Source: Methylophaga sp. OBS3
GTDB taxonomy: Bacteria; Pseudomonadota; Gammaproteobacteria; Nitrosococcales; Methylophagaceae
Direction of reading: 5' to 3'
Assembly (NCBI RefSeq): GCF_026319325.1
Contig: NZ_JAPDMU010000004.1
Location: 62,001-126,000 of the forward strand
DNA length: 64,000 bases
The notes beneath the pieces are model-generated. The model did no database searches and had not been told where the DNA came from. It saw nothing but the letters and a program-made list of their open reading frames with translations. Position numbers and translations under genes: made by a program. This document shows, piece after piece, positions 1-64,000 of the stretch; within the stretch, counting starts at the first letter, position 1, and each line of letters opens with the position of its first letter.

Positions 1-308
1 TCACCGGGTAATACACAGTGAAGTGACGTGAAAGGCTGTTGTTCAAAATGATGGTCGAGTGCCGTGGTGAAGCAACTAAAACCATCTTTCAATGTGTAAT
101 AAGTGAGCGGCAGCTTTTCATCATGAAGCCTTTTAGCAAAGTGACGCATGGAAGATAAGAAAGCGACACTTCGTTGCTTGCTGGACAGTGTGGTGGTTGA
201 TTCGCCGATAACTTCCATCATTAACAACTGATCTTTTTCATCAGTCGCATCAAACAGCAAACTGTCACAATTGAGTTGATCACCCAAAATGAGAAACAAG
301 CGTGCCAT
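1..308 (-). CDS. Cryptochrome/photolyase-related protein, N-terminal part (cut by window edge)
   Basis: I translated the minus strand from an ATG at 308. The reading stays open for 102 codons to the window edge, so the C-terminus lies outside. The N-terminus MARLFLILGDQLN, followed by LLFD, an LMMEV segment and SSMRHFAKRLHDEKLPLTYY, matches the opening of the photolyase-related (PF04244-type, FeS-BCP/PhrB-like) family. Members of that family bind FAD and often a 4Fe-4S cluster and repair (6-4) photoproducts or sense light. None of the cofactor-binding half is visible here. The start codon shares one base with the stop of the upstream DUF3429 gene (TAATG), which suggests translational coupling. 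Confidence 0.8.
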   Translation of the reverse strand, partial: MARLFLILGDQLNCDSLLFDATDEKDQLLMMEVIGESTTTLSSKQRSVAFLSSMRHFAKRLHDEKLPLTYYTLKDGFSCFTTALDHHFEQQPFTSLHCVLPG

Positions 309-718
309 TAATGTACTAACGCTGTTGCCATCAAACTCAGAGCGGCTATTAATGAAAGCTGCCCACGAAGACGTATAAACTCTGCACTATAGACCATTGA
401 TATATAGTATTTCTCGTATAGCCAAAGCCCAAGAAATGACCATGCTGCAAGCCAGAACCAATTAAGTGTAGGCCATAGTAACCAACACCAAGCCCAAAGC
501 ATTAGACCGACACTAACAAAAGGCACATGTTTGGGTAATTCATACTGCATGGTTATCACCCAGAGTAAGCCGCCAAGGAAACTGAGAATCAGTGCAGCAT
601 AGGTCAATAACCATTCACTGCTATTGGGATAAATACCGGTCATGCTGATTATTGCAAGTCCAACAAAAGGAATTAGTCCGGCATAGCCAAGTAGTTGATG
701 TAATCTGGTCATGACCAT
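308..718 (-). CDS. DUF3429 domain-containing membrane protein
   Basis: This 136-residue, strongly hydrophobic protein has about five predicted membrane spans. The sequence LGYAGLIPFVGLA near the N-terminus and the later ALILSFLGGLLW are typical of the DUF3429/TMEM69-like family of inner-membrane proteins, whose function is unknown. Its first 10 bases overlap the end of the upstream exonuclease/GIY-YIG gene, and its stop overlaps the start of the photolyase-like gene. The three genes therefore look like one transcript. Co-transcription with two DNA-repair-type genes is suggestive only; I assign no role. Confidence 0.8.
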   Translation of the reverse strand: MVMTRLHQLLGYAGLIPFVGLAIISMTGIYPNSSEWLLTYAALILSFLGGLLWVITMQYELPKHVPFVSVGLMLWAWCWLLWPTLNWFWLAAWSFLGLWLYEKYYISMVYSAEFIRLRGQLSLIAALSLMATALVH

Positions 719-2160
719 TCCTCAACAAAATCTGGTAAAGGGTGAATCGTGAGTTGTTTAGGTTTTAATCGCATTAAAAAGCGTAGCTGAATTTTATAGG
801 CATCCAAATCAAAGTAGTGAGGAGCATTTTTTACTTGCCTGAGTTGTTGCTGGGCACTCTCAATATCATCAACCCGGCCCAAGTACAGCCACTGGTCTAT
901 TAAGTGATGGTGTGATGCTTCATGTTCTCCGTTGATAGGGATTTCGCTGACTAAAATAGGTCCTTGCCATGGCCAAACCTGATTTTTAAGCCCGCTAAGT
1001 GCGGTTTGTAAGCGCAGATTGTATTGCAAAGCCGGTTCTGCCTCGCAGCATGCGCCTTTGCACTTTTTTAGTTGATAACCAAAACAGCTGCCTTTTTTTG
1101 CTGGCTCAAGTCCGGTTAGTTTTTGGCAAAGCTGGTGGTCGTTAACTAGTTGTAGCAGTTTTTGTTGTCCTTGGCGTTGACTGCGAAATAAACCATAACG
1201 ATTGGTAAATTCGGGTGGCTGGCCGAGATCAGCCATTTCAATATGCACCTGCTGGTAGCCTGTTTTATTTTCACTCAACACCAACTGATAAAGCCGTTTC
1301 GCTTTGGTTTGACGACGGTTATAAAGTGGCTTTTCATCTTTAATAAGCTGGTTTTCAAGTAATTGCGCACCAAAATCAGAGGGTGTTTGTATAAAGTCGA
1401 TATGACTGAGTCGTTGCAGCATTTCGTTGCTGCGTAAATTCCCTTTGGCAGCAAAATGACTCAGTACGCGTTGTTTGATGTTGATGGATTTGCCGATGTA
1501 GAGCAGGGCGCCATGTTCATCATAAAAGCGATACACACCAGCCGTTTCTGGTAGTTGTTCCACTTCAGCAGGATCAAGCTGACTTGGTAGCCGTGTTTGT
1601 TGCATTAACTTTTGGCAGGCTCTGGCAACGCCTTCTTGAGTGTAATCAGCCGTAATTTGTTGAAATAAATGTCGAATGACATCGGCATCATCAAACGCTC
1701 GATGACGGTTTTCAATATTGAGATTGAGACGCTCGACAATGGCATCAATGCCATGCCGTTTGGCTTGCGGATAAAAGTGTCGACTGAGCTTAACCGAACA
1801 TAATGTTTTTGCTGAGAAGTTAATGCCGGCCCGTTCAAACTCAGCCCGCAGAAAACCATAGTCAAAACGTGCATGGTGCGCGACTAAAACATGATCTTTT
1901 AAAAGGTCCTGAAGGGGGGCGGCCAGCTCTGAAAAATCTGGCTTATCAGCGACCATTTCATCGGTGATGCCGGTCAGTTTGCTGATCCATGGTGGAATTC
2001 GTTGACCGGGATGAAACAGTTGCTGCCATTGACCAGTGATTTCACCATTTTCGACGAAAATACAAGCGAGTTCAGTGATGCGATCACGAAGCGGGTTTCC
2101 GCCCGTGGTTTCGCAATCCAGCAGCACCATTTTATTTGGGAAGCCTGCTGATAGCGTCAT
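709..2160 (-). CDS. Fusion protein: DnaQ-type 3'-5' exonuclease plus UvrC/Cho-type GIY-YIG endonuclease
   Basis: This is a 483-residue two-domain nuclease. The N-terminal part (about 10-175) is a DEDDh exonuclease: motif I is LLDCETTG (D15, E17), motif II is VAHHARFDYGFL, and motif III is HRAFDDADV with the catalytic His and Asp. The middle (about 205-290) is a GIY-YIG domain, with GVYRFYDE and LLYIGKS followed by the Arg of NIKQR. A Cys cluster follows (one Cys, six residues, Cys, three residues, CC, in the GSCFGYQLKKCKGACC stretch), as in Cho and UvrC, where it may hold an Fe-S cluster. There is no UvrB-binding or helix-hairpin-helix region of full UvrC. The likely role is DNA repair. A start at M11 is also possible. 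Confidence 0.85.
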   Translation of the reverse strand: MTLSAGFPNKMVLLDCETTGGNPLRDRITELACIFVENGEITGQWQQLFHPGQRIPPWISKLTGITDEMVADKPDFSELAAPLQDLLKDHVLVAHHARFDYGFLRAEFERAGINFSAKTLCSVKLSRHFYPQAKRHGIDAIVERLNLNIENRHRAFDDADVIRHLFQQITADYTQEGVARACQKLMQQTRLPSQLDPAEVEQLPETAGVYRFYDEHGALLYIGKSINIKQRVLSHFAAKGNLRSNEMLQRLSHIDFIQTPSDFGAQLLENQLIKDEKPLYNRRQTKAKRLYQLVLSENKTGYQQVHIEMADLGQPPEFTNRYGLFRSQRQGQQKLLQLVNDHQLCQKLTGLEPAKKGSCFGYQLKKCKGACCEAEPALQYNLRLQTALSGLKNQVWPWQGPILVSEIPINGEHEASHHHLIDQWLYLGRVDDIESAQQQLRQVKNAPHYFDLDAYKIQLRFLMRLKPKQLTIHPLPDFVEEWS

Positions 2161-2314
2161 GCAGTTAAGCCTGTGTGTTTATGGCGACGGCAACGCTCTG
2201 AACAATAAACGACTGATTCCCAACAGTTAGCCCACTTTTTTCGCCAACTAAAGGGCCTTTGGCAAACAACACAAATTTTTTCGGGTAAATAGGGCTTTGA
2301 ATGCGGCATAACAG

Positions 2315-2341
2315 CACTTTGCAAAACGAGTTTGCAAAGTG
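2315..2341 (-). terminator. Perfect 11-bp inverted repeat downstream of orn
   Basis: CACTTTGCAAA (2315-2325) and TTTGCAAAGTG (2331-2341) form a perfect 11-bp stem with a 5-nt loop, 33 bp beyond the stop of orn. No T-run follows on the minus strand, so it may be a 3'-end stabilising hairpin or a weak terminator rather than a classical intrinsic one. Nothing else recognisable lies between 2161 and 2374. Confidence 0.5.
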
Positions 2342-2374
2342 TCTAGTTTAAGCCGTGAAAGCCTTGTGAAGCTG

Positions 2375-2932
2375 CTACTCTTCGGTAGGCAGTTTGATCA
2401 TATGCTCGCGGTAATGTTGTAACTCGCGAATAGAATCTTTGATGTCGTCCATTGCCAGATGGCTAGATTTTTTCTTGAAGGCTTTTTCAACTTTCGGTGC
2501 CCAGCGACGGGCTAATTCTTTAAAGCTACTCACATCAAGGTTGCGATAGTGGAAGTAGGCTTCCAGTTCCGGCATGCAGCGCGCCATAAAACGGCGATCC
2601 TGACAAATGCTATTCCCACACATCGGTGACACATTGGCAGGGACATATTTGCGCAAAAACTCGATGGTTTCCGCTTCGGCTTGTTGTTCGTTGTAAGTGC
2701 TTTTTCGAACCCGTTCAACCAAACCTGAGCGGCCATGTTGTTTCGTATTCCACTCATCCATCGCATCTAAAACCGCATCAGGCTGATGTATAGCAATGAT
2801 TGGCCCTTCGGCGAGTACATTGAGTTCGCTGTCGGTGACGATAGTGGCAATTTCAATAATATAATCGTTATTGGTGTCGAGACCGGTCATTTCCAGGTCT
2901 ATCCAGATAAGGTTATTTTTGCTTTTAGCCAT
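2375..2932 (-). CDS. orn: Oligoribonuclease
   Basis: This DEDDh 3'-5' exoribonuclease degrades 2-5-nt RNA fragments and pGpG, so it finishes both mRNA decay and c-di-GMP breakdown. The protein has 185 residues, the usual size. Motif I is [29 protein letters not shown] follows, and [14 protein letters not shown] near the C-terminus supplies the last acidic ligand. I chose the ATG at 2932 because GGAG precedes it and because homologues start just before this motif. An upstream in-frame start at 3010 would add an unconserved 26 residues. It is transcribed divergently from the M48 protease. Confidence 0.95.
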
Positions 2933-3036
2933 GGTCTCCGTCTTTTCTTTTCCGACAAGGGGGTGAACTATGTTGCCAGCGATTGTATCAAAGGCTACTC
3001 TGCTCGACACAATTTAGAAATTTTATTGGTTTAATA

Positions 3037-4284
3037 ATGATGAATGAGTTTACTTGGGTTTTTGTAATTGCCCTATTAGTTATGACGGGAATTGAGATCT
3101 GGCTATCACTTCGCCAGAAGCGCCATGTATTGGCAAACCGTCATCAAGTCCCGGCGGCTTTTAGCGAGCAAATTAGCCTAGAAGCACACCAAAAAGCGGC
3201 TGATTACAGCGTTGCAAAAGGTCAGTTTAAACGCACAGAAGCTTTATACGGTGCGGTCATTTTATTGGTCTGGACTTTGGGCGGCGGCCTAGCTTTATTG
3301 TCGGGTGCTTGGGAAAGCCTTGGTTTATCTGCAACTGTCACCGGCATTTTATTTGTGCTGAGCTTTTTAGTTATTGGTTCACTTTTAGAGCTACCAACCA
3401 GTTGGTTTAAAACCTTTGTAATGGAAGACAAGTTTGGTTTTAACCGCAGCACGCCAGGCGTGTTTTTTGGTGATTTTGCGAAGCAACTCTTATTGACACT
3501 GATTATGGGTACGCCAATTATTTGGGTCACTTTGTGGCTGATGGAAAGCTCTGGCGCTTATTGGTGGTTGTATTTATGGGGGGCTTGGATGGGCTTTGCA
3601 TTATTTATGATGTGGGCATACCCAGCCTTTATTGCACCGATTTTTAATAAGTTTTCACCACTTGAAGACAAGCAGTTAGAAAGTCGTGTTGACGGATTGT
3701 TAAAGCGTTGTGGTTTTAAGAGCCAAGGCATTTTTGTCATGGATGGTTCCCGCCGCAGTGGGCACGGTAATGCCTACTTTACTGGCCTTGGCAATAACAA
3801 ACGAATTGTGTTCTTTGACACGTTATTAAGCACATTAAACGGTGACCAAATCGAAGCCGTTCTGGCACATGAGTTAGGCCATTTCCGTCGTAAACATGTC
3901 ATCAAAAATATGGCGCTGCTGGCGGTGTTGAGTCTGATTGGTCTCGCATTTTTGGGCTGGGCATCAGCACAAAGCTGGTTTTATAACGGCTTAGGTGTTG
4001 AAAGCCAAAGTGCCGCGATGGCACTGGTGTTATTTATGCTGGTGATTCCTGTGTTCAGTTTTTATCTGCATCCATTATTGACGCATTTGTCACGTAAATA
4101 TGAATACGAAGCCGATGATTATGCGGCTTCAGTGGCAAATGCAGATGATCTGATTGCTGCGTTAGTGGCTTTGTATAAAGAAAATGCCAGCACATTAACG
4201 CCAGATCCTTTGGTTTCTGCAATTTATGATTCGCATCCACCTGCATCACTGCGAATTGCGGCATTGCAGGCGCGCACGGCTTAA
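3037..4284 (+). CDS. M48 family zinc metalloprotease (Ste24/CAAX prenyl protease type)
   Basis: This is a polytopic membrane zinc protease of 415 residues. Hydrophobic segments occupy both halves. The zinc site is HELGH, in AVLAHELGHFRRKHV, with a third ligand in EYEADDYAASVAN. The overall layout follows the Ste24 class rather than the shorter HtpX. I chose the tandem ATGs at 3037/3040 because homologues begin near MNEFTWVF. The stop codon overlaps the ATG of a small cytochrome c gene by one base. In bacteria this class is linked to membrane and envelope protein quality control, but the substrate here is unknown. Confidence 0.9.
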   Translation: MMNEFTWVFVIALLVMTGIEIWLSLRQKRHVLANRHQVPAAFSEQISLEAHQKAADYSVAKGQFKRTEALYGAVILLVWTLGGGLALLSGAWESLGLSATVTGILFVLSFLVIGSLLELPTSWFKTFVMEDKFGFNRSTPGVFFGDFAKQLLLTLIMGTPIIWVTLWLMESSGAYWWLYLWGAWMGFALFMMWAYPAFIAPIFNKFSPLEDKQLESRVDGLLKRCGFKSQGIFVMDGSRRSGHGNAYFTGLGNNKRIVFFDTLLSTLNGDQIEAVLAHELGHFRRKHVIKNMALLAVLSLIGLAFLGWASAQSWFYNGLGVESQSAAMALVLFMLVIPVFSFYLHPLLTHLSRKYEYEADDYAASVANADDLIAALVALYKENASTLTPDPLVSAIYDSHPPASLRIAALQARTA

Positions 4285-4562
4285 TGTCAAAAAGCCTCAC
4301 GCTGATTTGTTTACTGTTGGCCAGCACTCTATCGCTGGCCGACGGTAAGTCATTGCATGATAAGAGTTGTATGCAATGTCATGCATCACTCACTGGCGGC
4401 GATGCAAATAGTTTGTACAGTCGCAATGACCGCAAAGTGACATCTTTGGCGGGCTTAGAAAAACGTGTTGCGAATTGTGCAATTGCTGCTGATGCCAACT
4501 GGTCAGTAGATCAGCAAAAGCAAGTTATCGATTATTTAAACAGCCAGTTTTATCGTTTCTAA
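4284..4562 (+). CDS. Small periplasmic cytochrome c
   Basis: This 92-residue protein has a Sec signal peptide ending near SLADG and one heme-attachment site, CMQCH. After the heme site comes the pattern YSRNDRKVTSLAGLEKRVANC, and the protein ends in a YLNSQFYRF tail. No methionine follows the heme motif, so the usual Met sixth ligand is missing, while one Cys is present in the middle of the distal half. It is translated from an ATG overlapping the stop of the M48 protease gene. Its 3' end overlaps the convergent diguanylate cyclase gene by four bases. Electron-transfer partner unknown. Confidence 0.8.
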   Translation: MSKSLTLICLLLASTLSLADGKSLHDKSCMQCHASLTGGDANSLYSRNDRKVTSLAGLEKRVANCAIAADANWSVDQQKQVIDYLNSQFYRF

Positions 4563-5602
4563 ACATCGATAAAAATTTGGTTTCGACCATTTTGTTTTGC
4601 GGTATAAAGCGCCTTATCACTGCGCTCGAATAAGCTGCTTGGTGTGTCACCGGGCGTGAACATACTGATACCGATTGACACCGTGACTTCCCCAATAGAC
4701 TCATGACTGTCTTTCTTTTTCAGGCGGCTTTCTTCGAGCGAGCTGCGAATAGCTTCTGCAATGGTATGTGCTTCGTGTGGATTGCTATGGAGTAACAACA
4801 TGCAAAACTCATCACCACCTAAACGGGCAGCAATATGTAAATCATCACAGCGTTTTTGTAAGGTAGTGCCAAAGAACTGCAGTAACTTGTCGCCCAATGC
4901 ATGACCAAATCGGTCGTTTACCTGCTTGAAGTTGTCAATATCAAATACCATCAGGGCAAATTTGACCTGACCGGTACGACACAATTGGGCTATTTCTTTG
5001 CTGAAGCTATTGCGGTTTAACAAGCCCGTTAGGCTATCCAAACGCGCTTCTTGTTTGACGGCTTCAAGTTCGCTACGAAGTTTAAGTATTTCTTGAGTCG
5101 ATTCTGCGAGCTCTTGTTTAAGACCACTGCTAGATTCACTCAACTTACGGGTATTTTCTAAGATGCCAGAAAGAACATTTTTGATGTCATCAATATCTTG
5201 GCAGTTTTCAAGCAGGCTATGACTTTGATTTAAGTCTGAAGCCAAATCGCCAGCTGTAATTTCAGCTCGATTAATATTACTGATAGTGTTATCGACAACT
5301 AAACGAAGACCATTATTGGTTTGCTCTAGGCGTTCTGGCATGCCCATCAAGACATATTTTTCGTACAAATATTGGGTTAGCTCTTGGGTGATTTCATCAC
5401 CCTTATTGAGGCGAGTATCAATGGCGTTAATTAGAGCTTGATTGTTACCTGAGACATACTCATACCAAACAGCATAGTTAACTGGGGTAATAGGCGTTTT
5501 GTAGCGATTTACTAAGGGGAGTGTTCGTCGTAAATTTTCCGATGCTTGTTGAAAAGCGTCACCATATACGGGAGGAAAAGAAGAGTTATTTGCCACAAAC
5601 AC
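4559..5602 (-). CDS. GGDEF diguanylate cyclase
   Basis: This 347-residue soluble protein has a C-terminal GGDEF domain: LDSLTGLLNRNSF opens it, and the active-site loop is RLGGDEFCML. Two GTP are condensed to c-di-GMP by this class. The roughly 180-residue N-terminal part is helical and unlike PAS or GAF, with a likely coiled coil (ELAESTQEILKLRSELEAV) running into the cyclase domain. That arrangement suggests activation by dimerisation. I see no RxxD inhibitory site immediately before the GGDEF motif. There are no membrane spans. A signal for the N-terminal region cannot be named from sequence. Confidence 0.92.
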   Translation of the reverse strand: MFVANNSSFPPVYGDAFQQASENLRRTLPLVNRYKTPITPVNYAVWYEYVSGNNQALINAIDTRLNKGDEITQELTQYLYEKYVLMGMPERLEQTNNGLRLVVDNTISNINRAEITAGDLASDLNQSHSLLENCQDIDDIKNVLSGILENTRKLSESSSGLKQELAESTQEILKLRSELEAVKQEARLDSLTGLLNRNSFSKEIAQLCRTGQVKFALMVFDIDNFKQVNDRFGHALGDKLLQFFGTTLQKRCDDLHIAARLGGDEFCMLLLHSNPHEAHTIAEAIRSSLEESRLKKKDSHESIGEVTVSIGISMFTPGDTPSSLFERSDKALYTAKQNGRNQIFIDV

Positions 5603-5649
5603 GACCTTACAAAACAGTTACTGAAGATTATTGCTATTTTTTCAAATAA

Positions 5650-6906
5650 TCAACGAATCTTACGGTGCAGTTGCAACAACACCGGGATAATTAATATTAA
5701 CGTCAGCCAAGGCAAAAACCTTAAAAAATCTACACTACTTAACTGACCACTAGCGGCCAACCAAGTCAGAATCAAAAAGCTCACCATGGTGAGATTTTGT
5801 ATCCAATTATTGCCAGCGAGCACGGTGCCTAGCTTTTCAATAGGTGCTTCACGTTGAATTAAGGCATTGAGTGGAATGATAAACAGACCACCAAATATGC
5901 CAAAAGCGGCGATTGCGATGGCAAATCCGATAACCGTGTTTATCAAGGTAATAACGGCAAGTGTGGCAAACAAGCCAATACCACCAATTAACATCAGACT
6001 AAAACGGATATGTTCTCGGCAAAGTCTGCCAGCGGTTAAAGAGCCAAGGATGATGCCAATCCCTGAGCAGGCGAGTAGTCCCTGAATGATAATAGTGTTG
6101 TTTTCATTTAATACGATTTTGGCAAAGGCTGGAAAGACTGCGAGCATGGTTTGTGAAATGCCCCAGAAAATCGATAAACCCAAAATACACCAGAGGATCA
6201 AACGGTCGTTACTAATGATGCTTAGGTTCTGACGCAAAGTATGACCACGCCGATACGCAGGCCAGTCAAACGTTTGTTTTGGACTCGCAGCATCTATCGC
6301 AGGTAGCTTGCGTGCAAACAGATATTCAAGACAAGAAAAGCCAACCAACAACCAGCCCAAAGGCGCGATATATTGAATTAATTCGGCTTCATTGCTGTAA
6401 GTCACATCAGCCAATAACACTTCAAAGAAAATCGAAAACAAAAAAATGCCGGTCAAAATAGCAACGATGGTGGTCGCTTGCAGAAAACCATTGGCCGAAG
6501 CCAGACTTTGCTCACCTGTTGTTTCTCGGATATAACCATATTTAGCAGGCGAATAGACGGCACTTTGTGCGGCAAGAATAAAGGTCAGTGCAAACGCTAA
6601 TTGAAACCAGCCTTGGTAATAACTCAAGGTGATGAGCAAGGTGATAAAGATCGCTGATAAGGCTGCCCAACGCATGATTTTGGGTTTGGCAAAACGATCC
6701 GATAAAAAGCCAGCCGGCGTAAACAACAAAATAAAGGGCAGCAAGATTAAGGCATTGACCACCGCCGTTAGAGCTACTTGGGTGGCGTCATCATAAATCT
6801 TGAATAGGGTGTTTTGGATGATGATCTTATGGCCGAGATCAACGACGGCATTAATAAAAGCAACTAATAAAAACGGGACCAGCCCGACGGTGCGTCCCGT
6901 CATCAT
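5650..6906 (-). CDS. MFS transporter, LplT-like
   Basis: This 418-residue protein has twelve predicted membrane spans. The N-terminal sequence LVAFINAVVDLGHKIIIQNT, the TPAGFLSDRFAKPKIM loop and the YSPAKYGYIRE stretch resemble LplT, the lysophospholipid flippase of Gram-negative bacteria. In E. coli LplT works with the acyltransferase/acyl-ACP synthetase Aas, which is sometimes fused to it. Here neither a fused acyltransferase nor an aas gene is visible within the window. The substrate assignment therefore rests on family resemblance alone. Confidence 0.8.
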   Translation of the reverse strand: MMTGRTVGLVPFLLVAFINAVVDLGHKIIIQNTLFKIYDDATQVALTAVVNALILLPFILLFTPAGFLSDRFAKPKIMRWAALSAIFITLLITLSYYQGWFQLAFALTFILAAQSAVYSPAKYGYIRETTGEQSLASANGFLQATTIVAILTGIFLFSIFFEVLLADVTYSNEAELIQYIAPLGWLLVGFSCLEYLFARKLPAIDAASPKQTFDWPAYRRGHTLRQNLSIISNDRLILWCILGLSIFWGISQTMLAVFPAFAKIVLNENNTIIIQGLLACSGIGIILGSLTAGRLCREHIRFSLMLIGGIGLFATLAVITLINTVIGFAIAIAAFGIFGGLFIIPLNALIQREAPIEKLGTVLAGNNWIQNLTMVSFLILTWLAASGQLSSVDFLRFLPWLTLILIIPVLLQLHRKIR

Positions 6907-6910
6907 AAAT

Positions 6911-7351
6911 TTAATCCGTGTCTTGCAGTCTTACCGCTAACACATCACATTTAGCGTGATGCAAAATGGCATTGGCAGTTGAACCAAGCAGCATTTTAAT
7001 ACCATGACGACCATGAGAGCCAACAACAATCAGGTCAACATCATGTTCATCTGCAATACGCACAATATCGCGACCCGGACTGCCAAATTCAGCCCATTGG
7101 TGATCACTACTGATTTGGTAGCGTTTCCCAACATCAGCTAATTGTTGTTGGCCCGCCTCAAGCAGCGAATCACGCATATCGCTGTCGACACTAATCATCG
7201 GCTCGTAAGCAAAATCGGTTAACGGAAAGTCCTCGACAATATGGCATAAACAGAGCTGTGTATCTGCGACTGCTAAAGCCTGTGCACGCTGAATGACTTC
7301 CTCGGTATGTGCTGAGAAGTCGATAGCAACGAGAATATGTTTGTATGCCAT
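6911..7351 (-). CDS. Universal stress protein (UspA family)
   Basis: This 146-residue single Usp domain starts MAYKHILVAIDFSAHTEEVI. It carries the nucleotide-binding signature GSHGRHGIKMLLGSTANAIL near the C-terminus, the G-2x-G-9x-G-S/T type found in ATP-binding Usp proteins. The ATG at 7351 is preceded by a strong GGAGGGG ribosome site, so the longer open frame upstream is not used. It follows trxB on the same strand, but a terminator hairpin lies between them, so it probably has its own promoter. It likely acts in the cytoplasm under stress; the exact role is unknown. Confidence 0.9.
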   Translation of the reverse strand: MAYKHILVAIDFSAHTEEVIQRAQALAVADTQLCLCHIVEDFPLTDFAYEPMISVDSDMRDSLLEAGQQQLADVGKRYQISSDHQWAEFGSPGRDIVRIADEHDVDLIVVGSHGRHGIKMLLGSTANAILHHAKCDVLAVRLQDTD

Positions 7352-7370
7352 GATTTTCCCCTCCGTAGAT

Positions 7371-7397
7371 ACAAAAAAGCAGGCTTTCGCCTGCTTA
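7371..7397 (-). terminator. Intrinsic terminator of trxB
   Basis: Read on the minus strand, AAGCAGGC-GAAA-GCCTGCTT forms an 8-bp stem with a GAAA tetraloop, followed by a TTTT tract. It begins a few bases after the trxB stop codon and precedes the ribosome site of the Usp gene. Confidence 0.85.
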
Positions 7398-7404
7398 TTC
7401 GATA

Positions 7405-10774
<3,370 letters not shown>

Positions 10775-10835
10775 ATACGCACTTATCTGACATCGCGAGG
10801 GTCTAAGCCTTGCGATGAATCATCAGGAGAAAAAT

Positions 10836-11468
10836 ATGTTGAAGCGATTTTCGCTTATGCTGATTGGCAGCTTAAGTTTGGTTAGTGGTATGGCCCATGC
10901 TGAACAAGATGCTGTCGATCGTTTGCATCAATTTGTTGAGCAGGTTAATGAGTTTCAAGCCACATTTACGCAAACAGTAGTTGATGGCCAAGGTAACTTG
11001 ATTGAAGAAGCCGAAGGCGAGTTTTTACTGTCCCGGCCGGGTAAGTTTCGCTGGGATTATGTCAGTCCTTATGCACAAGAAATTGTCGCGGATGGTGAAA
11101 ATATCTGGTTTTACGATGTTGACCTTGAGCAAATTACTGTAAAAAATCAGGATGAGGCTTTGGCTGATACGCCTGCAGGTCTATTATCAGGTCAAAGCAT
11201 GCCTGAGGATACCTACAACATTACCGTCTTAAATAAAGGTGATGATCTGCAATGGGTAGAAATGACGCCGAAAGATCATGACTCTAATTACCAGCGTGTT
11301 GAGTTAGGTTTTGACAAAACAGGTCTGCAACAAATGTTGATGACTGATGCCTTTGATCAACGCACTAAACTGCAATTTAGTGATGTGAAAGTGAACCCAT
11401 CATTGGATGTTAGCCGTTTTGACTTTGAGCCACCTGCTGGCGTTGATGTCGTTGGAGACACGCAATAA
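10836..11468 (+). CDS. lolA: Outer-membrane lipoprotein carrier protein LolA
   Basis: LolA is the periplasmic chaperone that carries lipoproteins from LolCDE to LolB. The 210-residue precursor has a Sec signal peptide ending near GMAHA. The family segments FQATFTQTVVDGQGNLIEEAEGEF, then RPGKFRWDYVSPY, are clear. I place the start at the ATG at 10836, which has AGGAG seven bases upstream. An in-frame ATG at 10815 lacks a ribosome site. The stop at 11466-11468 directly abuts the GTG of rarA, so the two are translationally linked, as in many gammaproteobacteria. Confidence 0.95.
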   Translation: MLKRFSLMLIGSLSLVSGMAHAEQDAVDRLHQFVEQVNEFQATFTQTVVDGQGNLIEEAEGEFLLSRPGKFRWDYVSPYAQEIVADGENIWFYDVDLEQITVKNQDEALADTPAGLLSGQSMPEDTYNITVLNKGDDLQWVEMTPKDHDSNYQRVELGFDKTGLQQMLMTDAFDQRTKLQFSDVKVNPSLDVSRFDFEPPAGVDVVGDTQ

Positions 11469-12797
11469 GTGAGTTTGTTTGATAACTTACAATCAACAGG
11501 TCGGCCTCTGGCCGACCGAATGCGTCCACAGTCACTAGATGATTACATTGGACAGCAACATTTAATCGGTGAAGGTAAACCCCTCAGACAGGCAATCGCG
11601 ACCGGCCAGCCACACTCCATGATTTTCTGGGGGCCACCGGGTACTGGTAAAACCACATTAGCACGTTTGATTGCTGGGTACTGTGATGCTGAGTTCATCA
11701 CCATTTCTGCGGTGCTGGCCGGTGTTAAAGAAGTTCGTGAAGCCGTTGCTAGGGCTAAGCTAATCGCCCAAGAGCGTGGTAAAAGTACCATGTTGTTTGT
11801 TGACGAAGTTCATCGATTTAATAAATCTCAACAAGATGCTTTTTTGCCTTACGTTGAGGATGGTACGTTTACATTTATCGGTGCAACCACCGAAAACCCC
11901 TCATTTGAACTGAATAACGCCTTACTCTCTCGGGCTAGAGTTTACGTTCTCAAGTCGTTAGAAACGGCCGATTTGCGGTTAATTATCGATAAGGCTATGG
12001 CTGACGGCATAAAAGGCCTCGCTGGACGCAATATCAGCCTCGCAGATGGTTTGCGGGATCAGTTAGCTGAAGCGGCTGATGGTGATGGTCGCCGAGTTTT
12101 AAACCTCTTAGAAATTATGATTGATTTGGCTGATAGCAAAGGCCAGTCAGCCGTAGCAGAAGATGATTTAAAAGAGGTGTTATCAGGTAGTTTCCGGCGC
12201 TTTGATAAGGGCGGAGAGTCATTTTATGACCAGATCTCCGCCTTGCATAAATCTGTTCGCGGCAGTGCGCCTGATGCCGCTTTATATTGGTTGTGTCGCA
12301 TGCTTGATGGTGGTTGTGACCCAGTTTATTTGATGCGTCGCATTGTCAGAATGGCTGTTGAGGATATCGGTAATGCCGATCCTCGCGCACTAGAAATCAC
12401 CTTAAATGCTTGGGACAGTTTAGAAAAATTAGGTCGACCAGAAGGTGAATTATCGATTGCACAAGCTGTGGTTTATCTTGCTTGTGCTCCGAAAAGTAAT
12501 GCCGTCTATACGGCCTTCAAAGCGGCAATGCATGATGTCAAAACCCATGGTTCTGCCGAAGTGCCACTGCATTTACGCAATGCACCTACGAAACTGATGA
12601 AAGAGCTCGATTATGGCAAAGCCTATCGTTATGCTCATGATGAACCTGATGCATATGCTGCTGGGGAAACCTATTTTCCAGAGTCGATGGGTGAGCGTCG
12701 TTATTATCAGCCGGTCAACCGTGGCTTAGAAATCAAGATTGCTGAGAAACTGGCGAGACTGAATCAACTCGACGAGCAGGCACGTAAACGGCGTTAA
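11469..12797 (+). CDS. rarA: Replication-associated recombination protein A (AAA+ ATPase)
   Basis: RarA (MgsA) is a clamp-loader-like AAA+ protein that acts at stalled replication forks. The protein has 442 residues. Walker A is GPPGTGKTT near residue 55, Walker B is [19 protein letters not shown], and sensor 1 is [14 protein letters not shown]. The C-terminal tetramerisation region includes [20 protein letters not shown]. Translation begins at a GTG directly after the lolA stop. The 3' end overlaps the convergent rsmJ by four bases. Confidence 0.95.
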
Positions 12798-13552
12798 GCT
12801 CTAACGGGTGCGTAAATATCGTATCGGGTATTTTTGCTGGCAACTTCTGCGACAGGCTTTTTAGTACTTAACAACGGTGCTCCTTTGGGCCTTTTCACGA
12901 CAACACGTTTGTTAGCACGCTGAAGTGCAATGGTTAACAAAGCTTCGCCGGTTTGGTCATGACCAACCAGTTGATGTAATAGCTGCATATCTTTTTTGAC
13001 TAAAGCGCTTTTATCTCGACTGGGATACATTGGATCAAGATAAATAACATCAGGCCAATTGGTCTCATCAAGCGACGTCAGGTAATCAACCGCATTCGCA
13101 TGCTTTACAGCCATTCTGGCGGCAATGGTTGAGGTTTCCTCATGGCCAATAGCTCTTGCAATACCATCATCAATTAAAGCCGCCAGAATAGGCTGCTGTT
13201 CAATCATTGTGATAGAGCAACCTAAGCTTGCCAGTACAAAGGCATCTCGTGCCCAACCTGCTGTTGCATCGATAACAGTTGGTGTGTGACCTGATTTAAG
13301 GCCGATGGCTTTTGCTAAAGGTTGACCTCGACCACCACCAAATTGACGCCGGTGGGCATTTTTACCGCTGATAAAATCAACTTGAATTGGACCGCCTAAA
13401 GAGGGTGCCCATAAACTCAGACCATTATCATCAACAAGCAGTTGTAATGGGGCATCAGATTGTTGGCTACTAGACAGGTTGAGATTATTGGCCAGTGTTT
13501 CCGCACGTGCTTGGAAATCGGCCGTTGGCCAACTCACTTCACAGTCCAGCAT
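12794..13552 (-). CDS. rsmJ: 16S rRNA (guanine-1516-N2)-methyltransferase
   Basis: This 252-residue class I SAM-dependent methyltransferase is of the RsmJ (YhiQ) family, which methylates G1516 of 16S rRNA. The SAM-binding region is [20 protein letters not shown]. The catalytic-type motif is [19 protein letters not shown], and the C-terminal [12 protein letters not shown] is conserved in the family. It is transcribed with the beta-propeller gene upstream (5-bp gap) and converges on rarA. Confidence 0.92.
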
Positions 13553-13557
13553 TGATT

Positions 13558-14547
13558 TTAGGGGCCAGCAATAAAATCGCCAAAGGCACGACTGCCCGCT
13601 GCGGTAGGGATATTGTCAATTAACTTATCTGTTTGCGCATCGATAATAGATACTTGGCCGCTACCCCAATTAGCCACATAGACATAACGACCATTGTTAC
13701 TGACATCAATGCCTTCTGGGGTGTCATCAACCTCAATGACAGCGATGACTTCTTCTGAGGCTAAATCAACTTTTGAGACTGTATGTTCATCTTGGTTAGT
13801 AACATATAGTGTCGAGTCGTCTGGGCTCAATGTTGCACAATATGGCCATTCACCGACTTCTATACTAGACACGGTTTTTTGTTGCGTCGTATCAACAACG
13901 CTAACGCTATTGTCTTGAACGTTGACGGTATATAAACGGCTGCCATCTTGGCTCAATGCAATGCCAAACGGGGCTTTGCCAACTGCAACTTCGGCCACTG
14001 CTTGATGGGTCGTTAAATCAACGATACTGACAGAATTGTCGTCACGGTTCGCAACGTACAATTTTTGTCTGGCATCATCGACAATCATGCCTGCCGGTGA
14101 CTTACCTACGGCAATGTGATTAATGATTTTTTTCTGTTCAGTATCGACGACACTGACTTGATGTTGATACCAGTCTGCAACGTAGAGCAGGCTGCCATCA
14201 TCATTGCTTGCAATACCGACAGGACCATCACCGACTTTCAGGCGATCGGTTTCTTGCATTAGGGTGGTGTCGATAAAAGAAATATCTTGCGAGTCAGCAT
14301 TACTAATAAAGACTTTTGTGCCATCTTTACTCAGTGCAACACCTGCTGGTGCCTTACCTACGCTGATCGTATGTGTAATTTGGTTGGTTTGCAGATCGAT
14401 AACACTGACGTTATCGGCTAGCTGATTGGTAATGTATGCAAACTGCGGCGTGTCATCATCGCAGCCAGCAATTAAAAGACTTGGGATAATTAAGAAAGCG
14501 GCCCACAAAGGGGCCGCTTTTTTATGTCTGTTCGAAAAACCGAACAT
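13558..14547 (-). CDS. YVTN-type beta-propeller lipoprotein
   Basis: This 329-residue protein has a lipoprotein signal (LLIAGC with CDDD after it). It is then built almost wholly of roughly 42-residue repeats of the form VSVVDTxxxKxxxxIxVGxxPxGIALSxDGxxLYVxNxxD. That is a seven-bladed YVTN/YncE-like propeller, anchored in the periplasm. Such propellers often accompany PQQ- or other quinoprotein-dependent oxidation genes in methylotrophs, and the neighbour upstream is MxaD-like, so an accessory role in alcohol or amine oxidation is a reasonable guess. The start codon overlaps the upstream stop (TAATG). A 10-bp terminator-type hairpin sits inside the signal-peptide codons. Confidence 0.82.
   Translation of the reverse strand: MFGFSNRHKKAAPLWAAFLIIPSLLIAGCDDDTPQFAYITNQLADNVSVIDLQTNQITHTISVGKAPAGVALSKDGTKVFISNADSQDISFIDTTLMQETDRLKVGDGPVGIASNDDGSLLYVADWYQHQVSVVDTEQKKIINHIAVGKSPAGMIVDDARQKLYVANRDDNSVSIVDLTTHQAVAEVAVGKAPFGIALSQDGSRLYTVNVQDNSVSVVDTTQQKTVSSIEVGEWPYCATLSPDDSTLYVTNQDEHTVSKVDLASEEVIAVIEVDDTPEGIDVSNNGRYVYVANWGSGQVSIIDAQTDKLIDNIPTAAGSRAFGDFIAGP
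14495..14523 (+). terminator. Terminator-like hairpin inside the 5' end of the propeller gene
   Basis: AAAGCGGCCC (14495-14504) pairs perfectly with GGGCCGCTTT (14511-14520) over a 6-nt loop. On the plus strand it runs into six T, a textbook intrinsic terminator, yet no plus-strand gene ends here. On the minus strand the tail is TTTCTTAATT, so it may attenuate readthrough from the MxaD-like gene into the propeller gene. A second stem (TGTTCG/CGAACA, 14529-14546) covers the propeller start codon. Confidence 0.6.
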
Positions 14548-15110
14548 TATTTTTCCAGAACAGTTTTCATGTTTTCCAGACCTGCTTTGTATACAGCAGT
14601 AACTGCATCAACTGCGTCTGAATCTGATTGACCTTCTGGTACTGGTGGGTTGTCCATGAATGAACGGTAGAACTTACCGCGCCATTTGACTTCTGTACCA
14701 CCGTCAACTTCTTTTACATACATCCAAGATTTGTAGGTAGATACTGGCAACGTATAGTAAGGAGTATCTTTACTGTTAAAAGTAATCGTTTTAACAACAC
14801 TCATGTCTTCGATTTTATAAATCAGTGTTTTACGTTCTTCGTCAACTTTATCCAATTCTTCTGTAATTGTTGGATTACCATCAACGTTCAGCGTCAGAAC
14901 ACGAACATTGTCGCCTTTCATTTCAACGCTTTGTACAGCTGGGTGCCATTGGTCGATGGCTGTAAAATCGCTTACTAATGCCCATACTTTGTCTGCTGGT
15001 GCATTGATCACAACTTTTTCTTCAACCATTTGGCGTGTTGGGCCATGAGCACTTGCCACAACAGGTACAACTGTCATTGCGATGGCAAAAAACTGTAACA
15101 ACTTTTTCAT
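14547..15110 (-). CDS. Periplasmic SRPBCC-fold protein, MxaD-like
   Basis: This 187-residue precursor has a Sec signal peptide ending VVASAHGPT. The rest is a single START/SRPBCC domain: VVINAPADKVWALVSDFTAI, then QWHPAV, and a late KWRGKFYRSF strand. The HGPT-plus-SRPBCC layout is that of MxaD, a periplasmic protein reported to aid electron transfer between methanol dehydrogenase and cytochrome cL. No methanol dehydrogenase genes lie in this window, so the assignment rests on resemblance. A TTTTCTCC stretch before the start gives GGAGAAAA as ribosome site. The stop overlaps the start of the propeller gene. Confidence 0.72.
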   Translation of the reverse strand: MKKLLQFFAIAMTVVPVVASAHGPTRQMVEEKVVINAPADKVWALVSDFTAIDQWHPAVQSVEMKGDNVRVLTLNVDGNPTITEELDKVDEERKTLIYKIEDMSVVKTITFNSKDTPYYTLPVSTYKSWMYVKEVDGGTEVKWRGKFYRSFMDNPPVPEGQSDSDAVDAVTAVYKAGLENMKTVLEK

Positions 15111-15323
15111 TATTTTCTCCGTCTTTTATGAGGTGACTTGAACATTACCACGAGGATTCTGAACGTACTCTGAACAGAAGCCAAGTATGAATTTTTCCTG
15201 ATTTATTGGAAACGTTGCAGACAACTTTAACGGATTGGCTTGCGGTGTTCCATAGTATGATTTGACTTAACCCCGCAGATTACCGAAAATTAGCCCCCTT
15301 ATTTTTAAGATACCGGCTGGGCT

Positions 15324-16130
15324 ATGACGCCACTGATCAAAATCAGAGATTTGCACTTTTATCGTGGTAACAAAGCGATTTTCGACGGCGTCGATATCGA
15401 TATTTATCAGGGTAGAGTCACAGCTATTATGGGGCCTAGCGGTACCGGTAAAACCACGCTACTCAAGCTGATTGGCGGTCAACTGCGTCCGCAGCGAGGC
15501 AGTATCATTGTTGACGGACAAGACGTCCACAAGCTGCCGAGAAAAGCGCTCTATGCGCTACGTAAGCGCATGGGTATGCTCTTCCAAAGTGGTGCGCTGC
15601 TAACTGATATTAATGTGTTCGACAACGTGGCTTTTCCGCTGCGTGAACATACTGATTTGCCTGATTCGATGATCCGTGACTTGGTATTGATGAAGTTACA
15701 GGCAGTTGGTCTTCGTAATGCGCGAAATTTGATGCCTGCAGAGTTATCAGGCGGTATGGCAAGACGCGTTGCTTTAGCGCGAGCGATGGCATTAGACCCG
15801 ATGATGATTATGTACGATGAGCCATTCACCGGCCAAGATCCTATTTCAATGGGAACATTGGTCAATCTGATTCGTCGGGTGAATGATGCTATGGGCTTAA
15901 CCAGCATCGTGGTATCACACGATGTGGCCGAGACTTCTCAAATTGCTGACGATATCTATTTATTGTCAGGTGGCAAAGTAATTGAGCAGGGCACGCCTGA
16001 GCAATTACAAAAATCTGGCTCAAGTTGGGTTGAACAATTTTTACAGGGTAAACCTGATGGTCCGGTGCCATTCCACTATCCGGGTACAGCGTTTGCGGAT
16101 GATTTACTGGCGGATGAGGACAACCGATGA
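15324..16130 (+). CDS. mlaF: MlaF, ATPase of the phospholipid transport ABC system
   Basis: MlaF is the cytoplasmic ATPase of the MlaFEDB inner-membrane complex, which moves phospholipids between the outer and inner membranes and preserves outer-membrane asymmetry. The protein has 268 residues. Walker A is GPSGTGKTT, the signature is [16 protein letters not shown], Walker B is [13 protein letters not shown], and the H-loop is VVSHD. It is the first gene of the operon, preceded by a 213-bp region shared with the divergent MxaD-like gene. Its stop overlaps mlaE (ATGA). Confidence 0.96.
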
Positions 16131-16906
16131 TTGACTTTATTCGGGGGCTGGGCCGCTGGGGATTAGCCACCATGGAACGACTTGGTCGGGCCACAATGTT
16201 GTTGTTGCAAATTCTGGCGGGTATTCCAGAATTGATGATGCGATTTTCACTGGTTATTCAACAACTTTTTTATGTTGGTGTTTTATCAGTACTTATCATT
16301 TTGGTTTCGGGTTTATTTGTCGGCATGGTCTTGGGGCTGCAAGGTTACAATACGCTAGTAGATTTTGGCGCCGAAGAGTCTTTGGGGGTTTTAGTCTCAC
16401 TATCATTAGTCCGTGAGCTTGGCCCTGTGGTAACGGCTTTATTGTTTGCCGGTCGAGCAGGCTCTGCATTAACTGCTGAAGTCGGGCTGATGAAAAGTAC
16501 CGAGCAGTTATCAGGCATGGAAATGATGGCTGTTGACCCAATCCGTCGCGTTATTGCGCCACGTTTCATTGCCGGCTTTATTTCAATGCCACTACTGGCA
16601 GCTATTTTTAGCGCCGTAGGTGTGTTTGGTGCATTTTTAGTTGGCCATGGTTTATTGGGTGTTGATGACGGTGCTTTCTGGTCACAAATGCAGGCAAAAA
16701 CAGATTGGTATGACGATGTGATGAACGGCGTCATTAAAAGTATTGTGTTTGGATTTGTTGTGACCTGGATTGCTTTGTTTGAAGGCTATGATGCGGTGCC
16801 AACGTCGGAAGGCGTAGGGCGCTCTACAACGCGTACAGTAGTACATTCTGCGTTTGCGATTCTAGGGCTGGATTTTGTACTAACAGCGTTGATGTTTGGA
16901 GAGTGA
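16127..16906 (+). CDS. mlaE: MlaE, permease of the phospholipid transport ABC system
   Basis: This 259-residue MlaE/YrbE-type permease starts in an ATGA overlap with mlaF. It has an N-terminal amphipathic helix and about five membrane spans. The family core is [41 protein letters not shown], the coupling-helix region that contacts MlaF. The FEDCB gene order supports the call. Confidence 0.95.
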
Positions 16907-16910
16907 GAAA

Positions 16911-17375
16911 ATGATTCAAAGTAAGCAAACCGAGATTCTGGTCGGCCTGTTTGTCGCCGCCGGTCTGGCTGCGTTGTTTGTACTGGCCATGAAAGTAAGT
17001 AATCTGGGCAGTATTAGTGATGACTCTGGTTATCAAGTGACTGCACACTTCCAAAATATTGGTGGATTGAAACCGCGCTCACCAGTCTCTATGGCGGGGG
17101 TTCGTGTTGGTCGTGTTGCAAGTATTCACCTCGACCCGGAAACTTATGATGCGGTTGTGACACTCAATATCTATTCGCAGTATGACAATATCCCGTTGGA
17201 TTCATCAGCGAGTATTTACACTGCAGGCCTGCTGGGTGAGCAATACATTGGCTTAGAAGCAGGTGCAGATGATTTTTATCTGGCAGATGGCGATGAAATT
17301 ACCTTAACGCAACCTGCTGTTGTGTTAGAGCAAATCATCGGTCAGTTCCTTTACGGTATGGCAGAAGGTGAATAA
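16911..17375 (+). CDS. mlaD: MlaD, MCE-domain substrate-binding subunit
   Basis: MlaD forms a periplasmic hexameric ring that passes lipid between MlaC and MlaE. The 154-residue protein has one N-terminal membrane anchor (EILVGLFVAAGLAALFVLAM). One MCE domain follows (YQVTAHFQNIGGLKPRSPVSMAGVRVG). It is shorter than E. coli MlaD at the C-terminus, but the closing helix VVLEQIIGQFLYGMAEG is kept. I start at the ATG at 16911, just beyond the mlaE stop, preceded by GAGTGAGAAA. Confidence 0.94.
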   Translation: MIQSKQTEILVGLFVAAGLAALFVLAMKVSNLGSISDDSGYQVTAHFQNIGGLKPRSPVSMAGVRVGRVASIHLDPETYDAVVTLNIYSQYDNIPLDSSASIYTAGLLGEQYIGLEAGADDFYLADGDEITLTQPAVVLEQIIGQFLYGMAEGE

Positions 17376-18013
17376 TGATGCAAATCGCGAACACATTTAA
17401 AGTTGGTGCCTTATTGTTAGCAGCAATGCTAATGACGGTATCAGCGATGCACGCTAAAGCAGAAGATATGCCTGCACCGCAAGCGTTGGTAAAACAGGCT
17501 TCGGATGAAATGTTGGCTGCGCTTGAAGAGCATGAAGCCGAGTTGGCTGAGAACCCAAGCAAAATTTACAGCTTGGTTGATGAGATTTTAATTCAACATT
17601 TTGATTTTGCTCGCATGGCAAAACTGGCGTTGGGTAAAAATTGGAATAGCATTAGCGAGGATCAACAAGCGCGCTTTGTCGAAGAATTTCGTCTTTTGTT
17701 AGTTCGCACTTATTCAACAGCAATGTTGGAATACACAGACGAAGAAATCCGTTTCTTGCCGTTTCGTGATGATTTGAGCAAAAAACGTGTCAATGTCCCA
17801 ATGGAAGTAGTGCAAGCCGGTGGCCCTGGCATTCCAATGGTGTTGTCTTTGTATCAAGACAATGCTGATCAATGGAAAGTCTATGATGTCAAAATTGAAG
17901 GCATCAGCTTGGTGACCAATTACCGCTCATCATTTAGTCGTGACATTAACAACGGCGGTATCGATAAATTGATCGAAGATTTAGCTCAGCGTAACGAAAA
18001 AGCCAAATCATGA
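17375..18013 (+). CDS. mlaC: MlaC, periplasmic phospholipid-binding shuttle
   Basis: MlaC ferries phospholipid across the periplasm between the MlaA-porin complex and MlaD. The 212-residue precursor has a signal peptide ending near MHAKA. It then has the Tol-Tol/MlaC fold segments: YSLVDEILIQHFDFARMAKLALG, WNSISEDQQARFVEEFRLLLVRTYSTAML, and a late WKVYDVKIEGISLVTNYRSSF. Tandem ATGs lie at 17375/17378, the first sharing a base with the mlaD stop. Confidence 0.94.
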   Translation: MMQIANTFKVGALLLAAMLMTVSAMHAKAEDMPAPQALVKQASDEMLAALEEHEAELAENPSKIYSLVDEILIQHFDFARMAKLALGKNWNSISEDQQARFVEEFRLLLVRTYSTAMLEYTDEEIRFLPFRDDLSKKRVNVPMEVVQAGGPGIPMVLSLYQDNADQWKVYDVKIEGISLVTNYRSSFSRDINNGGIDKLIEDLAQRNEKAKS

Positions 18014-18314
18014 GTATTCGCATGGATAATGTCGCTCAATGCTTGCGAGTTAGCGGCGATTTAACGCTAGATGCTGTACAAGATTATATCGATCAAAGTA
18101 AGTCAGCTTTTAAAGAGTTAGCAACGATCAATGTTGACTTATCTGAAGTGAAAAAAAGTGACAGTGCTGGATTAGCACTGCTTTTACGTTGGATGCGTGA
18201 AGCACGTGCCAGCGATAAACAAATTATTTTTATGCAGATGCCAGCGCAAATGTTGGCAATGGCTGAGGCCAGTGGCTTGGACGCTATTCTGCCCCTTGAT
18301 TCACAGAGTGCATA

Positions 18315-18315
<1 letters not shown>
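18010..18315 (+). CDS. mlaB: MlaB, STAS-domain subunit of the Mla complex
   Basis: This 101-residue single STAS domain starts in an ATGA overlap with mlaC. The core is INVDLSEVKKSDSAGLALLLRWM, with the conserved Asp-Ser pair; in E. coli MlaB the equivalent Thr/Ser is needed for activating MlaF. It binds MlaF on the cytoplasmic side. The position after mlaC in the FEDCB order makes the call firm despite the short sequence. Confidence 0.9.
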
Positions 18316-20478
<2,163 letters not shown>

Positions 20479-20486
<8 letters not shown>

Positions 20487-21780
20487 AGTAACCCGCTTAA
20501 ATTTTCAACAAGATGATTTCTGGTCAGAGCTATCTACGCTGCTGGCATGGGAAGGTGTGTCTGATGCTGCTGTGACAGATACCGTTCGCAACATTCTCGC
20601 TGATGTTAAGCAGCGAGGTGATGATGCTGTTGTTGATTACAGTCAGAAATTTGATCGTGTTAAAGCGACAAGCTTAACGGATTTAGAAATTTCTTTAGAG
20701 CGTGCTCACCAGGCATTAAACAATATTCCTGCTGCACAACGTGAGGCGCTCGAAAAGTCAGCTGAGCGTGTGCGTCGTTACCATGAACATCAAAAACAAG
20801 ACTCGTGGCAGTACACAGAAGCTGATGGCACTGTTTTAGGCCAACAAGTCACGGCATTAGACCGAGCCGGTTTATATGTTCCTGGTGGTAAGGCTGCTTA
20901 TCCTTCATCGGTTTTGATGAATGCCATTCCTGCCAAAGTAGCTGGTGTGAAAGAACTTATCATGGTGGTGCCAACGCCTGATGATGAAGTTAATGAGCTT
21001 GTATTAGCTGCTGCTGCGATTGCTGGTGTTGATCGTATTTTTGCTATTGGTGGTGCGCAGGCTGTTGCTGCATTAGCTTATGGCACACAAACTATTCCAC
21101 AGGTCGATAAAATCGTTGGCCCAGGTAATATCTTTGTTGCTACAGCAAAAGGCATGGTATTTGGTACCGTTGGAATCGATATGATTGCTGGCCCATCTGA
21201 AATCTTAGTCATTTGTGATGGCAAAACGGATCCAGATTGGATTGCCATGGATCTATTCTCACAAGCAGAACATGACGAAGATGCTCAGGCAATTTTGGTC
21301 TCTCCTGATGCTGACTTCCTTGAAAAGGTAGCAGCATCGATTGATAAATTATTGCCAACGATGGAACGCGAAAAAATCATTAGCGCGTCATTAGGTGGTC
21401 GCGGTGCTCTGATTCAAGTTGCTGATATGCAAGAAGCTGTTGAAGTTGCTAACTTCATCGCTGCCGAACACTTGGAGCTATCAGTCGATAACCCTGCTGA
21501 TATGGCTAAACAAATTCGCCATGCTGGTGCTATTTTCATGGGGCGCTATACACCTGAAGCGTTAGGTGATTATTGTGCTGGTCCAAATCATGTGTTGCCA
21601 ACATCTCGTACGGCGCGTTTCAGTTCGCCGCTGGGTGTTTATGACTTCCAAAAACGTTCAAGCTTGATCCAGGTATCGGCGGAAGGCGCACAAACACTTG
21701 GAAAAATTGCTTCTGTATTGGCGCGTGGTGAGAGTTTGACCGCGCATGCCCGTAGTGCTGAATATCGTTTAAAAGACTGA
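20479..21780 (+). CDS. hisD: Histidinol dehydrogenase
   Basis: HisD is a zinc- and NAD-dependent enzyme that oxidises L-histidinol to histidine in two steps. The protein has 433 residues. Conserved blocks are [40 protein letters not shown], and [26 protein letters not shown] and [14 protein letters not shown] follow, then AEHLEL and [13 protein letters not shown]. The gene lies between hisG (8-bp overlap) and hisC (1-bp gap). Confidence 0.97.
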
Positions 21781-21781
21781 T

Positions 21782-22837
21782 ATGAGCCGCTACTGGAGTG
21801 ATTTTGTTCACACACTAGACCCTTATGTACCTGGGGAACAACCCCGTGGTGCAAATTTGGTTAAGCTCAACACCAATGAGAATCCATTTGGTCCATCACC
21901 AAAAGTGATTGAGGCCATCCGTCTCGCTGCAACAGACCGACTGCGTTTGTATCCTGTGCCAGATGGTGGTGCCTTGCGTCAGATCATTGCTGACTATCAC
22001 CATGTAGATGTGAGCAATGTTTTTGTAGGTAATGGCTCAGATGAAGTCTTGGCGCACGTGTTCTTTGGTTTGTTTAAACATGCTGAGCCAATTTTATTTC
22101 CGGATATCACTTACAGTTTTTACCCGGTCTATTGCCAGCTCTACGGTATTGATTACGAAAATATTCCGCTGACAGATGATTTTGCAATTAACATTGCTGA
22201 TTATCTACGTGCTAATGGCGGCATTATTTTCCCAAATCCTAATGCACCAACGGGACGTTTGCTGGAATTAAATGAGATTGAGACATTACTCAAAAATAAT
22301 GTGGACTCAGTTGTTGTTATTGATGAAGCCTACGTTGATTTTGGCGGTGAATCAGCTATCTCCTTAACGAAGCAGTATCCGAATTTGCTGGTGACGCAAA
22401 CACTGTCAAAATCACGATCTTTGGCTGGTATGCGGGTCGGTTTTGCGATTGGTCATGCTGATCTCATCGAAGCGTTAATTCGCGTTAAAGACAGCTTTAA
22501 CTCATATCCTTTAGATAGTTTGGCGATTGCCGCAGGCGTCGCAGCTTTTGAAGATCGTGCTTATTTCCAAGACTGTCGTCAGCAAGTTATTGCTGAGCGT
22601 GATTTGGTCACAAAAGCGATGCAGGAAATGGGCTTCAAGGTTATTCCATCAGCGGCTAACTTTATATTTGCCCGGCATCCCGAGCAAGATGCTAAAGCGC
22701 TGGCCGATGCTTTACGTGAGAAAAGCATTATCGTGCGTTACTTTAACAAGCCACGCATCGAACAGTTTTTACGTATCACGATCGGCACTCATACCGAAAA
22801 TCAATTACTGCTTAGCGAGTTAGATCTGTTGGTCTAA
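21782..22837 (+). CDS. hisC: Histidinol-phosphate aminotransferase
   Basis: This is a PLP-dependent fold-type I aminotransferase of 351 residues. [17 protein letters not shown] opens the domain. VGNGSDEVL and [12 protein letters not shown] contact the cofactor, [14 protein letters not shown] contains the cofactor Asp and Tyr, and [18 protein letters not shown] contains the Schiff-base Lys. The C-terminus is the usual IRVRYF-type end ([20 protein letters not shown]). It overlaps the convergent DUF4124 gene by four bases. Confidence 0.96.
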
Positions 22838-23496
22838 CGTGGCGGCGTCAATAGCTTGTTCAAGCGTTGACGATCACTTTCATACTGTTCTGTTAATGCG
22901 CTAATTTCAGCACTAAGCTCATTGATCATTTGTCGATTGATGGTGAGTTCTTGCTCTGCTGCTGCAAGACGCTTTTTCAGATTATTTGAAATGGCAGCAC
23001 CACTAAGTTCGCGTTTTGCTGCTTCTTCTTGTGCCTCGACAAGTCGCTGCTCAAGTTTAGGTTGTTTCGCGACTAGGGCATCAAGTCTTGCCTGTCGAAC
23101 ACCAAGCTCTTGATCGCGGTCGGCGACTAGCTCGGTTTCAGATGAATAGATGCTTAGTAATTGTTGGTCATGAATTTGCTGCTGACGTCTTAAATTAGCG
23201 GCTTGTTGAGCTTCAACTGCTGCGGCTTTTTGCTGCGCTTCAAGCTCAACTTGGCGTTTTGCTTCTTCTGCAAGTTCGGCTTCATTTAGAGCCGGTGGCA
23301 CGCGCTCAATAAGGCGCATGCTCTTATCATCTAAAATATCGTAGCCTTGCTGTGCAGCTTCAGGCGGTAGGGTTTTACTCAGCGTCGGTGTACCACTTTC
23401 GTCATTAAAACGATAAAGTTGGCCGGCAAAAACGGTGTTACTTGTGAGACATAAACTCATCAAAAAGCTGCTGCTAAGTAAAGCTTTGCGTATCAT
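22834..23496 (-). CDS. DUF4124 domain-containing periplasmic coiled-coil protein
   Basis: This 220-residue precursor has a signal peptide ending NTVFAGQ. A DUF4124 domain follows ([30 protein letters not shown]). After it come about 130 residues of Ala/Glu/Gln-rich heptads that should form a long coiled coil. I chose the ATG at 23496 because a GAGG ribosome site lies just ahead of it; a TTG at 23511 would include that site in the coding sequence. No function is known for the family. It is divergent from the TauE-type gene with a gap of only 32 bp. Confidence 0.8.
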
Positions 23497-23528
23497 CCTA
23501 ATCCTCAACAATTTGAACGGCGTAAACC

Positions 23529-24284
23529 TTGACCCTTTTCGAACATTGTATTCTGTTTGTTATATCTTTGCTGTCCAGTATCTTTTCTGCACTAAGCGGC
23601 GGCGGTGCTGGCTTAATTCAGTTTCCAGTACTCATTTTTTTGGGGCTAAGTTTTTCTGTCGCTCTTGCAACCCATAAAGTAGCCAGTGTCGCTTTGGGGC
23701 TTGGTGCTGCACTTCGCCATATTTCTACCAGCCGTCTTGAGAGACAGTTCGTTGTATTGTTACTTATTGCTGGCCTGCCAGGAGTAGTTCTTGGCGGTAG
23801 CGTTATTTTATTAGTCCCTGAAAGAGTCGCCGAAATCGCATTAGGCATCTTAACGGGTAGTTTAGGCATTTATTCATATTTTAAGCCTGAACTAGGTCAA
23901 GTTTATCAGCCGAAAAATCGTTATCCGCAAGGTTATCTTCTTGGCAGCTTAATGTTATTTTTTTTAGGGATTCTAAGTGGCTCGTTAACATCTGGAACAG
24001 GGTTGTTTGTGACTATCTGGCTCATCATTTGGTTTGGCATGGATTACCAACGAGCAATAGCCTATACGATGATTTTGGTTGGCTTATTCTGGAACGGAAC
24101 TGGCGCGATTACCCTATCAATACTAGGTGAAATTCGTTGGGACTGGCTGCCTGCGTTATTACTGGGCTCATTAATTGGCGGCTATCTAGGCACCCATATG
24201 GCCTTAAAGGCCGGAAATCGCTGGATCAAACGCTGCTTTGAGCTTGTTACCGTACTTATAGCCGTGAAGTTAATTTTCGGCTAA
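23529..24284 (+). CDS. TauE/SafE-family membrane transporter
   Basis: This 251-residue protein has eight likely membrane spans. The two half-repeats typical of TauE/SafE are ALSGGGAGLIQFPVLIFLGLS and ILSGSLTSGTGLFVTIWLI. Members export sulfite, sulfonates or related organic anions, but the substrate here is unknown. The start is uncertain: the frame is closed by a TAA just upstream, so the TTG at 23529 is the longest possible start, and no clear ribosome site precedes it. The 3' end abuts the convergent pyrE. Confidence 0.78.
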   Translation: MTLFEHCILFVISLLSSIFSALSGGGAGLIQFPVLIFLGLSFSVALATHKVASVALGLGAALRHISTSRLERQFVVLLLIAGLPGVVLGGSVILLVPERVAEIALGILTGSLGIYSYFKPELGQVYQPKNRYPQGYLLGSLMLFFLGILSGSLTSGTGLFVTIWLIIWFGMDYQRAIAYTMILVGLFWNGTGAITLSILGEIRWDWLPALLLGSLIGGYLGTHMALKAGNRWIKRCFELVTVLIAVKLIFG

Positions 24285-24926
24285 TTACACGCCGTATTCG
24301 GCTCGATAGGCTGCAACGGCATCACGATGGGTTTGCAGATCTGCTTGACCATCAAGATATTGCAATAAGTCAGCCAGACAAATAATGCTTACAACAGGAA
24401 TGCCGTAATCAGCTTCAACTTGGGCAATAGCTGATAATGCCGTTTTGCCACGTTCTTGTCGATCTAACGCGATGATAACGCCAGCAGGTTCTGCACCCGC
24501 AGCACGGATCATAGTGACCGACTCACCGACTGATGTGCCCGCTGAAATGACGTCATCAATAATCAGCACTTTGCCTGTTAATGGCGCACCAACAAGTTGT
24601 CCACCTTCACCGTGATCTTTGGCTTCTTTACGATTAAACGCATAAGGAATATCAATATTATGTTGGTCAGCTAAAGCAACAGCTGTTGTTGAAGCTAATG
24701 GAATACCTTTGTAGGCAGGGCCAAATAGCACATCAAACTGCAATTCACTATCGACGATACGCTGTGCATAAAAACGACCGAGCTGTGCAAGGCTGGCACC
24801 ACTATTAAATAAGCCGCTATTAAAGAAATAAGGGCTTTGGCGCCCAGACTTTAAAGTAAAACTGCCAAATTTTAGAACGCCAGTCGCTAGTGCGAATTCA
24901 ATAAAGTCGTGTTGATATGCTTTCAT
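24285..24926 (-). CDS. pyrE: Orotate phosphoribosyltransferase
   Basis: PyrE makes OMP from orotate and PRPP in pyrimidine synthesis. The protein has 213 residues. The opening is [33 protein letters not shown]. The catalytic Lys-rich loop is [18 protein letters not shown], and the PRPP-binding motif is [17 protein letters not shown]. It is adjacent to metW with no gap. Confidence 0.96.
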
Positions 24927-25529
24927 TTATTTTTGGTTATTTTGAATCAAGTAAACGGCCGTTTCGCCAAATAAATTAGGTAACAAGCGAATCGCTAAAG
25001 TGTCTTTATATTCGTGGTTTACAATGCTGCGATTGATAACATTAAAGCTGTTTTCGCGGCATAAACGCTCAAAATCTTGAATGGTGCACAAGTGGATATT
25101 GGGCGTTTCAAACCAATGGTTGGGTAGACTTTTCGACACCGGCATATGACCGCCAATACCTAACTGCCAACGACATTGCCAATGACCAAAGTTTGGAAAG
25201 CCAATGATGCCGTGACGACCAACACGCATAATTTCTTGTAATAAGAAGTCTGGACGTTTAATCGCCTGAAGCGTTTGTGACAGGATCACATAGTCGAAAC
25301 TTTGATTGGCAAACTGCGTTAGACCCTCGTCTAAATCGGCTTGTAATACGTTGACGCCACTTGCCAAGCATTCAGCAAACTTACTGTTGTCAATTTCAAG
25401 GCCGTAGCCTGTGATATCACGCTGTTGTAGGTGTTTGAGCAAAGTGCCATTGCCACAGCCCAAATCAAGCACGCGAGATCCATTCGGGATCCAGTCGCTA
25501 ATAATTTGTAAATCTAGGCGTAAGTTCAT
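24927..25529 (-). CDS. metW: MetW, SAM-methyltransferase-fold partner of MetX
   Basis: This 200-residue protein has a class I methyltransferase fold, with SAM-type loop [53 protein letters not shown] follows, which is diagnostic of MetW. It is encoded directly after metX with a 4-bp overlap. MetW is needed with MetX for homoserine acylation in many proteobacteria; its exact chemistry is not settled. Confidence 0.94.
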
Positions 25530-26689
25530 GCGACACCTATATCTTTGGCAACTTGCTGCATGTAGGTACTGAAAATTTCCATGTAGCGCGGGATCGGCAT
25601 CAAAAAGGCATCATGGCCTTGATGTGCCTCTATCTCAGCATAGCTAACTTGTTTATTAGCACTTAATAGGGCATTGACGATTTCCAGTGAACGTAACGGT
25701 GAAAAGCGCCAGTCACTGGTAAATGACATTACCAACGTCTTAGCTTTAATGCTTTGCATCGTGGCATTGAGATCATCATTAAACGCTTTAGCCGGATCAA
25801 AATAATCCAGCGCTTTGGTCATCAATAGATAGGTATTTGCGTCAAACCGCTCAACAAAACTTGAGCTTTGGTAGCGAAGATAGCTTTCTATTTGAAACTC
25901 AACATCGTAGCCATATTGAATTTGTCCGCTTCTTAGCTCGCGGCCAAACTTTTGTCCCATCGCTTCATCTGACAAATAAGTAATATGCCCCAACATTCTG
26001 GCTAAACCTAAGCCCTGGCGGGGCAAGGTATTATGTTCTGCATAGTGACCACCATGAAAGTCAGGATCAGACTTGATGGCAGTACGAGCAACTTCGTTAA
26101 ACGCAATATTCTGTGCGGATAATTTCGGTGCAGCAGCAATGATTAAGACATGTTTAACTCGGTCAGGAAGCGAAATCGCCCATTGCATGGCTTGCATACC
26201 ACCAAGACTGCCGCCAACAACCGCTGCCCACTGATGGATGCCGAGGTTATCAGCCAAAATGGCTTGGCTTCGAACCCAATCAGGAACCGTCATGATAGGG
26301 AAGTCTGGGCCGTATAACTTGCCTGTTTGTGGATTGATGGTATTTGGGCCTGATGAGCCTTTACAACCACCAAGGTTATTTGGGCAAACGACAAAGAATT
26401 TGTTGGTATCAATCGCTTTGCCGGGACCAATTGCGGTATCCCACCAACCCGGTTTTTTATCATCAACGCTGTGGTAACCAGCCGCATGATGGTCACCGGA
26501 CAATGCATGACAAATTAGTACTGCATTACTTTTATCAGCATTTAGTTGGCCGTATGTTTCATAAATCAGATCAAACTCCGGCAAGCTACGACCGCAATCT
26601 AATTCAAGCGGCTCTGAGACATGCAGATATTGAGGACTGACAAGGCCAACCGAATCAGTCGGCAAATTATCGGACATAACAACGGTCAT
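25526..26689 (-). CDS. metX: Homoserine O-acyltransferase MetX
   Basis: MetX is an alpha/beta-hydrolase-fold enzyme that acylates homoserine (acetyl or succinyl donor) to start methionine synthesis. The protein has 387 residues. The nucleophile Ser is in [14 protein letters not shown], the catalytic Asp probably in [10 protein letters not shown], and the His in HQGHDAFL. The start may be at 26689 or 12 bases downstream (MSDNLP); neither has a good ribosome site. The choice of acetyl versus succinyl donor cannot be decided from these motifs alone. Confidence 0.94.
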
Positions 26690-26735
26690 CTAAAAAGTAA
26701 GCAGGCATTTTAATCAGCAAGGCCTTGGCAAGCAA

Positions 26736-27302
26736 TTAAACCGCACCAATCAAAAGGGGTAAGACCAGCATTTGCAATACTTGCAGGCCAATAATAACGA
26801 CAAGTGGTGAGAGATCAATACCGCCCATATCCGGCAACATGCGTCTGACTGGATTTAGTAAAGGCGCATTAAGTCTGACCAATAGCTCAGCCATGGGGTT
26901 GTAACTGCCGGGCGTGGTTAACCAACTTAATACCACCTCAATAAGAATGCTGACGGTAAATAAAGTGATAAACAGCTTAAAAACTTCTGCAAATGTAAAT
27001 GGAATCAGTGTCAGTAAGCCGGGGACATTACCCATCAATGCTGAGGTCAGCACTAACTTTAATAAAGCCACAATCAGTAATAACACCAGTACTGCGGTAT
27101 CAAGCTTACCTATGGCTGGTAATACGGCTCTAAGTGGTTGCACGACAGGCTGAGTGGCTCGAATTAACAGTTGTGTTAACGGTTGGTTACTCGGCCAGCG
27201 ACTCCACGGCAGCAGTAAGCGTAAAGCTATCACCATCATGTAAAGGATAAATAACGTATCGATGATGAAAATCAGCGGGTTGCTGAGATAGCCATTAGTC
27301 AT
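26736..27302 (-). CDS. YggT family membrane protein
   Basis: This 188-residue protein has two tandem YggT repeats. Each contains a membrane span followed by a conserved PLL/PVRRxLP-type loop: QPVVQPLRAVLPAIGKLD in the first and LNAPLLNPVRRMLPDMGGIDLSPLVV in the second. YggT proteins are tied to osmotic tolerance and, in other lineages, to membrane organisation and division. It overlaps proC by 8 bp in the conserved yggS-proC-yggT order. Confidence 0.9.
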   Translation of the reverse strand: MTNGYLSNPLIFIIDTLFILYMMVIALRLLLPWSRWPSNQPLTQLLIRATQPVVQPLRAVLPAIGKLDTAVLVLLLIVALLKLVLTSALMGNVPGLLTLIPFTFAEVFKLFITLFTVSILIEVVLSWLTTPGSYNPMAELLVRLNAPLLNPVRRMLPDMGGIDLSPLVVIIGLQVLQMLVLPLLIGAV

Positions 27303-28125
27303 GATCTTGTCCTAATTGCGTACCAAGTTCGCGAGCACGCAGTGCGGCAGCAACTAAGGCATTTTCAAATAAACCATGCAATCCACCATCTTCAAGTTCA
27401 TGGATTGCTCGCTCCGTGGTGCCACCAGGTGAGGTCACTTGTTGGCGAAGTGTCGCCACAGGTAAGTCACTTTCTAATGCCATTTTGGCGGCGCCAAATG
27501 CGGTTTCAAGGCATAACATTCGGGCTGTTTCTTGGGTAAGACCCAATTCGATAGCCGCATTTTCCATCGCTTCCATGACGAGGAAGAAGTAGGCTGGGCC
27601 ACTTCCAGATAATGCTGTAACAGCATCCATCTTTGATTCAGTTTCTAACCAAATTGCAATACCAACGGCTCTGAGAATGGCTTCGGCTTGTTCTTTTTGG
27701 GTATCCGTAACATTTTCATTAGCAAACAAGGCGGTGGCTCCCGCTTGTACCAAAGATGGTGTGTTTGGCATGGCACGAACAATCGCGGCAGGTTGTTGTA
27801 ACCAGCGACTCATATCTTCTAAACGAATGCCGGCAGCAATTGAAATTAGCAATGCTTTCTCTGGCCAAGTTGGTGCCAGTGACTTAATGACATCCTGCAT
27901 TTGCTGTGGCTTAACTGCCAACACCACGACGTCAGCATCTGATAACGCTGCCGAGATCTCATCATGCACTTGTACGGCATATTTTTGTTGAAGATTGGTT
28001 AACACTTCTGGCTGCTTGTCGACGACATGAATCTGTTCTGCCGACTGTCCATCAGCAACTAATCCGCCGATTAAACTGCGAGCCATATTGCCGCCACCGA
28101 TAAAAACAATTTTGCCTGTATTCAT
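27295..28125 (-). CDS. proC: Pyrroline-5-carboxylate reductase
   Basis: ProC performs the last step of proline synthesis, reducing P5C with NAD(P)H. The protein has 276 residues. The Rossmann motif is IVFIGGGNMARSLIGGL. The substrate region contains AVKPQQM and VRAMPNTPSLV. The C-terminal dimer core is ALSGSGPAYFFLVMEAMENAAIELGL, with QQVTSPGGTTERAI near the end. Confidence 0.96.
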   Translation of the reverse strand: MNTGKIVFIGGGNMARSLIGGLVADGQSAEQIHVVDKQPEVLTNLQQKYAVQVHDEISAALSDADVVVLAVKPQQMQDVIKSLAPTWPEKALLISIAAGIRLEDMSRWLQQPAAIVRAMPNTPSLVQAGATALFANENVTDTQKEQAEAILRAVGIAIWLETESKMDAVTALSGSGPAYFFLVMEAMENAAIELGLTQETARMLCLETAFGAAKMALESDLPVATLRQQVTSPGGTTERAIHELEDGGLHGLFENALVAAALRARELGTQLGQDHD

Positions 28126-28178
28126 ATTGACGCGAAATTACCTTGAGAAATGTAAGAGTGCCAGTGTACTGATAATCA

Positions 28179-28871
28179 TTAAGCCTGTGTATGGCGTTTG
28201 CCAAAAAGTGCCGTGCCGATACGAACCATATTACTGCCTTCAGCAATAGCTGCGGTTAAATCGCCCGACATACCCATTGATAATGTATCAACCGTTGGAT
28301 AAGTATTTTTGAGCTCTCTAAAGAGCGCAAAGCTTCGTTTGAAAGCATCATGTTGTTGGTCAATATCATCAGTTGCTGTTGGAATGACCATCAATCCCCG
28401 AAGGCATAGGTTGGGCATTTCATTTACTTGCTGGGCAAGGGCGGGAAGCTCATCAACGGTGAGACCTGACTTGGTATCTTCGTTATCAATATTAACTTGT
28501 AAGCAAATATTTAAAGCAGGCAAGCCGTCTGGCCGCTGGTCGTTGAGTCGTTGAGCGATCTTCTGGCGATCTACACTTTGTACCCAAGCAAAATTGGCCG
28601 CGATATCTCGTGTTTTATTTGATTGGATAGGACCAATGAAATGCCAAGTGAGCGATAAATCCGCAAGAGCATGAATTTTTTCTAAGGCTTCTTGAAGATA
28701 ATTCTCGCCAAAATCTTGTTGGCCGGAGAGGGCGAGTTCACGAAGTCTATCGGCTGGCCAAGTTTTACTGACAGCAAGCAGATTGACTGAATTTTCGGGG
28801 CGATTTGCAGCATTTTCTGCAGCATGAATTTGCTGCAAAACTGCCTGCAAGTGATTTTTTATCTCCGTCAT
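28179..28871 (-). CDS. YggS/PLPBP family pyridoxal-phosphate homeostasis protein
   Basis: This 230-residue protein is a single TIM barrel that binds PLP without known catalysis and keeps free PLP and amino-acid pools in balance. The PLP Lys lies in NLLAVSKTWPADRL. QDFGENYLQEALEK and LTWHFIGPIQSNKTRDIA are family hallmarks. LSMGMSGDLTAAIAEGSNMVRIGTALFG contacts the phosphate. I chose the ATG at 28871, since the longer frame to 28913 runs into the region upstream of pilT. Confidence 0.94.
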   Translation of the reverse strand: MTEIKNHLQAVLQQIHAAENAANRPENSVNLLAVSKTWPADRLRELALSGQQDFGENYLQEALEKIHALADLSLTWHFIGPIQSNKTRDIAANFAWVQSVDRQKIAQRLNDQRPDGLPALNICLQVNIDNEDTKSGLTVDELPALAQQVNEMPNLCLRGLMVIPTATDDIDQQHDAFKRSFALFRELKNTYPTVDTLSMGMSGDLTAAIAEGSNMVRIGTALFGKRHTQA

Positions 28872-28959
28872 GTTGCAAGCCTTTTGAGAGCGCGCTACCT
28901 TAACTGTATCCACATCACGGTTAACTGCCGGTAACGAACAATTATTTTAGGGAAAGCCC

Positions 28960-29997
28960 ATGGATATTACTGAATTGCTTACCTTCAGTGCAAAGAATAA
29001 CGCTTCGGATTTGCACATTTCCTCAGGCGAACCACCAATGATTCGTGTAGATGGTGATGTAAAACGCATTAATTTGCCGCCAATGGAGCATAAAGAAGTC
29101 CATGGCATGATTTACGACATCATGAATGATAAGCAGCGTCGCGACTTTGAGGAGTTTTTAGAAGCTGACTTTTCATTTGAAGTGCCTAATCTTGCTCGTT
29201 TCCGGGTAAATGCATTCAACCAAAATCGTGGCGCTGCTGCCGTTTTTCGGACGATTCCATCGGTTGTGTTAACGCTTGAGCAATTGGGCGCGCCAGATAT
29301 CTTTAAGCAAATTGCCGACAACCATCGCGGTATTGTTTTGGTTACAGGGCCAACCGGTAGTGGTAAATCAACCACTCTAGCGGCGATGATTAATTACCGT
29401 AATGAAAAAGATAATGAACATATCCTGACTATCGAAGATCCGATCGAATTTGTTCATAAAAGTAAAAAATGTTTGATTAACCAACGTGAAGTGCATCGTG
29501 ACACCTTAGGGTTCAGTGAGGCATTAAGAAGTGCACTGCGTGAAGATCCTGACATTATTCTCGTCGGCGAGCTGCGTGACCTTGAAACCATTCGATTAGC
29601 ATTAACTGCTGCTGAAACAGGTCACTTGGTATTCGGTACCTTACATACTTCCTCAGCGGCTAAAACTATCGACCGTATCATTGACGTTTTCCCTGCCGCA
29701 GAAAAAGACATGGTGCGTTCGATGTTATCTGAATCACTACGTGCCGTTATCTCACAAACACTGATGAAGAAAGTTGGTGGCGGTCGTGTCGCGGCACATG
29801 AAATCATGATTGGTACACCGGCAATTCGTAACCTTATCCGTGAAGATAAAGTGCCGCAGATGTATTCAGCCATTCAAACTGGCGGAGCAATTGGTATGCA
29901 GACATTAGATCAATGTTTGCAAGACCTTGTCCGTCGTCAACAAGTTACTAAAGCAGAAGCACTGCCACGCGCGGTGAACAAAGACCTGTTCCGTTAG
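28960..29997 (+). CDS. pilT: Type IV pilus retraction ATPase PilT
   Basis: PilT is the hexameric motor that depolymerises type IV pili for twitching and DNA uptake. The protein has 345 residues. The N-terminal PAS-like domain begins LLTFSAKNNASDLHISSGEPP. Walker A is GPTGSGKST near residue 130, the Asp box is ILTIEDPIEF, the Walker B region is RSALREDPDIILVGELRD, and the His box is GTLHTSSA. The AIRNLIRE motif specific to PilT is present near the C-terminus. It is followed by pilU after 6 bp. Confidence 0.97.
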   Translation: MDITELLTFSAKNNASDLHISSGEPPMIRVDGDVKRINLPPMEHKEVHGMIYDIMNDKQRRDFEEFLEADFSFEVPNLARFRVNAFNQNRGAAAVFRTIPSVVLTLEQLGAPDIFKQIADNHRGIVLVTGPTGSGKSTTLAAMINYRNEKDNEHILTIEDPIEFVHKSKKCLINQREVHRDTLGFSEALRSALREDPDIILVGELRDLETIRLALTAAETGHLVFGTLHTSSAAKTIDRIIDVFPAAEKDMVRSMLSESLRAVISQTLMKKVGGGRVAAHEIMIGTPAIRNLIREDKVPQMYSAIQTGGAIGMQTLDQCLQDLVRRQQVTKAEALPRAVNKDLFR

Positions 29998-30003
29998 GAG
30001 ATT

Positions 30004-31149
30004 ATGATGGAAATTGTCACTATCCTAAAAGCTGCCGTTAAGCATGATGCTTCGGATATTTTTATCACTGCTGATCGACCACCAACGCTTAAAGTAAGTG
30101 GACGCATGGCAACCTTATCGCAAGAACCTCTTAGTGAAGAAGAGGCGAGAAACCTCGTGCTAAGCACGATGAATGATGAGCAAAAGCGTGTCTTTGAGCG
30201 TGATAAAGAGTGTAACTACGCAATTGATACCAAAGGTGCTGGTCGTTTTCGTATTAGCGCACTGTATCAACGTAACCGTGTCGGTATGGTAATGCGTCTG
30301 GTGAAAGAGGATATTCCTTCGATTGACCAACTCCATGTGCCTGAAATTATTAAAGATCTCGCCATGACCAAACGTGGCTTGGTGATATTTGTTGGTGCAA
30401 CAGGTAGTGGTAAATCAACCACGCTAGCAGCGATGATTGGTTATCGTAATCAAAATAGTTCTGGTCACATCCTAACGATTGAAGATCCTATCGAGTTTAA
30501 CCACAAGCATGCAGGCTGCGTGGTGACTCAACGTGAAGTCGGTGTTGATACCGAATCATTTGATATTGCATTGAAGAACTCACTTCGTCAGGCACCTGAC
30601 GTCATCATGATTGGTGAGATCCGCTCAAGAGACACCATGGATTACGGTATGGCCTTCGCAGAAACAGGCCACTTATGCCTATCTACACTGCATGCTAATA
30701 ATGCTAACCAAGCCATGGATAGGATCGTTAACTTCTTCCCTGAAGAGCGCCACAAACAACTGTTTATGGATATGTCTCTGAACCTTAAGGCGGTTGTTGC
30801 CCAGCGATTAATTCCTAAGAAAGATGGTACGGGTGTTTGCGTGGCTGTTGAAGTATTACTGAATACGCCGCTTGTAGGAGACTTGATTGAAAAGGGTAAA
30901 GTCTCTGAGATCAAGGATGTTATGAAGCGTTCTCGGGAACTTGGCATGCAAACATTTGACCAAGCTGTGTACGATTTATACAAATCCGGTCAGATTTCAT
31001 ACGAAGATGCATTGAAAAATGCTGACTCAACCAATGAAGTACGTCTGATGATCAAGCTCGGTGCCGAGTCTGGCGACATCCCTGAAGAGCCTGGTATGCA
31101 AGGTTTATCATTAGAACCCGAACATGATGGTGTTATTGGTCGGATTTAA
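30004..31149 (+). CDS. pilU: PilT-dependent retraction ATPase PilU
   Basis: PilU is the PilT paralogue that adds retraction force. The protein has 381 residues. Walker A is GATGSGKST, the Asp box is ILTIEDPIEFNHKHAGCVVTQREVGVDTESF, and the Walker B region is APDVIMIGEIRSRDTMDY. In place of AIRNLIRE it has PLVGDLIEKGKVSEIKDVM, the PilU pattern. A GGAG ribosome site lies in the short gap after pilT, so the pair is co-expressed. Confidence 0.95.
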   Translation: MMEIVTILKAAVKHDASDIFITADRPPTLKVSGRMATLSQEPLSEEEARNLVLSTMNDEQKRVFERDKECNYAIDTKGAGRFRISALYQRNRVGMVMRLVKEDIPSIDQLHVPEIIKDLAMTKRGLVIFVGATGSGKSTTLAAMIGYRNQNSSGHILTIEDPIEFNHKHAGCVVTQREVGVDTESFDIALKNSLRQAPDVIMIGEIRSRDTMDYGMAFAETGHLCLSTLHANNANQAMDRIVNFFPEERHKQLFMDMSLNLKAVVAQRLIPKKDGTGVCVAVEVLLNTPLVGDLIEKGKVSEIKDVMKRSRELGMQTFDQAVYDLYKSGQISYEDALKNADSTNEVRLMIKLGAESGDIPEEPGMQGLSLEPEHDGVIGRI

Positions 31150-31237
31150 AAGGGGTATGTAGTCTGACGAAATTGTTATTTTTTTAATATGTTAGACTGC
31201 AAATGTAATTCGTATTATTATTAGTGTGAGTCAAACG

Positions 31238-31273
31238 CAACAAGGTGTTGTTTTTACGCAACGTAGCGTTGTA
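31238..31273 (+). promoter_or_regulatory. Two small hairpins in the leader of the OmpA-like gene
   Basis: CAACA-AGG-TGTTG followed by five T, and then CAACG-TAG-CGTTG, lie in tandem 50-90 bp ahead of the start codon. Both are preceded by ACGCAA or CGCAA. They could form a weak leader terminator or an mRNA-stabilising structure for an abundant envelope protein. Function not shown. Confidence 0.35.
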
Positions 31274-31326
31274 CTGGCTGAATACGAAAGTTTTCCGCTT
31301 TAAATTAAAGAAAAAAGGAATCACTC

Positions 31327-32166
31327 ATGAATCGACTATTTAAACTTGCTGCAGTTTTTCTGACTGCGGGTATGTTGGCTGCCTGTGCAGGCGTTGATCA
31401 ACGTACAACTGATACTTATCTGCTTTGCTCTGTAGCTGGCGGTGTTGTAGGCGGTGCTGCAGTAGGTAGTGTCTCAGGTGGCGCAGGTGCCGTTGGTGGC
31501 GCTGTAGCCGGTTCACAATTAGCATTAGTTCTTTGTAATCCTGAAGGTGAAGTGCCAGCTGAAGCTGCTCCAGCGCCAGTTTGTGATGTTCCACCACCAG
31601 CAGGTGCGCTGACTGATGAAAACGGTTGTGCATTTGATAGCGACAAAGATGGTGTTGTTGATGGTATCGATATGTGCCAAAACACACCAGAAGGTGTTGA
31701 AGTTGACAGCGTTGGCTGCCCATTAGATTCAGACCGTGACGGTACTCCAGATTACAAAGATCTGTGCCCAGGTACACCACTGGGTGTAATCGTTGATGCT
31801 GATGGTTGCCCATTAGCTGGCGAAAACATTCTGTCTCTGACTGGTGTTAACTTTGCCTTTGATAAAGCTGTCTTGACTGCAGAAGCTGAAGGTACTCTGG
31901 ATCAAGCGGTTGCTTTATTGAAAGAAACTGATGATGTTTTAGAAGTACGCGTTGAAGGTCACACAGACAGCGTTGGTAGCGAAGCTTACAACAAAGACCT
32001 GTCACAACGTCGCGCTGAAGCAGTTGTTGATTACTTAGTTGCACAAGGCGTTAACTCGACTCGTTTAGTCGCTGTTGGTATGGGTGAAGGTTTCCCAGTT
32101 GCTAGCAACGATACTGACGCAGGTCGTGCAGCGAACCGTCGTGTAGACTTCGTTGTTGTTGAATAA
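31327..32166 (+). CDS. OmpA-family lipoprotein with thrombospondin type 3 repeats
   Basis: This 279-residue precursor has a lipobox (LAACAG) followed by a glycine-rich hydrophobic segment (VVGGAAVGSVSGGAGAVGGA). Two calcium-binding TSP3-like repeats come next (DSDKDGVVDGIDMCQNTP and DSDRDGTPDYKDLCPGTP). The C-terminal OmpA domain is peptidoglycan-binding, with FAFDKAVLTAEAEGTL and RVEGHTDSVGSEAYNKDLSQRRAEAV. It should link the outer membrane to the cell wall. Codon use is that of a highly expressed gene. It has a strong terminator behind it. Confidence 0.92.
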   Translation: MNRLFKLAAVFLTAGMLAACAGVDQRTTDTYLLCSVAGGVVGGAAVGSVSGGAGAVGGAVAGSQLALVLCNPEGEVPAEAAPAPVCDVPPPAGALTDENGCAFDSDKDGVVDGIDMCQNTPEGVEVDSVGCPLDSDRDGTPDYKDLCPGTPLGVIVDADGCPLAGENILSLTGVNFAFDKAVLTAEAEGTLDQAVALLKETDDVLEVRVEGHTDSVGSEAYNKDLSQRRAEAVVDYLVAQGVNSTRLVAVGMGEGFPVASNDTDAGRAANRRVDFVVVE

Positions 32167-32187
32167 TTTCAACAATAGTTAATACGG

Positions 32188-32215
32188 AAAAGGCCCTTTC
32201 GAGGGCCTTTTTTGT
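32188..32215 (+). terminator. Intrinsic terminator after the OmpA-like gene
   Basis: AAAAGGCCCT and AGGGCCTTTT pair over a short TTCG-type loop and are followed by a T-run. It lies about 22 bp after the stop and also faces the convergent DUF2927 gene, so it may serve both strands. Confidence 0.85.
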
Positions 32216-32221
32216 TTCTGC

Positions 32222-33085
32222 TTAATTTCCCATCAGAGGATAAAGCCCCTGCTCATATACAGCGTGATAAGCTTTTTCTAGCCATTGCTGAAACGCTTTA
32301 CCTTGCATGACCTGCCGGATAGCTGCTTCGCTTTCTTGCTCGCCCATTCCAGGCTTTAAGGCTGGGTGATAAAGCAGCTTCAATAAGATGTAGTCTAAAC
32401 CTGATAAAAAATCATCATGACTTAGGTCATTAAAGATTGAAGGAAAAACGGCAGCATCATCATTAGGTAACCCCATAACTTGCGTGAGCTCCTCAACAAT
32501 ACAGGCTAATAATTTGGCATGTGCTCTTGCTCGGTTTACAGGGATTAAAACAACAGCATGCTGAATTTCTCCGCGTTGATTTGCTGTTAAATTAGCGATG
32601 CAGACACTGTTCCTGCTGAGCTGTTTAGCAAGTTCTGGGCTTAGGTGTTGTCTAGTTCCGAGATAACTTAGAATCGTGCTTTCTTCAGTAAAAATAATCT
32701 GCAAATTAGCACTATGACTGTTGCTGACGGGCTCTATTTGGTGACCAGTTATGGTCGATAGATGCGTTAAATGGATATTGCTAAGTTTTTCGTGAAGTTC
32801 TGCATCACCCACGTCATGGTGAAACTGAAATCGAATAGGTGACTGCCATTTTCGTAACTGCGGAGTATGGTCAAGGTATTCGCTGCTGAGTGCAATCCGC
32901 TTAAAACTATCGAGGATATAATTTTTATCTTGCCACTCATCAGCAAGACTGACGCTACAAAAAGTTAGTAAAAGACTTAAAAGTAAATGCCAGGCTTTAA
33001 AATCTTTAAAGAAGTAGAGACTCCAAGATGATAAATTCTTGTGTGTCATTAATTTGATTGCCGAGAAATTTTTAAATATGAACAT
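32222..33085 (-). CDS. DUF2927 domain-containing secreted protein
   Basis: This 287-residue precursor has an unusually long N-terminal extension before a hydrophobic signal segment (LLLSLLLTFCSVSLA). The DUF2927 features are visible: KWQSPIRFQFHHDVGD, then CIVEELTQVMGLPNDDAAVFPSIFNDLS, and LSGLDYILLKLLYHPALKPGM. The family resembles putative secreted metalloprotease folds, but I see no HExxH here. The first ATG may not be the true start; one at 33049 would give a more usual signal peptide. Neither has a clear ribosome site. Confidence 0.75.
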   Translation of the reverse strand: MFIFKNFSAIKLMTHKNLSSWSLYFFKDFKAWHLLLSLLLTFCSVSLADEWQDKNYILDSFKRIALSSEYLDHTPQLRKWQSPIRFQFHHDVGDAELHEKLSNIHLTHLSTITGHQIEPVSNSHSANLQIIFTEESTILSYLGTRQHLSPELAKQLSRNSVCIANLTANQRGEIQHAVVLIPVNRARAHAKLLACIVEELTQVMGLPNDDAAVFPSIFNDLSHDDFLSGLDYILLKLLYHPALKPGMGEQESEAAIRQVMQGKAFQQWLEKAYHAVYEQGLYPLMGN

Positions 33086-33263
33086 AAGGTTATCGTAAAT
33101 CGCTAGCCAAAATAAATTAAAAGCATGACTAACTCAGACATATCAATTTCTTAAATTTATTTTATGAATAGCTATAAAAATAATGCATTTAATTAGCAAT
33201 TTTCAGCAAGAGTTTCAGTAAAGCCTATTCAGTCATATCGCCAAGCATTAATCTTTTTGCCAC

Positions 33264-33284
33264 ACCTTTGCGAGAAGGTTTTTT
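33264..33284 (+). terminator. Small terminator-like hairpin upstream of the phosphoesterase-like gene
   Basis: ACCTT-TGCGAG-AAGGT followed by five T ends about 32 bp before the start codon. No plus-strand gene ends here, so it may be a leader attenuator or chance. The surrounding 33086-33316 gap is very AT-rich and otherwise shows only possible divergent promoters. Confidence 0.3.
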
Positions 33285-33316
33285 AGCAATAAATTGATAG
33301 ATGGGCTTTCAAACTG

Positions 33317-34096
33317 ATGACTAACATTGCACTCATTAGTAACTTACCAAACGAGTCACTTAGAAAGAATGGTCAAACAATTCCGGATGTTCAGCTCGAT
33401 GGGCGAGCTGATTTCTTAATAATGGCTGGAAACATTGATGTACAAGAGCATGGCGTTAAATATGCTGTGCAACAAAGCCAGAAACTCGAATTGCCCGTAA
33501 TTTATATACTAGGTAGCCAAGAATATTATGGTGCTGACAGTGAGCCGCTATATAGGAAGATTGAACGGGAGATAGCTGGCTCCGAGGTGCATGTACTACA
33601 TACGAAGTCTGTGGTGATGTCAGATGTCATGTTTATCGGCGCAACACTTTGGACGGACTTTGAACTATTTGGCAGTAGAAGTCGAAACAGAGTACTTAGC
33701 CATGCGGCATTTCATCTAGAAGATTTTTACAATATTAAACTTGAGCAAAGAGTGTTTTCGGCTAACCTCACGCCAAGTATTTCTTATGAATGGCATCAAC
33801 GTGATAAAGACTTCATTCAGACGTCACTTGCTGAAGACTTTGCTGGCAAAAAAGTAGTGATTACCTACCATGCGCCTTCAATGCAATGCATACCCGTTAC
33901 AGAACAAGATAATTTACTGTCCGCTTGTCATGCTAGTCATTTAGATGGGCTTATTAAAAAGTACCAACCTGATGCATGGTTTTATGGGCAAAGTTCAGCA
34001 AATCAATTCCAACTCGGCAAAACAACAATAATTAATAACCCAGTTACAAATTCAAAAAGCCTCGAAGCATACACACCCTTACTAATGCAAATTTAA
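33317..34096 (+). CDS. Calcineurin-like metallophosphoesterase homologue with lost metal ligands (putative pseudoenzyme)
   Basis: This 259-residue protein follows the order of a calcineurin-like phosphoesterase, including VIYILGSQEYYG, MFIGATLWTDFELFG and a late THH-type and GHTH-type region. The metal-binding motifs are eroded. The expected SDLH is SNLP (8-11), GDI is GNI (38-40), GNHE is GSQE (66-69), THH is TYH (183-185), and GHTH is GQSS (224-227). The frame is intact and the scaffold conserved, so it looks like a maintained binding protein rather than a decaying gene. It sits between a DUF2927 gene and azurin. Catalysis is unlikely. Confidence 0.75.
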   Translation: MTNIALISNLPNESLRKNGQTIPDVQLDGRADFLIMAGNIDVQEHGVKYAVQQSQKLELPVIYILGSQEYYGADSEPLYRKIEREIAGSEVHVLHTKSVVMSDVMFIGATLWTDFELFGSRSRNRVLSHAAFHLEDFYNIKLEQRVFSANLTPSISYEWHQRDKDFIQTSLAEDFAGKKVVITYHAPSMQCIPVTEQDNLLSACHASHLDGLIKKYQPDAWFYGQSSANQFQLGKTTIINNPVTNSKSLEAYTPLLMQI

Positions 34097-34237
34097 GGCT
34101 TTTTGCTTAAAACGCTGTTTAAGTTTCAGAAAAAATCTATAAGTTCACCTAGTTCGATCCGTGCGCATTTTTGCTACTGGCTTTAAAAAACCGCCATTAC
34201 ACTTGTACTCGCAATTAGTTATTTTTTTGGAGTTAAT

Positions 34238-34687
34238 ATGCGTTTTTCTTATTTGTTTATCCCTTTAGCTTTTGCATTGCCAAACTTAGCGAGTGCAAAC
34301 ACATGTGAAGTAGCTGTTTCATCTAATGACTCTTGGGCGTATGACACAAAAGCCATTAGCATTCCTGCTGAATGCAAAGAGTTCACGGTCAATTTCAGCC
34401 ATAACGGTCAATTATCTAAGGAAGGACTTGGCCATAACTGGGTATTAGCTAAGACCGCAGATGTTAATGCGATTGCTCAAGATGGTGGCACTCAAGGTCT
34501 CGAGAATAATTTCTTACCACAAAACGATGCACGTATTATCGCCTCAACACCAATTATTGGTGGTGGTGAAAGTGCCTCAACAACCTTTAAAACCAGTGCA
34601 TTAGATGCAAACGAAAGTTACACGTTCTTTTGTTCGTTCCCAGGTCATACTTTTATGATGCGTGGCACGGTAAAAGTAGCGCAGTAA
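34238..34687 (+). CDS. azu: Azurin (periplasmic blue copper protein)
   Basis: Azurin is a periplasmic one-electron carrier. The 149-residue precursor is cleaved after residue 20 (ASA). The mature copper ligands fall exactly at the canonical positions: H46 in LGHNW, C112 and H117 in FFCSFPGH, and M121 in FMM, with G45 as the carbonyl ligand. The structural disulfide C3-C26 is also present. The gene converges on the mau operon, which lacks amicyanin, so azurin is the likely acceptor of electrons from methylamine dehydrogenase. It has its own ribosome site (TTTGGAG) and terminator. Confidence 0.96.
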   Translation: MRFSYLFIPLAFALPNLASANTCEVAVSSNDSWAYDTKAISIPAECKEFTVNFSHNGQLSKEGLGHNWVLAKTADVNAIAQDGGTQGLENNFLPQNDARIIASTPIIGGGESASTTFKTSALDANESYTFFCSFPGHTFMMRGTVKVAQ

Positions 34688-34692
34688 AAAAC

Positions 34693-34709
34693 GTTCAGCC
34701 TAGCTGAAC
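34693..34709 (+). repeat. Short perfect inverted repeat after azurin
   Basis: GTTCAGC-CTA-GCTGAAC forms a 7-bp perfect stem directly behind the azurin stop. There is no T-run. It may be a 3'-end stabiliser ahead of the main terminator. Confidence 0.4.
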
Positions 34710-34730
34710 CAATATCCTCTTGTACTCTTT

Positions 34731-34770
34731 TATAAAGGTGAGGTGGTTTTCCACCCACCTTTATTTTTTT
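34731..34770 (+). terminator. Terminator between convergent azurin and mauN
   Basis: A long imperfect stem (ATAAAGGTG, one bulged A, GGTGG, loop TTTT, CCACC, CACCTTTAT) is followed by a run of seven T on the plus strand. On the minus strand the tail is weaker. It probably ends azurin transcription and may also end the mau operon. Confidence 0.8.
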
Positions 34771-35608
34771 ATTTATGTTTTTTGACCATCCCAACTAAGT
34801 CTAGCTTCATCGAAAGTGCTCCCTCATGACATTCATCAAGACAGGCTCCACAACGGGTGCAGTCAACGGAAGTGACTTTCTGAGCCTGCTTTGAAATGAC
34901 GGGGGCTAATACATGAGGTTCGGGGCATACCGTTATACATCGTGAACAGCTACTAGCATCACATGCTTCGCTTGGTGCCGCCGTCACTTTAAGCCGGCCA
35001 TAGCGACCGATGAGGCCATAAAAAGCACCCACGGGACATATATGACCACACCAAGCCCGGCGACTTACTAATAAGTCGAACAAAAATAGGGCGCCTAATA
35101 ACATCGCGCCACTGAGTGAAAACCACACCAGTTCTCGTTGTAATCGTGTGATGGGGTTAATAATTTCCCAGGCAAGACTGCCACTAACAATAGAAAGCGC
35201 TAACGATAACGCCAATACCCATAAACGCAGGCTACGGGACAAGCTCATATTGCCTTTGATGTTCAGTTTTTTACGTAACCAATAGGCAAAATCTGTCAGC
35301 AGGTTGATAGGGCAGACCCAGCTACAGTAGATGCGGCCGGCCAAAAAAGCATAGAAGCTTGCCACGATGACAGCCCCTAATATCGCCGGCCAAGCTATCA
35401 ACCATCCAGCCAAAAAAGACTGAAGCAAAATGAATGGATCAGTGAGTTTTAATTCGTTAAACCAAAGGCTGGACGATAAATTACCTTCAGCAATTTTGCC
35501 ATAACCTGGTATATGAATAATAAATGCTAGAAGGATGGATATTTGCACTATGCGTCGGCTAAGAAGCCATCGGTTCCGGTAAATAGAACGTTTCAAAAAC
35601 AATCGCAT
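34769..35608 (-). CDS. mauN: MauN, ferredoxin-type membrane protein
   Basis: This 279-residue NapH-like protein has about four or five membrane spans. A CSWVCPINLLTD and CGHICPVGAFYG pair lies in the membrane part. Two 4Fe-4S clusters follow in CDASSCSRCITVCPEPH and CTRCGACLDECHEGAL. It is the last gene of the mau operon, two bases after mauM. MauM and MauN are thought to take part in electron transfer linked to methylamine dehydrogenase maturation or oxidation; their roles are not firmly established and they are dispensable in some organisms. Confidence 0.92.
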   Translation of the reverse strand: MRLFLKRSIYRNRWLLSRRIVQISILLAFIIHIPGYGKIAEGNLSSSLWFNELKLTDPFILLQSFLAGWLIAWPAILGAVIVASFYAFLAGRIYCSWVCPINLLTDFAYWLRKKLNIKGNMSLSRSLRLWVLALSLALSIVSGSLAWEIINPITRLQRELVWFSLSGAMLLGALFLFDLLVSRRAWCGHICPVGAFYGLIGRYGRLKVTAAPSEACDASSCSRCITVCPEPHVLAPVISKQAQKVTSVDCTRCGACLDECHEGALSMKLDLVGMVKKHK

Positions 35609-35609
35609 T

Positions 35610-36293
35610 TTAGTTTCTTCCTACAGCGTTCCTACCAGATAGACCGAGTCCCAACTCTCTAGGTAAAACCCGAATCGCAGCTTCAGATAACACACAATGT
35701 TTTTCACAAGTGCCGCAGCCGGTGCATTTATCCGAATGCACAGTAGGAATCAAAAGTTTGCCCGTTTCAGACTGAATAGGTTCTAACGTTATTGCTTCAT
35801 CACGTATCGGGCAGACTCGCCAGCAGATACTGCAAGTCATGCCTTTGTAGTTAAGACAGGTCTCGTGATCTACCAGCACAGCCACACCCATATCGGCTTT
35901 TTTTATATCGGTCATATGCCGATCTAAAGCGCCGGTTGGGCAGGCTTTTGCACAAGGAATATCAGTGCACATTCGGCATGGCTCTTCCCTCGCAATAAAG
36001 TAGGGTGTGCCCTGGGGGGCCGGGTCAGCCCAGCTAGCTAACTTGAGAATATCGTAAGGACAGTCATCTACACATAAGCCACAACGTATACATTGTGAGT
36101 CAAAAGCCAGATCGGGTAAGGCGCCTGGAGGTCTGAGCGCCTCTGCGGCACGGGCTGGCCGGGATAAAATCATTGATTGACCAACCATTGTGCCAACCAC
36201 AACCATTCCAAAGCGTTTAAAGATGTTTCGAAACGTCTCTCGCTTGGTGGGATCTTCTAGTTTGGTTTTATATCGCTGTACCTTGTCATCCAT
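35610..36293 (-). CDS. mauM: MauM, polyferredoxin-type protein
   Basis: This 227-residue NapG-like protein has several 4Fe-4S motifs: CIRCGLCVDDCPYDIL, CRMCTDIPCAKACPTGAL, CSICWRVCP and CTGCGTCEKHCVLSEAAI. The N-terminus (KRFGMVVVGTMVGQSMI) is a single hydrophobic anchor or signal without the twin arginine of NapG. It is encoded between mauL and mauN in the standard order. Confidence 0.93.
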   Translation of the reverse strand: MDDKVQRYKTKLEDPTKRETFRNIFKRFGMVVVGTMVGQSMILSRPARAAEALRPPGALPDLAFDSQCIRCGLCVDDCPYDILKLASWADPAPQGTPYFIAREEPCRMCTDIPCAKACPTGALDRHMTDIKKADMGVAVLVDHETCLNYKGMTCSICWRVCPIRDEAITLEPIQSETGKLLIPTVHSDKCTGCGTCEKHCVLSEAAIRVLPRELGLGLSGRNAVGRN

Positions 36294-36327
36294 TGTTAAG
36301 CTCCTTCAGGTACGCTGTAAATAAACG

Positions 36328-36690
36328 CTAAGGAGAAACGGTCATTTCTGCTTTGATGATCGGGTGAATCCAGCATTGCAGAAGAAAATCGCCTGCCGTA
36401 GGAATAATCCAAGTGACCGTTGCATTTGGCAGCTGGACGCCAAGATTGACAACGCTGCCATCTGGGTAGGTGACGTAAATACTATGGGCAATATCTGACC
36501 GGTTGGTAATGAGCACCATATCGTTTACCTTGGGGGTAAAGGTCCAGTCTTCAAAGTCATGGTGTGTCAGTGACAGGTGCCGAACGATTGGTTCTGATGT
36601 ATCGGGTTGCTCGGCATGTGTTACACCACCAAGCAAAGCGCCGAAGATCAGCGTTAGCCTAATAAGCAAAACCTTTAAATCTTTAAACAT
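36328..36690 (-). CDS. mauL: MauL, small periplasmic cupredoxin-like protein
   Basis: This 120-residue precursor has a signal peptide ending VTHAEQ. The remainder has cupredoxin-type features: SDIAHSIYV with a His at 69, and a C-terminal loop CWIHPIIKAEM with Cys106, His109 and Met116. That set is the type-1 copper pattern, but the Met lies seven residues after the His rather than three or four, so copper binding is uncertain. MauL is required for MADH formation in some methylotrophs, though its activity is unknown. It lies between mauG and mauM. Confidence 0.85.
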   Translation of the reverse strand: MFKDLKVLLIRLTLIFGALLGGVTHAEQPDTSEPIVRHLSLTHHDFEDWTFTPKVNDMVLITNRSDIAHSIYVTYPDGSVVNLGVQLPNATVTWIIPTAGDFLLQCWIHPIIKAEMTVSP

Positions 36691-36694
36691 GCCA

Positions 36695-37699
36695 TTACTC
36701 CTTGGGTAATCGCGGAGGTTTAACCGCTAATGGACCACCATCAAGGGTTTTCAGAAACGCGATAAGATTGGCTCTTTGCTGCTCGCTAAGCACAAAAGGC
36801 TTCATCTCTTTAGATAAGCTGGCGCGTTTAATACCGCCGTCTTCATAATGTTTAATCACTTCTTCTAGGTTAGACATAGAGCCGTTATGCATAAAAGGAC
36901 CGTTTTCAGGAAGGTCTCGTAAGGTCGGCGTTTTAAATGCATGTTGCATGATGGTCACTTCAGCCGGAACGTGTTTACCACGCCCCAGATCTGGGCTATC
37001 AAGGCCGATATCATGAAAACTATCGTCAGTGAACCGCCAAGACTTATGACAGGCAGCGCATTGCGCTTTACCGTTAAATATTTCAAAGCCACGCTGTGCA
37101 CTTGGACTAATGGCTTGCTCATCACCGTCAACCCAGCGGTCAAAGCTTGATTTATTTGAAATTAAGGTGCGTTGGAAAGTCGCCAATGCCATTGCAATAC
37201 GCTCTGTTGTGATTTCGGTATCACCATAAGCAGCTTTAAATAAAGGCTGATATCCCTTAATTTCGGCGAGTCTTTGAACCAGCTCTTGCATGCTGTAGTT
37301 CATTTCATGTGGCGTTGTTATTGGCAGTACGGCTTGTGCTTCTAGTGAGTTGGCTCGGCCATCCCACATTAGCGCGGAAAGCCATGCACTATTGAGAACC
37401 GTTGGTGAACGCCGTGGTTGTTCTAGATTTTCTGAACCAATTGGTACCTTGCGGCCATCGCTCCAGCGATGGGCTGGTGAATGGCAAGTCGCACAAGAGA
37501 TGCCTTTATCGCGAGATAAACGCGTGTCAAAAAATAAGGTTTTCCCCAATGTGGTTTTTTCTACGCTAAGGGGATTTGTCGATGGGGTTGGAATACTCTC
37601 GGGACGTTGGAATTCAGCCCGATTGGTAACGTCATCTGCCAGACTGACATGCACGGAAAATACCGTGCATGCCAACATGACGAGGCTTCTAATTTTCAT
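36695..37699 (-). CDS. mauG: MauG, diheme enzyme for TTQ biogenesis
   Basis: MauG completes the tryptophan tryptophylquinone cofactor of MauA by a bis-Fe(IV) mechanism. The 334-residue precursor has a signal peptide ending VSLADD and two heme c sites, CATCH (69-73) and CAACH (214-218). Trp residues between the hemes (WLSALMWDG) could relay electrons or holes. Tyr285 in HYEDGG is near where MauG is expected to carry its unusual axial Tyr; an alignment is needed to confirm this. It precedes mauL by a 4-bp gap. Confidence 0.94.
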
Positions 37700-37723
37700 A
37701 CTTAAAGAATGCCTCTAACCGCT

Positions 37724-38290
37724 TTAGCTGGCTTTACCAACTACTGGTGAGATCGTGCAGTGATAAGTCATATCATCATTTTCTGCACCAAAGCACCATA
37801 CGATGTCGTTTGAGAACTCTGGACGGTAAACTGGCAGTTCACCTTCAGTGTTCAAACACGCACATTGACCACACGTTTGTTTACCACAGCAGTCACGGTA
37901 AGCGATGAGATACGTCTGACCATCACCTGGGTTGTAGCAACTCGCCACCCAAGAACTTGGGGATAAGCTGGTACCAGGAGGACATGAAGTCAATGTACCA
38001 CCACAGCAATCACAGACGTTACCGTCGATAGAACAGTGACGCCAGTAATCACATGCTTGTGGATCTTGATCTTGAGGTGTCCAACCCGCTCTTAAAACAT
38101 CACCACCTGATGCTGACGCTGCATGCGCTTCTTTCAGGCGTCCACGGCGGTCTACTGGAAGCAGTGGTAACAAGGTTGCACCAACCAATAAGCCACCCAA
38201 TTTACCGACGAAACCACGACGACCTGTTTTGTTGGCGGTACGACGGCTCAGTTTTTCAATCGCTGCATCAAATCCTAATTTCTTTGTCAT
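37724..38290 (-). CDS. mauA: Methylamine dehydrogenase light chain
   Basis: This is the small, TTQ-bearing subunit of periplasmic methylamine dehydrogenase, which converts methylamine to formaldehyde and ammonia. The 188-residue precursor has a twin-arginine signal (GRRGFVGKLGG). The mature part has the dense Cys pattern of six disulfides. The two cofactor Trp are W114 (SSWVASCY) and W165 (DIVWCFG), spaced 51 residues apart exactly as W57/W108 of the Paracoccus enzyme. The catalytic Asp equivalent to D76 is D133 in YRDCC. The end MTYHCTISPVVGKAS is typical. Confidence 0.98.
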   Translation of the reverse strand: MTKKLGFDAAIEKLSRRTANKTGRRGFVGKLGGLLVGATLLPLLPVDRRGRLKEAHAASASGGDVLRAGWTPQDQDPQACDYWRHCSIDGNVCDCCGGTLTSCPPGTSLSPSSWVASCYNPGDGQTYLIAYRDCCGKQTCGQCACLNTEGELPVYRPEFSNDIVWCFGAENDDMTYHCTISPVVGKAS

Positions 38291-38336
38291 TTGCCTTCTC
38301 CGTTTCTATTTATTTAGGGCTCTATCTGGTCAATGC

Positions 38337-38969
38337 TTAGTGCAGGTGTTCGCCAACAGTCACTTCTTTTGCAGTAGAGCTGTCTTTTAAGTAGCTCTGT
38401 AAAGAAGCGTGGCCGAGTCGAACTGTTTCGAACAGGCTTTCAACATGCTCGCGAGTGTTGCAAAGGCCTTTGCCTTTGATAACACCATCTGCATCCAGTA
38501 GAACGCCGTATGGCACTTTAGAAATTTGGTATCGCATACCAATTTCAGGGGAGTTAATGTAAAGCTCGCCTTTCAGTGGGTGATTACTCAGGAATTCACG
38601 ATGTTCCGCTGCAGTACCGTCACTAATCAGAATCACATCAGCGCCTTCTGCCGCAGCAACATCACGAATGATAGGAAGCAACTTGGCACAAACAGGACAA
38701 GAAGGGCCGGTGAACATCAATAGACTTGGATGGCCTTTGGTAACGGCACGACCAACCAGTACATCTTTTCCATCGGTGAATGTTTTAACGTTGAATACTG
38801 GTGACTTCTGGCCAATTTCAGGGCCATGGTCGACCATCATTGCGCCCAGCGGTGCTGAACGTTCATGCAAAAGACCAATTTGTCGGATAACACCAACCAT
38901 TAGTGCTGCCAGTGCTAGGAAAGAGGCCCAAAGCAACACGTTTGAAGCAATAAGAATATCGAAGGTCAT
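38337..38969 (-). CDS. mauD: MauD, thioredoxin-like maturation factor
   Basis: This 210-residue protein has one N-terminal membrane anchor and a periplasmic thioredoxin fold. The active site is GPSCPVCAKLLP (C91, C94). MauD is needed for correct disulfide formation and stability of the MauA light chain. It lies between mauE and mauA in the conserved order. A late conserved segment is ISKVPYGVLLDADGVIKGKGL, with the cis-Pro. Confidence 0.95.
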   Translation of the reverse strand: MTFDILIASNVLLWASFLALAALMVGVIRQIGLLHERSAPLGAMMVDHGPEIGQKSPVFNVKTFTDGKDVLVGRAVTKGHPSLLMFTGPSCPVCAKLLPIIRDVAAAEGADVILISDGTAAEHREFLSNHPLKGELYINSPEIGMRYQISKVPYGVLLDADGVIKGKGLCNTREHVESLFETVRLGHASLQSYLKDSSTAKEVTVGEHLH

Positions 38970-38991
38970 AATAAATTTTCCTTACTAAAAA

Positions 38992-39540
38992 TTAGGTTCT
39001 TGATTCACGGGAGTTTGGTAAACCCACCATCACATCAGCGGCGATATAGAGCATGGCCAGCAGCGCTGCCGATGCAATACCGATTAGCCAAGAGGCGAGG
39101 GAAATGGTTGAAATTTCCAGTGAACTTAAAGCGATGTAAATGCTAACGCCGGCAAGCAATAAGGCACGTAGGACATGAAACATGCCGATACGGCTTTTAC
39201 TCGTTGGACGACGAACACAACCACAATCAATGTGAGTGCGTCCTCTACCGACGTTAATTGCTAATGCCATAGCAAACACAACAAACAAGCCAACCGCTAC
39301 CCAAGCTGCCATTTCACGAAGTTGTGGAATCATCAGTGCAGCAGCACAGACTAATTCCACTACGGGCAATGTTCTTGCTACCGGCGCCACCAAAAATTCT
39401 GGCAACAAACGGTAGTTTTCGACGACGCCTTGGAACTCATCTAGACTTCTGAGCTTGGATACAGCGGCCACAAGGAGTACTAGCCCCACAAAAAGTGTGG
39501 CTAGTACTGACAAAGCAGGATCGTTAATTAACCAGCTCAT
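38992..39540 (-). CDS. mauE: MauE, membrane protein for MADH maturation
   Basis: This 182-residue protein has four or more membrane spans and a DoxX/MauE-like layout. It contains [24 protein letters not shown] near the start and [10 protein letters not shown] in a loop, where the Cys pair could exchange electrons with MauD. MauE and MauD together are needed for light-chain processing. The start follows the mauB stop by 3 bp. Confidence 0.94.
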
Positions 39541-39543
39541 AAC

Positions 39544-40722
39544 TTACTCACTATCCTGAGGCAGAGTAAGAATGTGCGGGTAGCGACCTAAATTGCCGAT
39601 TTCTGCAATTTGTTTGCCCGTTTTTGCATCAAAGGTGTACATCGTTCTTTCACCGGCTGACACAGCAAACAGATAAGGATTGTCATCTTGGCTAACAGCA
39701 ATCGAATCGATTTCATGTTTTAGCTCAATACGACGAAGACGCTTACCTGTATTGGCATCAACCACGAAGACATAACGACTTGGTGATTTGTGAGTCCAAT
39801 CACCACGTTGATCAGCCAGTAGGTACAATTCATTACTGTCGTTATGAATGGTAACCAACTGCCAACCACCTGGACGCCATTTTTCTGCTTTCTCTTTTTC
39901 AGTGAAAACATCAATCGGCTCCATGAACTTGGCACCATCAGCCGATAATGTTGCTTGATAAATACGGCCTTCATAGTCAGGCCATGCCAAGCGGTTTGTC
40001 ACATCGGAGTAATAAGGTTCGTTAACCAGATAACTATCTTCTGGATGGAAAACCTTGCTGTGAGTCTGAGTTGAGTTACCCTCATCGTCATACTTGATTT
40101 TCATCATTGAACCATCACGACAGTGCATATACACGTTCTGTTCAGGTGCTGGGAACAGGTGGTAGCAATCTGGCGTATCCATCATTTTGACGAACTTGTT
40201 TTTCTCCAGATCAACCAGACCGACAGCCGGTACAGGTGAGAACTGTTGGAACAACATATGTTTATCGTCAGTACTCAGTGTTGCCATGTGTGTAAAGACA
40301 GCAGTCAAGAAGCGACCTTCTGGAATGTCGATATCAGCAGTGACATTGTGAGTCTGCGTATCAAACACTTCGATATAGTCGTTACGCTGACCACGGGCAA
40401 TACGGTCATACCAAGTATTGGCAACGGCCATAAATTTGCCTTTATCACCGACTAATACGTGAGGCAATTTACCGGCATCCACCATACCCAGAATTTTGTT
40501 GTTATTACCGTCGATAGTGAAGACCTGAGAAGTCATCTGGAAATGGCCCGGGTCGGTAACGTAAACCCGTTTTGAGTCACTTGCAGGTGCAACTTCGATC
40601 GACTGTTGTTCAATGGTAATCTCAGCAAATGCTGGTAGAGTCGTTGCCATCAGCGCCGCTGCAGCAATACTGCCTGCAAGAGACTGATGTCCACGCTTTG
40701 CTTTTAAGTTAAATATAGTCAT
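39544..40722 (-). CDS. mauB: Methylamine dehydrogenase heavy chain
   Basis: This is the large alpha subunit of the alpha2-beta2 methylamine dehydrogenase. The 392-residue precursor has a Sec signal peptide ending LPAFAEI and seven beta-propeller blades, for example VYVTDPGHFQMTSQVFTIDG and DYIEVFDTQTHNVTADIDIP. It has no cofactor of its own but shapes the channel to TTQ. A strong GGAGGAG site precedes the ATG. Confidence 0.97.
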   Translation of the reverse strand: MTIFNLKAKRGHQSLAGSIAAAALMATTLPAFAEITIEQQSIEVAPASDSKRVYVTDPGHFQMTSQVFTIDGNNNKILGMVDAGKLPHVLVGDKGKFMAVANTWYDRIARGQRNDYIEVFDTQTHNVTADIDIPEGRFLTAVFTHMATLSTDDKHMLFQQFSPVPAVGLVDLEKNKFVKMMDTPDCYHLFPAPEQNVYMHCRDGSMMKIKYDDEGNSTQTHSKVFHPEDSYLVNEPYYSDVTNRLAWPDYEGRIYQATLSADGAKFMEPIDVFTEKEKAEKWRPGGWQLVTIHNDSNELYLLADQRGDWTHKSPSRYVFVVDANTGKRLRRIELKHEIDSIAVSQDDNPYLFAVSAGERTMYTFDAKTGKQIAEIGNLGRYPHILTLPQDSE

Positions 40723-40780
40723 TTCTCCTCCAAATTATTCTTTGGTTTATTAAGCGTTAAGGATTAAGTTTCGCCAGTGT

Positions 40781-41632
40781 TTACAACGTCAGCATGGTGA
40801 TGGCCGCTGCGCCGCATGACAGTAGGAGGAACCCATCCAGTTCAACAGCACGTTCCTGCCATTTCGCCAACCAGGCCTGAACAGACTGGTTAGTGATTGG
40901 CAAAAAGTTCACCGCAACAGGCAGAGAGCGCCCGATGTTGAAGATGGCGATGATTGTGATTGCTGTAGTGATATCTGCACTCAGCAATGCAGCACCGGTC
41001 ACGATGTATAAGATCGGTGTCTGTACGTATGTCAGGTAATTCATCCCCAGTGCATAGCCATACAGCAGGCCAATCGTGGATGAACGAAAACGCAGGCGTG
41101 CATCATGTGGCACTTGTGCTCGGCGTTGTGGGTAAGGCATTTTCATAAAGCCAAGTTGATGGGCGCCATAACCAATAGCGAGTACAGCTAAGCCAATAAC
41201 CATGTAGCTAAAAGCCAGTTGTTCGAAAAAGAAAGCGCCTACGAGACCCAAGCCGCCACCCAGCATTAACGCGCCAATAGCGTAACCAAGGGCATGCGTA
41301 AGAAATGTTGGGGTCCAGCGAGTTACTGAACTAAAAGAATATTTTCCAGCCGGTCTCAATAAACTCAGGCTGGAATAACCACAAGGTGACCAAGTAGAGA
41401 GCAAGCCACCAATAAAGGTCAAAACCAGAAAGAGGCTTGTTAACGCTGTCGGCATTTGTGTGCTGAACAACAAGCCAAAAGTCACACCAGCTGCAATCGC
41501 TGAAGCCATAATCAGCAAACGTGCGCGAGTTGACTTTGACTCTGAAAAACTGATGGCATCTGGCACACAGGCCACGTTGTTGTTCACGGTGGATGTCTGG
41601 CCATAATTGCCAGCGTGGATATCTGAACTCAC
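40781..41632 (-). CDS. mauF: MauF, membrane protein required for methylamine dehydrogenase
   Basis: This 283-residue protein has about six or seven membrane spans, with a fold related to CcdA-like transporters: FIGGLLSTWSPCGYSSLSLLRP near the middle contains a Pro-Cys pair. MauF is essential for MADH synthesis in other methylotrophs. The start is a GTG at 41632 preceded by a very strong GGAGGAGAGA. It is the first gene of the mau operon. Confidence 0.94.
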   Translation of the reverse strand: MSSDIHAGNYGQTSTVNNNVACVPDAISFSESKSTRARLLIMASAIAAGVTFGLLFSTQMPTALTSLFLVLTFIGGLLSTWSPCGYSSLSLLRPAGKYSFSSVTRWTPTFLTHALGYAIGALMLGGGLGLVGAFFFEQLAFSYMVIGLAVLAIGYGAHQLGFMKMPYPQRRAQVPHDARLRFRSSTIGLLYGYALGMNYLTYVQTPILYIVTGAALLSADITTAITIIAIFNIGRSLPVAVNFLPITNQSVQAWLAKWQERAVELDGFLLLSCGAAAITMLTL

Positions 41633-41752
41633 TCTCTCCTCCTCGGACCTATGGTCACTTGTTGTTGATGAAATAATTTCGTAACAACTATAGCCAGCCG
41701 AAAAGTGAGGGCCGTATCAAAAACTGGCATTGCAGTATCAAGATGGCGAATT

Positions 41753-41781
41753 GGGGAGAGGGTGTTGCCGATTTTTGCTAT
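41753..41781 (+). repeat. Direct-repeat element, copy 1 (mauF-proximal)
   Basis: GGGGAGA, then a variable gap, then TGTTGCCGATTTTTGCTAT. The 19-bp right part matches copy 2 at 16 of 19 positions. It begins 121 bp upstream of the mauF start codon and is a candidate operator for the adjacent AraC-type regulator. Confidence 0.65.
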
Positions 41782-41991
41782 CAATTCTCCATAAAGCTGG
41801 AACTTTGAATGGATGGCTAGGCTGGCGAAGCTCTATTTTTGCCTATGAAAAGAGGCTTTGCGTTTTTCGGACTTTATAAATTCAACCTTTACACACTGAG
41901 TTTTTCGTTTTTTAAACAAGGTGTTGCTACTTAATAAGTGGTTTCATACATATTTAGATTTGTTTGGAAACAGTTGGCACAGTGCATTTTT

Positions 41992-42003
41992 ACTAGCGCT
42001 AGT
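41992..42003. repeat. 12-bp perfect palindrome
   Basis: ACTAGCGCTAGT is its own reverse complement. It lies between the two direct-repeat copies, 30 bp before copy 2. It could be a regulator site or chance. Confidence 0.4.
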
Positions 42004-42032
42004 CTAACGCCTAGAGATTGAGATCGTTCATA

Positions 42033-42062
42033 GGGGAGAACAATGTTGCCGATTTATACTAT
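42033..42062 (+). repeat. Direct-repeat element, copy 2 (regulator-proximal)
   Basis: GGGGAGA, a four-base gap, then TGTTGCCGATTTATACTAT. It is in the same orientation as copy 1 and 280 bp from it. It ends 138 bp ahead of the AraC-type gene. AraC-family proteins commonly bind paired direct repeats, sometimes with DNA looping. Confidence 0.65.
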
Positions 42063-42200
42063 TTGAGTTCAAAAAAAGACCTATTATGGTGTTAACCAGT
42101 GGTAGGCCCGACAAAAAATATTACTATGGGCATACTAGGACTTTTCTAATAAAAACAATAGAGTCCGCCATCTCGGCATCTGGTTGAGAGGGAGAGAAAT

Positions 42201-43202
42201 ATGAACGAAGAAAAGATATGGGTAGATAATCACCAACCATTTGAGATCCAGTCAGTCAGTAGCAACTTATCAGATGTTTTAGAGCAAGCTGCTGCTTTAC
42301 CTATGTGGTCTCAGGACTATACGCAGCTGGATAAAGGGCAGTTTTCCGGTTCCGTTACTAGCGTGGCTTGCCATGGTGTACAGGTTTTTCGAGAAGCGAT
42401 GAATCGTTCTGTCGATGAGCTTGCGAGTGCGCCACCGGATAGTTACGTCATCGGATTGCCGACAATTGTGGAAGGTGAGGCGCTGTGGTGTGGCAATAAG
42501 TTAAGTAAAAATTGCCTCATTACATTAGATAAAGGTGACGAGTTACTTTTTAGAACTTCTCACTCATCTGAAATCACGGCGGCAGTCATTCCTGCTCAAC
42601 AACTCGAAGAATATGCTGAGCGTGTGGAAAAGGTAAGTCTACGGCCAGTGATGAGCAAAGTGAACCCAGTGGAAACGTTACCACCCGCTATACAAAGTCG
42701 GCTCTTGGCAACGTTATATATAGGTACAGAGCATCTGGCAAAAAACATCAAAGACGGCGTCTGTCATCAAAACAGTTGGCGTCAGTTCGAGGATAGTGTG
42801 CTGAGTATCTGTGTGCAGGCTATGACCACAGCAAGTAACAACAATGGTCGGCATCACGAATACCGTGTGCACCGTTATATTGTGAAAAGCGTCCGTGAGT
42901 TAACTCTCACACAGCACTGTGATCCAATTACCATCGGCGATATTTGCACTGCACTCAATATTAGTCGCCGGACGCTTAACCATGCCTTTCAGCAAGTGCT
43001 CGGCATCACCCCGGTTGCTTATATGCGTAACATCCGTTTGCACAAAATTAGAGCCGAACTTCAGTACCAATCTGAGCAAGTGAGCAATATCGCCTGTGTC
43101 GCTTCGCATTGGGGATTTTGGCATATGAGTTTATTTGCACGTTATTACCGAGAGTTATTTGGTGAGTGTCCAAGCGAAACGCTTGAGCGGTCACGTCACT
43201 GA
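42201..43202 (+). CDS. AraC-family transcriptional regulator, probable mau regulator
   Basis: This 333-residue protein has a C-terminal double helix-turn-helix (TIGDICTALNISRRTLNHAFQQVLGITPVAYMRNIRLHK, then VSNIACVASHWGFWHMSLFARYYRELFGECPSETL). The ASHWGFWHMSLFARYYRELFG second motif is like that of EutR, the ethanolamine operon activator. The N-terminal 200 residues are a ligand-type domain that I cannot name. Its position divergent from mauF makes a methylamine-responsive role likely, whereas Paracoccus uses the LysR-type MauR. The start has GAGGGAGAG ahead of it. Confidence 0.88.
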   Translation: MNEEKIWVDNHQPFEIQSVSSNLSDVLEQAAALPMWSQDYTQLDKGQFSGSVTSVACHGVQVFREAMNRSVDELASAPPDSYVIGLPTIVEGEALWCGNKLSKNCLITLDKGDELLFRTSHSSEITAAVIPAQQLEEYAERVEKVSLRPVMSKVNPVETLPPAIQSRLLATLYIGTEHLAKNIKDGVCHQNSWRQFEDSVLSICVQAMTTASNNNGRHHEYRVHRYIVKSVRELTLTQHCDPITIGDICTALNISRRTLNHAFQQVLGITPVAYMRNIRLHKIRAELQYQSEQVSNIACVASHWGFWHMSLFARYYRELFGECPSETLERSRH

Positions 43203-43260
43203 GTCTATGTGAGACTTTTTTAGACTCCAATTTTCCAAATTATATTGAGGAGACAAATTC

Positions 43261-43473
43261 ATGGGTTCGTTCAGCATTTGGCATTGGCTGGTTGTGTTGC
43301 TGGTGGTTGCACTTGTTTTTGGCACCAAAAAATTACGCAATTTAGGTGGTGATTTAGGTGGTGCCGTTAAGGGGTTTAAGCAGGCCATGAATGAAGAGCA
43401 AAACGCTGGCGTTATTGAGCATGCTGTCAACGAAAACGACAGTGTGAATAACCAAGCTAAACAGAAAATTTAA
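43261..43473 (+). CDS. tatA: Sec-independent translocase subunit TatA
   Basis: This 70-residue protein has one membrane span, then an amphipathic helix: [39 protein letters not shown], with the [10 protein letters not shown] hinge typical of TatA. TatA forms the size-adjustable pore of twin-arginine export. A GAGGAG ribosome site precedes it. It lies 58 bp after the regulator gene on the same strand. Confidence 0.95.
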
Positions 43474-43490
43474 AACCAGCCTGGCTTGCT

Positions 43491-43871
43491 ATGTTTAATA
43501 TCGCCTTTCCAGAACTTGTTGTGATCCTGTTGGTTGCGCTGATTGTCATTGGCCCCGATAAGCTTCCAAAGGTAGCGCACACGTTAGGGCTGATGGTGGG
43601 GCGAATGCAACGCTTTATGAGTGCTGTTAAAAATGACCTCGACCAAGAGTTGAAAAATAACGATCTGCTTCGTTTGCAAGAAGAGCTAAAACACCAGCAA
43701 GAAGGCCTAAACGAAGAGCTTCGCAGAGGTATGAAACCGGTTGCAGATGTGATTCGACGTTCTGAAGCAGAAGTCGCAGAAACAATACAAACCACTTCAA
43801 TTCAGCCTGTCTATACAAAAGCAAAACAGCCAACAGCGACGATCAAATCTGAGGGGGCGACCTATGAGTAG
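43491..43871 (+). CDS. tatB: Sec-independent translocase subunit TatB
   Basis: This 126-residue protein begins MFNIAFPELVVILLVALIVIGPDKLPKVAHTLGLMVGRMQRFMS, the TatB pattern with an early Glu in the membrane span and the GPDKLP hinge. A helical, charged tail follows. TatB and TatC together bind twin-arginine signals. It overlaps tatC by 8 bp. Confidence 0.95.
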   Translation: MFNIAFPELVVILLVALIVIGPDKLPKVAHTLGLMVGRMQRFMSAVKNDLDQELKNNDLLRLQEELKHQQEGLNEELRRGMKPVADVIRRSEAEVAETIQTTSIQPVYTKAKQPTATIKSEGATYE

Positions 43872-44604
43872 CAAAGAAGAGTTTCTAGGTCATTTACTGG
43901 AGCTTCGTAACCGCTTACTAAAAATCGTGGTTGGTATCTTTGTGGTGATGCTGGCACTGGTGCCATTTGCGAATGATATTTATCAGTTTTTAGCGAGCCC
44001 TTTATTGCTGGCTTTGCCTGATGGGGGGCAAATGATTGCCACGGAAGTCACTACGCCTTTCTTTGTGCCACTAAAAGTCGTGATGTTGGCTGCATTTATC
44101 ATTTCATCGCCATATACCCTCTATCAAATCTGGGCTTTCATAGCGCCCGGCTTATATGCCAATGAGCGTCATCTGGTTGCGCCATTAGTGATTTCTAGTG
44201 TTTTTCTTTTCCTGTGTGGGATGGCTTTTGCCTATTTTTTAGTTTTTCCTGTCGTGTTTGGTTTTATTACTAGTACAGCACCAGATGGGGTCGCCGTGAT
44301 GACCGATATCGGTAAATATTTAGACTTTACGATTAGTCTGTTTATCGCGTTTAGTCTGGCATTCGAAACGCCTGTAGCAGTCGTACTTATGGTGACTGCG
44401 GGCATGGTGAGTGTTGTTGCTCTGAAACAAGCTCGTTCGTATGTGATTGTGGGGGCGTTTGTTATCGGTGCGATTATTACGCCCCCGGATATTATTTCTC
44501 AGTTTATGTTGGCGATACCGATTTGGATGTTGTACGAAATTGGCATCTTGGTCGCGAGTGTCATTGAACAAAAAAAACATCATCAGTATGAACATCAATC
44601 TTAA
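43864..44604 (+). CDS. tatC: Sec-independent translocase subunit TatC
   Basis: This 246-residue protein has six membrane spans and is the twin-arginine signal receptor. Conserved parts are HLLELRNRLLKI at the N-terminus, the TPFFVPLKV and PYTLYQIWAFIAPGLYANER loop, and FGLAFETPV-type FSLAFETPVAVVLM. MauA in the facing operon is one obvious Tat substrate. Confidence 0.96.
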   Translation: MSSKEEFLGHLLELRNRLLKIVVGIFVVMLALVPFANDIYQFLASPLLLALPDGGQMIATEVTTPFFVPLKVVMLAAFIISSPYTLYQIWAFIAPGLYANERHLVAPLVISSVFLFLCGMAFAYFLVFPVVFGFITSTAPDGVAVMTDIGKYLDFTISLFIAFSLAFETPVAVVLMVTAGMVSVVALKQARSYVIVGAFVIGAIITPPDIISQFMLAIPIWMLYEIGILVASVIEQKKHHQYEHQS

Positions 44605-44846
44605 GCAATACCTTCAAGCCGCCAAGTAGACTGAAGATTGAAGTGATTAAGGTTCTAAAACTTTCGGTATCAAAAGGTTAGTGTGACCTTGTTGAAAACC
44701 CAAACTATTAAAAATACATCTAGCAAAATTTAAGTTAATTGCACTGCAATAAAAAATGTGACAGCTTTGCTCACCATTATCGGAAACTCTCAGACAAGCT
44801 CGCGCTCCAACCAGAGTTCGGTAAATGACATCTCGGGAGTTAAAGA

Positions 44847-46949
44847 ATGCATTTTTCGATTCAACAACGTTTCAGCATATGGGCTGGTCTAGGCCTACTA
44901 AGCGTTGTGTTGATGGCTGTCATTGTTGGTTTATGGCAGTTTGACAAGATCAAGCAGACTATTGCTAATCAAAGCTATGACGTTACTCGCAGCCAAGTTG
45001 AAGATTATCTTCGCGTGTTGGCAAGTGATACGTCTACAGACCTATCCATGCCCCTCCAATCCGCCATGCAAGCTATCCAAGCGACGGCGGCTGCAATGCA
45101 GGCTGTTGTTAACACTGACAGCAACCTAGATAAACGGACTTTAGCTATCAAAATTCTTGAGCAAACATTGGCCGAGCATCCTGATTTTCTTGGAACCTAT
45201 GTGGCTTTTGAGACTGATAAATTTGATGGTGAAGATGAGCTTGCTAATCGCAGTTCGGGGAGTGACGAGACAGGACGATTTATGCCTTATGTGACTAGGG
45301 CTGATAATGGTTTTAGATTGTCCTTGCTTGAAGGTTTAGAGAGTAAAGAGCTGGATCAAAATGGTATTCGTCTGGGGGAATATTATCTTTGCTCCAAGGA
45401 AAGTGCGGAAAGCTGCATTATCGATCCCTATCTTTATCCAGTAGGCGATGAAAATGTCTTGTTGAGCAGTCTGGTGGCTCCGATCAAGCATGGTGGGGAA
45501 TTTATTGGTATTGCTGGTGTAGATATCTCTGTCAGTTTTCTGCAATCAGTTATCACTGATGTTGATTGGGGACTCTACAACGGTCAGGGGCATGTTTTGC
45601 TGGTCAGTCCAAAAGGCATTATTTCAGGCCATAGCCAACAGCCAGACCTAGTTGGACAGAACCTGAGTGTGTTAGAAGCTTCTTTGCGTGACAATCTTAA
45701 AGAAGCGGCCATCAGTGGTGAAACCAAGATCATTAACGAACAGAATCAATTCATCGTTCTTAAGCCGTTTTATCTATCAGATAACGGACAGCGTTGGGTG
45801 GCTTATTTAGAAGTCCCCGAAGAGATTGTTATGGAAGATGTGGCCAAACAGAAACAGTTTTTAGCGGCCGCACAAACTCAGTTTATAACCGCAACGACCG
45901 TACTGGGATTATTGCTGTCATTACTCGGTGTGGTGACGATATGGTTGGTTGCACGTAAGAGTATTCGGCCCTTGTCTGAAATGACTACTTTAGTAGCTTC
46001 AATTGCCGAAGGTGAAGGCGATCTGACGCAGCGTTTAAATATCAGCTATCGAGATGAAACTGGCAAGTTATCAAGTTTGCTTAATACCTTTATCGAAAAG
46101 TTACAGAGCTTGGTCCAACAGCTTTTGCCTGTCGCTAAGGATGTGAGTGCCTTATCCGCTGAAGGACGTAATATCAGTGTGGAAACCAGTGTTCAGATGC
46201 TGGAGCAGGAGGGGCTTATTCAAGATATGGTTCTTGCGATGAGTGAAATGGCTGCTTCTGCACAGCAAATTGCTGTAAATGCTGAGCGAACGGCGCAAGC
46301 AGTCCAACAAATCAATGATACAACCACCGCAGGTTCTGAAGTTGTTAAGAAAAAAGCTGAGTCGATTAATCGAGTCAGTGATTCGATGCTTCAATCTGAG
46401 ACTGCGTTACAAAAACTGGAACAAAATAGCCAAGATATTTTGAAGGTATTAGCGGTTATTGAGAACATCGCCAAAGAAACAAATGACATTGCCATTCAAG
46501 TAGCGGCTGAGGCAAATGCCAATGAAAGCACGTCAAGTTTTTCGGCAATTTCTGAGCAGGTCAAAACATTGGCAAACCATACTCAGCAGGCAACAGCTGA
46601 CATTCAACAAAAACTTACTGTGCTTCAGCAAAGCAATCAGCAGGTTGCAGAGGTGATACAGGCTAGTGGTCAACATTTGACCGCGACGGTCGTGCTCACC
46701 CAGCAAGCTGAGTCTATGTTGAATGAAATCCATCAAGCGATTGAAGAGGTTATGGAGATGACGTTGCAAATTGCCGCTGCTACAGATGAGCAAAGTGCTG
46801 TCTGTGAGGAAGTTAGCCATAACCTTTCAGAGGTTTCACGATTGGTAAATAAGACAAGCAATGGCGCTCAGAAACTGCGTGGTGTTGGTAACGAATTGGA
46901 CGAGGCTGCAAGTAAATTGCAAAGAAGACTATCTCGGTTCAAAGTCTAA
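44847..46949 (+). CDS. Methyl-accepting-chemotaxis-type receptor with diverged signalling tip
   Basis: This 700-residue protein has an N-terminal membrane span (about 12-30) and a periplasmic double-Cache-like sensor of some 310 residues. The sensor contains EHPDFLGTYVAFE and GIAGVDISVSFLQSVITDVDWG. A second span near 355 and a HAMP domain (RKSIRPLSEMTTLVASIAEGEGDLTQRL) follow. The cytoplasmic coiled coil keeps its length and heptads. The normally near-invariant tip, however, reads IAKETNDIAIQVAAEANANESTSSF where NLLALNAAIEAARAGExGRGF is expected. GGGAG precedes the ATG. No other chemotaxis gene is nearby. Confidence 0.88.
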   Translation: MHFSIQQRFSIWAGLGLLSVVLMAVIVGLWQFDKIKQTIANQSYDVTRSQVEDYLRVLASDTSTDLSMPLQSAMQAIQATAAAMQAVVNTDSNLDKRTLAIKILEQTLAEHPDFLGTYVAFETDKFDGEDELANRSSGSDETGRFMPYVTRADNGFRLSLLEGLESKELDQNGIRLGEYYLCSKESAESCIIDPYLYPVGDENVLLSSLVAPIKHGGEFIGIAGVDISVSFLQSVITDVDWGLYNGQGHVLLVSPKGIISGHSQQPDLVGQNLSVLEASLRDNLKEAAISGETKIINEQNQFIVLKPFYLSDNGQRWVAYLEVPEEIVMEDVAKQKQFLAAAQTQFITATTVLGLLLSLLGVVTIWLVARKSIRPLSEMTTLVASIAEGEGDLTQRLNISYRDETGKLSSLLNTFIEKLQSLVQQLLPVAKDVSALSAEGRNISVETSVQMLEQEGLIQDMVLAMSEMAASAQQIAVNAERTAQAVQQINDTTTAGSEVVKKKAESINRVSDSMLQSETALQKLEQNSQDILKVLAVIENIAKETNDIAIQVAAEANANESTSSFSAISEQVKTLANHTQQATADIQQKLTVLQQSNQQVAEVIQASGQHLTATVVLTQQAESMLNEIHQAIEEVMEMTLQIAAATDEQSAVCEEVSHNLSEVSRLVNKTSNGAQKLRGVGNELDEAASKLQRRLSRFKV

Positions 46950-46978
46950 GACTAGGACTTTAATTTTGAAGTAAAAAA

Positions 46979-47055
46979 TGGCGCGCCTGACAGGAATTGA
47001 ACCTGTGACCTTCGGCTTCGGAAACCGACACTCTATCCAACTGAGCTACAGGCGC
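46979..47055 (-). tRNA. tRNA-Arg (anticodon CCG)
   Basis: The minus strand gives a full cloverleaf: acceptor GCGCCTG/CAGGCGC, D-arm GCTC...GAGT, anticodon stem TCGGT/GCCGA around loop TTCCGAA (anticodon CCG, reading CGG), and T-arm ACAGG-TTCAATT-CCTGT. The discriminator is G. The 3' CCA is encoded (46979-46981). Total length 77 nt. Confidence 0.95.
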
Positions 47056-47101
47056 GTAATGAGGAAAGGTTTTGCAAACCCTAACCTTTATGCGGGGTTG
47101 C

Positions 47102-47131
47102 ATTATACGCGCGAAGGTCTATACCTGCCAG
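47102..47131 (-). promoter_or_regulatory. Promoter of tRNA-Arg
   Basis: On the minus strand a perfect -10 box TATAAT (47102-47107) lies 18 bp from a -35-like CTGGCA (47126-47131). A GC-rich stretch (GCAACCCCGC) follows the -10 box, as in stringently controlled stable-RNA promoters. It is 46 bp ahead of the mature tRNA 5' end. Confidence 0.6.
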
Positions 47132-47269
47132 AGAAATTGATTTTCTCAAGGTGAGCATTCCAGACATATCAAGTGAAAGATTCACATTTTATTGATAACC
47201 AGGCGAACATAATATGCAATAAAATACATGTATGATGTCGTTCCTTAAAAACCATTGAGAACATTAATA

Positions 47270-47617
47270 ATGACTAAATCTGTCAGCATAAAAATTCGTT
47301 TTCATAATGATGATTTTGTTGCCATCGGGCCGGGAAAAGCAGACTTGCTTGAAGCGATCAATGTTCATGGTTCTATCTCTGCTGCTGGCAGAGCAATGGG
47401 GATGTCATATAAACGTGCCTGGGATTTGGTCAAAGCAATGAATAATGGTTTTACCAAACCGTTGGTTGAAACTGTTAAAGGCGGCAGTAATGGTGGTGGC
47501 GCAACAGTTACTGAGTTAGGCCAATCGGTATTAGAAAACTACCGTCAGATTGAACAAAAAGCTTCGCACGCTGTAGAAGCCGATCTGCTTCGTATCCAAG
47601 AATTAATGGCCTCATAA
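47270..47617 (+). CDS. ModE-like winged-helix regulator, DNA-binding domain only
   Basis: This 115-residue protein is of the ModE N-terminal type: FVAIGPGKADLLEAINVHGSISAAGRAMGMSYKRAWDLVKAMN, then a wing with VKGGSNGGGATVTELGQSVLENYRQIE. ModE represses molybdate uptake genes when molybdate-bound. Full ModE has two C-terminal MOP domains that bind the oxyanion, and they are absent here. Either it senses molybdate or tungstate through a partner, or it responds in another way. I chose the ATG at 47270; a TTG at 47255 is unlikely. It heads a co-directional cluster with a TonB receptor and a TupA-like protein. Confidence 0.82.
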   Translation: MTKSVSIKIRFHNDDFVAIGPGKADLLEAINVHGSISAAGRAMGMSYKRAWDLVKAMNNGFTKPLVETVKGGSNGGGATVTELGQSVLENYRQIEQKASHAVEADLLRIQELMAS

Positions 47618-47651
47618 ATAAAATACGCACAAGCAAGGGTTTATTTACACC

Positions 47652-47682
47652 CATCGCTATATGTGTTGGAATATTCCGCTTA
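47652..47682 (+). promoter_or_regulatory. Candidate ModE-type operator upstream of the TiaS-like gene
   Basis: CATCGCTATATG is followed after six bases by GAATATTCCGC. The left part matches the recalled E. coli ModE half-site ATCGCTATATA in ten of eleven positions. The right half only partly matches TATATAACGAT. It lies 22-52 bp before the start of the next gene and directly follows the ModE-like gene. Confidence 0.45.
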
Positions 47683-47704
47683 TCCCATCCGGTAAACCTG
47701 AAGT

Positions 47705-48445
47705 ATGTCTAACAAACTTTTTATAGGTATTGATGACACCGACAATTTAGAGAGTCGGGGAACAGGTTTTCACGCTCGTTCACTTTGTGCCGCTATTAAT
47801 GAAAATGGTTTAGGTCGTTGTAGATATGTAACGCGCCACCAGCTCTTAATGAGCCCTTTGGTGCCATTTACTTCCCACAATAGTGCGGCTTGCTTGGTGG
47901 TGGAGTCTCCTAATTCTTTAGGTGATATTGAATCACTGTGCAAAACCTACTTACTGAAAAATAGTGCCGAAGGTTCAGATGCTGGTCTTTGCTTATTACC
48001 GTATGAAAATTTTGACCTAACTCTTTCAAGGTTTGGCGTGCTTTGTAAGCATCGTGTTGTGACACAAGCAGACGCAAGAGCGCTGGCTCAACAGTCACAA
48101 ATCGGTTTGTTTGGCTTAACGGGTACTGAAGATGGTGTGATTGGCGCGCTCGCTGCGGCTTCACTTTGTGCATCAGGTAATGATGGGCGTTTGCTTTGGC
48201 TAGAAGGAATGCGTGATCACGCTGAGCAAACACTAAGCCTAGAGACTTTACAGCAATCTGTTGATATCCCTGTCGTACAAAACCTTGAAGGTGCTGTTTT
48301 ACGTGATCCGCAAAGTCAAATAGTGATGGGAAGTTGGCCGCGTGCTATTTGGCTAAATGGCGAACCTTGTTTAATCGTTGAACCTGTTGAGGAACAAAGC
48401 AATGTCTGGCAAGTTGCTGCAAAAAACTATCTCAAACAGTTCTGA
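47705..48445 (+). CDS. Stand-alone protein resembling the N-terminal domain of TiaS
   Basis: This 246-residue soluble protein starts MSNKLFIGIDDTDNLESRGTGFHARSL. The IGIDDTD motif with a downstream THY/TSHN-type segment (VPFTSHNSAACL) is the signature of the ATP-using domain of archaeal TiaS, which modifies tRNA-Ile2. The OB-fold and zinc-ribbon parts of TiaS are missing, and bacteria use TilS for that tRNA job. A GLFGLTGTEDGVIGALAAASL segment resembles the conserved TEDGxIGAL region of the family. It shares an operon with ModE-like and transport genes. Function unknown, and a small-molecule kinase-type role is only a guess. Confidence 0.65.
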   Translation: MSNKLFIGIDDTDNLESRGTGFHARSLCAAINENGLGRCRYVTRHQLLMSPLVPFTSHNSAACLVVESPNSLGDIESLCKTYLLKNSAEGSDAGLCLLPYENFDLTLSRFGVLCKHRVVTQADARALAQQSQIGLFGLTGTEDGVIGALAAASLCASGNDGRLLWLEGMRDHAEQTLSLETLQQSVDIPVVQNLEGAVLRDPQSQIVMGSWPRAIWLNGEPCLIVEPVEEQSNVWQVAAKNYLKQF

Positions 48446-48959
48446 TTTACTGCAATCAGATCGCGTTCGGCATGTGCTGATATTTTTTGCTGGTGCCATG
48501 GCGATGGTGCTGCATGAGACTTTTAGGTTTGGTCTAGAACTGCCGGGCAGACAAGGGCTGACTCTGATGGCAATCATGATTTTTGTTCGCTGCAGTGCCC
48601 CTTATGCTTATACCGCAACGCTTGCAGGGGCTGGTGGCTTGGTAGCGGCATTGGTTGTTCGTAATAATCCAGAAGCCGCGGTGATTATGATCAGTCAAGG
48701 TTTCCTGCTTGATCTCAGCTATCGTGCATTATCCAGAAATCTCTCAATGCTGTGGTTACTGCCGCTGGCTGCCGGTGTTATTCACATGGTCAAACCATTA
48801 TTTAAGTTTGGTTTAATTATCATGGCTGGCGCAGAAGAAAATACCTTCAGACATGGATTAGGTTATCCATTTATTACGCACTTCCTATTTGGTTGTGTTG
48901 GCGGTTTAATCGGCTTTATGGCTTGGCTTAGCCTTAAAAAACAACAAAAATTAAAATAA
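48402..48959 (+). CDS. Small polytopic inner-membrane protein
   Basis: This 185-residue protein has about five membrane spans, with FRFGLELPGRQGLTLMAIMIFVRC and a later AGVIHMVKPLFKFGLIIMAGAEENTFRHGLGYPFITHFLFG. I do not recognise a named family. The size and glycine-rich spans are in the range of ECF-type S components or small permeases, but this is weak. The ATG at 48402 has GAGGAA in front and overlaps the TiaS-like gene by 44 bp, so the two are co-translated. It is followed by a TonB receptor after 14 bp. Confidence 0.7.
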   Translation: MSGKLLQKTISNSSDLLQSDRVRHVLIFFAGAMAMVLHETFRFGLELPGRQGLTLMAIMIFVRCSAPYAYTATLAGAGGLVAALVVRNNPEAAVIMISQGFLLDLSYRALSRNLSMLWLLPLAAGVIHMVKPLFKFGLIIMAGAEENTFRHGLGYPFITHFLFGCVGGLIGFMAWLSLKKQQKLK

Positions 48960-48973
48960 TAAGAGGGTTAAAA

Positions 48974-51046
48974 GTGAAATCTCTCCCATCGTTTACTAAG
49001 CGATATGCATACAAAAATATATCCTTAGCCATTTTTGCCGCCATTGTTGCCTCACCGGCGCTGGCAGCAGAAGAAGAGTCTGTATACGAACTAGGCAGTT
49101 TGGTTGTTAACCAGCAACCTGAAGCAGGTACCCAATATCAAATTGATCAACAAGATCTTGAGTTGATGGGAGCAAGAAGTTTAGAAGATGCTTTACGTTT
49201 ACTGCCAAGTACCAATGTTCGTTATGGTGGTGATGGTACGCCTCGCATGGACATTCGCGGCCTTCGCACACGACAAATCAAATTGCTGTTGAATGGTATT
49301 CCATTTAACTCGACATCTGATGGTCAGTTTGATCCAAGCCTGATTCCAGCTTTTGCAATTGGTCGAATTGATACCCACATCGGCGGCTCATCAGTGCTAT
49401 ATGGTGATGGTGGTATGGCGGGTGTCATTGATATCAAAACCCGTGGGGTTACGGATGGTTTTCAAGCGGCATCAAAACTAGAACGCGGCAGTGATGATTT
49501 TTGGTTAGCCAATGGTCAGGTCGGTTATGGTGATGCCGATCAAGACTTCTTCTTTGGCTATGGTGTGCGAGATCGTGATGCTTTTGCGGTATCCAACAAT
49601 TTCAATACTGATCTCGCTTCAACTGCTGATAATTTCCAAGATAATCAAGAACGTAATAATAGCGATAATCGTCGTGAAAACTTGGTGATGTCTTACCATC
49701 GAGATCTCACAAGTCGTTTGACCGTCGGAATGTTTGCCAGTTACCTAGAAGGTGAATACGGTAAACCTTCTATAACTTATGATGATAATTTTGCACAGCG
49801 AGCAAGATATGATCGTGTTGAGTCTCAGAGAGGTTATTCGCTGCAGGTCGGTGCTGATTACGATTTTACAGATAATTGGACTGGTCGATTATGGTTCTTT
49901 GATAACCATATGCAAGAGCGAAGTGCAAGATACGACGACAACTCATTTGCCAGTATCACATCTAATGGAAGTTATTTGAGTAATGAAGAAACGCAAAGCC
50001 AAGGTGTTCATGCCCAATTGATTGGTCAACTGCCAACCACTGGCAGCCAAGTGGCATTTAGTGTTGATCACCGTAATGCAGACTATGATGAAAATGGTCT
50101 GGACTGCACAATCGCTTCCGGCGGTGGCGGTGGCGGTGGCGGTGGCGGTGGCGGTGGCGGTGGCGGTGGCGGAAACCAGCCATGTCCAGTAACACCTTAT
50201 ACGCCAACGAGTACCGATGAGGATATTAGTGTTCGTTCATATGCGGTGGAATTAACACAAAGCCTTCCTTATGACATGACTGCTGTAGTGGGTATTGGAC
50301 GCCATGAATTAGACTTGTCAGGTGCGAGTGATGAAACGGCTTACAGTACGCAGTTTTCACTGAGCAAACCGTTGACTGAAGTCACTTCAGTTTATGGGAC
50401 ATTTGCGCGTAAGGCTGAGGCACCAACTCTGAGAGATCTTTATGACCCTCGTCGCGGCAATATTGAACTTGGTTTTCAACGTGCTAAACATTATGAATTA
50501 GGTATGCGTAACCAATGGCAACGTGGTTTGCTGAATATTGCGTTGTGGCAAACATATGCTGATGACTTTATTCAGCGAGATAGCGATACAAACCTATATC
50601 AAAATCGTGAAGCATTACGCTTTAAAGGTATTGATATTGATGGTGCTTATCAAGTGAACCAAAAATTCACTTTGCGAGCGGCATTGGGTTTTATGGATAG
50701 TGAAGATAAATCAACAGATGCTTTAACTAACCAATTACAGTACCGCCCAACGCACAAAGCTAGTTTGCAAGCGATTTATCAACTCACACCTCAGTGGCAG
50801 TTATCTGGTGATGTTGTCAGGATCGGGACGCAGAACTATTTCTATGAAGACAATAATAACGTTGTTTACCGTGAAAAATTGGATAGCTTTGAGCTAGTTA
50901 ATGCTCGTATCAAATATATGTTTGCTGGTGGTAATGCAGACGTTTATGCTGGTGTCGAAAACTTATTCGATAAGGATTACGAAACCAGTTATGGCTATCC
51001 TCAACCTGGCAGGTTCCTCTATACCGGCGTTAACTTACGCTACTAA
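48974..51046 (+). CDS. TonB-dependent outer-membrane receptor
   Basis: This 690-residue precursor starts at a GTG with a signal peptide ending ALAAEEE. The plug domain has ELMGARSLEDALRLLPSTNV, then RMDIRGLRTRQIKLLLNGIP and SSVLYGDGGMAGVIDIKTR. The beta-barrel ends in GRFLYTGVNLRY with a terminal aromatic. A run of 18 Gly (residues 383-400) lies between Cys378 and Cys404 in a probable extracellular loop. The substrate is unknown. Neighbouring ModE-like and TupA-like genes suggest molybdate or tungstate, perhaps as a chelate. It lies 15 bp ahead of the TupA-like gene. Confidence 0.9.
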   Translation: MKSLPSFTKRYAYKNISLAIFAAIVASPALAAEEESVYELGSLVVNQQPEAGTQYQIDQQDLELMGARSLEDALRLLPSTNVRYGGDGTPRMDIRGLRTRQIKLLLNGIPFNSTSDGQFDPSLIPAFAIGRIDTHIGGSSVLYGDGGMAGVIDIKTRGVTDGFQAASKLERGSDDFWLANGQVGYGDADQDFFFGYGVRDRDAFAVSNNFNTDLASTADNFQDNQERNNSDNRRENLVMSYHRDLTSRLTVGMFASYLEGEYGKPSITYDDNFAQRARYDRVESQRGYSLQVGADYDFTDNWTGRLWFFDNHMQERSARYDDNSFASITSNGSYLSNEETQSQGVHAQLIGQLPTTGSQVAFSVDHRNADYDENGLDCTIASGGGGGGGGGGGGGGGGGGNQPCPVTPYTPTSTDEDISVRSYAVELTQSLPYDMTAVVGIGRHELDLSGASDETAYSTQFSLSKPLTEVTSVYGTFARKAEAPTLRDLYDPRRGNIELGFQRAKHYELGMRNQWQRGLLNIALWQTYADDFIQRDSDTNLYQNREALRFKGIDIDGAYQVNQKFTLRAALGFMDSEDKSTDALTNQLQYRPTHKASLQAIYQLTPQWQLSGDVVRIGTQNYFYEDNNNVVYREKLDSFELVNARIKYMFAGGNADVYAGVENLFDKDYETSYGYPQPGRFLYTGVNLRY
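50120..50173 (+). repeat. GGCGGT hexanucleotide tract encoding polyglycine
   Basis: Eight and a half tandem copies of GGCGGT (50120-50170) and a final GGA encode 18 Gly in frame. Loss or gain of a unit changes length by two Gly and never shifts the frame, so it tunes loop length rather than switching the gene off. Confidence 0.95.
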
Positions 51047-51061
51047 TAGGCAAAAAAGCTA

Positions 51062-51901
51062 ATGCGTTCATCACTGAGCGCATTAGCTCGCTTAACCATT
51101 GTAAGTCTTGTTCTTTGGACTACCGCTTGTAGTCATTCCCCTCAGTTTCAAACTTCTAATACTATTCGACTTGCGGTCGTAAATACGCCACAAGATAGTG
51201 GTTTGATTGACTATCTGTTGGCTGACTTTACTACTGAGACTGGCTATCAAGTGAATGTTTACAGTGGCAGTGATGTTTTTGAAAGAGCACTTGATGGCCA
51301 AGCGGATTTGGTGATTGCCCATTATGGTAAATCGGGCATGCAAGAGTTTGTGCAGAGCGGTTTTGGAAGTTGGCCTAAAATGGTCTTTGCTAACCAAGTG
51401 GTTTTAATTGGCCCGATTTCTGACCCGGCAAATGTTGCAGAGGCTGATTCTCTCGAGCAAGCTCTGACGGCTATTCAGACATCACATAACAAGCTGTTAG
51501 CCAATAATAATCATGGGGTTGAGGCATTGACCAATACGATTATGGCAATGCTGAATACGACGGCAACCGCGGAATGGTTTATTGATGACGGCGTAAGTAA
51601 TAGTGAGGCCATCGAGGCTGCTGAGAAGCATCAAGCGTATGTCATTTGGGGGGCAGTGCCATTTCTGAAATATCAAGAAACACACGCTTCTGCGATGCGA
51701 ATCATTTACACCGATGATGCGGTTTTACAACGTATTATGGCAATTACTAGAGTGCTGGATGATAAACGGCCAATTAATCGTGCAGGGGCGCAAGCGCTAG
51801 AAGCTTACTTGTTACGCGATGATATTCAGGCAAAAGTATTGGCATATCGAATGGCTGATATTGATAGCCCTCTTTGGTGGCCTGCAGCGAGACATAATTA
51901 A
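51062..51901 (+). CDS. TupA-like periplasmic oxyanion-binding lipoprotein
   Basis: This 279-residue precursor has a lipobox (LWTTACSHS). The fold is a type II periplasmic binding protein of the TupA class: TPQDSGLIDYLLADFTTETGYQVNVYSGSDVFERALDGQADLVIAHYGKS, then VFANQVVLIGPISDPANV. TupA binds tungstate with high selectivity over molybdate. The TTTSTQDSGLLD start of TupA is here VVNTPQDSGLIDY, so the first ligand Thr/Ser residues differ. No tupB or tupC follows. It is the last gene before a strong hairpin. Confidence 0.78.
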   Translation: MRSSLSALARLTIVSLVLWTTACSHSPQFQTSNTIRLAVVNTPQDSGLIDYLLADFTTETGYQVNVYSGSDVFERALDGQADLVIAHYGKSGMQEFVQSGFGSWPKMVFANQVVLIGPISDPANVAEADSLEQALTAIQTSHNKLLANNNHGVEALTNTIMAMLNTTATAEWFIDDGVSNSEAIEAAEKHQAYVIWGAVPFLKYQETHASAMRIIYTDDAVLQRIMAITRVLDDKRPINRAGAQALEAYLLRDDIQAKVLAYRMADIDSPLWWPAARHN

Positions 51902-51930
51902 TACTGACCTACTTTCGTAGGTCAGTATCT
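51901..51930. terminator. Terminator hairpin between the TupA-like gene and glgP
   Basis: ATACTGACCTAC (51901-51912) and GTAGGTCAGTAT (51917-51928) make a perfect 12-bp stem with a TTTC loop. Convergent genes flank it, so it may act on both strands, though T-runs are short. Confidence 0.75.
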
Positions 51931-51937
51931 TTGGCTA

Positions 51938-54445
51938 TTAGAAATCTTTAGGCTGAATTTTTTCTAGTTTCCAAATGTCATCGTTGTACTCATCCATAGT
52001 GCGATCGGTTGAGAACTTGCCACTCGCCGCCGAGTTAATAATGCTCATTTTGATCCAACGTGTTTGGTCCTGATATACCAAACCCGCTTGATGTTGCGCA
52101 TCAACATAACTACGGAAGTCAGCCACTGTCATCCATGGATCATGAGAGCTGGTAAAGGCATTAATCACGTTATCAAAACAACCCGGTTCAAATTGATTGA
52201 AATGACCGCCACGTAACAATTCCATGACCCGTTTTAGATCAGGGTCACTATTGATAATGGCTTGTGGGTTATAGTGCTGACGCATGGCATCCACTTCTTC
52301 TTCTGAGAGGCCAAACAAGAAGAAGTTTTCATCACCAGCTTCTTCTCGGATCTCAATGTTCGCACCATCTAAAGTACCGATGGTCATGGCGCCATTCATC
52401 ATGAATTTCATATTGCCGGTACCTGAAGCTTCTTTACCGGCAGTTGAGATTTGTTCAGAAAGATCAGCAGCAGGACAAATAACTTCCATTGCTGAAACCT
52501 GATAGTTCGGTAAGAAAACGACTTTTAACCAGTCACCGACTTCAGGATCATTATTCACCACGTTGGCAACGTTATTAATCAGCTTGATGATTTGTTTGGC
52601 CATGGCATAGCCGGGTGCAGCCTTACCACCAAACAAAACACAACGTTTCGCAATACCCTCGGTATCACCACGTTTAATACGATCATACAAATGAATCACG
52701 TGAAGTACGTTCAGCAACTGACGTTTGTATTCGTGAATACGTTTCACTTGAATATCAAACATAGCGTCTGGGTTAAACGTTACGCCACAACTTTGCTGAA
52801 CTAACTCAGCCAATTTTTGTTTGTTTTGGCGTTTTGCATCATGCCATTTCGTTTGAAAGGCTTTGTCGTCGGCAAATGCAGCAAGCTTTTTCAATTGTGA
52901 TAAATCGGTGATCCAAGCTTCGCCGATTTTGTCGGTGATTAACTCACTCAGAGCTGGGTTACACCATGCCATCCAACGACGTTGGGTAACACCGTTGGTT
53001 TTGTTATTAAATTTTGTCGGCCACAGGGCATAAAAGTCTTTGAACAAGCCTTTTTTCAGTAACTCTGAATGCAGTGCAGCAACACCGTTAACTGAAAAAC
53101 TGCCGACAATTGCAAGGTGAGCCATACGCACTTGCTGTTGAGAGCCTTCTTCAATGATCGAAAGGCGAGATAAGCGTTCACGATCACCTGGCCAATGATT
53201 TGCGACTTCGCGTAAGAAGCGGGCATTGATTTCGTAGATGATCTCAAGAATGCGGGGCAGCAAACGACCAAATAAATTAACTGGCCAGCGCTCAAGTGCT
53301 TCAGGCAATAACGTGTGATTGGTATAAGCCATGGTGTTGCTGGTGATATCCCATGCGGCATCCCAGCTTAAGCCATGTTCATCAATCAACAGACGCATTA
53401 ACTCAGCAACTGCAACCGTTGGGTGCGTATCGTTTAACTGGAAGCAGTTCTTTTCAGCAAAATGGGTAAAGTCATCGCCATTGATCATCACCCAATGTTC
53501 AAGAATATCTTGCAAGCTTGCTGAGGCGAGGAAGTACTGCTGCCGTAAACGCAGCTCTTTACCATTTTCGCTTGCATCATTTGGGTACAACACCATGCTG
53601 ATGTTTTCTGCTTCATTTTTAGCAGCAACCGCATCGGTATAAGAACCTGCATTAAAGTCTTCGAGATTAAACTCGTCTGTTGCAGCCGCTTTCCAGAGAC
53701 GTAATTTGTTGACAGTACCGTTCTTATAACCTGGAACCGGTAGGTCATAAGGTACGGCCAGAACATCGTTGGTATTAACCCACTGGACTTCCATCCAACC
53801 ACTGGCATTTCGATGAAATTCGGTGTGGCCACCAAATTTGATGCGTTGTGTGTATTCTGGACGTTCTAATTCCCAAGGGTTTCCGTCACGAAGCCAGTGA
53901 TCAGGCATTTCTTGCTGATAACCGTTTTCGATACGTTGTTGGAACATGCCGTATTCGTAGCGTAATCCATAACCGGTGACCGGTAATTGCAATGTTGCAC
54001 AGCTATCAATAAAGCAGGCAGCCAAACGACCCAGACCACCGTTACCTAAACCAGCATCGTGTTCCATTTCAGCCAGTTCTTCAAAGTCTAGGCCTAGCTC
54101 AACTAAGGCTTTTTTGAGCGTGTCTTCCACCCCCAAATTTAATGCAGCATTACCTAAAGCCCGACCCATCAGAAATTCCATGGAAAGGTAATAGGCTTGT
54201 TTACATTGTGATTGTGAATAGGTGTGTTTGGTTTGTTTCATCCGCTCAAATAGACGATCTCTGAGCGTTAATGCTAAAGCGGAGTAGAGGTAATGGCCGG
54301 ATGCACAGCCTTTTTCCTGCGCTAAGTGTGTGCCGTAATACCGTTTGATATCTTCAGCTAAGGCTTTGATATCCATGTCGAGAGCGGGTGTGTCGTACAA
54401 AGTTGCAGCCGGTGATGCGGTACATAAGTAACGTGGAGTCGTCAT
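51938..54445 (-). CDS. glgP: Glycogen/starch phosphorylase
   Basis: GlgP is a PLP-dependent enzyme releasing glucose-1-phosphate from alpha-1,4-glucan. The protein has 835 residues. Early motifs are YYLSMEFLMGRALGNAALNLG and DAGLGNGGLGRLAACF, then GYGLRYEYGMFQQ. The PLP-Lys region is EASGTGNMKFMMNGAMTIGTLDGANIEI. It is full length and alone here, with no other glycogen genes beside it. Confidence 0.97.
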   Translation of the reverse strand: MTTPRYLCTASPAATLYDTPALDMDIKALAEDIKRYYGTHLAQEKGCASGHYLYSALALTLRDRLFERMKQTKHTYSQSQCKQAYYLSMEFLMGRALGNAALNLGVEDTLKKALVELGLDFEELAEMEHDAGLGNGGLGRLAACFIDSCATLQLPVTGYGLRYEYGMFQQRIENGYQQEMPDHWLRDGNPWELERPEYTQRIKFGGHTEFHRNASGWMEVQWVNTNDVLAVPYDLPVPGYKNGTVNKLRLWKAAATDEFNLEDFNAGSYTDAVAAKNEAENISMVLYPNDASENGKELRLRQQYFLASASLQDILEHWVMINGDDFTHFAEKNCFQLNDTHPTVAVAELMRLLIDEHGLSWDAAWDITSNTMAYTNHTLLPEALERWPVNLFGRLLPRILEIIYEINARFLREVANHWPGDRERLSRLSIIEEGSQQQVRMAHLAIVGSFSVNGVAALHSELLKKGLFKDFYALWPTKFNNKTNGVTQRRWMAWCNPALSELITDKIGEAWITDLSQLKKLAAFADDKAFQTKWHDAKRQNKQKLAELVQQSCGVTFNPDAMFDIQVKRIHEYKRQLLNVLHVIHLYDRIKRGDTEGIAKRCVLFGGKAAPGYAMAKQIIKLINNVANVVNNDPEVGDWLKVVFLPNYQVSAMEVICPAADLSEQISTAGKEASGTGNMKFMMNGAMTIGTLDGANIEIREEAGDENFFLFGLSEEEVDAMRQHYNPQAIINSDPDLKRVMELLRGGHFNQFEPGCFDNVINAFTSSHDPWMTVADFRSYVDAQHQAGLVYQDQTRWIKMSIINSAASGKFSTDRTMDEYNDDIWKLEKIQPKDF

Positions 54446-54488
54446 AACGTATCCTTAAAGTGGCGTTTTAGAGGATGTTCAGGGTTGT

Positions 54489-54514
54489 CATGACGGGCTG
54501 ATTAAGCCGTCATG
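54489..54514. repeat. Inverted repeat upstream of glgP
   Basis: CATGACGG(G)CT and AGCCGTCATG pair with one bulged base around GATTA, about 44 bp before the glgP start. It might be an operator or leader hairpin. The rest of the 54446-54733 gap shows nothing recognisable. Confidence 0.4.
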
Positions 54515-54733
54515 CTTTGGCTTCGTTACCAGAGGCTGACTTTTTACGTCAGAAATCATTGTTTTCGATTATAGCACTCTGATTGCCGATAAATTCAGTC
54601 TTACGGGCATCATTATTGGCGCTATCAGTGCACGTCAAGGACATGCGACTTAACAATGATTTTGAGCTATTTATCCCTCTGAAATTTAATACCTTTTCAG
54701 AAGTGTGAAATAGCGCCGGTTTATCTAAAATCG

Positions 54734-55360
54734 TTATTCTTGCGCAATGACTGCCGACGGTGTATTTACGGCAAACCAATCATCCAACTTCGCAATGGCT
54801 TCATCGCGTCCATTCTTATTCAAAGATGAAAACAGTTGGGCTGTTGCATGACTGCCAACTTTACGAAGCGTATTTCGAACTTGCTGTAAGGTACTACCTG
54901 CGGCACCTTTGCTGAGCTTATCGGACTTAGTAAGCAAGATATGTACACTTAACTCTGCTTGTTTTGCCCACTCGAGCATCTGCAAATCAAATTCTTTTAA
55001 TGGATGACGGCAGTCCATCATCAACATTAATCCTTGAAGACTTTGTCGAGTTTCAAGATATTTGCTCAACGTTTCTTGCCAACGTAACTTCATTTTCTCA
55101 GGGACTTTTGCATAACCATAGCCGGGAAGATCGACTAAGGCGCGAGTGTCATCCAATGTGAAGAAATTTATCATTTGGGTTCGGCCTGGTGTTTTACTGG
55201 TGCGAGCCAAACCACTGATTTGCGTTATCGTATTGATAGCACTAGATTTACCAGCATTTGATCGACCAGCAAAAGCGACCTCGATTCCAGAATCAGGAGG
55301 CAATTGTGATAATTGGGTGGCGCTACCAGTATATTGGGCGCGGCGGTACAGCTCAGACAT
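54734..55360 (-). CDS. engB: Ribosome biogenesis GTPase EngB (YihA/YsxC)
   Basis: EngB is a small essential GTPase involved in large-subunit assembly. The protein has 208 residues. G1 is [16 protein letters not shown]3 is [10 protein letters not shown], and G4 is LLTKSDKL; the expected KxPGRTQ segment is [12 protein letters not shown]. The ATG at 55360 follows AAAGG. The gene is divergent from cytochrome c4 with an 86-bp gap. Confidence 0.95.
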
Positions 55361-55446
55361 GGAACCTTTCCAGGTGCAAAAATATCTCAATAAGCGTACC
55401 ATATCGCGAGTTTAAGTATCTAAAAGTAAGCATCTTAGGAATCACC

Positions 55447-56055
55447 ATGAAAAATGTTTTTTTGGCAGTGGTTGCAGCCTATACGTTGAGTAGTACAGCG
55501 ATGGTCGCCGCTGCTGGTGACGTGTCTGCGGGAAAAGAAAAAGCGGCGGTTTGTGCTGCATGTCATGCTGCTGACGGTAATAGCCCTGCGGCAGATTTTC
55601 CAAAACTAGCGGGTCAACATGCTGGTTATATTGCGAAACAATTAGCCGACTTCAAAAGTGGTAAACGTGAAAATGCCATTATGTATCCAATTGCTCAAGA
55701 GTTGAGTGAACAGGATATGTTGGACTTAGCTGCTTATTTTTCATCACAAGAAATTGCTGCGGGTGCCGTAGCTGAAGAGTTAGTTGAAGCAGGTCGTCAA
55801 CTATATCGCGGTGGTAATGCTGAGACCGGTGTACCAGCATGTATGGCTTGCCACGGTCCAAATGGTAAAGGTATTCCTTCAGCCAATTGGCCTATGTTGT
55901 CTTCGCAATACAGCAAATATATCGCGACTCAACTACAACATTTTGCAGATGGTACACGCGCCAATGATCCTAATGGCATGATGCGTGACATCGCTCAAAA
56001 AATGACTGAAGAAGAAATCAAAGCCGTTTCAGCTTACGTTTCTGGTCTGCACTGA
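55447..56055 (+). CDS. Diheme cytochrome c4
   Basis: This 202-residue precursor has a signal peptide ending VAAAGD. Two homologous cytochrome domains follow, each with a heme site (CAACH and CMACH) and a distal Met-containing PMLSSQYSKYI or FPKLAGQHAGYI-type region. Cytochrome c4 is a periplasmic electron donor to terminal oxidases. I start at the ATG at 55447 rather than the long upstream open frame. It lies upstream of the System II cytochrome c maturation genes. Confidence 0.93.
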   Translation: MKNVFLAVVAAYTLSSTAMVAAAGDVSAGKEKAAVCAACHAADGNSPAADFPKLAGQHAGYIAKQLADFKSGKRENAIMYPIAQELSEQDMLDLAAYFSSQEIAAGAVAEELVEAGRQLYRGGNAETGVPACMACHGPNGKGIPSANWPMLSSQYSKYIATQLQHFADGTRANDPNGMMRDIAQKMTEEEIKAVSAYVSGLH

Positions 56056-56126
56056 TCTGACTTCTTAATCACTGGTTTTATTGGCCGGAAACTTACTGAT
56101 AGTTTCCGGCTCTAATCTCGCCGCAT

Positions 56127-58142
56127 ATGTCAGAAAAAGAATCCCCACGCATGCACAAGCGACTATTTCAACAGCGGTTAGTGCAATTTCTTGGTTCCAT
56201 GGAGCTGGCAATCACACTATTGCTAACTTTAGCCATTGCCTCTGTTATTGGCACCGTTCTCCAGCAAAACCAGCCTTATACCGATTACGTCATCAAATTC
56301 GGGCCATTCTGGTTTGAAGTTTTTGAAACACTTGGTTTGTACGATGTTTACAGTGCGGTTTGGTTTTTAGTTATTTTGACGTTATTAGTCATCTCAACCA
56401 GTGTCTGTGTTGTTCGTCATACCCCTGCGATGCTGCGTGAAATGTGGCAGTTACGTACGCAGGTTCAAAAAAAATCCCTACGTTTGATGCACCATCATGC
56501 TGAATGGTCTGCATCACAACCTGTCGATGCATTAACTGCCGATTACCGGAAACAACTTAAAAGCAAAGGTTTTCGAAGCCGAGTCACCGAAAAAAATGAT
56601 GCCGTATTGCTCTCTGCGATGCGAGGTGGTTGGAACCGCTTAGGTTACTTGTTTACGCATATCGCGATTGTGGTGATCTGCGTTGGTGGTTTATTAGATG
56701 GCAATCTGCCATTAAAAATCGCTGAGTGGCAAGGAAAGCTAAAAATTGAAACACGAGATTTGGCGATTCGTGATATTCCAGCCGAAAGCCGCTTACCCGT
56801 TAGTGACTTGGCATTTCGTGGCACGGTCAGTATCCCAGAAGGGCGGGGCGCTGAAGTTGCCTTTTTGCCAGTTCGTGATGGCTATCTTTTACAGGCCTTA
56901 CCATTTCGTATTGAAGTTGAAGAATTCCGTGTTGAACACTATTCAACTGGTCAACCCAAATCCTTTGAGTCAGATTTGGTCATTATCGACCCTGCATTAG
57001 ATGAACCTTTGAGACAAACTATTTCGGTTAACCACCCTTGGATCTATAAAGGCCATGCTATTTACCAAGCGAGTTTTGGTGATGGTGGTTCGAACCTGGA
57101 TGTTTCCGCTTGGCCTTTGGATACGCGCATTGGTTCCCAGCCAGTCTCGCTAGAAACCAAAGTATTTGCCAACAGTGAGCTTATCTGGGGTGATACAACA
57201 ATGCGGTTAGAAATGAGCAATTTTCGACCGTTTAATATCAACCCAGACCCGACAGAAGATGACCCGGACAATATTCGCAATTTTGGGCCAAGTATCACCT
57301 TCAAGTTACGCTCACCTACCGGTGAAGCACGTGAATATGAAAACTACATGTTGCCGGTGCCACGTGATGGTCGCGAATTTTATTTGAGTGGTGTCAGAAA
57401 CAGCCCTGCGGAAGAATTCTCTTATCTTTATATCCCTGCAGATGAGAATGGTGAGCTAGATAAGTTTGTGGCATTTAGTGCCGCCCTACGTGACCAAGAA
57501 AAAACACAACGTGCTGCTAATATGATGATGCGTGAAGCGTTATCAATCATGCCTGCAAGTGACCCTGACCTTGAAAATAGTCTGCAATCAACGCTAGAAA
57601 CATTAATCAAAATGTTTATGCGTGGCGGGTTTGATGAAGTTCGCGACTTTATTGAAAATGAGTTGCCAGAAGCTGAGCGCGACAACTTAGCGCCAGCCTA
57701 CTTAGGTATGCTAAGAGAAATGCTGGCTCGTATGTACTTTACAGAAGTTGCTCCACAAGCCGATCCTACGGATTCTGAAGAATTACAGTTCTTACAAGAT
57801 GCTGTTGATACCATTGGCACATTACCTCGCTATGGTTCACCGGTATTTTTGAAGTTAAATGATTTTGAGCATATTCAATCGACCGGGCTACAAATTGCCA
57901 AATCACCAGGTAAAAATACGGTGTATTTCGGCTGCTTATTATTAGTTATTGGTGTGTTTTTATTATTTTATGTGCCACAGCGTAGATTGTGGTTCTGGTT
58001 AGAAAACGATGGTGATGGCAGCAAGGTTCTGATGGCGGGAACCAGCAACCGTAATCCACGCGAATTTGATGACTTTTTTACCAGTCAGCATCAGATATTT
58101 GCAAACGGAAACGGGAACTCTGCTAAGCCACCAGTCAACTAA
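56127..58142 (+). CDS. resB: Cytochrome c biogenesis protein ResB (Ccs1)
   Basis: ResB is half of the System II heme-handling and ligation complex. The protein has 671 residues. Three membrane spans lie in the first 210 residues (FLGSMELAITLLLTLAIASVIGTVLQQ, then VWFLVILTLLVISTSVCVVRH, and GYLFTHIAIVVICVGGLLDG). A large periplasmic domain follows, and a last span (TVYFGCLLLVIGVFLLFYVPQRRLWFWL). It is followed by ccsB after 30 bp. Confidence 0.95.
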   Translation: MSEKESPRMHKRLFQQRLVQFLGSMELAITLLLTLAIASVIGTVLQQNQPYTDYVIKFGPFWFEVFETLGLYDVYSAVWFLVILTLLVISTSVCVVRHTPAMLREMWQLRTQVQKKSLRLMHHHAEWSASQPVDALTADYRKQLKSKGFRSRVTEKNDAVLLSAMRGGWNRLGYLFTHIAIVVICVGGLLDGNLPLKIAEWQGKLKIETRDLAIRDIPAESRLPVSDLAFRGTVSIPEGRGAEVAFLPVRDGYLLQALPFRIEVEEFRVEHYSTGQPKSFESDLVIIDPALDEPLRQTISVNHPWIYKGHAIYQASFGDGGSNLDVSAWPLDTRIGSQPVSLETKVFANSELIWGDTTMRLEMSNFRPFNINPDPTEDDPDNIRNFGPSITFKLRSPTGEAREYENYMLPVPRDGREFYLSGVRNSPAEEFSYLYIPADENGELDKFVAFSAALRDQEKTQRAANMMMREALSIMPASDPDLENSLQSTLETLIKMFMRGGFDEVRDFIENELPEAERDNLAPAYLGMLREMLARMYFTEVAPQADPTDSEELQFLQDAVDTIGTLPRYGSPVFLKLNDFEHIQSTGLQIAKSPGKNTVYFGCLLLVIGVFLLFYVPQRRLWFWLENDGDGSKVLMAGTSNRNPREFDDFFTSQHQIFANGNGNSAKPPVN

Positions 58143-58172
58143 CTTGACTGGCTGAGAGATTAAGAGAAGCTG

Positions 58173-59318
58173 ATGACGACAACAGAATTAGAGCAATCGA
58201 ATTTGCGTAAAGACTGGTGGTGGCCACTGCTATTACTGGTTGCTACCGTGGGCATCTTTTATGTCTATCATAGTGTTTTGGATGTCTACGAAACGACGAT
58301 CCTTATTCTGACGGCGATTAGCATGGCATTTCTTGGTCATTACTGGCCACCGTTTCGAAGTCACAGTATTGCTGTCGCAGTACTAAGTTTATTCGCGCTA
58401 CAAATTTATGGCACAGACTTAAGCCTTGCAGAGAGTAATTTCTGGTTGAAATATTTCTTAGCTAGCCAATCAGCACTAATGTGGATGAGTGCGTTGTTTT
58501 TGGCTGCTACCGTCACTTACTTTGCTGGTTTATGGCGCCGCTCCGACTATTTAGAAAAGATGGGCTCAGTTTTAACGTGGTCAGCTACTACTATGGGTAT
58601 GGTTGGCTTAATGGTTCGTTGGCGTGAAACCCATATGATGGGGGAAGACATTGGTTATATCCCTGTCAGTAATCTTTATGAAGTCTTCATTCTTTTTGCT
58701 GTGGTAACGGCTTTGCTGTACTTATTTTACGAACGTCGTTATATGACACGTAAATTGGGTGGTTTCGTTTTATTGGTCATTTCTGCGGCTGTTTTCTTCC
58801 AGCTTTGGTACGTCTTTGAACGTAATGCGCATGAAATTCAGCCATTAGTACCGGCACTGCAAAGTTACTGGATGAAGATCCATGTCCCGGCTAACTTCAT
58901 AGGTTATGGCGCATTTGCCATGGCGGCCATGATTGGTGTGGCCTATTTGATTGTGGCTTGGCGTCATCAAAAAAATCCACAAAGTAGCTGGGTTTTAGCA
59001 ATGCCATCATTAAATCTGATGGATGATTTAATGTATAAAAGTATCGCACTGGGTTTTGCCTTTTTTACGGTGGCAACCATTCTGGGGGCACTTTGGGCAG
59101 CTGAAGCTTGGGGGGGCTATTGGTCATGGGATCCGAAAGAGACTTGGGCACTGATTGTTTGGCTTAACTATGCCGCTTGGTTACATATGCGAATGACCAA
59201 GGGGTGGAGTGGGGTGCCAATGGCTTGGTGGGCAATTGTTGGTCTTTTCGTGACCTTATTTGCCTTTTTAGGTGTCAATATGTTTTTGTCGGGCCTGCAT
59301 TCCTATGGCACGTTGTAA
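58173..59318 (+). CDS. ccsB: Cytochrome c biogenesis protein CcsB (ResC/CcsA type)
   Basis: This is the heme-channel partner of ResB. The protein has 381 residues and about eight membrane spans. The WWD heme-binding motif is WAAEAWGGYWSWDPKETWALIVW, with conserved flanking His in IHVPANFIGY-type and WLHMRMTK segments. With resB it makes up System II. No ccm (System I) genes are seen in this window. Confidence 0.96.
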   Translation: MTTTELEQSNLRKDWWWPLLLLVATVGIFYVYHSVLDVYETTILILTAISMAFLGHYWPPFRSHSIAVAVLSLFALQIYGTDLSLAESNFWLKYFLASQSALMWMSALFLAATVTYFAGLWRRSDYLEKMGSVLTWSATTMGMVGLMVRWRETHMMGEDIGYIPVSNLYEVFILFAVVTALLYLFYERRYMTRKLGGFVLLVISAAVFFQLWYVFERNAHEIQPLVPALQSYWMKIHVPANFIGYGAFAMAAMIGVAYLIVAWRHQKNPQSSWVLAMPSLNLMDDLMYKSIALGFAFFTVATILGALWAAEAWGGYWSWDPKETWALIVWLNYAAWLHMRMTKGWSGVPMAWWAIVGLFVTLFAFLGVNMFLSGLHSYGTL

Positions 59319-59330
59319 TTAAAGGAAATA

Positions 59331-59969
59331 ATGATGAAGAAAATGATGAAAGCATTACTGCTTGTTCCAGCAATGTTTATGTTGCCATTAGCCGCGAACG
59401 CTGCTGATTATCAGCTAGGCCAACACTACGCTGAAGTGGGCAAACAAATGCCAAGCAATGACGTCAGTGAGAAAGTAAAAGTGGTTGAGTTGTTTTCATA
59501 CTCTTGCCCACATTGCTTTCGTTTAGATCCGCAAGTAACACAGTGGAAAGAAACATTACCTGACAATGCCGAGTTTGAACTGGTCCCAGCAATTTTCCGT
59601 GATAGTTGGCTACAGTTGGCGCGCGTTTTCTATGCTGCAGAGCAAAGTGGTGATTTAGAAATGCTTCATCCAAAACTTTTCCACGCTATTCATGTTGAAA
59701 AACGTCGTTTAAATAGTGAAGAAGAATTGTTGGACTTTGTTGAAGAGCAAGGTATTGACCGTGAAGACTTCTTAAAGCGTATGAATTCATTTGGTGTAAA
59801 AACCAAAGTGAAAAAAGCGCTGGTTATGAGCCAAACATCAGGTATCACAGGTGTGCCAGCAATGATTGTTGACGCGAAATATCGTACTGATGCACCGCAA
59901 GCCGGTAGTCTTGAAGATATGCTTGATGTTGTAGATTATTTGGTTGTTAAGGCTGCTGAAGAAAAGTAA
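59331..59969 (+). CDS. dsbA: Thiol:disulfide interchange protein DsbA
   Basis: DsbA is a periplasmic disulfide oxidant. The 212-residue precursor has a signal peptide ending ANAADY. The active site is YSCPHCFRL (C59, C62), and the cis-Pro loop is SGITGVPAMIVD. It follows ccsB by 12 bp, so it may be co-transcribed. It could supply oxidised cysteines to MauA, which has many disulfides, and to cytochrome precursors; that link is an inference. Confidence 0.94.
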   Translation: MMKKMMKALLLVPAMFMLPLAANAADYQLGQHYAEVGKQMPSNDVSEKVKVVELFSYSCPHCFRLDPQVTQWKETLPDNAEFELVPAIFRDSWLQLARVFYAAEQSGDLEMLHPKLFHAIHVEKRRLNSEEELLDFVEEQGIDREDFLKRMNSFGVKTKVKKALVMSQTSGITGVPAMIVDAKYRTDAPQAGSLEDMLDVVDYLVVKAAEEK

Positions 59970-59987
59970 TTCTCAACACCTTTGATT

Positions 59988-60016
59988 AAAAAAGCCCGTT
60001 TTCAGCGGGCTTTTTT
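59988..60016 (+). terminator. Intrinsic terminator after dsbA
   Basis: AAAAAAGCCCG and CGGGCTTTTTT pair over a 7-nt loop and end in a T-run, about 19 bp after the stop. It closes the cytochrome maturation unit. The following gap to 60178 holds nothing else I can support. Confidence 0.9.
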
Positions 60017-60178
60017 ATGTCAAACAAAACGCGCTGTTAATAATCAGAATGATGAAAAAAATCTGTTGTTAATTGGCTGTAAAAATAACATAAGGCAATG
60101 TTTGTTATGACTACTTGTCATACCTAAGCTAAGCGGCTAACCTTAAAACCTTTGGTAACAAACTTCAGGACGAATATC

Positions 60179-61330
60179 GTGATAAGAATCACCCTCTTAG
60201 CTACTATGCTAAGTCTGCTGGCAGGATGTGTTGTGGTAACGGAGTTACCTGACTCAGTCAAAGAAAGAATCATTCGTGAGCATGAAGAAAAGTTAGCGCA
60301 ACAAAAAACAACAGACAGTGAAACCAATACAGCAGAGCCTGCCAAATTGGTCGCTGATGAAACTGAAGTAAAATCATCACCCGTACTTGTTGAGCCACCA
60401 CCGCCAGCGTTACCACAAGCGCAACCCGTGGTTACTGAATCACCAAAAACTGAAGTTATGCCAGCTGCTGCCAAGGGTGACGCTGTTTTACCTGGCCAAT
60501 GTTATGTACAGGCGACAGTCTATCCACAAGCTGTTGAGCGTCAAAAAGAATTTGTTACCAAAGATAGTAGTAAAGCGATTACTGTTGTGCCTGCACGTAT
60601 CTCTGAGGGATATCAGCAAGTGGTCACCAAGCAGTCGCACACGACCTATACTGTAAAACCTGCTCGCTTTGAAAAAATCACTGAGCAAATCATGGTGAAA
60701 CCGGCCATGACCAAAAATCGTGTTGTGCCAGCTGTTTATGAAACACGTCAGGAAACAGTCGTTGTTGAAGAAGCAACCTCAGTTTTAGAACCATGTGTGG
60801 CCGCTGGTGCAGCTTATGCTCACTCAACGGGTGTTCGCAGCTTCTGTGCTAAAGAAATTCCAGCGAAGACCCAGCAAATCAGCAAGCAAGTTTTGGTTTC
60901 TGACGAGCGAATTGAAACCTACCAAGAGCCAGCTGAATATGCCACTGTCAGTCGTTGGGAGTTGGTTGAGGCGTCACGTGTTGAAGAGGTACAATCTGAG
61001 CCGGAAGTTGAGCAGGTGGCTTATCAAGAAGTGTTGACACCTGAACAAGTTGATCAGCGTCAGACATCGGAAATTAAAACGGTATTACCTGTTGTTGAAT
61101 ATCTGGGTGAGCCACAAGTGGTAACGCGTCGTGCCGTCTGTGATCAAGATCTTGATAATGACTTATTACAGCGTCTACAAAATGCATTAAATGATGCTGG
61201 GTATAATGCCGGTGAAGCTGATGGTTATATCGGTGAGCGTACGATTACCGCATTAACTCGTTACCAAAAAGATAATGGTCTTGCGGTTGGGGCGATTACC
61301 TACGAAAGTCTTGAGAAGTTAATGCCTTAA
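60179..61330 (+). CDS. Peptidoglycan-binding-domain lipoprotein with degenerate internal repeats
   Basis: This 383-residue precursor is started at a GTG with AGGA eight bases upstream. It has a lipobox (LSLLAGC). A Pro/Ala/Thr-rich linker follows, then several copies of a roughly 20-residue beta-type repeat such as YTVKPARFEKITEQIMVKPA and NRVVPAVYETRQETVVVEE. The C-terminal peptidoglycan-binding-1 domain is LLQRLQNALNDAGYNAGEADGYIGERTITALTRYQKDNG. It is probably an outer-membrane lipoprotein touching the cell wall. The function of the repeat part is unknown. Confidence 0.82.
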   Translation: MIRITLLATMLSLLAGCVVVTELPDSVKERIIREHEEKLAQQKTTDSETNTAEPAKLVADETEVKSSPVLVEPPPPALPQAQPVVTESPKTEVMPAAAKGDAVLPGQCYVQATVYPQAVERQKEFVTKDSSKAITVVPARISEGYQQVVTKQSHTTYTVKPARFEKITEQIMVKPAMTKNRVVPAVYETRQETVVVEEATSVLEPCVAAGAAYAHSTGVRSFCAKEIPAKTQQISKQVLVSDERIETYQEPAEYATVSRWELVEASRVEEVQSEPEVEQVAYQEVLTPEQVDQRQTSEIKTVLPVVEYLGEPQVVTRRAVCDQDLDNDLLQRLQNALNDAGYNAGEADGYIGERTITALTRYQKDNGLAVGAITYESLEKLMP

Positions 61331-61355
61331 TTAAGCTGTAAAACGGTATTCAAAG

Positions 61356-61379
61356 AAGCCCGCCTAAGCGGGCTTTTTT
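61356..61379 (+). terminator. Terminator between the lipoprotein gene and mltF
   Basis: AAGCCCGC-CTAA-GCGGGCTT is an 8-bp perfect stem with a T-run on the plus strand. It ends the lipoprotein gene and lies only four bases from the convergent mltF stop. Confidence 0.88.
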
Positions 61380-61383
61380 ATGA

Positions 61384-62799
61384 TTAGATTGCAGCCGGTA
61401 ACGATTGGGTTGGGCCTGCAGGGGGCTCAACTTGCAGTGGCTGCTCAGGATTGATGCTGTTGTGTTGCAGCATGATGTCGTAGTAACGACGAATATTAGC
61501 CACATAACGTACGGGTTCTCCACCTCGGGCATAACCATAACGGGTTTTATCGAACCACTCTTTCTGAGATAGTAGTGGCAGATTTTCGCGAACATCTGAC
61601 CAGCGATCTGGGTTGCCACCATTCATTTGTGTCAATCGACGGGCATCCTCAAGGTGGCCTTGACCAATGTTGTAGGCAGCTAATGCCATCCAGGTTCGAT
61701 CTGGCTCCATGATTCGCTCTGGAAGGCGCTTACGCATCAAGTCAAGATAGGCGGCACCCGCTTTAATACTTTGTTCTGGGTCTTCTCGATCATCAACCCC
61801 CATTTCTTCAGCTGTCGCGCGTGTCAGCATCATCAGGCCTTTAACACCTGTATTCGAAACTGCTTCTGGGTTCCAATGTGACTCTTGATAGGCAACAGCT
61901 GCTAATAGCCGCCAATCAAAGTCATATTCCTCCCCGGCTTCCGTAAACCAATCTTGATATTCTGGAAGATGGGTTAATACTCGGCGATTAATCGCACGAC
62001 TATCAACATAGTCAAAACGTCGGATGTGGCCGTAATAACGCTCAATCATACGGTCAAGAAAGCCATTTTCTTCGATGTGTTCAAAATAGTTAATGACTTC
62101 TCGATATAGACTTACGTCAGGTCCTTTTTTTAAACCCCAAGCCAAAGCCTGAGGATCAGACACATCAAAGGCAACGCGTAGTTCTGGATATAGACCACGG
62201 GTGGCCGACATTTCATTCGAGTCGGCAATGGTGTAATCAATAAGTTCTAGTTGCAGCAACTCGAGCAAACCAGTCGTATCAATATCATCATTTTCGATCC
62301 AGGTAAGTTCTGGTACTTCTTTCTTTAATGCGACTAAATGCTCGACATGACTACTATCAGCAAGCACTTCTAATTGTCCATTGCCTAATTGTGCAATGTT
62401 TCGTGGGCGTCTTGAGCCGTTTCGATAAATTAGTTGTTGGGTAACTTCGTGATAAACCGGACCAAACCGCATGCGTTGCTGTCGTTCGGCGGTGACGGTG
62501 AGTCCGGCTGCAGCGATATCGGCCTCACCATGCTCAAGCATACGCAACATATCGCCCAAACTTTCTGGAATGATGATTTTGAGTTTAACGTTCAGTTCAT
62601 CAGCAAAATGTTTGACTAGCTCATATTCAAAGCCAGCCATTTCATGTGCCGTTCTTTGATAAAAAGTCGTCAAGCCCTGACGACTCACCACACGAAGTTC
62701 ACCACGCTCTAGGATTTGATCCAAATGCGTTCGACTATCGTTACAGGCACTCAGCGTCAGTACTGTTAAAACTAAAAGTAAAACTAAGCGTTTTTTCAA
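61384..62799 (-). CDS. mltF: Membrane-bound lytic murein transglycosylase F
   Basis: MltF cleaves peptidoglycan glycan chains and forms 1,6-anhydro ends. The protein has 471 residues from the TTG at 62799, which gives a compact lipoprotein signal (KKRLVLLLVLTVLTLSAC). A GTG at 62856 would add 19 unlikely residues. The first half is a type II periplasmic-binding-like regulatory domain. The second is an SLT domain with the catalytic Glu in AYQESHWNPEAVSNTGVKGLMMLT and a late ALAAYNIGQGHL. Confidence 0.92.
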   Translation of the reverse strand: MKKRLVLLLVLTVLTLSACNDSRTHLDQILERGELRVVSRQGLTTFYQRTAHEMAGFEYELVKHFADELNVKLKIIIPESLGDMLRMLEHGEADIAAAGLTVTAERQQRMRFGPVYHEVTQQLIYRNGSRRPRNIAQLGNGQLEVLADSSHVEHLVALKKEVPELTWIENDDIDTTGLLELLQLELIDYTIADSNEMSATRGLYPELRVAFDVSDPQALAWGLKKGPDVSLYREVINYFEHIEENGFLDRMIERYYGHIRRFDYVDSRAINRRVLTHLPEYQDWFTEAGEEYDFDWRLLAAVAYQESHWNPEAVSNTGVKGLMMLTRATAEEMGVDDREDPEQSIKAGAAYLDLMRKRLPERIMEPDRTWMALAAYNIGQGHLEDARRLTQMNGGNPDRWSDVRENLPLLSQKEWFDKTRYGYARGGEPVRYVANIRRYYDIMLQHNSINPEQPLQVEPPAGPTQSLPAAI

Positions 62800-62930
62800 A
62801 ATAATACTTTGTCGTTGGCGATGATAAATTATCACCTGATAAAGACAGATTTGCACCCTTTAAAGTTTAGGCCACAACCATTAAATACGACTAGCTAAAG
62901 GTCGATATTTCTTGTTAGTAGATACTCGTT

Positions 62931-63380
62931 TTAACGGCGTTGACGAAAAAAATCACGCAATAATTGGCTGCTTTGCTCAGCAAGAACGCCTGACTCACAG
63001 TTAACACGGTGATTAATATTTGGGAGTGTGAATACATCAAGCAGGCTACCCGCTGCGCCAGTTTTGGGTTCGCTTGCAGCATAGACGAGCCGTTCAATAC
63101 GCGCATGCACTAAAGCGCCTGCACACATAATGCAGGGTTCAAGCGTTACGTACATTGTTGTACCCGGCAGCCGGTAATTTTGCAGCTTTTGGCATGCAGT
63201 GTGTAAAGCCATGATCTCGGCATGTGCTGTCGCATCATGCTGAGAAATTGGCTGGTTATATCCTTCTGCAATCAATTCATCGTTTTGAACGATTACAGCG
63301 CCAACCGGTACTTCTCCTGCTGCTTGTGCTTTTTCTGCTAATTGCAGAGCGTGCTGCATCCAATAAACGTCATCAGGCAT
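62931..63380 (-). CDS. tadA: tRNA-specific adenosine deaminase TadA
   Basis: TadA converts adenosine 34 to inosine in tRNA-Arg(ACG). The protein has 149 residues. The zinc and catalytic motif is HAEIMAL, with the Cys pair in PCIMCAGALVH. It overlaps waaA by 8 bp. A good start is the ATG at 63380. Confidence 0.95.
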   Translation of the reverse strand: MPDDVYWMQHALQLAEKAQAAGEVPVGAVIVQNDELIAEGYNQPISQHDATAHAEIMALHTACQKLQNYRLPGTTMYVTLEPCIMCAGALVHARIERLVYAASEPKTGAAGSLLDVFTLPNINHRVNCESGVLAEQSSQLLRDFFRQRR

Positions 63381-64000
63381 GGTGAATATGTCGTTGTATG
63401 AGGTTTAATAATCTTGCGCTGGCGCCTTTACTTTGATTTATCAAATCAAGACCAGCTTCGCCCATTTCTGCCCGTCGTTTGGGATCGGCTAATAACTGCG
63501 ATACAGCTTGAGCAAGCTCAACACTATTGTTCACTTTGACAACAGCGCCAAACTGTAAAAAGCGCTCGGTAATTTCTGTAAAGTTAAAGTAATGAGGACC
63601 TGTAATAACGGCTCTTCCCAAGGCGGCTGGCTCAAGTAGGTTATGGCCGCCATGAGGCACCATACTTCCACCAATCAAACTTAAATCCGCTGCTGCATAA
63701 AACAGTGGTAATTCGCCCATGGTATCAACGACAAGCACTTGGGTTGTTGACGGGCAGGGTTTGTTTTCACTGCGCCGTAAAGTTTTTAAGCCGCTTTTTC
63801 GGCAAAGACCAGCAACTCGATCAAAACGTTCTGGATGGCGGGGGACGATGACAAGTAATAAGTCATTAAACTTGGCACGAACTTGTTTAGCCGCATTGAG
63901 AATAATCTCTTCTTCACCCTCATGAGTGCTTGCTGCAATCCAAACTGGGCGATTCCCCCACATCGAACGCATTGCTTCTGCTTGTTCATGCAAACTGGCG
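63373..64000 (-). CDS. waaA: 3-deoxy-D-manno-octulosonic acid (Kdo) transferase, C-terminal part (cut by window edge)
   Basis: This is the C-terminal 208 codons or so of a GT-B glycosyltransferase that adds Kdo to lipid A precursor. The reading frame is open to the right edge. Motifs are VWIAASTHEGEEEIILNA at the domain start, VPRHPERF, and the donor-binding DLSLIGGSMVPHGGHNLLEPAALGRAVITGP. Its N-terminal acceptor half lies beyond the window. Confidence 0.94.
   Translation of the reverse strand, partial: ASLHEQAEAMRSMWGNRPVWIAASTHEGEEEIILNAAKQVRAKFNDLLLVIVPRHPERFDRVAGLCRKSGLKTLRRSENKPCPSTTQVLVVDTMGELPLFYAAADLSLIGGSMVPHGGHNLLEPAALGRAVITGPHYFNFTEITERFLQFGAVVKVNNSVELAQAVSQLLADPKRRAEMGEAGLDLINQSKGASARLLNLIQRHIHHA

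Follow-up and report, generated by a model that had tools for sequence, protein, structure and literature searches.

The locus (positions 47270–51901 of the window, by which we mean the whole 64-kb stretch of DNA analysed) lies in a Methylophaga-type genome and comprises five open reading frames, all in the same direction (+) and separated in turn by 87, −44, 14 and 15 nt (Table 1). They encode a ModE-like regulator, an enzyme resembling the kinase domain of TiaS (P0002), a membrane protein resembling an S-component (P0003), a TonB-dependent receptor and a TupA-like lipoprotein (P0005), with the frame of P0003 overlapping that of P0002 by 44 nt. No ATPase or permease gene was found at the five-gene locus. 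The layout described in an earlier note on this DNA, five closely spaced co-directional genes lacking an ABC ATPase or permease, therefore stands.

Table 1. Genes and candidate operator sites of the locus (window coordinates)
Feature	Position	Strand	Evidence
ModE-like regulator, DNA-binding domain only, 115 aa	47270..47617	+	TIGR00637 E 4.8e-27
Candidate ModE operator ATCGCTATATGTGTTGGAATATTCCGCT	47653..47680	.	17/22 vs published consensus
P0002, stand-alone TiaS kinase-domain-like enzyme, 246 aa	47705..48445	+	
P0003, solitary ECF S-component-like membrane protein, six long helices, 185 aa	48402..48959	+	
TonB-dependent outer-membrane receptor, 690 aa, GTG start	48974..51046	+	Plug + barrel
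Second, weaker candidate ModE operator, within receptor signal-peptide codons	48999..49026	.	14/22
P0005, TupA-like lipoprotein without TupA oxyanion site, 279 aa	51062..51901	+	NF041772 42 bits

The first gene matches the ModE domain model TIGR00637 at 93.9 bits, just below the 98.5-bit cut-off. The match covers the N-terminal domain only and no molybdate-binding (MOP) domain was reported in the protein; the sensing role previously suggested for the locus is not borne out by a product limited to DNA binding. A ModE-like gene comes first in 8/8 Methylophagaceae loci (the window plus seven relatives), and a palindrome between genes 1 and 2 is conserved in all eight. The published ModE operator consensus, as given in passages of PMC2700814, is ATCGCTATATANNNNNNTATATAACGAT, and the predicted site at our locus fits the arrangement ATCGCTATATA-N6-TATATAACGAT, half-sites about a 6-nt spacer. 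This site, 24 nt upstream of the P0002 start, has the top consensus score of the entire window; in the seven relatives the best or tied-best site (16 to 18/22, in stretches of 7 to 64 kb) falls in the same intergenic gap. A score of 17 was reached in one of 20 simulated windows, so a single site is not decisive alone; the chance of at least 16 in a random 109-nt gap is 0.00055. A pattern derived from the eight loci occurs once in the window and has just two zero-mismatch sites in the whole genome, the operon site and another upstream of a second receptor gene, which adjoins a canonical tupA, a ModA-family protein (over cut-off), a ModE-PBP protein, moaC, moaD and moaE. The weaker site at the receptor start recurs at the same place in the seven relatives (15 to 17/22); it lies within coding sequence, and codon constraint may thus account for its conservation. 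Compared with the ModE that regulates modABC, gene 1 has a similar DNA-binding domain, though just under the model's cut-off, and the operator half-sites keep the 6-nt spacer; no molybdate-binding domains were found in gene 1, and the operator precedes a TiaS-like/receptor operon.

As a single sequence P0002 matches the curated TiaS model weakly (17.4 bits, cut-off 600); its profile clearly matches four TiaS-type sequences (E 1e-12 to 5e-11), and its predicted fold is also of TiaS type. With TiaS, the tRNA(Ile2) agmatidine synthetase, it shares the core of the kinase domain (TCKD), including the GIDDTD motif and the Thr18 position, which is T20 in P0002. It differs in being bacterial, in its length (246 residues against about 420, the sequence match stopping near residue 153), in an invariant RHQ motif of its own and in its molybdenum/tungsten (Mo/W) context; P0002 was not found to have the OB fold, zinc ribbon and curated score of a full TiaS. 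By record title, the family spreads over Bacteroidota, Dehalococcoidales, Anaerolineae, Spirochaetes, Planctomycetes, Myxococcota and one thaumarchaeon. The TiaS-like and membrane proteins, to which the earlier note could assign no role, can now be read as a TiaS kinase-domain enzyme and a protein of S-component fold.

The modelled structure of P0003 has the ECF S-component fold across nearly the whole protein, the closest fold being 5edl, an S-component that we take to be the thiamine protein YkoE. Where P0003 departs from YkoE and other ECF S-components is in its surroundings: a search for EcfT (PF02361) in 21 genomes found none in 15 of them, among these the genome of the window, whose assembly is 94.7% complete, and EcfT adjoins P0002 in only 3 of 36 loci (L016, L017 and L020). 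The receptor carries both Plug (PF07715, E 9e-20) and barrel (PF00593, E 4e-28) domains over cut-off; its top-scoring model is BtuB, yet at 122.5 bits it falls far below the 599.7-bit cut-off. P0005 belongs to the TupA-like group of binding proteins and scores 42.2 bits against the TupA model NF041772, whose cut-off of 400 is also missed by the canonical TupAs found here (best 259), so that the low score is a weak test taken alone. In the alignment P0005 has AVVNT and NNNHGVEA where canonical TupAs have TTTST and RGDxSGTH, a pattern shared by its relatives in L112, L115 and L004. The locus differs further from TupABC in having no TupBC, and a canonical TupA is encoded elsewhere in the genome, away from the operon. 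Because P0005 has lost the TTTS, Arg118 and Thr124 positions, its resemblance to TupA is no proof of oxyanion binding, and the use first made of that resemblance, as a pointer to an oxyanion, fails.

A P0002 scan of GTDB contigs returned 40 loci, 14 of which (L027–L040) have TiaS-sized ORFs and served as controls. With loci added from whole genomes, the P0002 set came to 36 distinct loci, a count that excludes L112 (same contig as L001) and short repeat stretches of known loci and does not count the second P0002 copy of L013 apart. Relatives of P0003 occur in 25 of the 36 (none seen in the other 11), with weak matches in L009, L021 and L024 and with a profile built from 14 of the same proteins that it found; a TonB receptor lies somewhere within the stretch examined in 23/36. 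Within the family (57 genomes), P0002 is present in eight and P0003 in exactly those eight. The order ModE-like gene, P0002, P0003, receptor is kept in every one (in L116 the contig ends within the receptor gene), and P0005 comes next in three (the window, L112 and L115). G446, a genome labelled as of the same genus, carries P0002, and in the sister genus (L113–L115) the operon adjoins moaE, moaC and a second ModE-type gene, with tupA as well in L114 and L115. Recurrence of the gene set, on which the original proposal had been staked beforehand, is thus observed.

Mo/W markers (ModE, TupA, Wtp, AOR, Mo-storage protein, moa/moe genes or a Moco riboswitch) were tallied by hand in 21/36 P0002 loci, the L018 riboswitch included, against 0/14 TiaS control loci, a weak control because L027–L040 are archaeal by record title and mostly shorter stretches. 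In L008, WtpA (over cut-off) is followed by WtpB-like and WtpC-like genes (under cut-off) and then by P0002, with P0003 absent beside them; TupA lies near P0002 in L016, L017 and L100. Homologues of the Mo-storage protein (scored against its beta subunit) accompany P0002 in L015 (E 4e-66), L019 (1e-66) and L025 (9e-67), aldehyde:ferredoxin oxidoreductase (AOR) in L003 and L012 (both AOR Pfam domains over cut-off) and moa/moe genes in L007, L020 and L113–L115. The Moco riboswitch RF01055 lies upstream of a receptor–P0002–P0003 run in L018 and of a FecCD-type ABC–P0002 run in L015. Both copies are without the P3 hairpin, the missing hairpin being equated with P3 from the order of stems in the model; riboswitches of this form are associated with the tungsten cofactor in passages of Regulski et al. 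(PMC2408646).

At the genome level, AOR is over cut-off in 22/30 P0002 genomes. Among Bacteroidota it is found in 9/9 P0002 genomes compared with 2/295 sampled others (p 1e-15, ignoring kinship), a test whose P0002 genomes came from a search, not a random draw, and include four (L005, L006, L010 and L011) that all bear the title uncultured Bacteroidales. Neither this genome nor that of Methylophaga thiooxydans, a cultured species that carries the operon, yielded an AOR, which counts against a simple AOR link. moaC is present in 26/30 P0002 genomes (24 over cut-off). Away from the locus, our genome encodes ModA and ModB, which pass their cut-offs, a ModC-like ATPase that does not, and a TupB–TupC-like pair of which neither member reaches its cut-off. 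Taken together, the ModE operators, the riboswitches lacking P3, the tungstate-transporter, Mo-storage and AOR neighbours and the AOR co-occurrence give the link to Mo/W stronger support than was available to the earlier note, and the operon is very probably part of the Mo/W regulon.

On balance, we favour an operon that scavenges a tungsten (or molybdenum) compound under ModE control, laid out along the lines of the BtuB–BtuM–BtuR route for vitamin B12. In Gram-negative B12 import, as described in passages of PMC6072759, BtuB can work with the solitary S-component BtuM, which in Thiobacillus denitrificans is small and lacks an ECF module, and the adjoining BtuR offers a metabolic trap. The operon would fill the same three roles (TonB receptor, solitary S-component and linked ATP-using trap) with different parts. 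Uptake is the probable function, rather than export or sensing, and tungsten is somewhat better placed than molybdenum as the main metal. When metal is plentiful, the ModE-type protein would repress the operon, and shortage would open it. The TonB-dependent receptor would then import a scarce metal complex and not the bare oxyanion, because bare tungstate or molybdate should cross the outer membrane by diffusion through porins. The diverged P0005, where present, may pass the complex on; P0003, with no ECF motor found in the genome, could provide its gradient-driven passage through the inner membrane; and P0002, made from the overlapping frame, would trap or activate the compound with ATP by phosphoryl transfer. 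The cargo and the enzyme chemistry are what we infer here. The fold of P0003 and the loss of the oxyanion site from P0005 point towards an organic complex, and such a cargo combined with trapping by phosphorylation is put forward tentatively, at somewhat less than even chances.

Elsewhere P0002 sits behind WtpABC-like, FecCD-type ABC or ECF transporters, and the Wtp-like genes of L008, where P0003 is missing, suggest that the oxyanion itself could be what P0002 acts on. A rival reading is a role inside the cell, in which P0002 handles the oxyanion by ATP-driven activation or storage, like the Mo-storage protein, with the membrane genes in a supporting part. The variety of adjoining importers (Wtp-like, Tup, FecCD and ECF), the neighbouring Mo-storage genes and the 11 loci in which no P0003 was seen all suit this account, which we nevertheless hold rather unlikely: P0002 and P0003 share precisely the same eight of 57 family genomes, and their frames overlap, which argues for a joint membrane step. 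It is also possible that the locus salvages finished cofactor, the receptor and P0003 importing a compound of tungsto- or molybdopterin type, released and perhaps stripped of its phosphate outside the cell, that P0002 rephosphorylates. The usual cargo of S-components and TonB receptors is an organic nutrient or a metal chelate, which favours salvage, as do the phosphoryl-transfer core retained in P0002, the loss of the oxyanion site from P0005 and the control of L015 and L018 by a Moco-type riboswitch, whose ligand is believed to be the completed cofactor. However, the distribution of moaC implies that most P0002 genomes can make their own cofactor, and P0002 also adjoins Wtp-like genes, importers of bare tungstate; we judge salvage unlikely. 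In its fuller form, with a released tungsto- or molybdopterin cofactor imported and then rephosphorylated and trapped by a TiaS-derived kinase under ModE or Moco-riboswitch control, it is a shade more doubtful still.

That the locus serves a vitamin or siderophore (B12, thiamine or iron), with the Mo/W genes as mere neighbours, is very unlikely. This reading would draw on BtuB as the best-scoring model of the receptor and on the likeness of P0003 to 5edl (YkoE, thiamine), but the receptor is far below the BtuB cut-off, and neither the window nor any of the 22 loci scanned had a B12 or thiamine riboswitch that reached gathering score; ModE operators and Moco riboswitches were found instead.

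Tungstate and molybdate are held to enter through porins in the outer membrane and through ModABC, TupABC or WtpABC in the inner membrane. Neither a TonB receptor for molybdate or tungstate nor a TiaS-like protein in Mo/W metabolism is described in the titles, abstracts and passages of the mostly open-access literature consulted. 'Molybd' and 'tungst' do not occur in a 2024 TBDT review (PMC11658791), nor does 'TonB' in PMC6147048 or 'TonB' or 'uptake' in PMC12096430. Each part of the operon is of a known kind; the combination, its control and the implied substrate appear new to us. If the proposal is true, tungsten and molybdenum metabolism would gain an energised step at the outer membrane together with a new enzyme family. 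The proposal also offers a role that can be tested for a TiaS-like family so far uncharacterised and for receptors labelled only by a distant likeness to BtuB.

In the window and all seven Methylophagaceae relatives carrying the same operon, the signal peptide of the TonB-dependent receptor contains an RY..xNI motif (KNI in six of the eight loci, RNI or INI in the others). The motif coincides with a ModE-like palindrome, the weaker of two candidate operators, and from the sequences it is as if this putative operator had shaped the receptor protein itself. Further along, the receptor carries 18 consecutive glycines encoded by GGC/GGT repeats; runs of 14 to 19 glycines recur in the receptors of relatives L112, L117 and L118 and are absent from those of L113 and L115. 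The run is possibly a length-variable surface loop.

Two more gene groups lie outside the window on the same OBS3 contig. At the second Mo/W locus (L103), moaC/D/E are accompanied by genes for a ModE-PBP protein and a 449-aa protein, for a canonical TupA and two more binding proteins, one of them of the ModA family, and for a further TonB receptor; a candidate ModE-type site is predicted ~20 nt upstream of the presumed start of this receptor gene. A TupB-TupC-like pair (L104) has no adjoining tupA, the canonical tupA lying ~155 kb away.

Relatives of P0002, the stand-alone TiaS kinase-domain-like protein, include a tandem pair at L013, the second copy diverged (IDDSRQL replacing IDDTDSL), which adjoins a FecCD-type ABC transporter, a homologue on the 3,820-bp Pimelobacter simplex plasmid NZ_CP097987.1 (35% identity, 98% covered) and others on two Natribaculum replicons. 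P0002, encoded at 47705-48445 in the window, also matches TIGR03280 (methanogenesis marker protein 11) in the C-terminal part (E 9e-12, 44.7 bits; cut-off 255.8); a literature search for the phrase 'methanogenesis marker protein 11' found no paper.

At two EcfT loci, L016 and L017, a 169-aa secreted-looking protein is encoded between EcfT and the S-component-like gene. Pfam and NCBIfam gave no match worth naming for the L016 protein; judged by eye, what seems to come after TupA within one long ORF at L089 resembles the 169-aa protein.

Directly upstream of the operon lies a tRNA-Arg(CCG) gene. Because the operon is patchily distributed within the genus, this tRNA gene may be its insertion point.

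Coordinates of the features described
Feature	Sequence	Positions	Strand
tRNA-Arg(CCG) gene	window	46979-47055	opposite to operon
Candidate ModE operator in receptor gene	window	48999-49026	
Receptor glycine run	window	50120-50173	
L103, second Mo/W locus	G000:C8 (OBS3 contig)	166000-182000	
L104, TupB-TupC-like pair	G000:C8	20400-22080	
Tandem P0002 copies	L013	6075-7793	
169-aa protein	L016	10873-11382	
169-aa protein	L017	9024-9533
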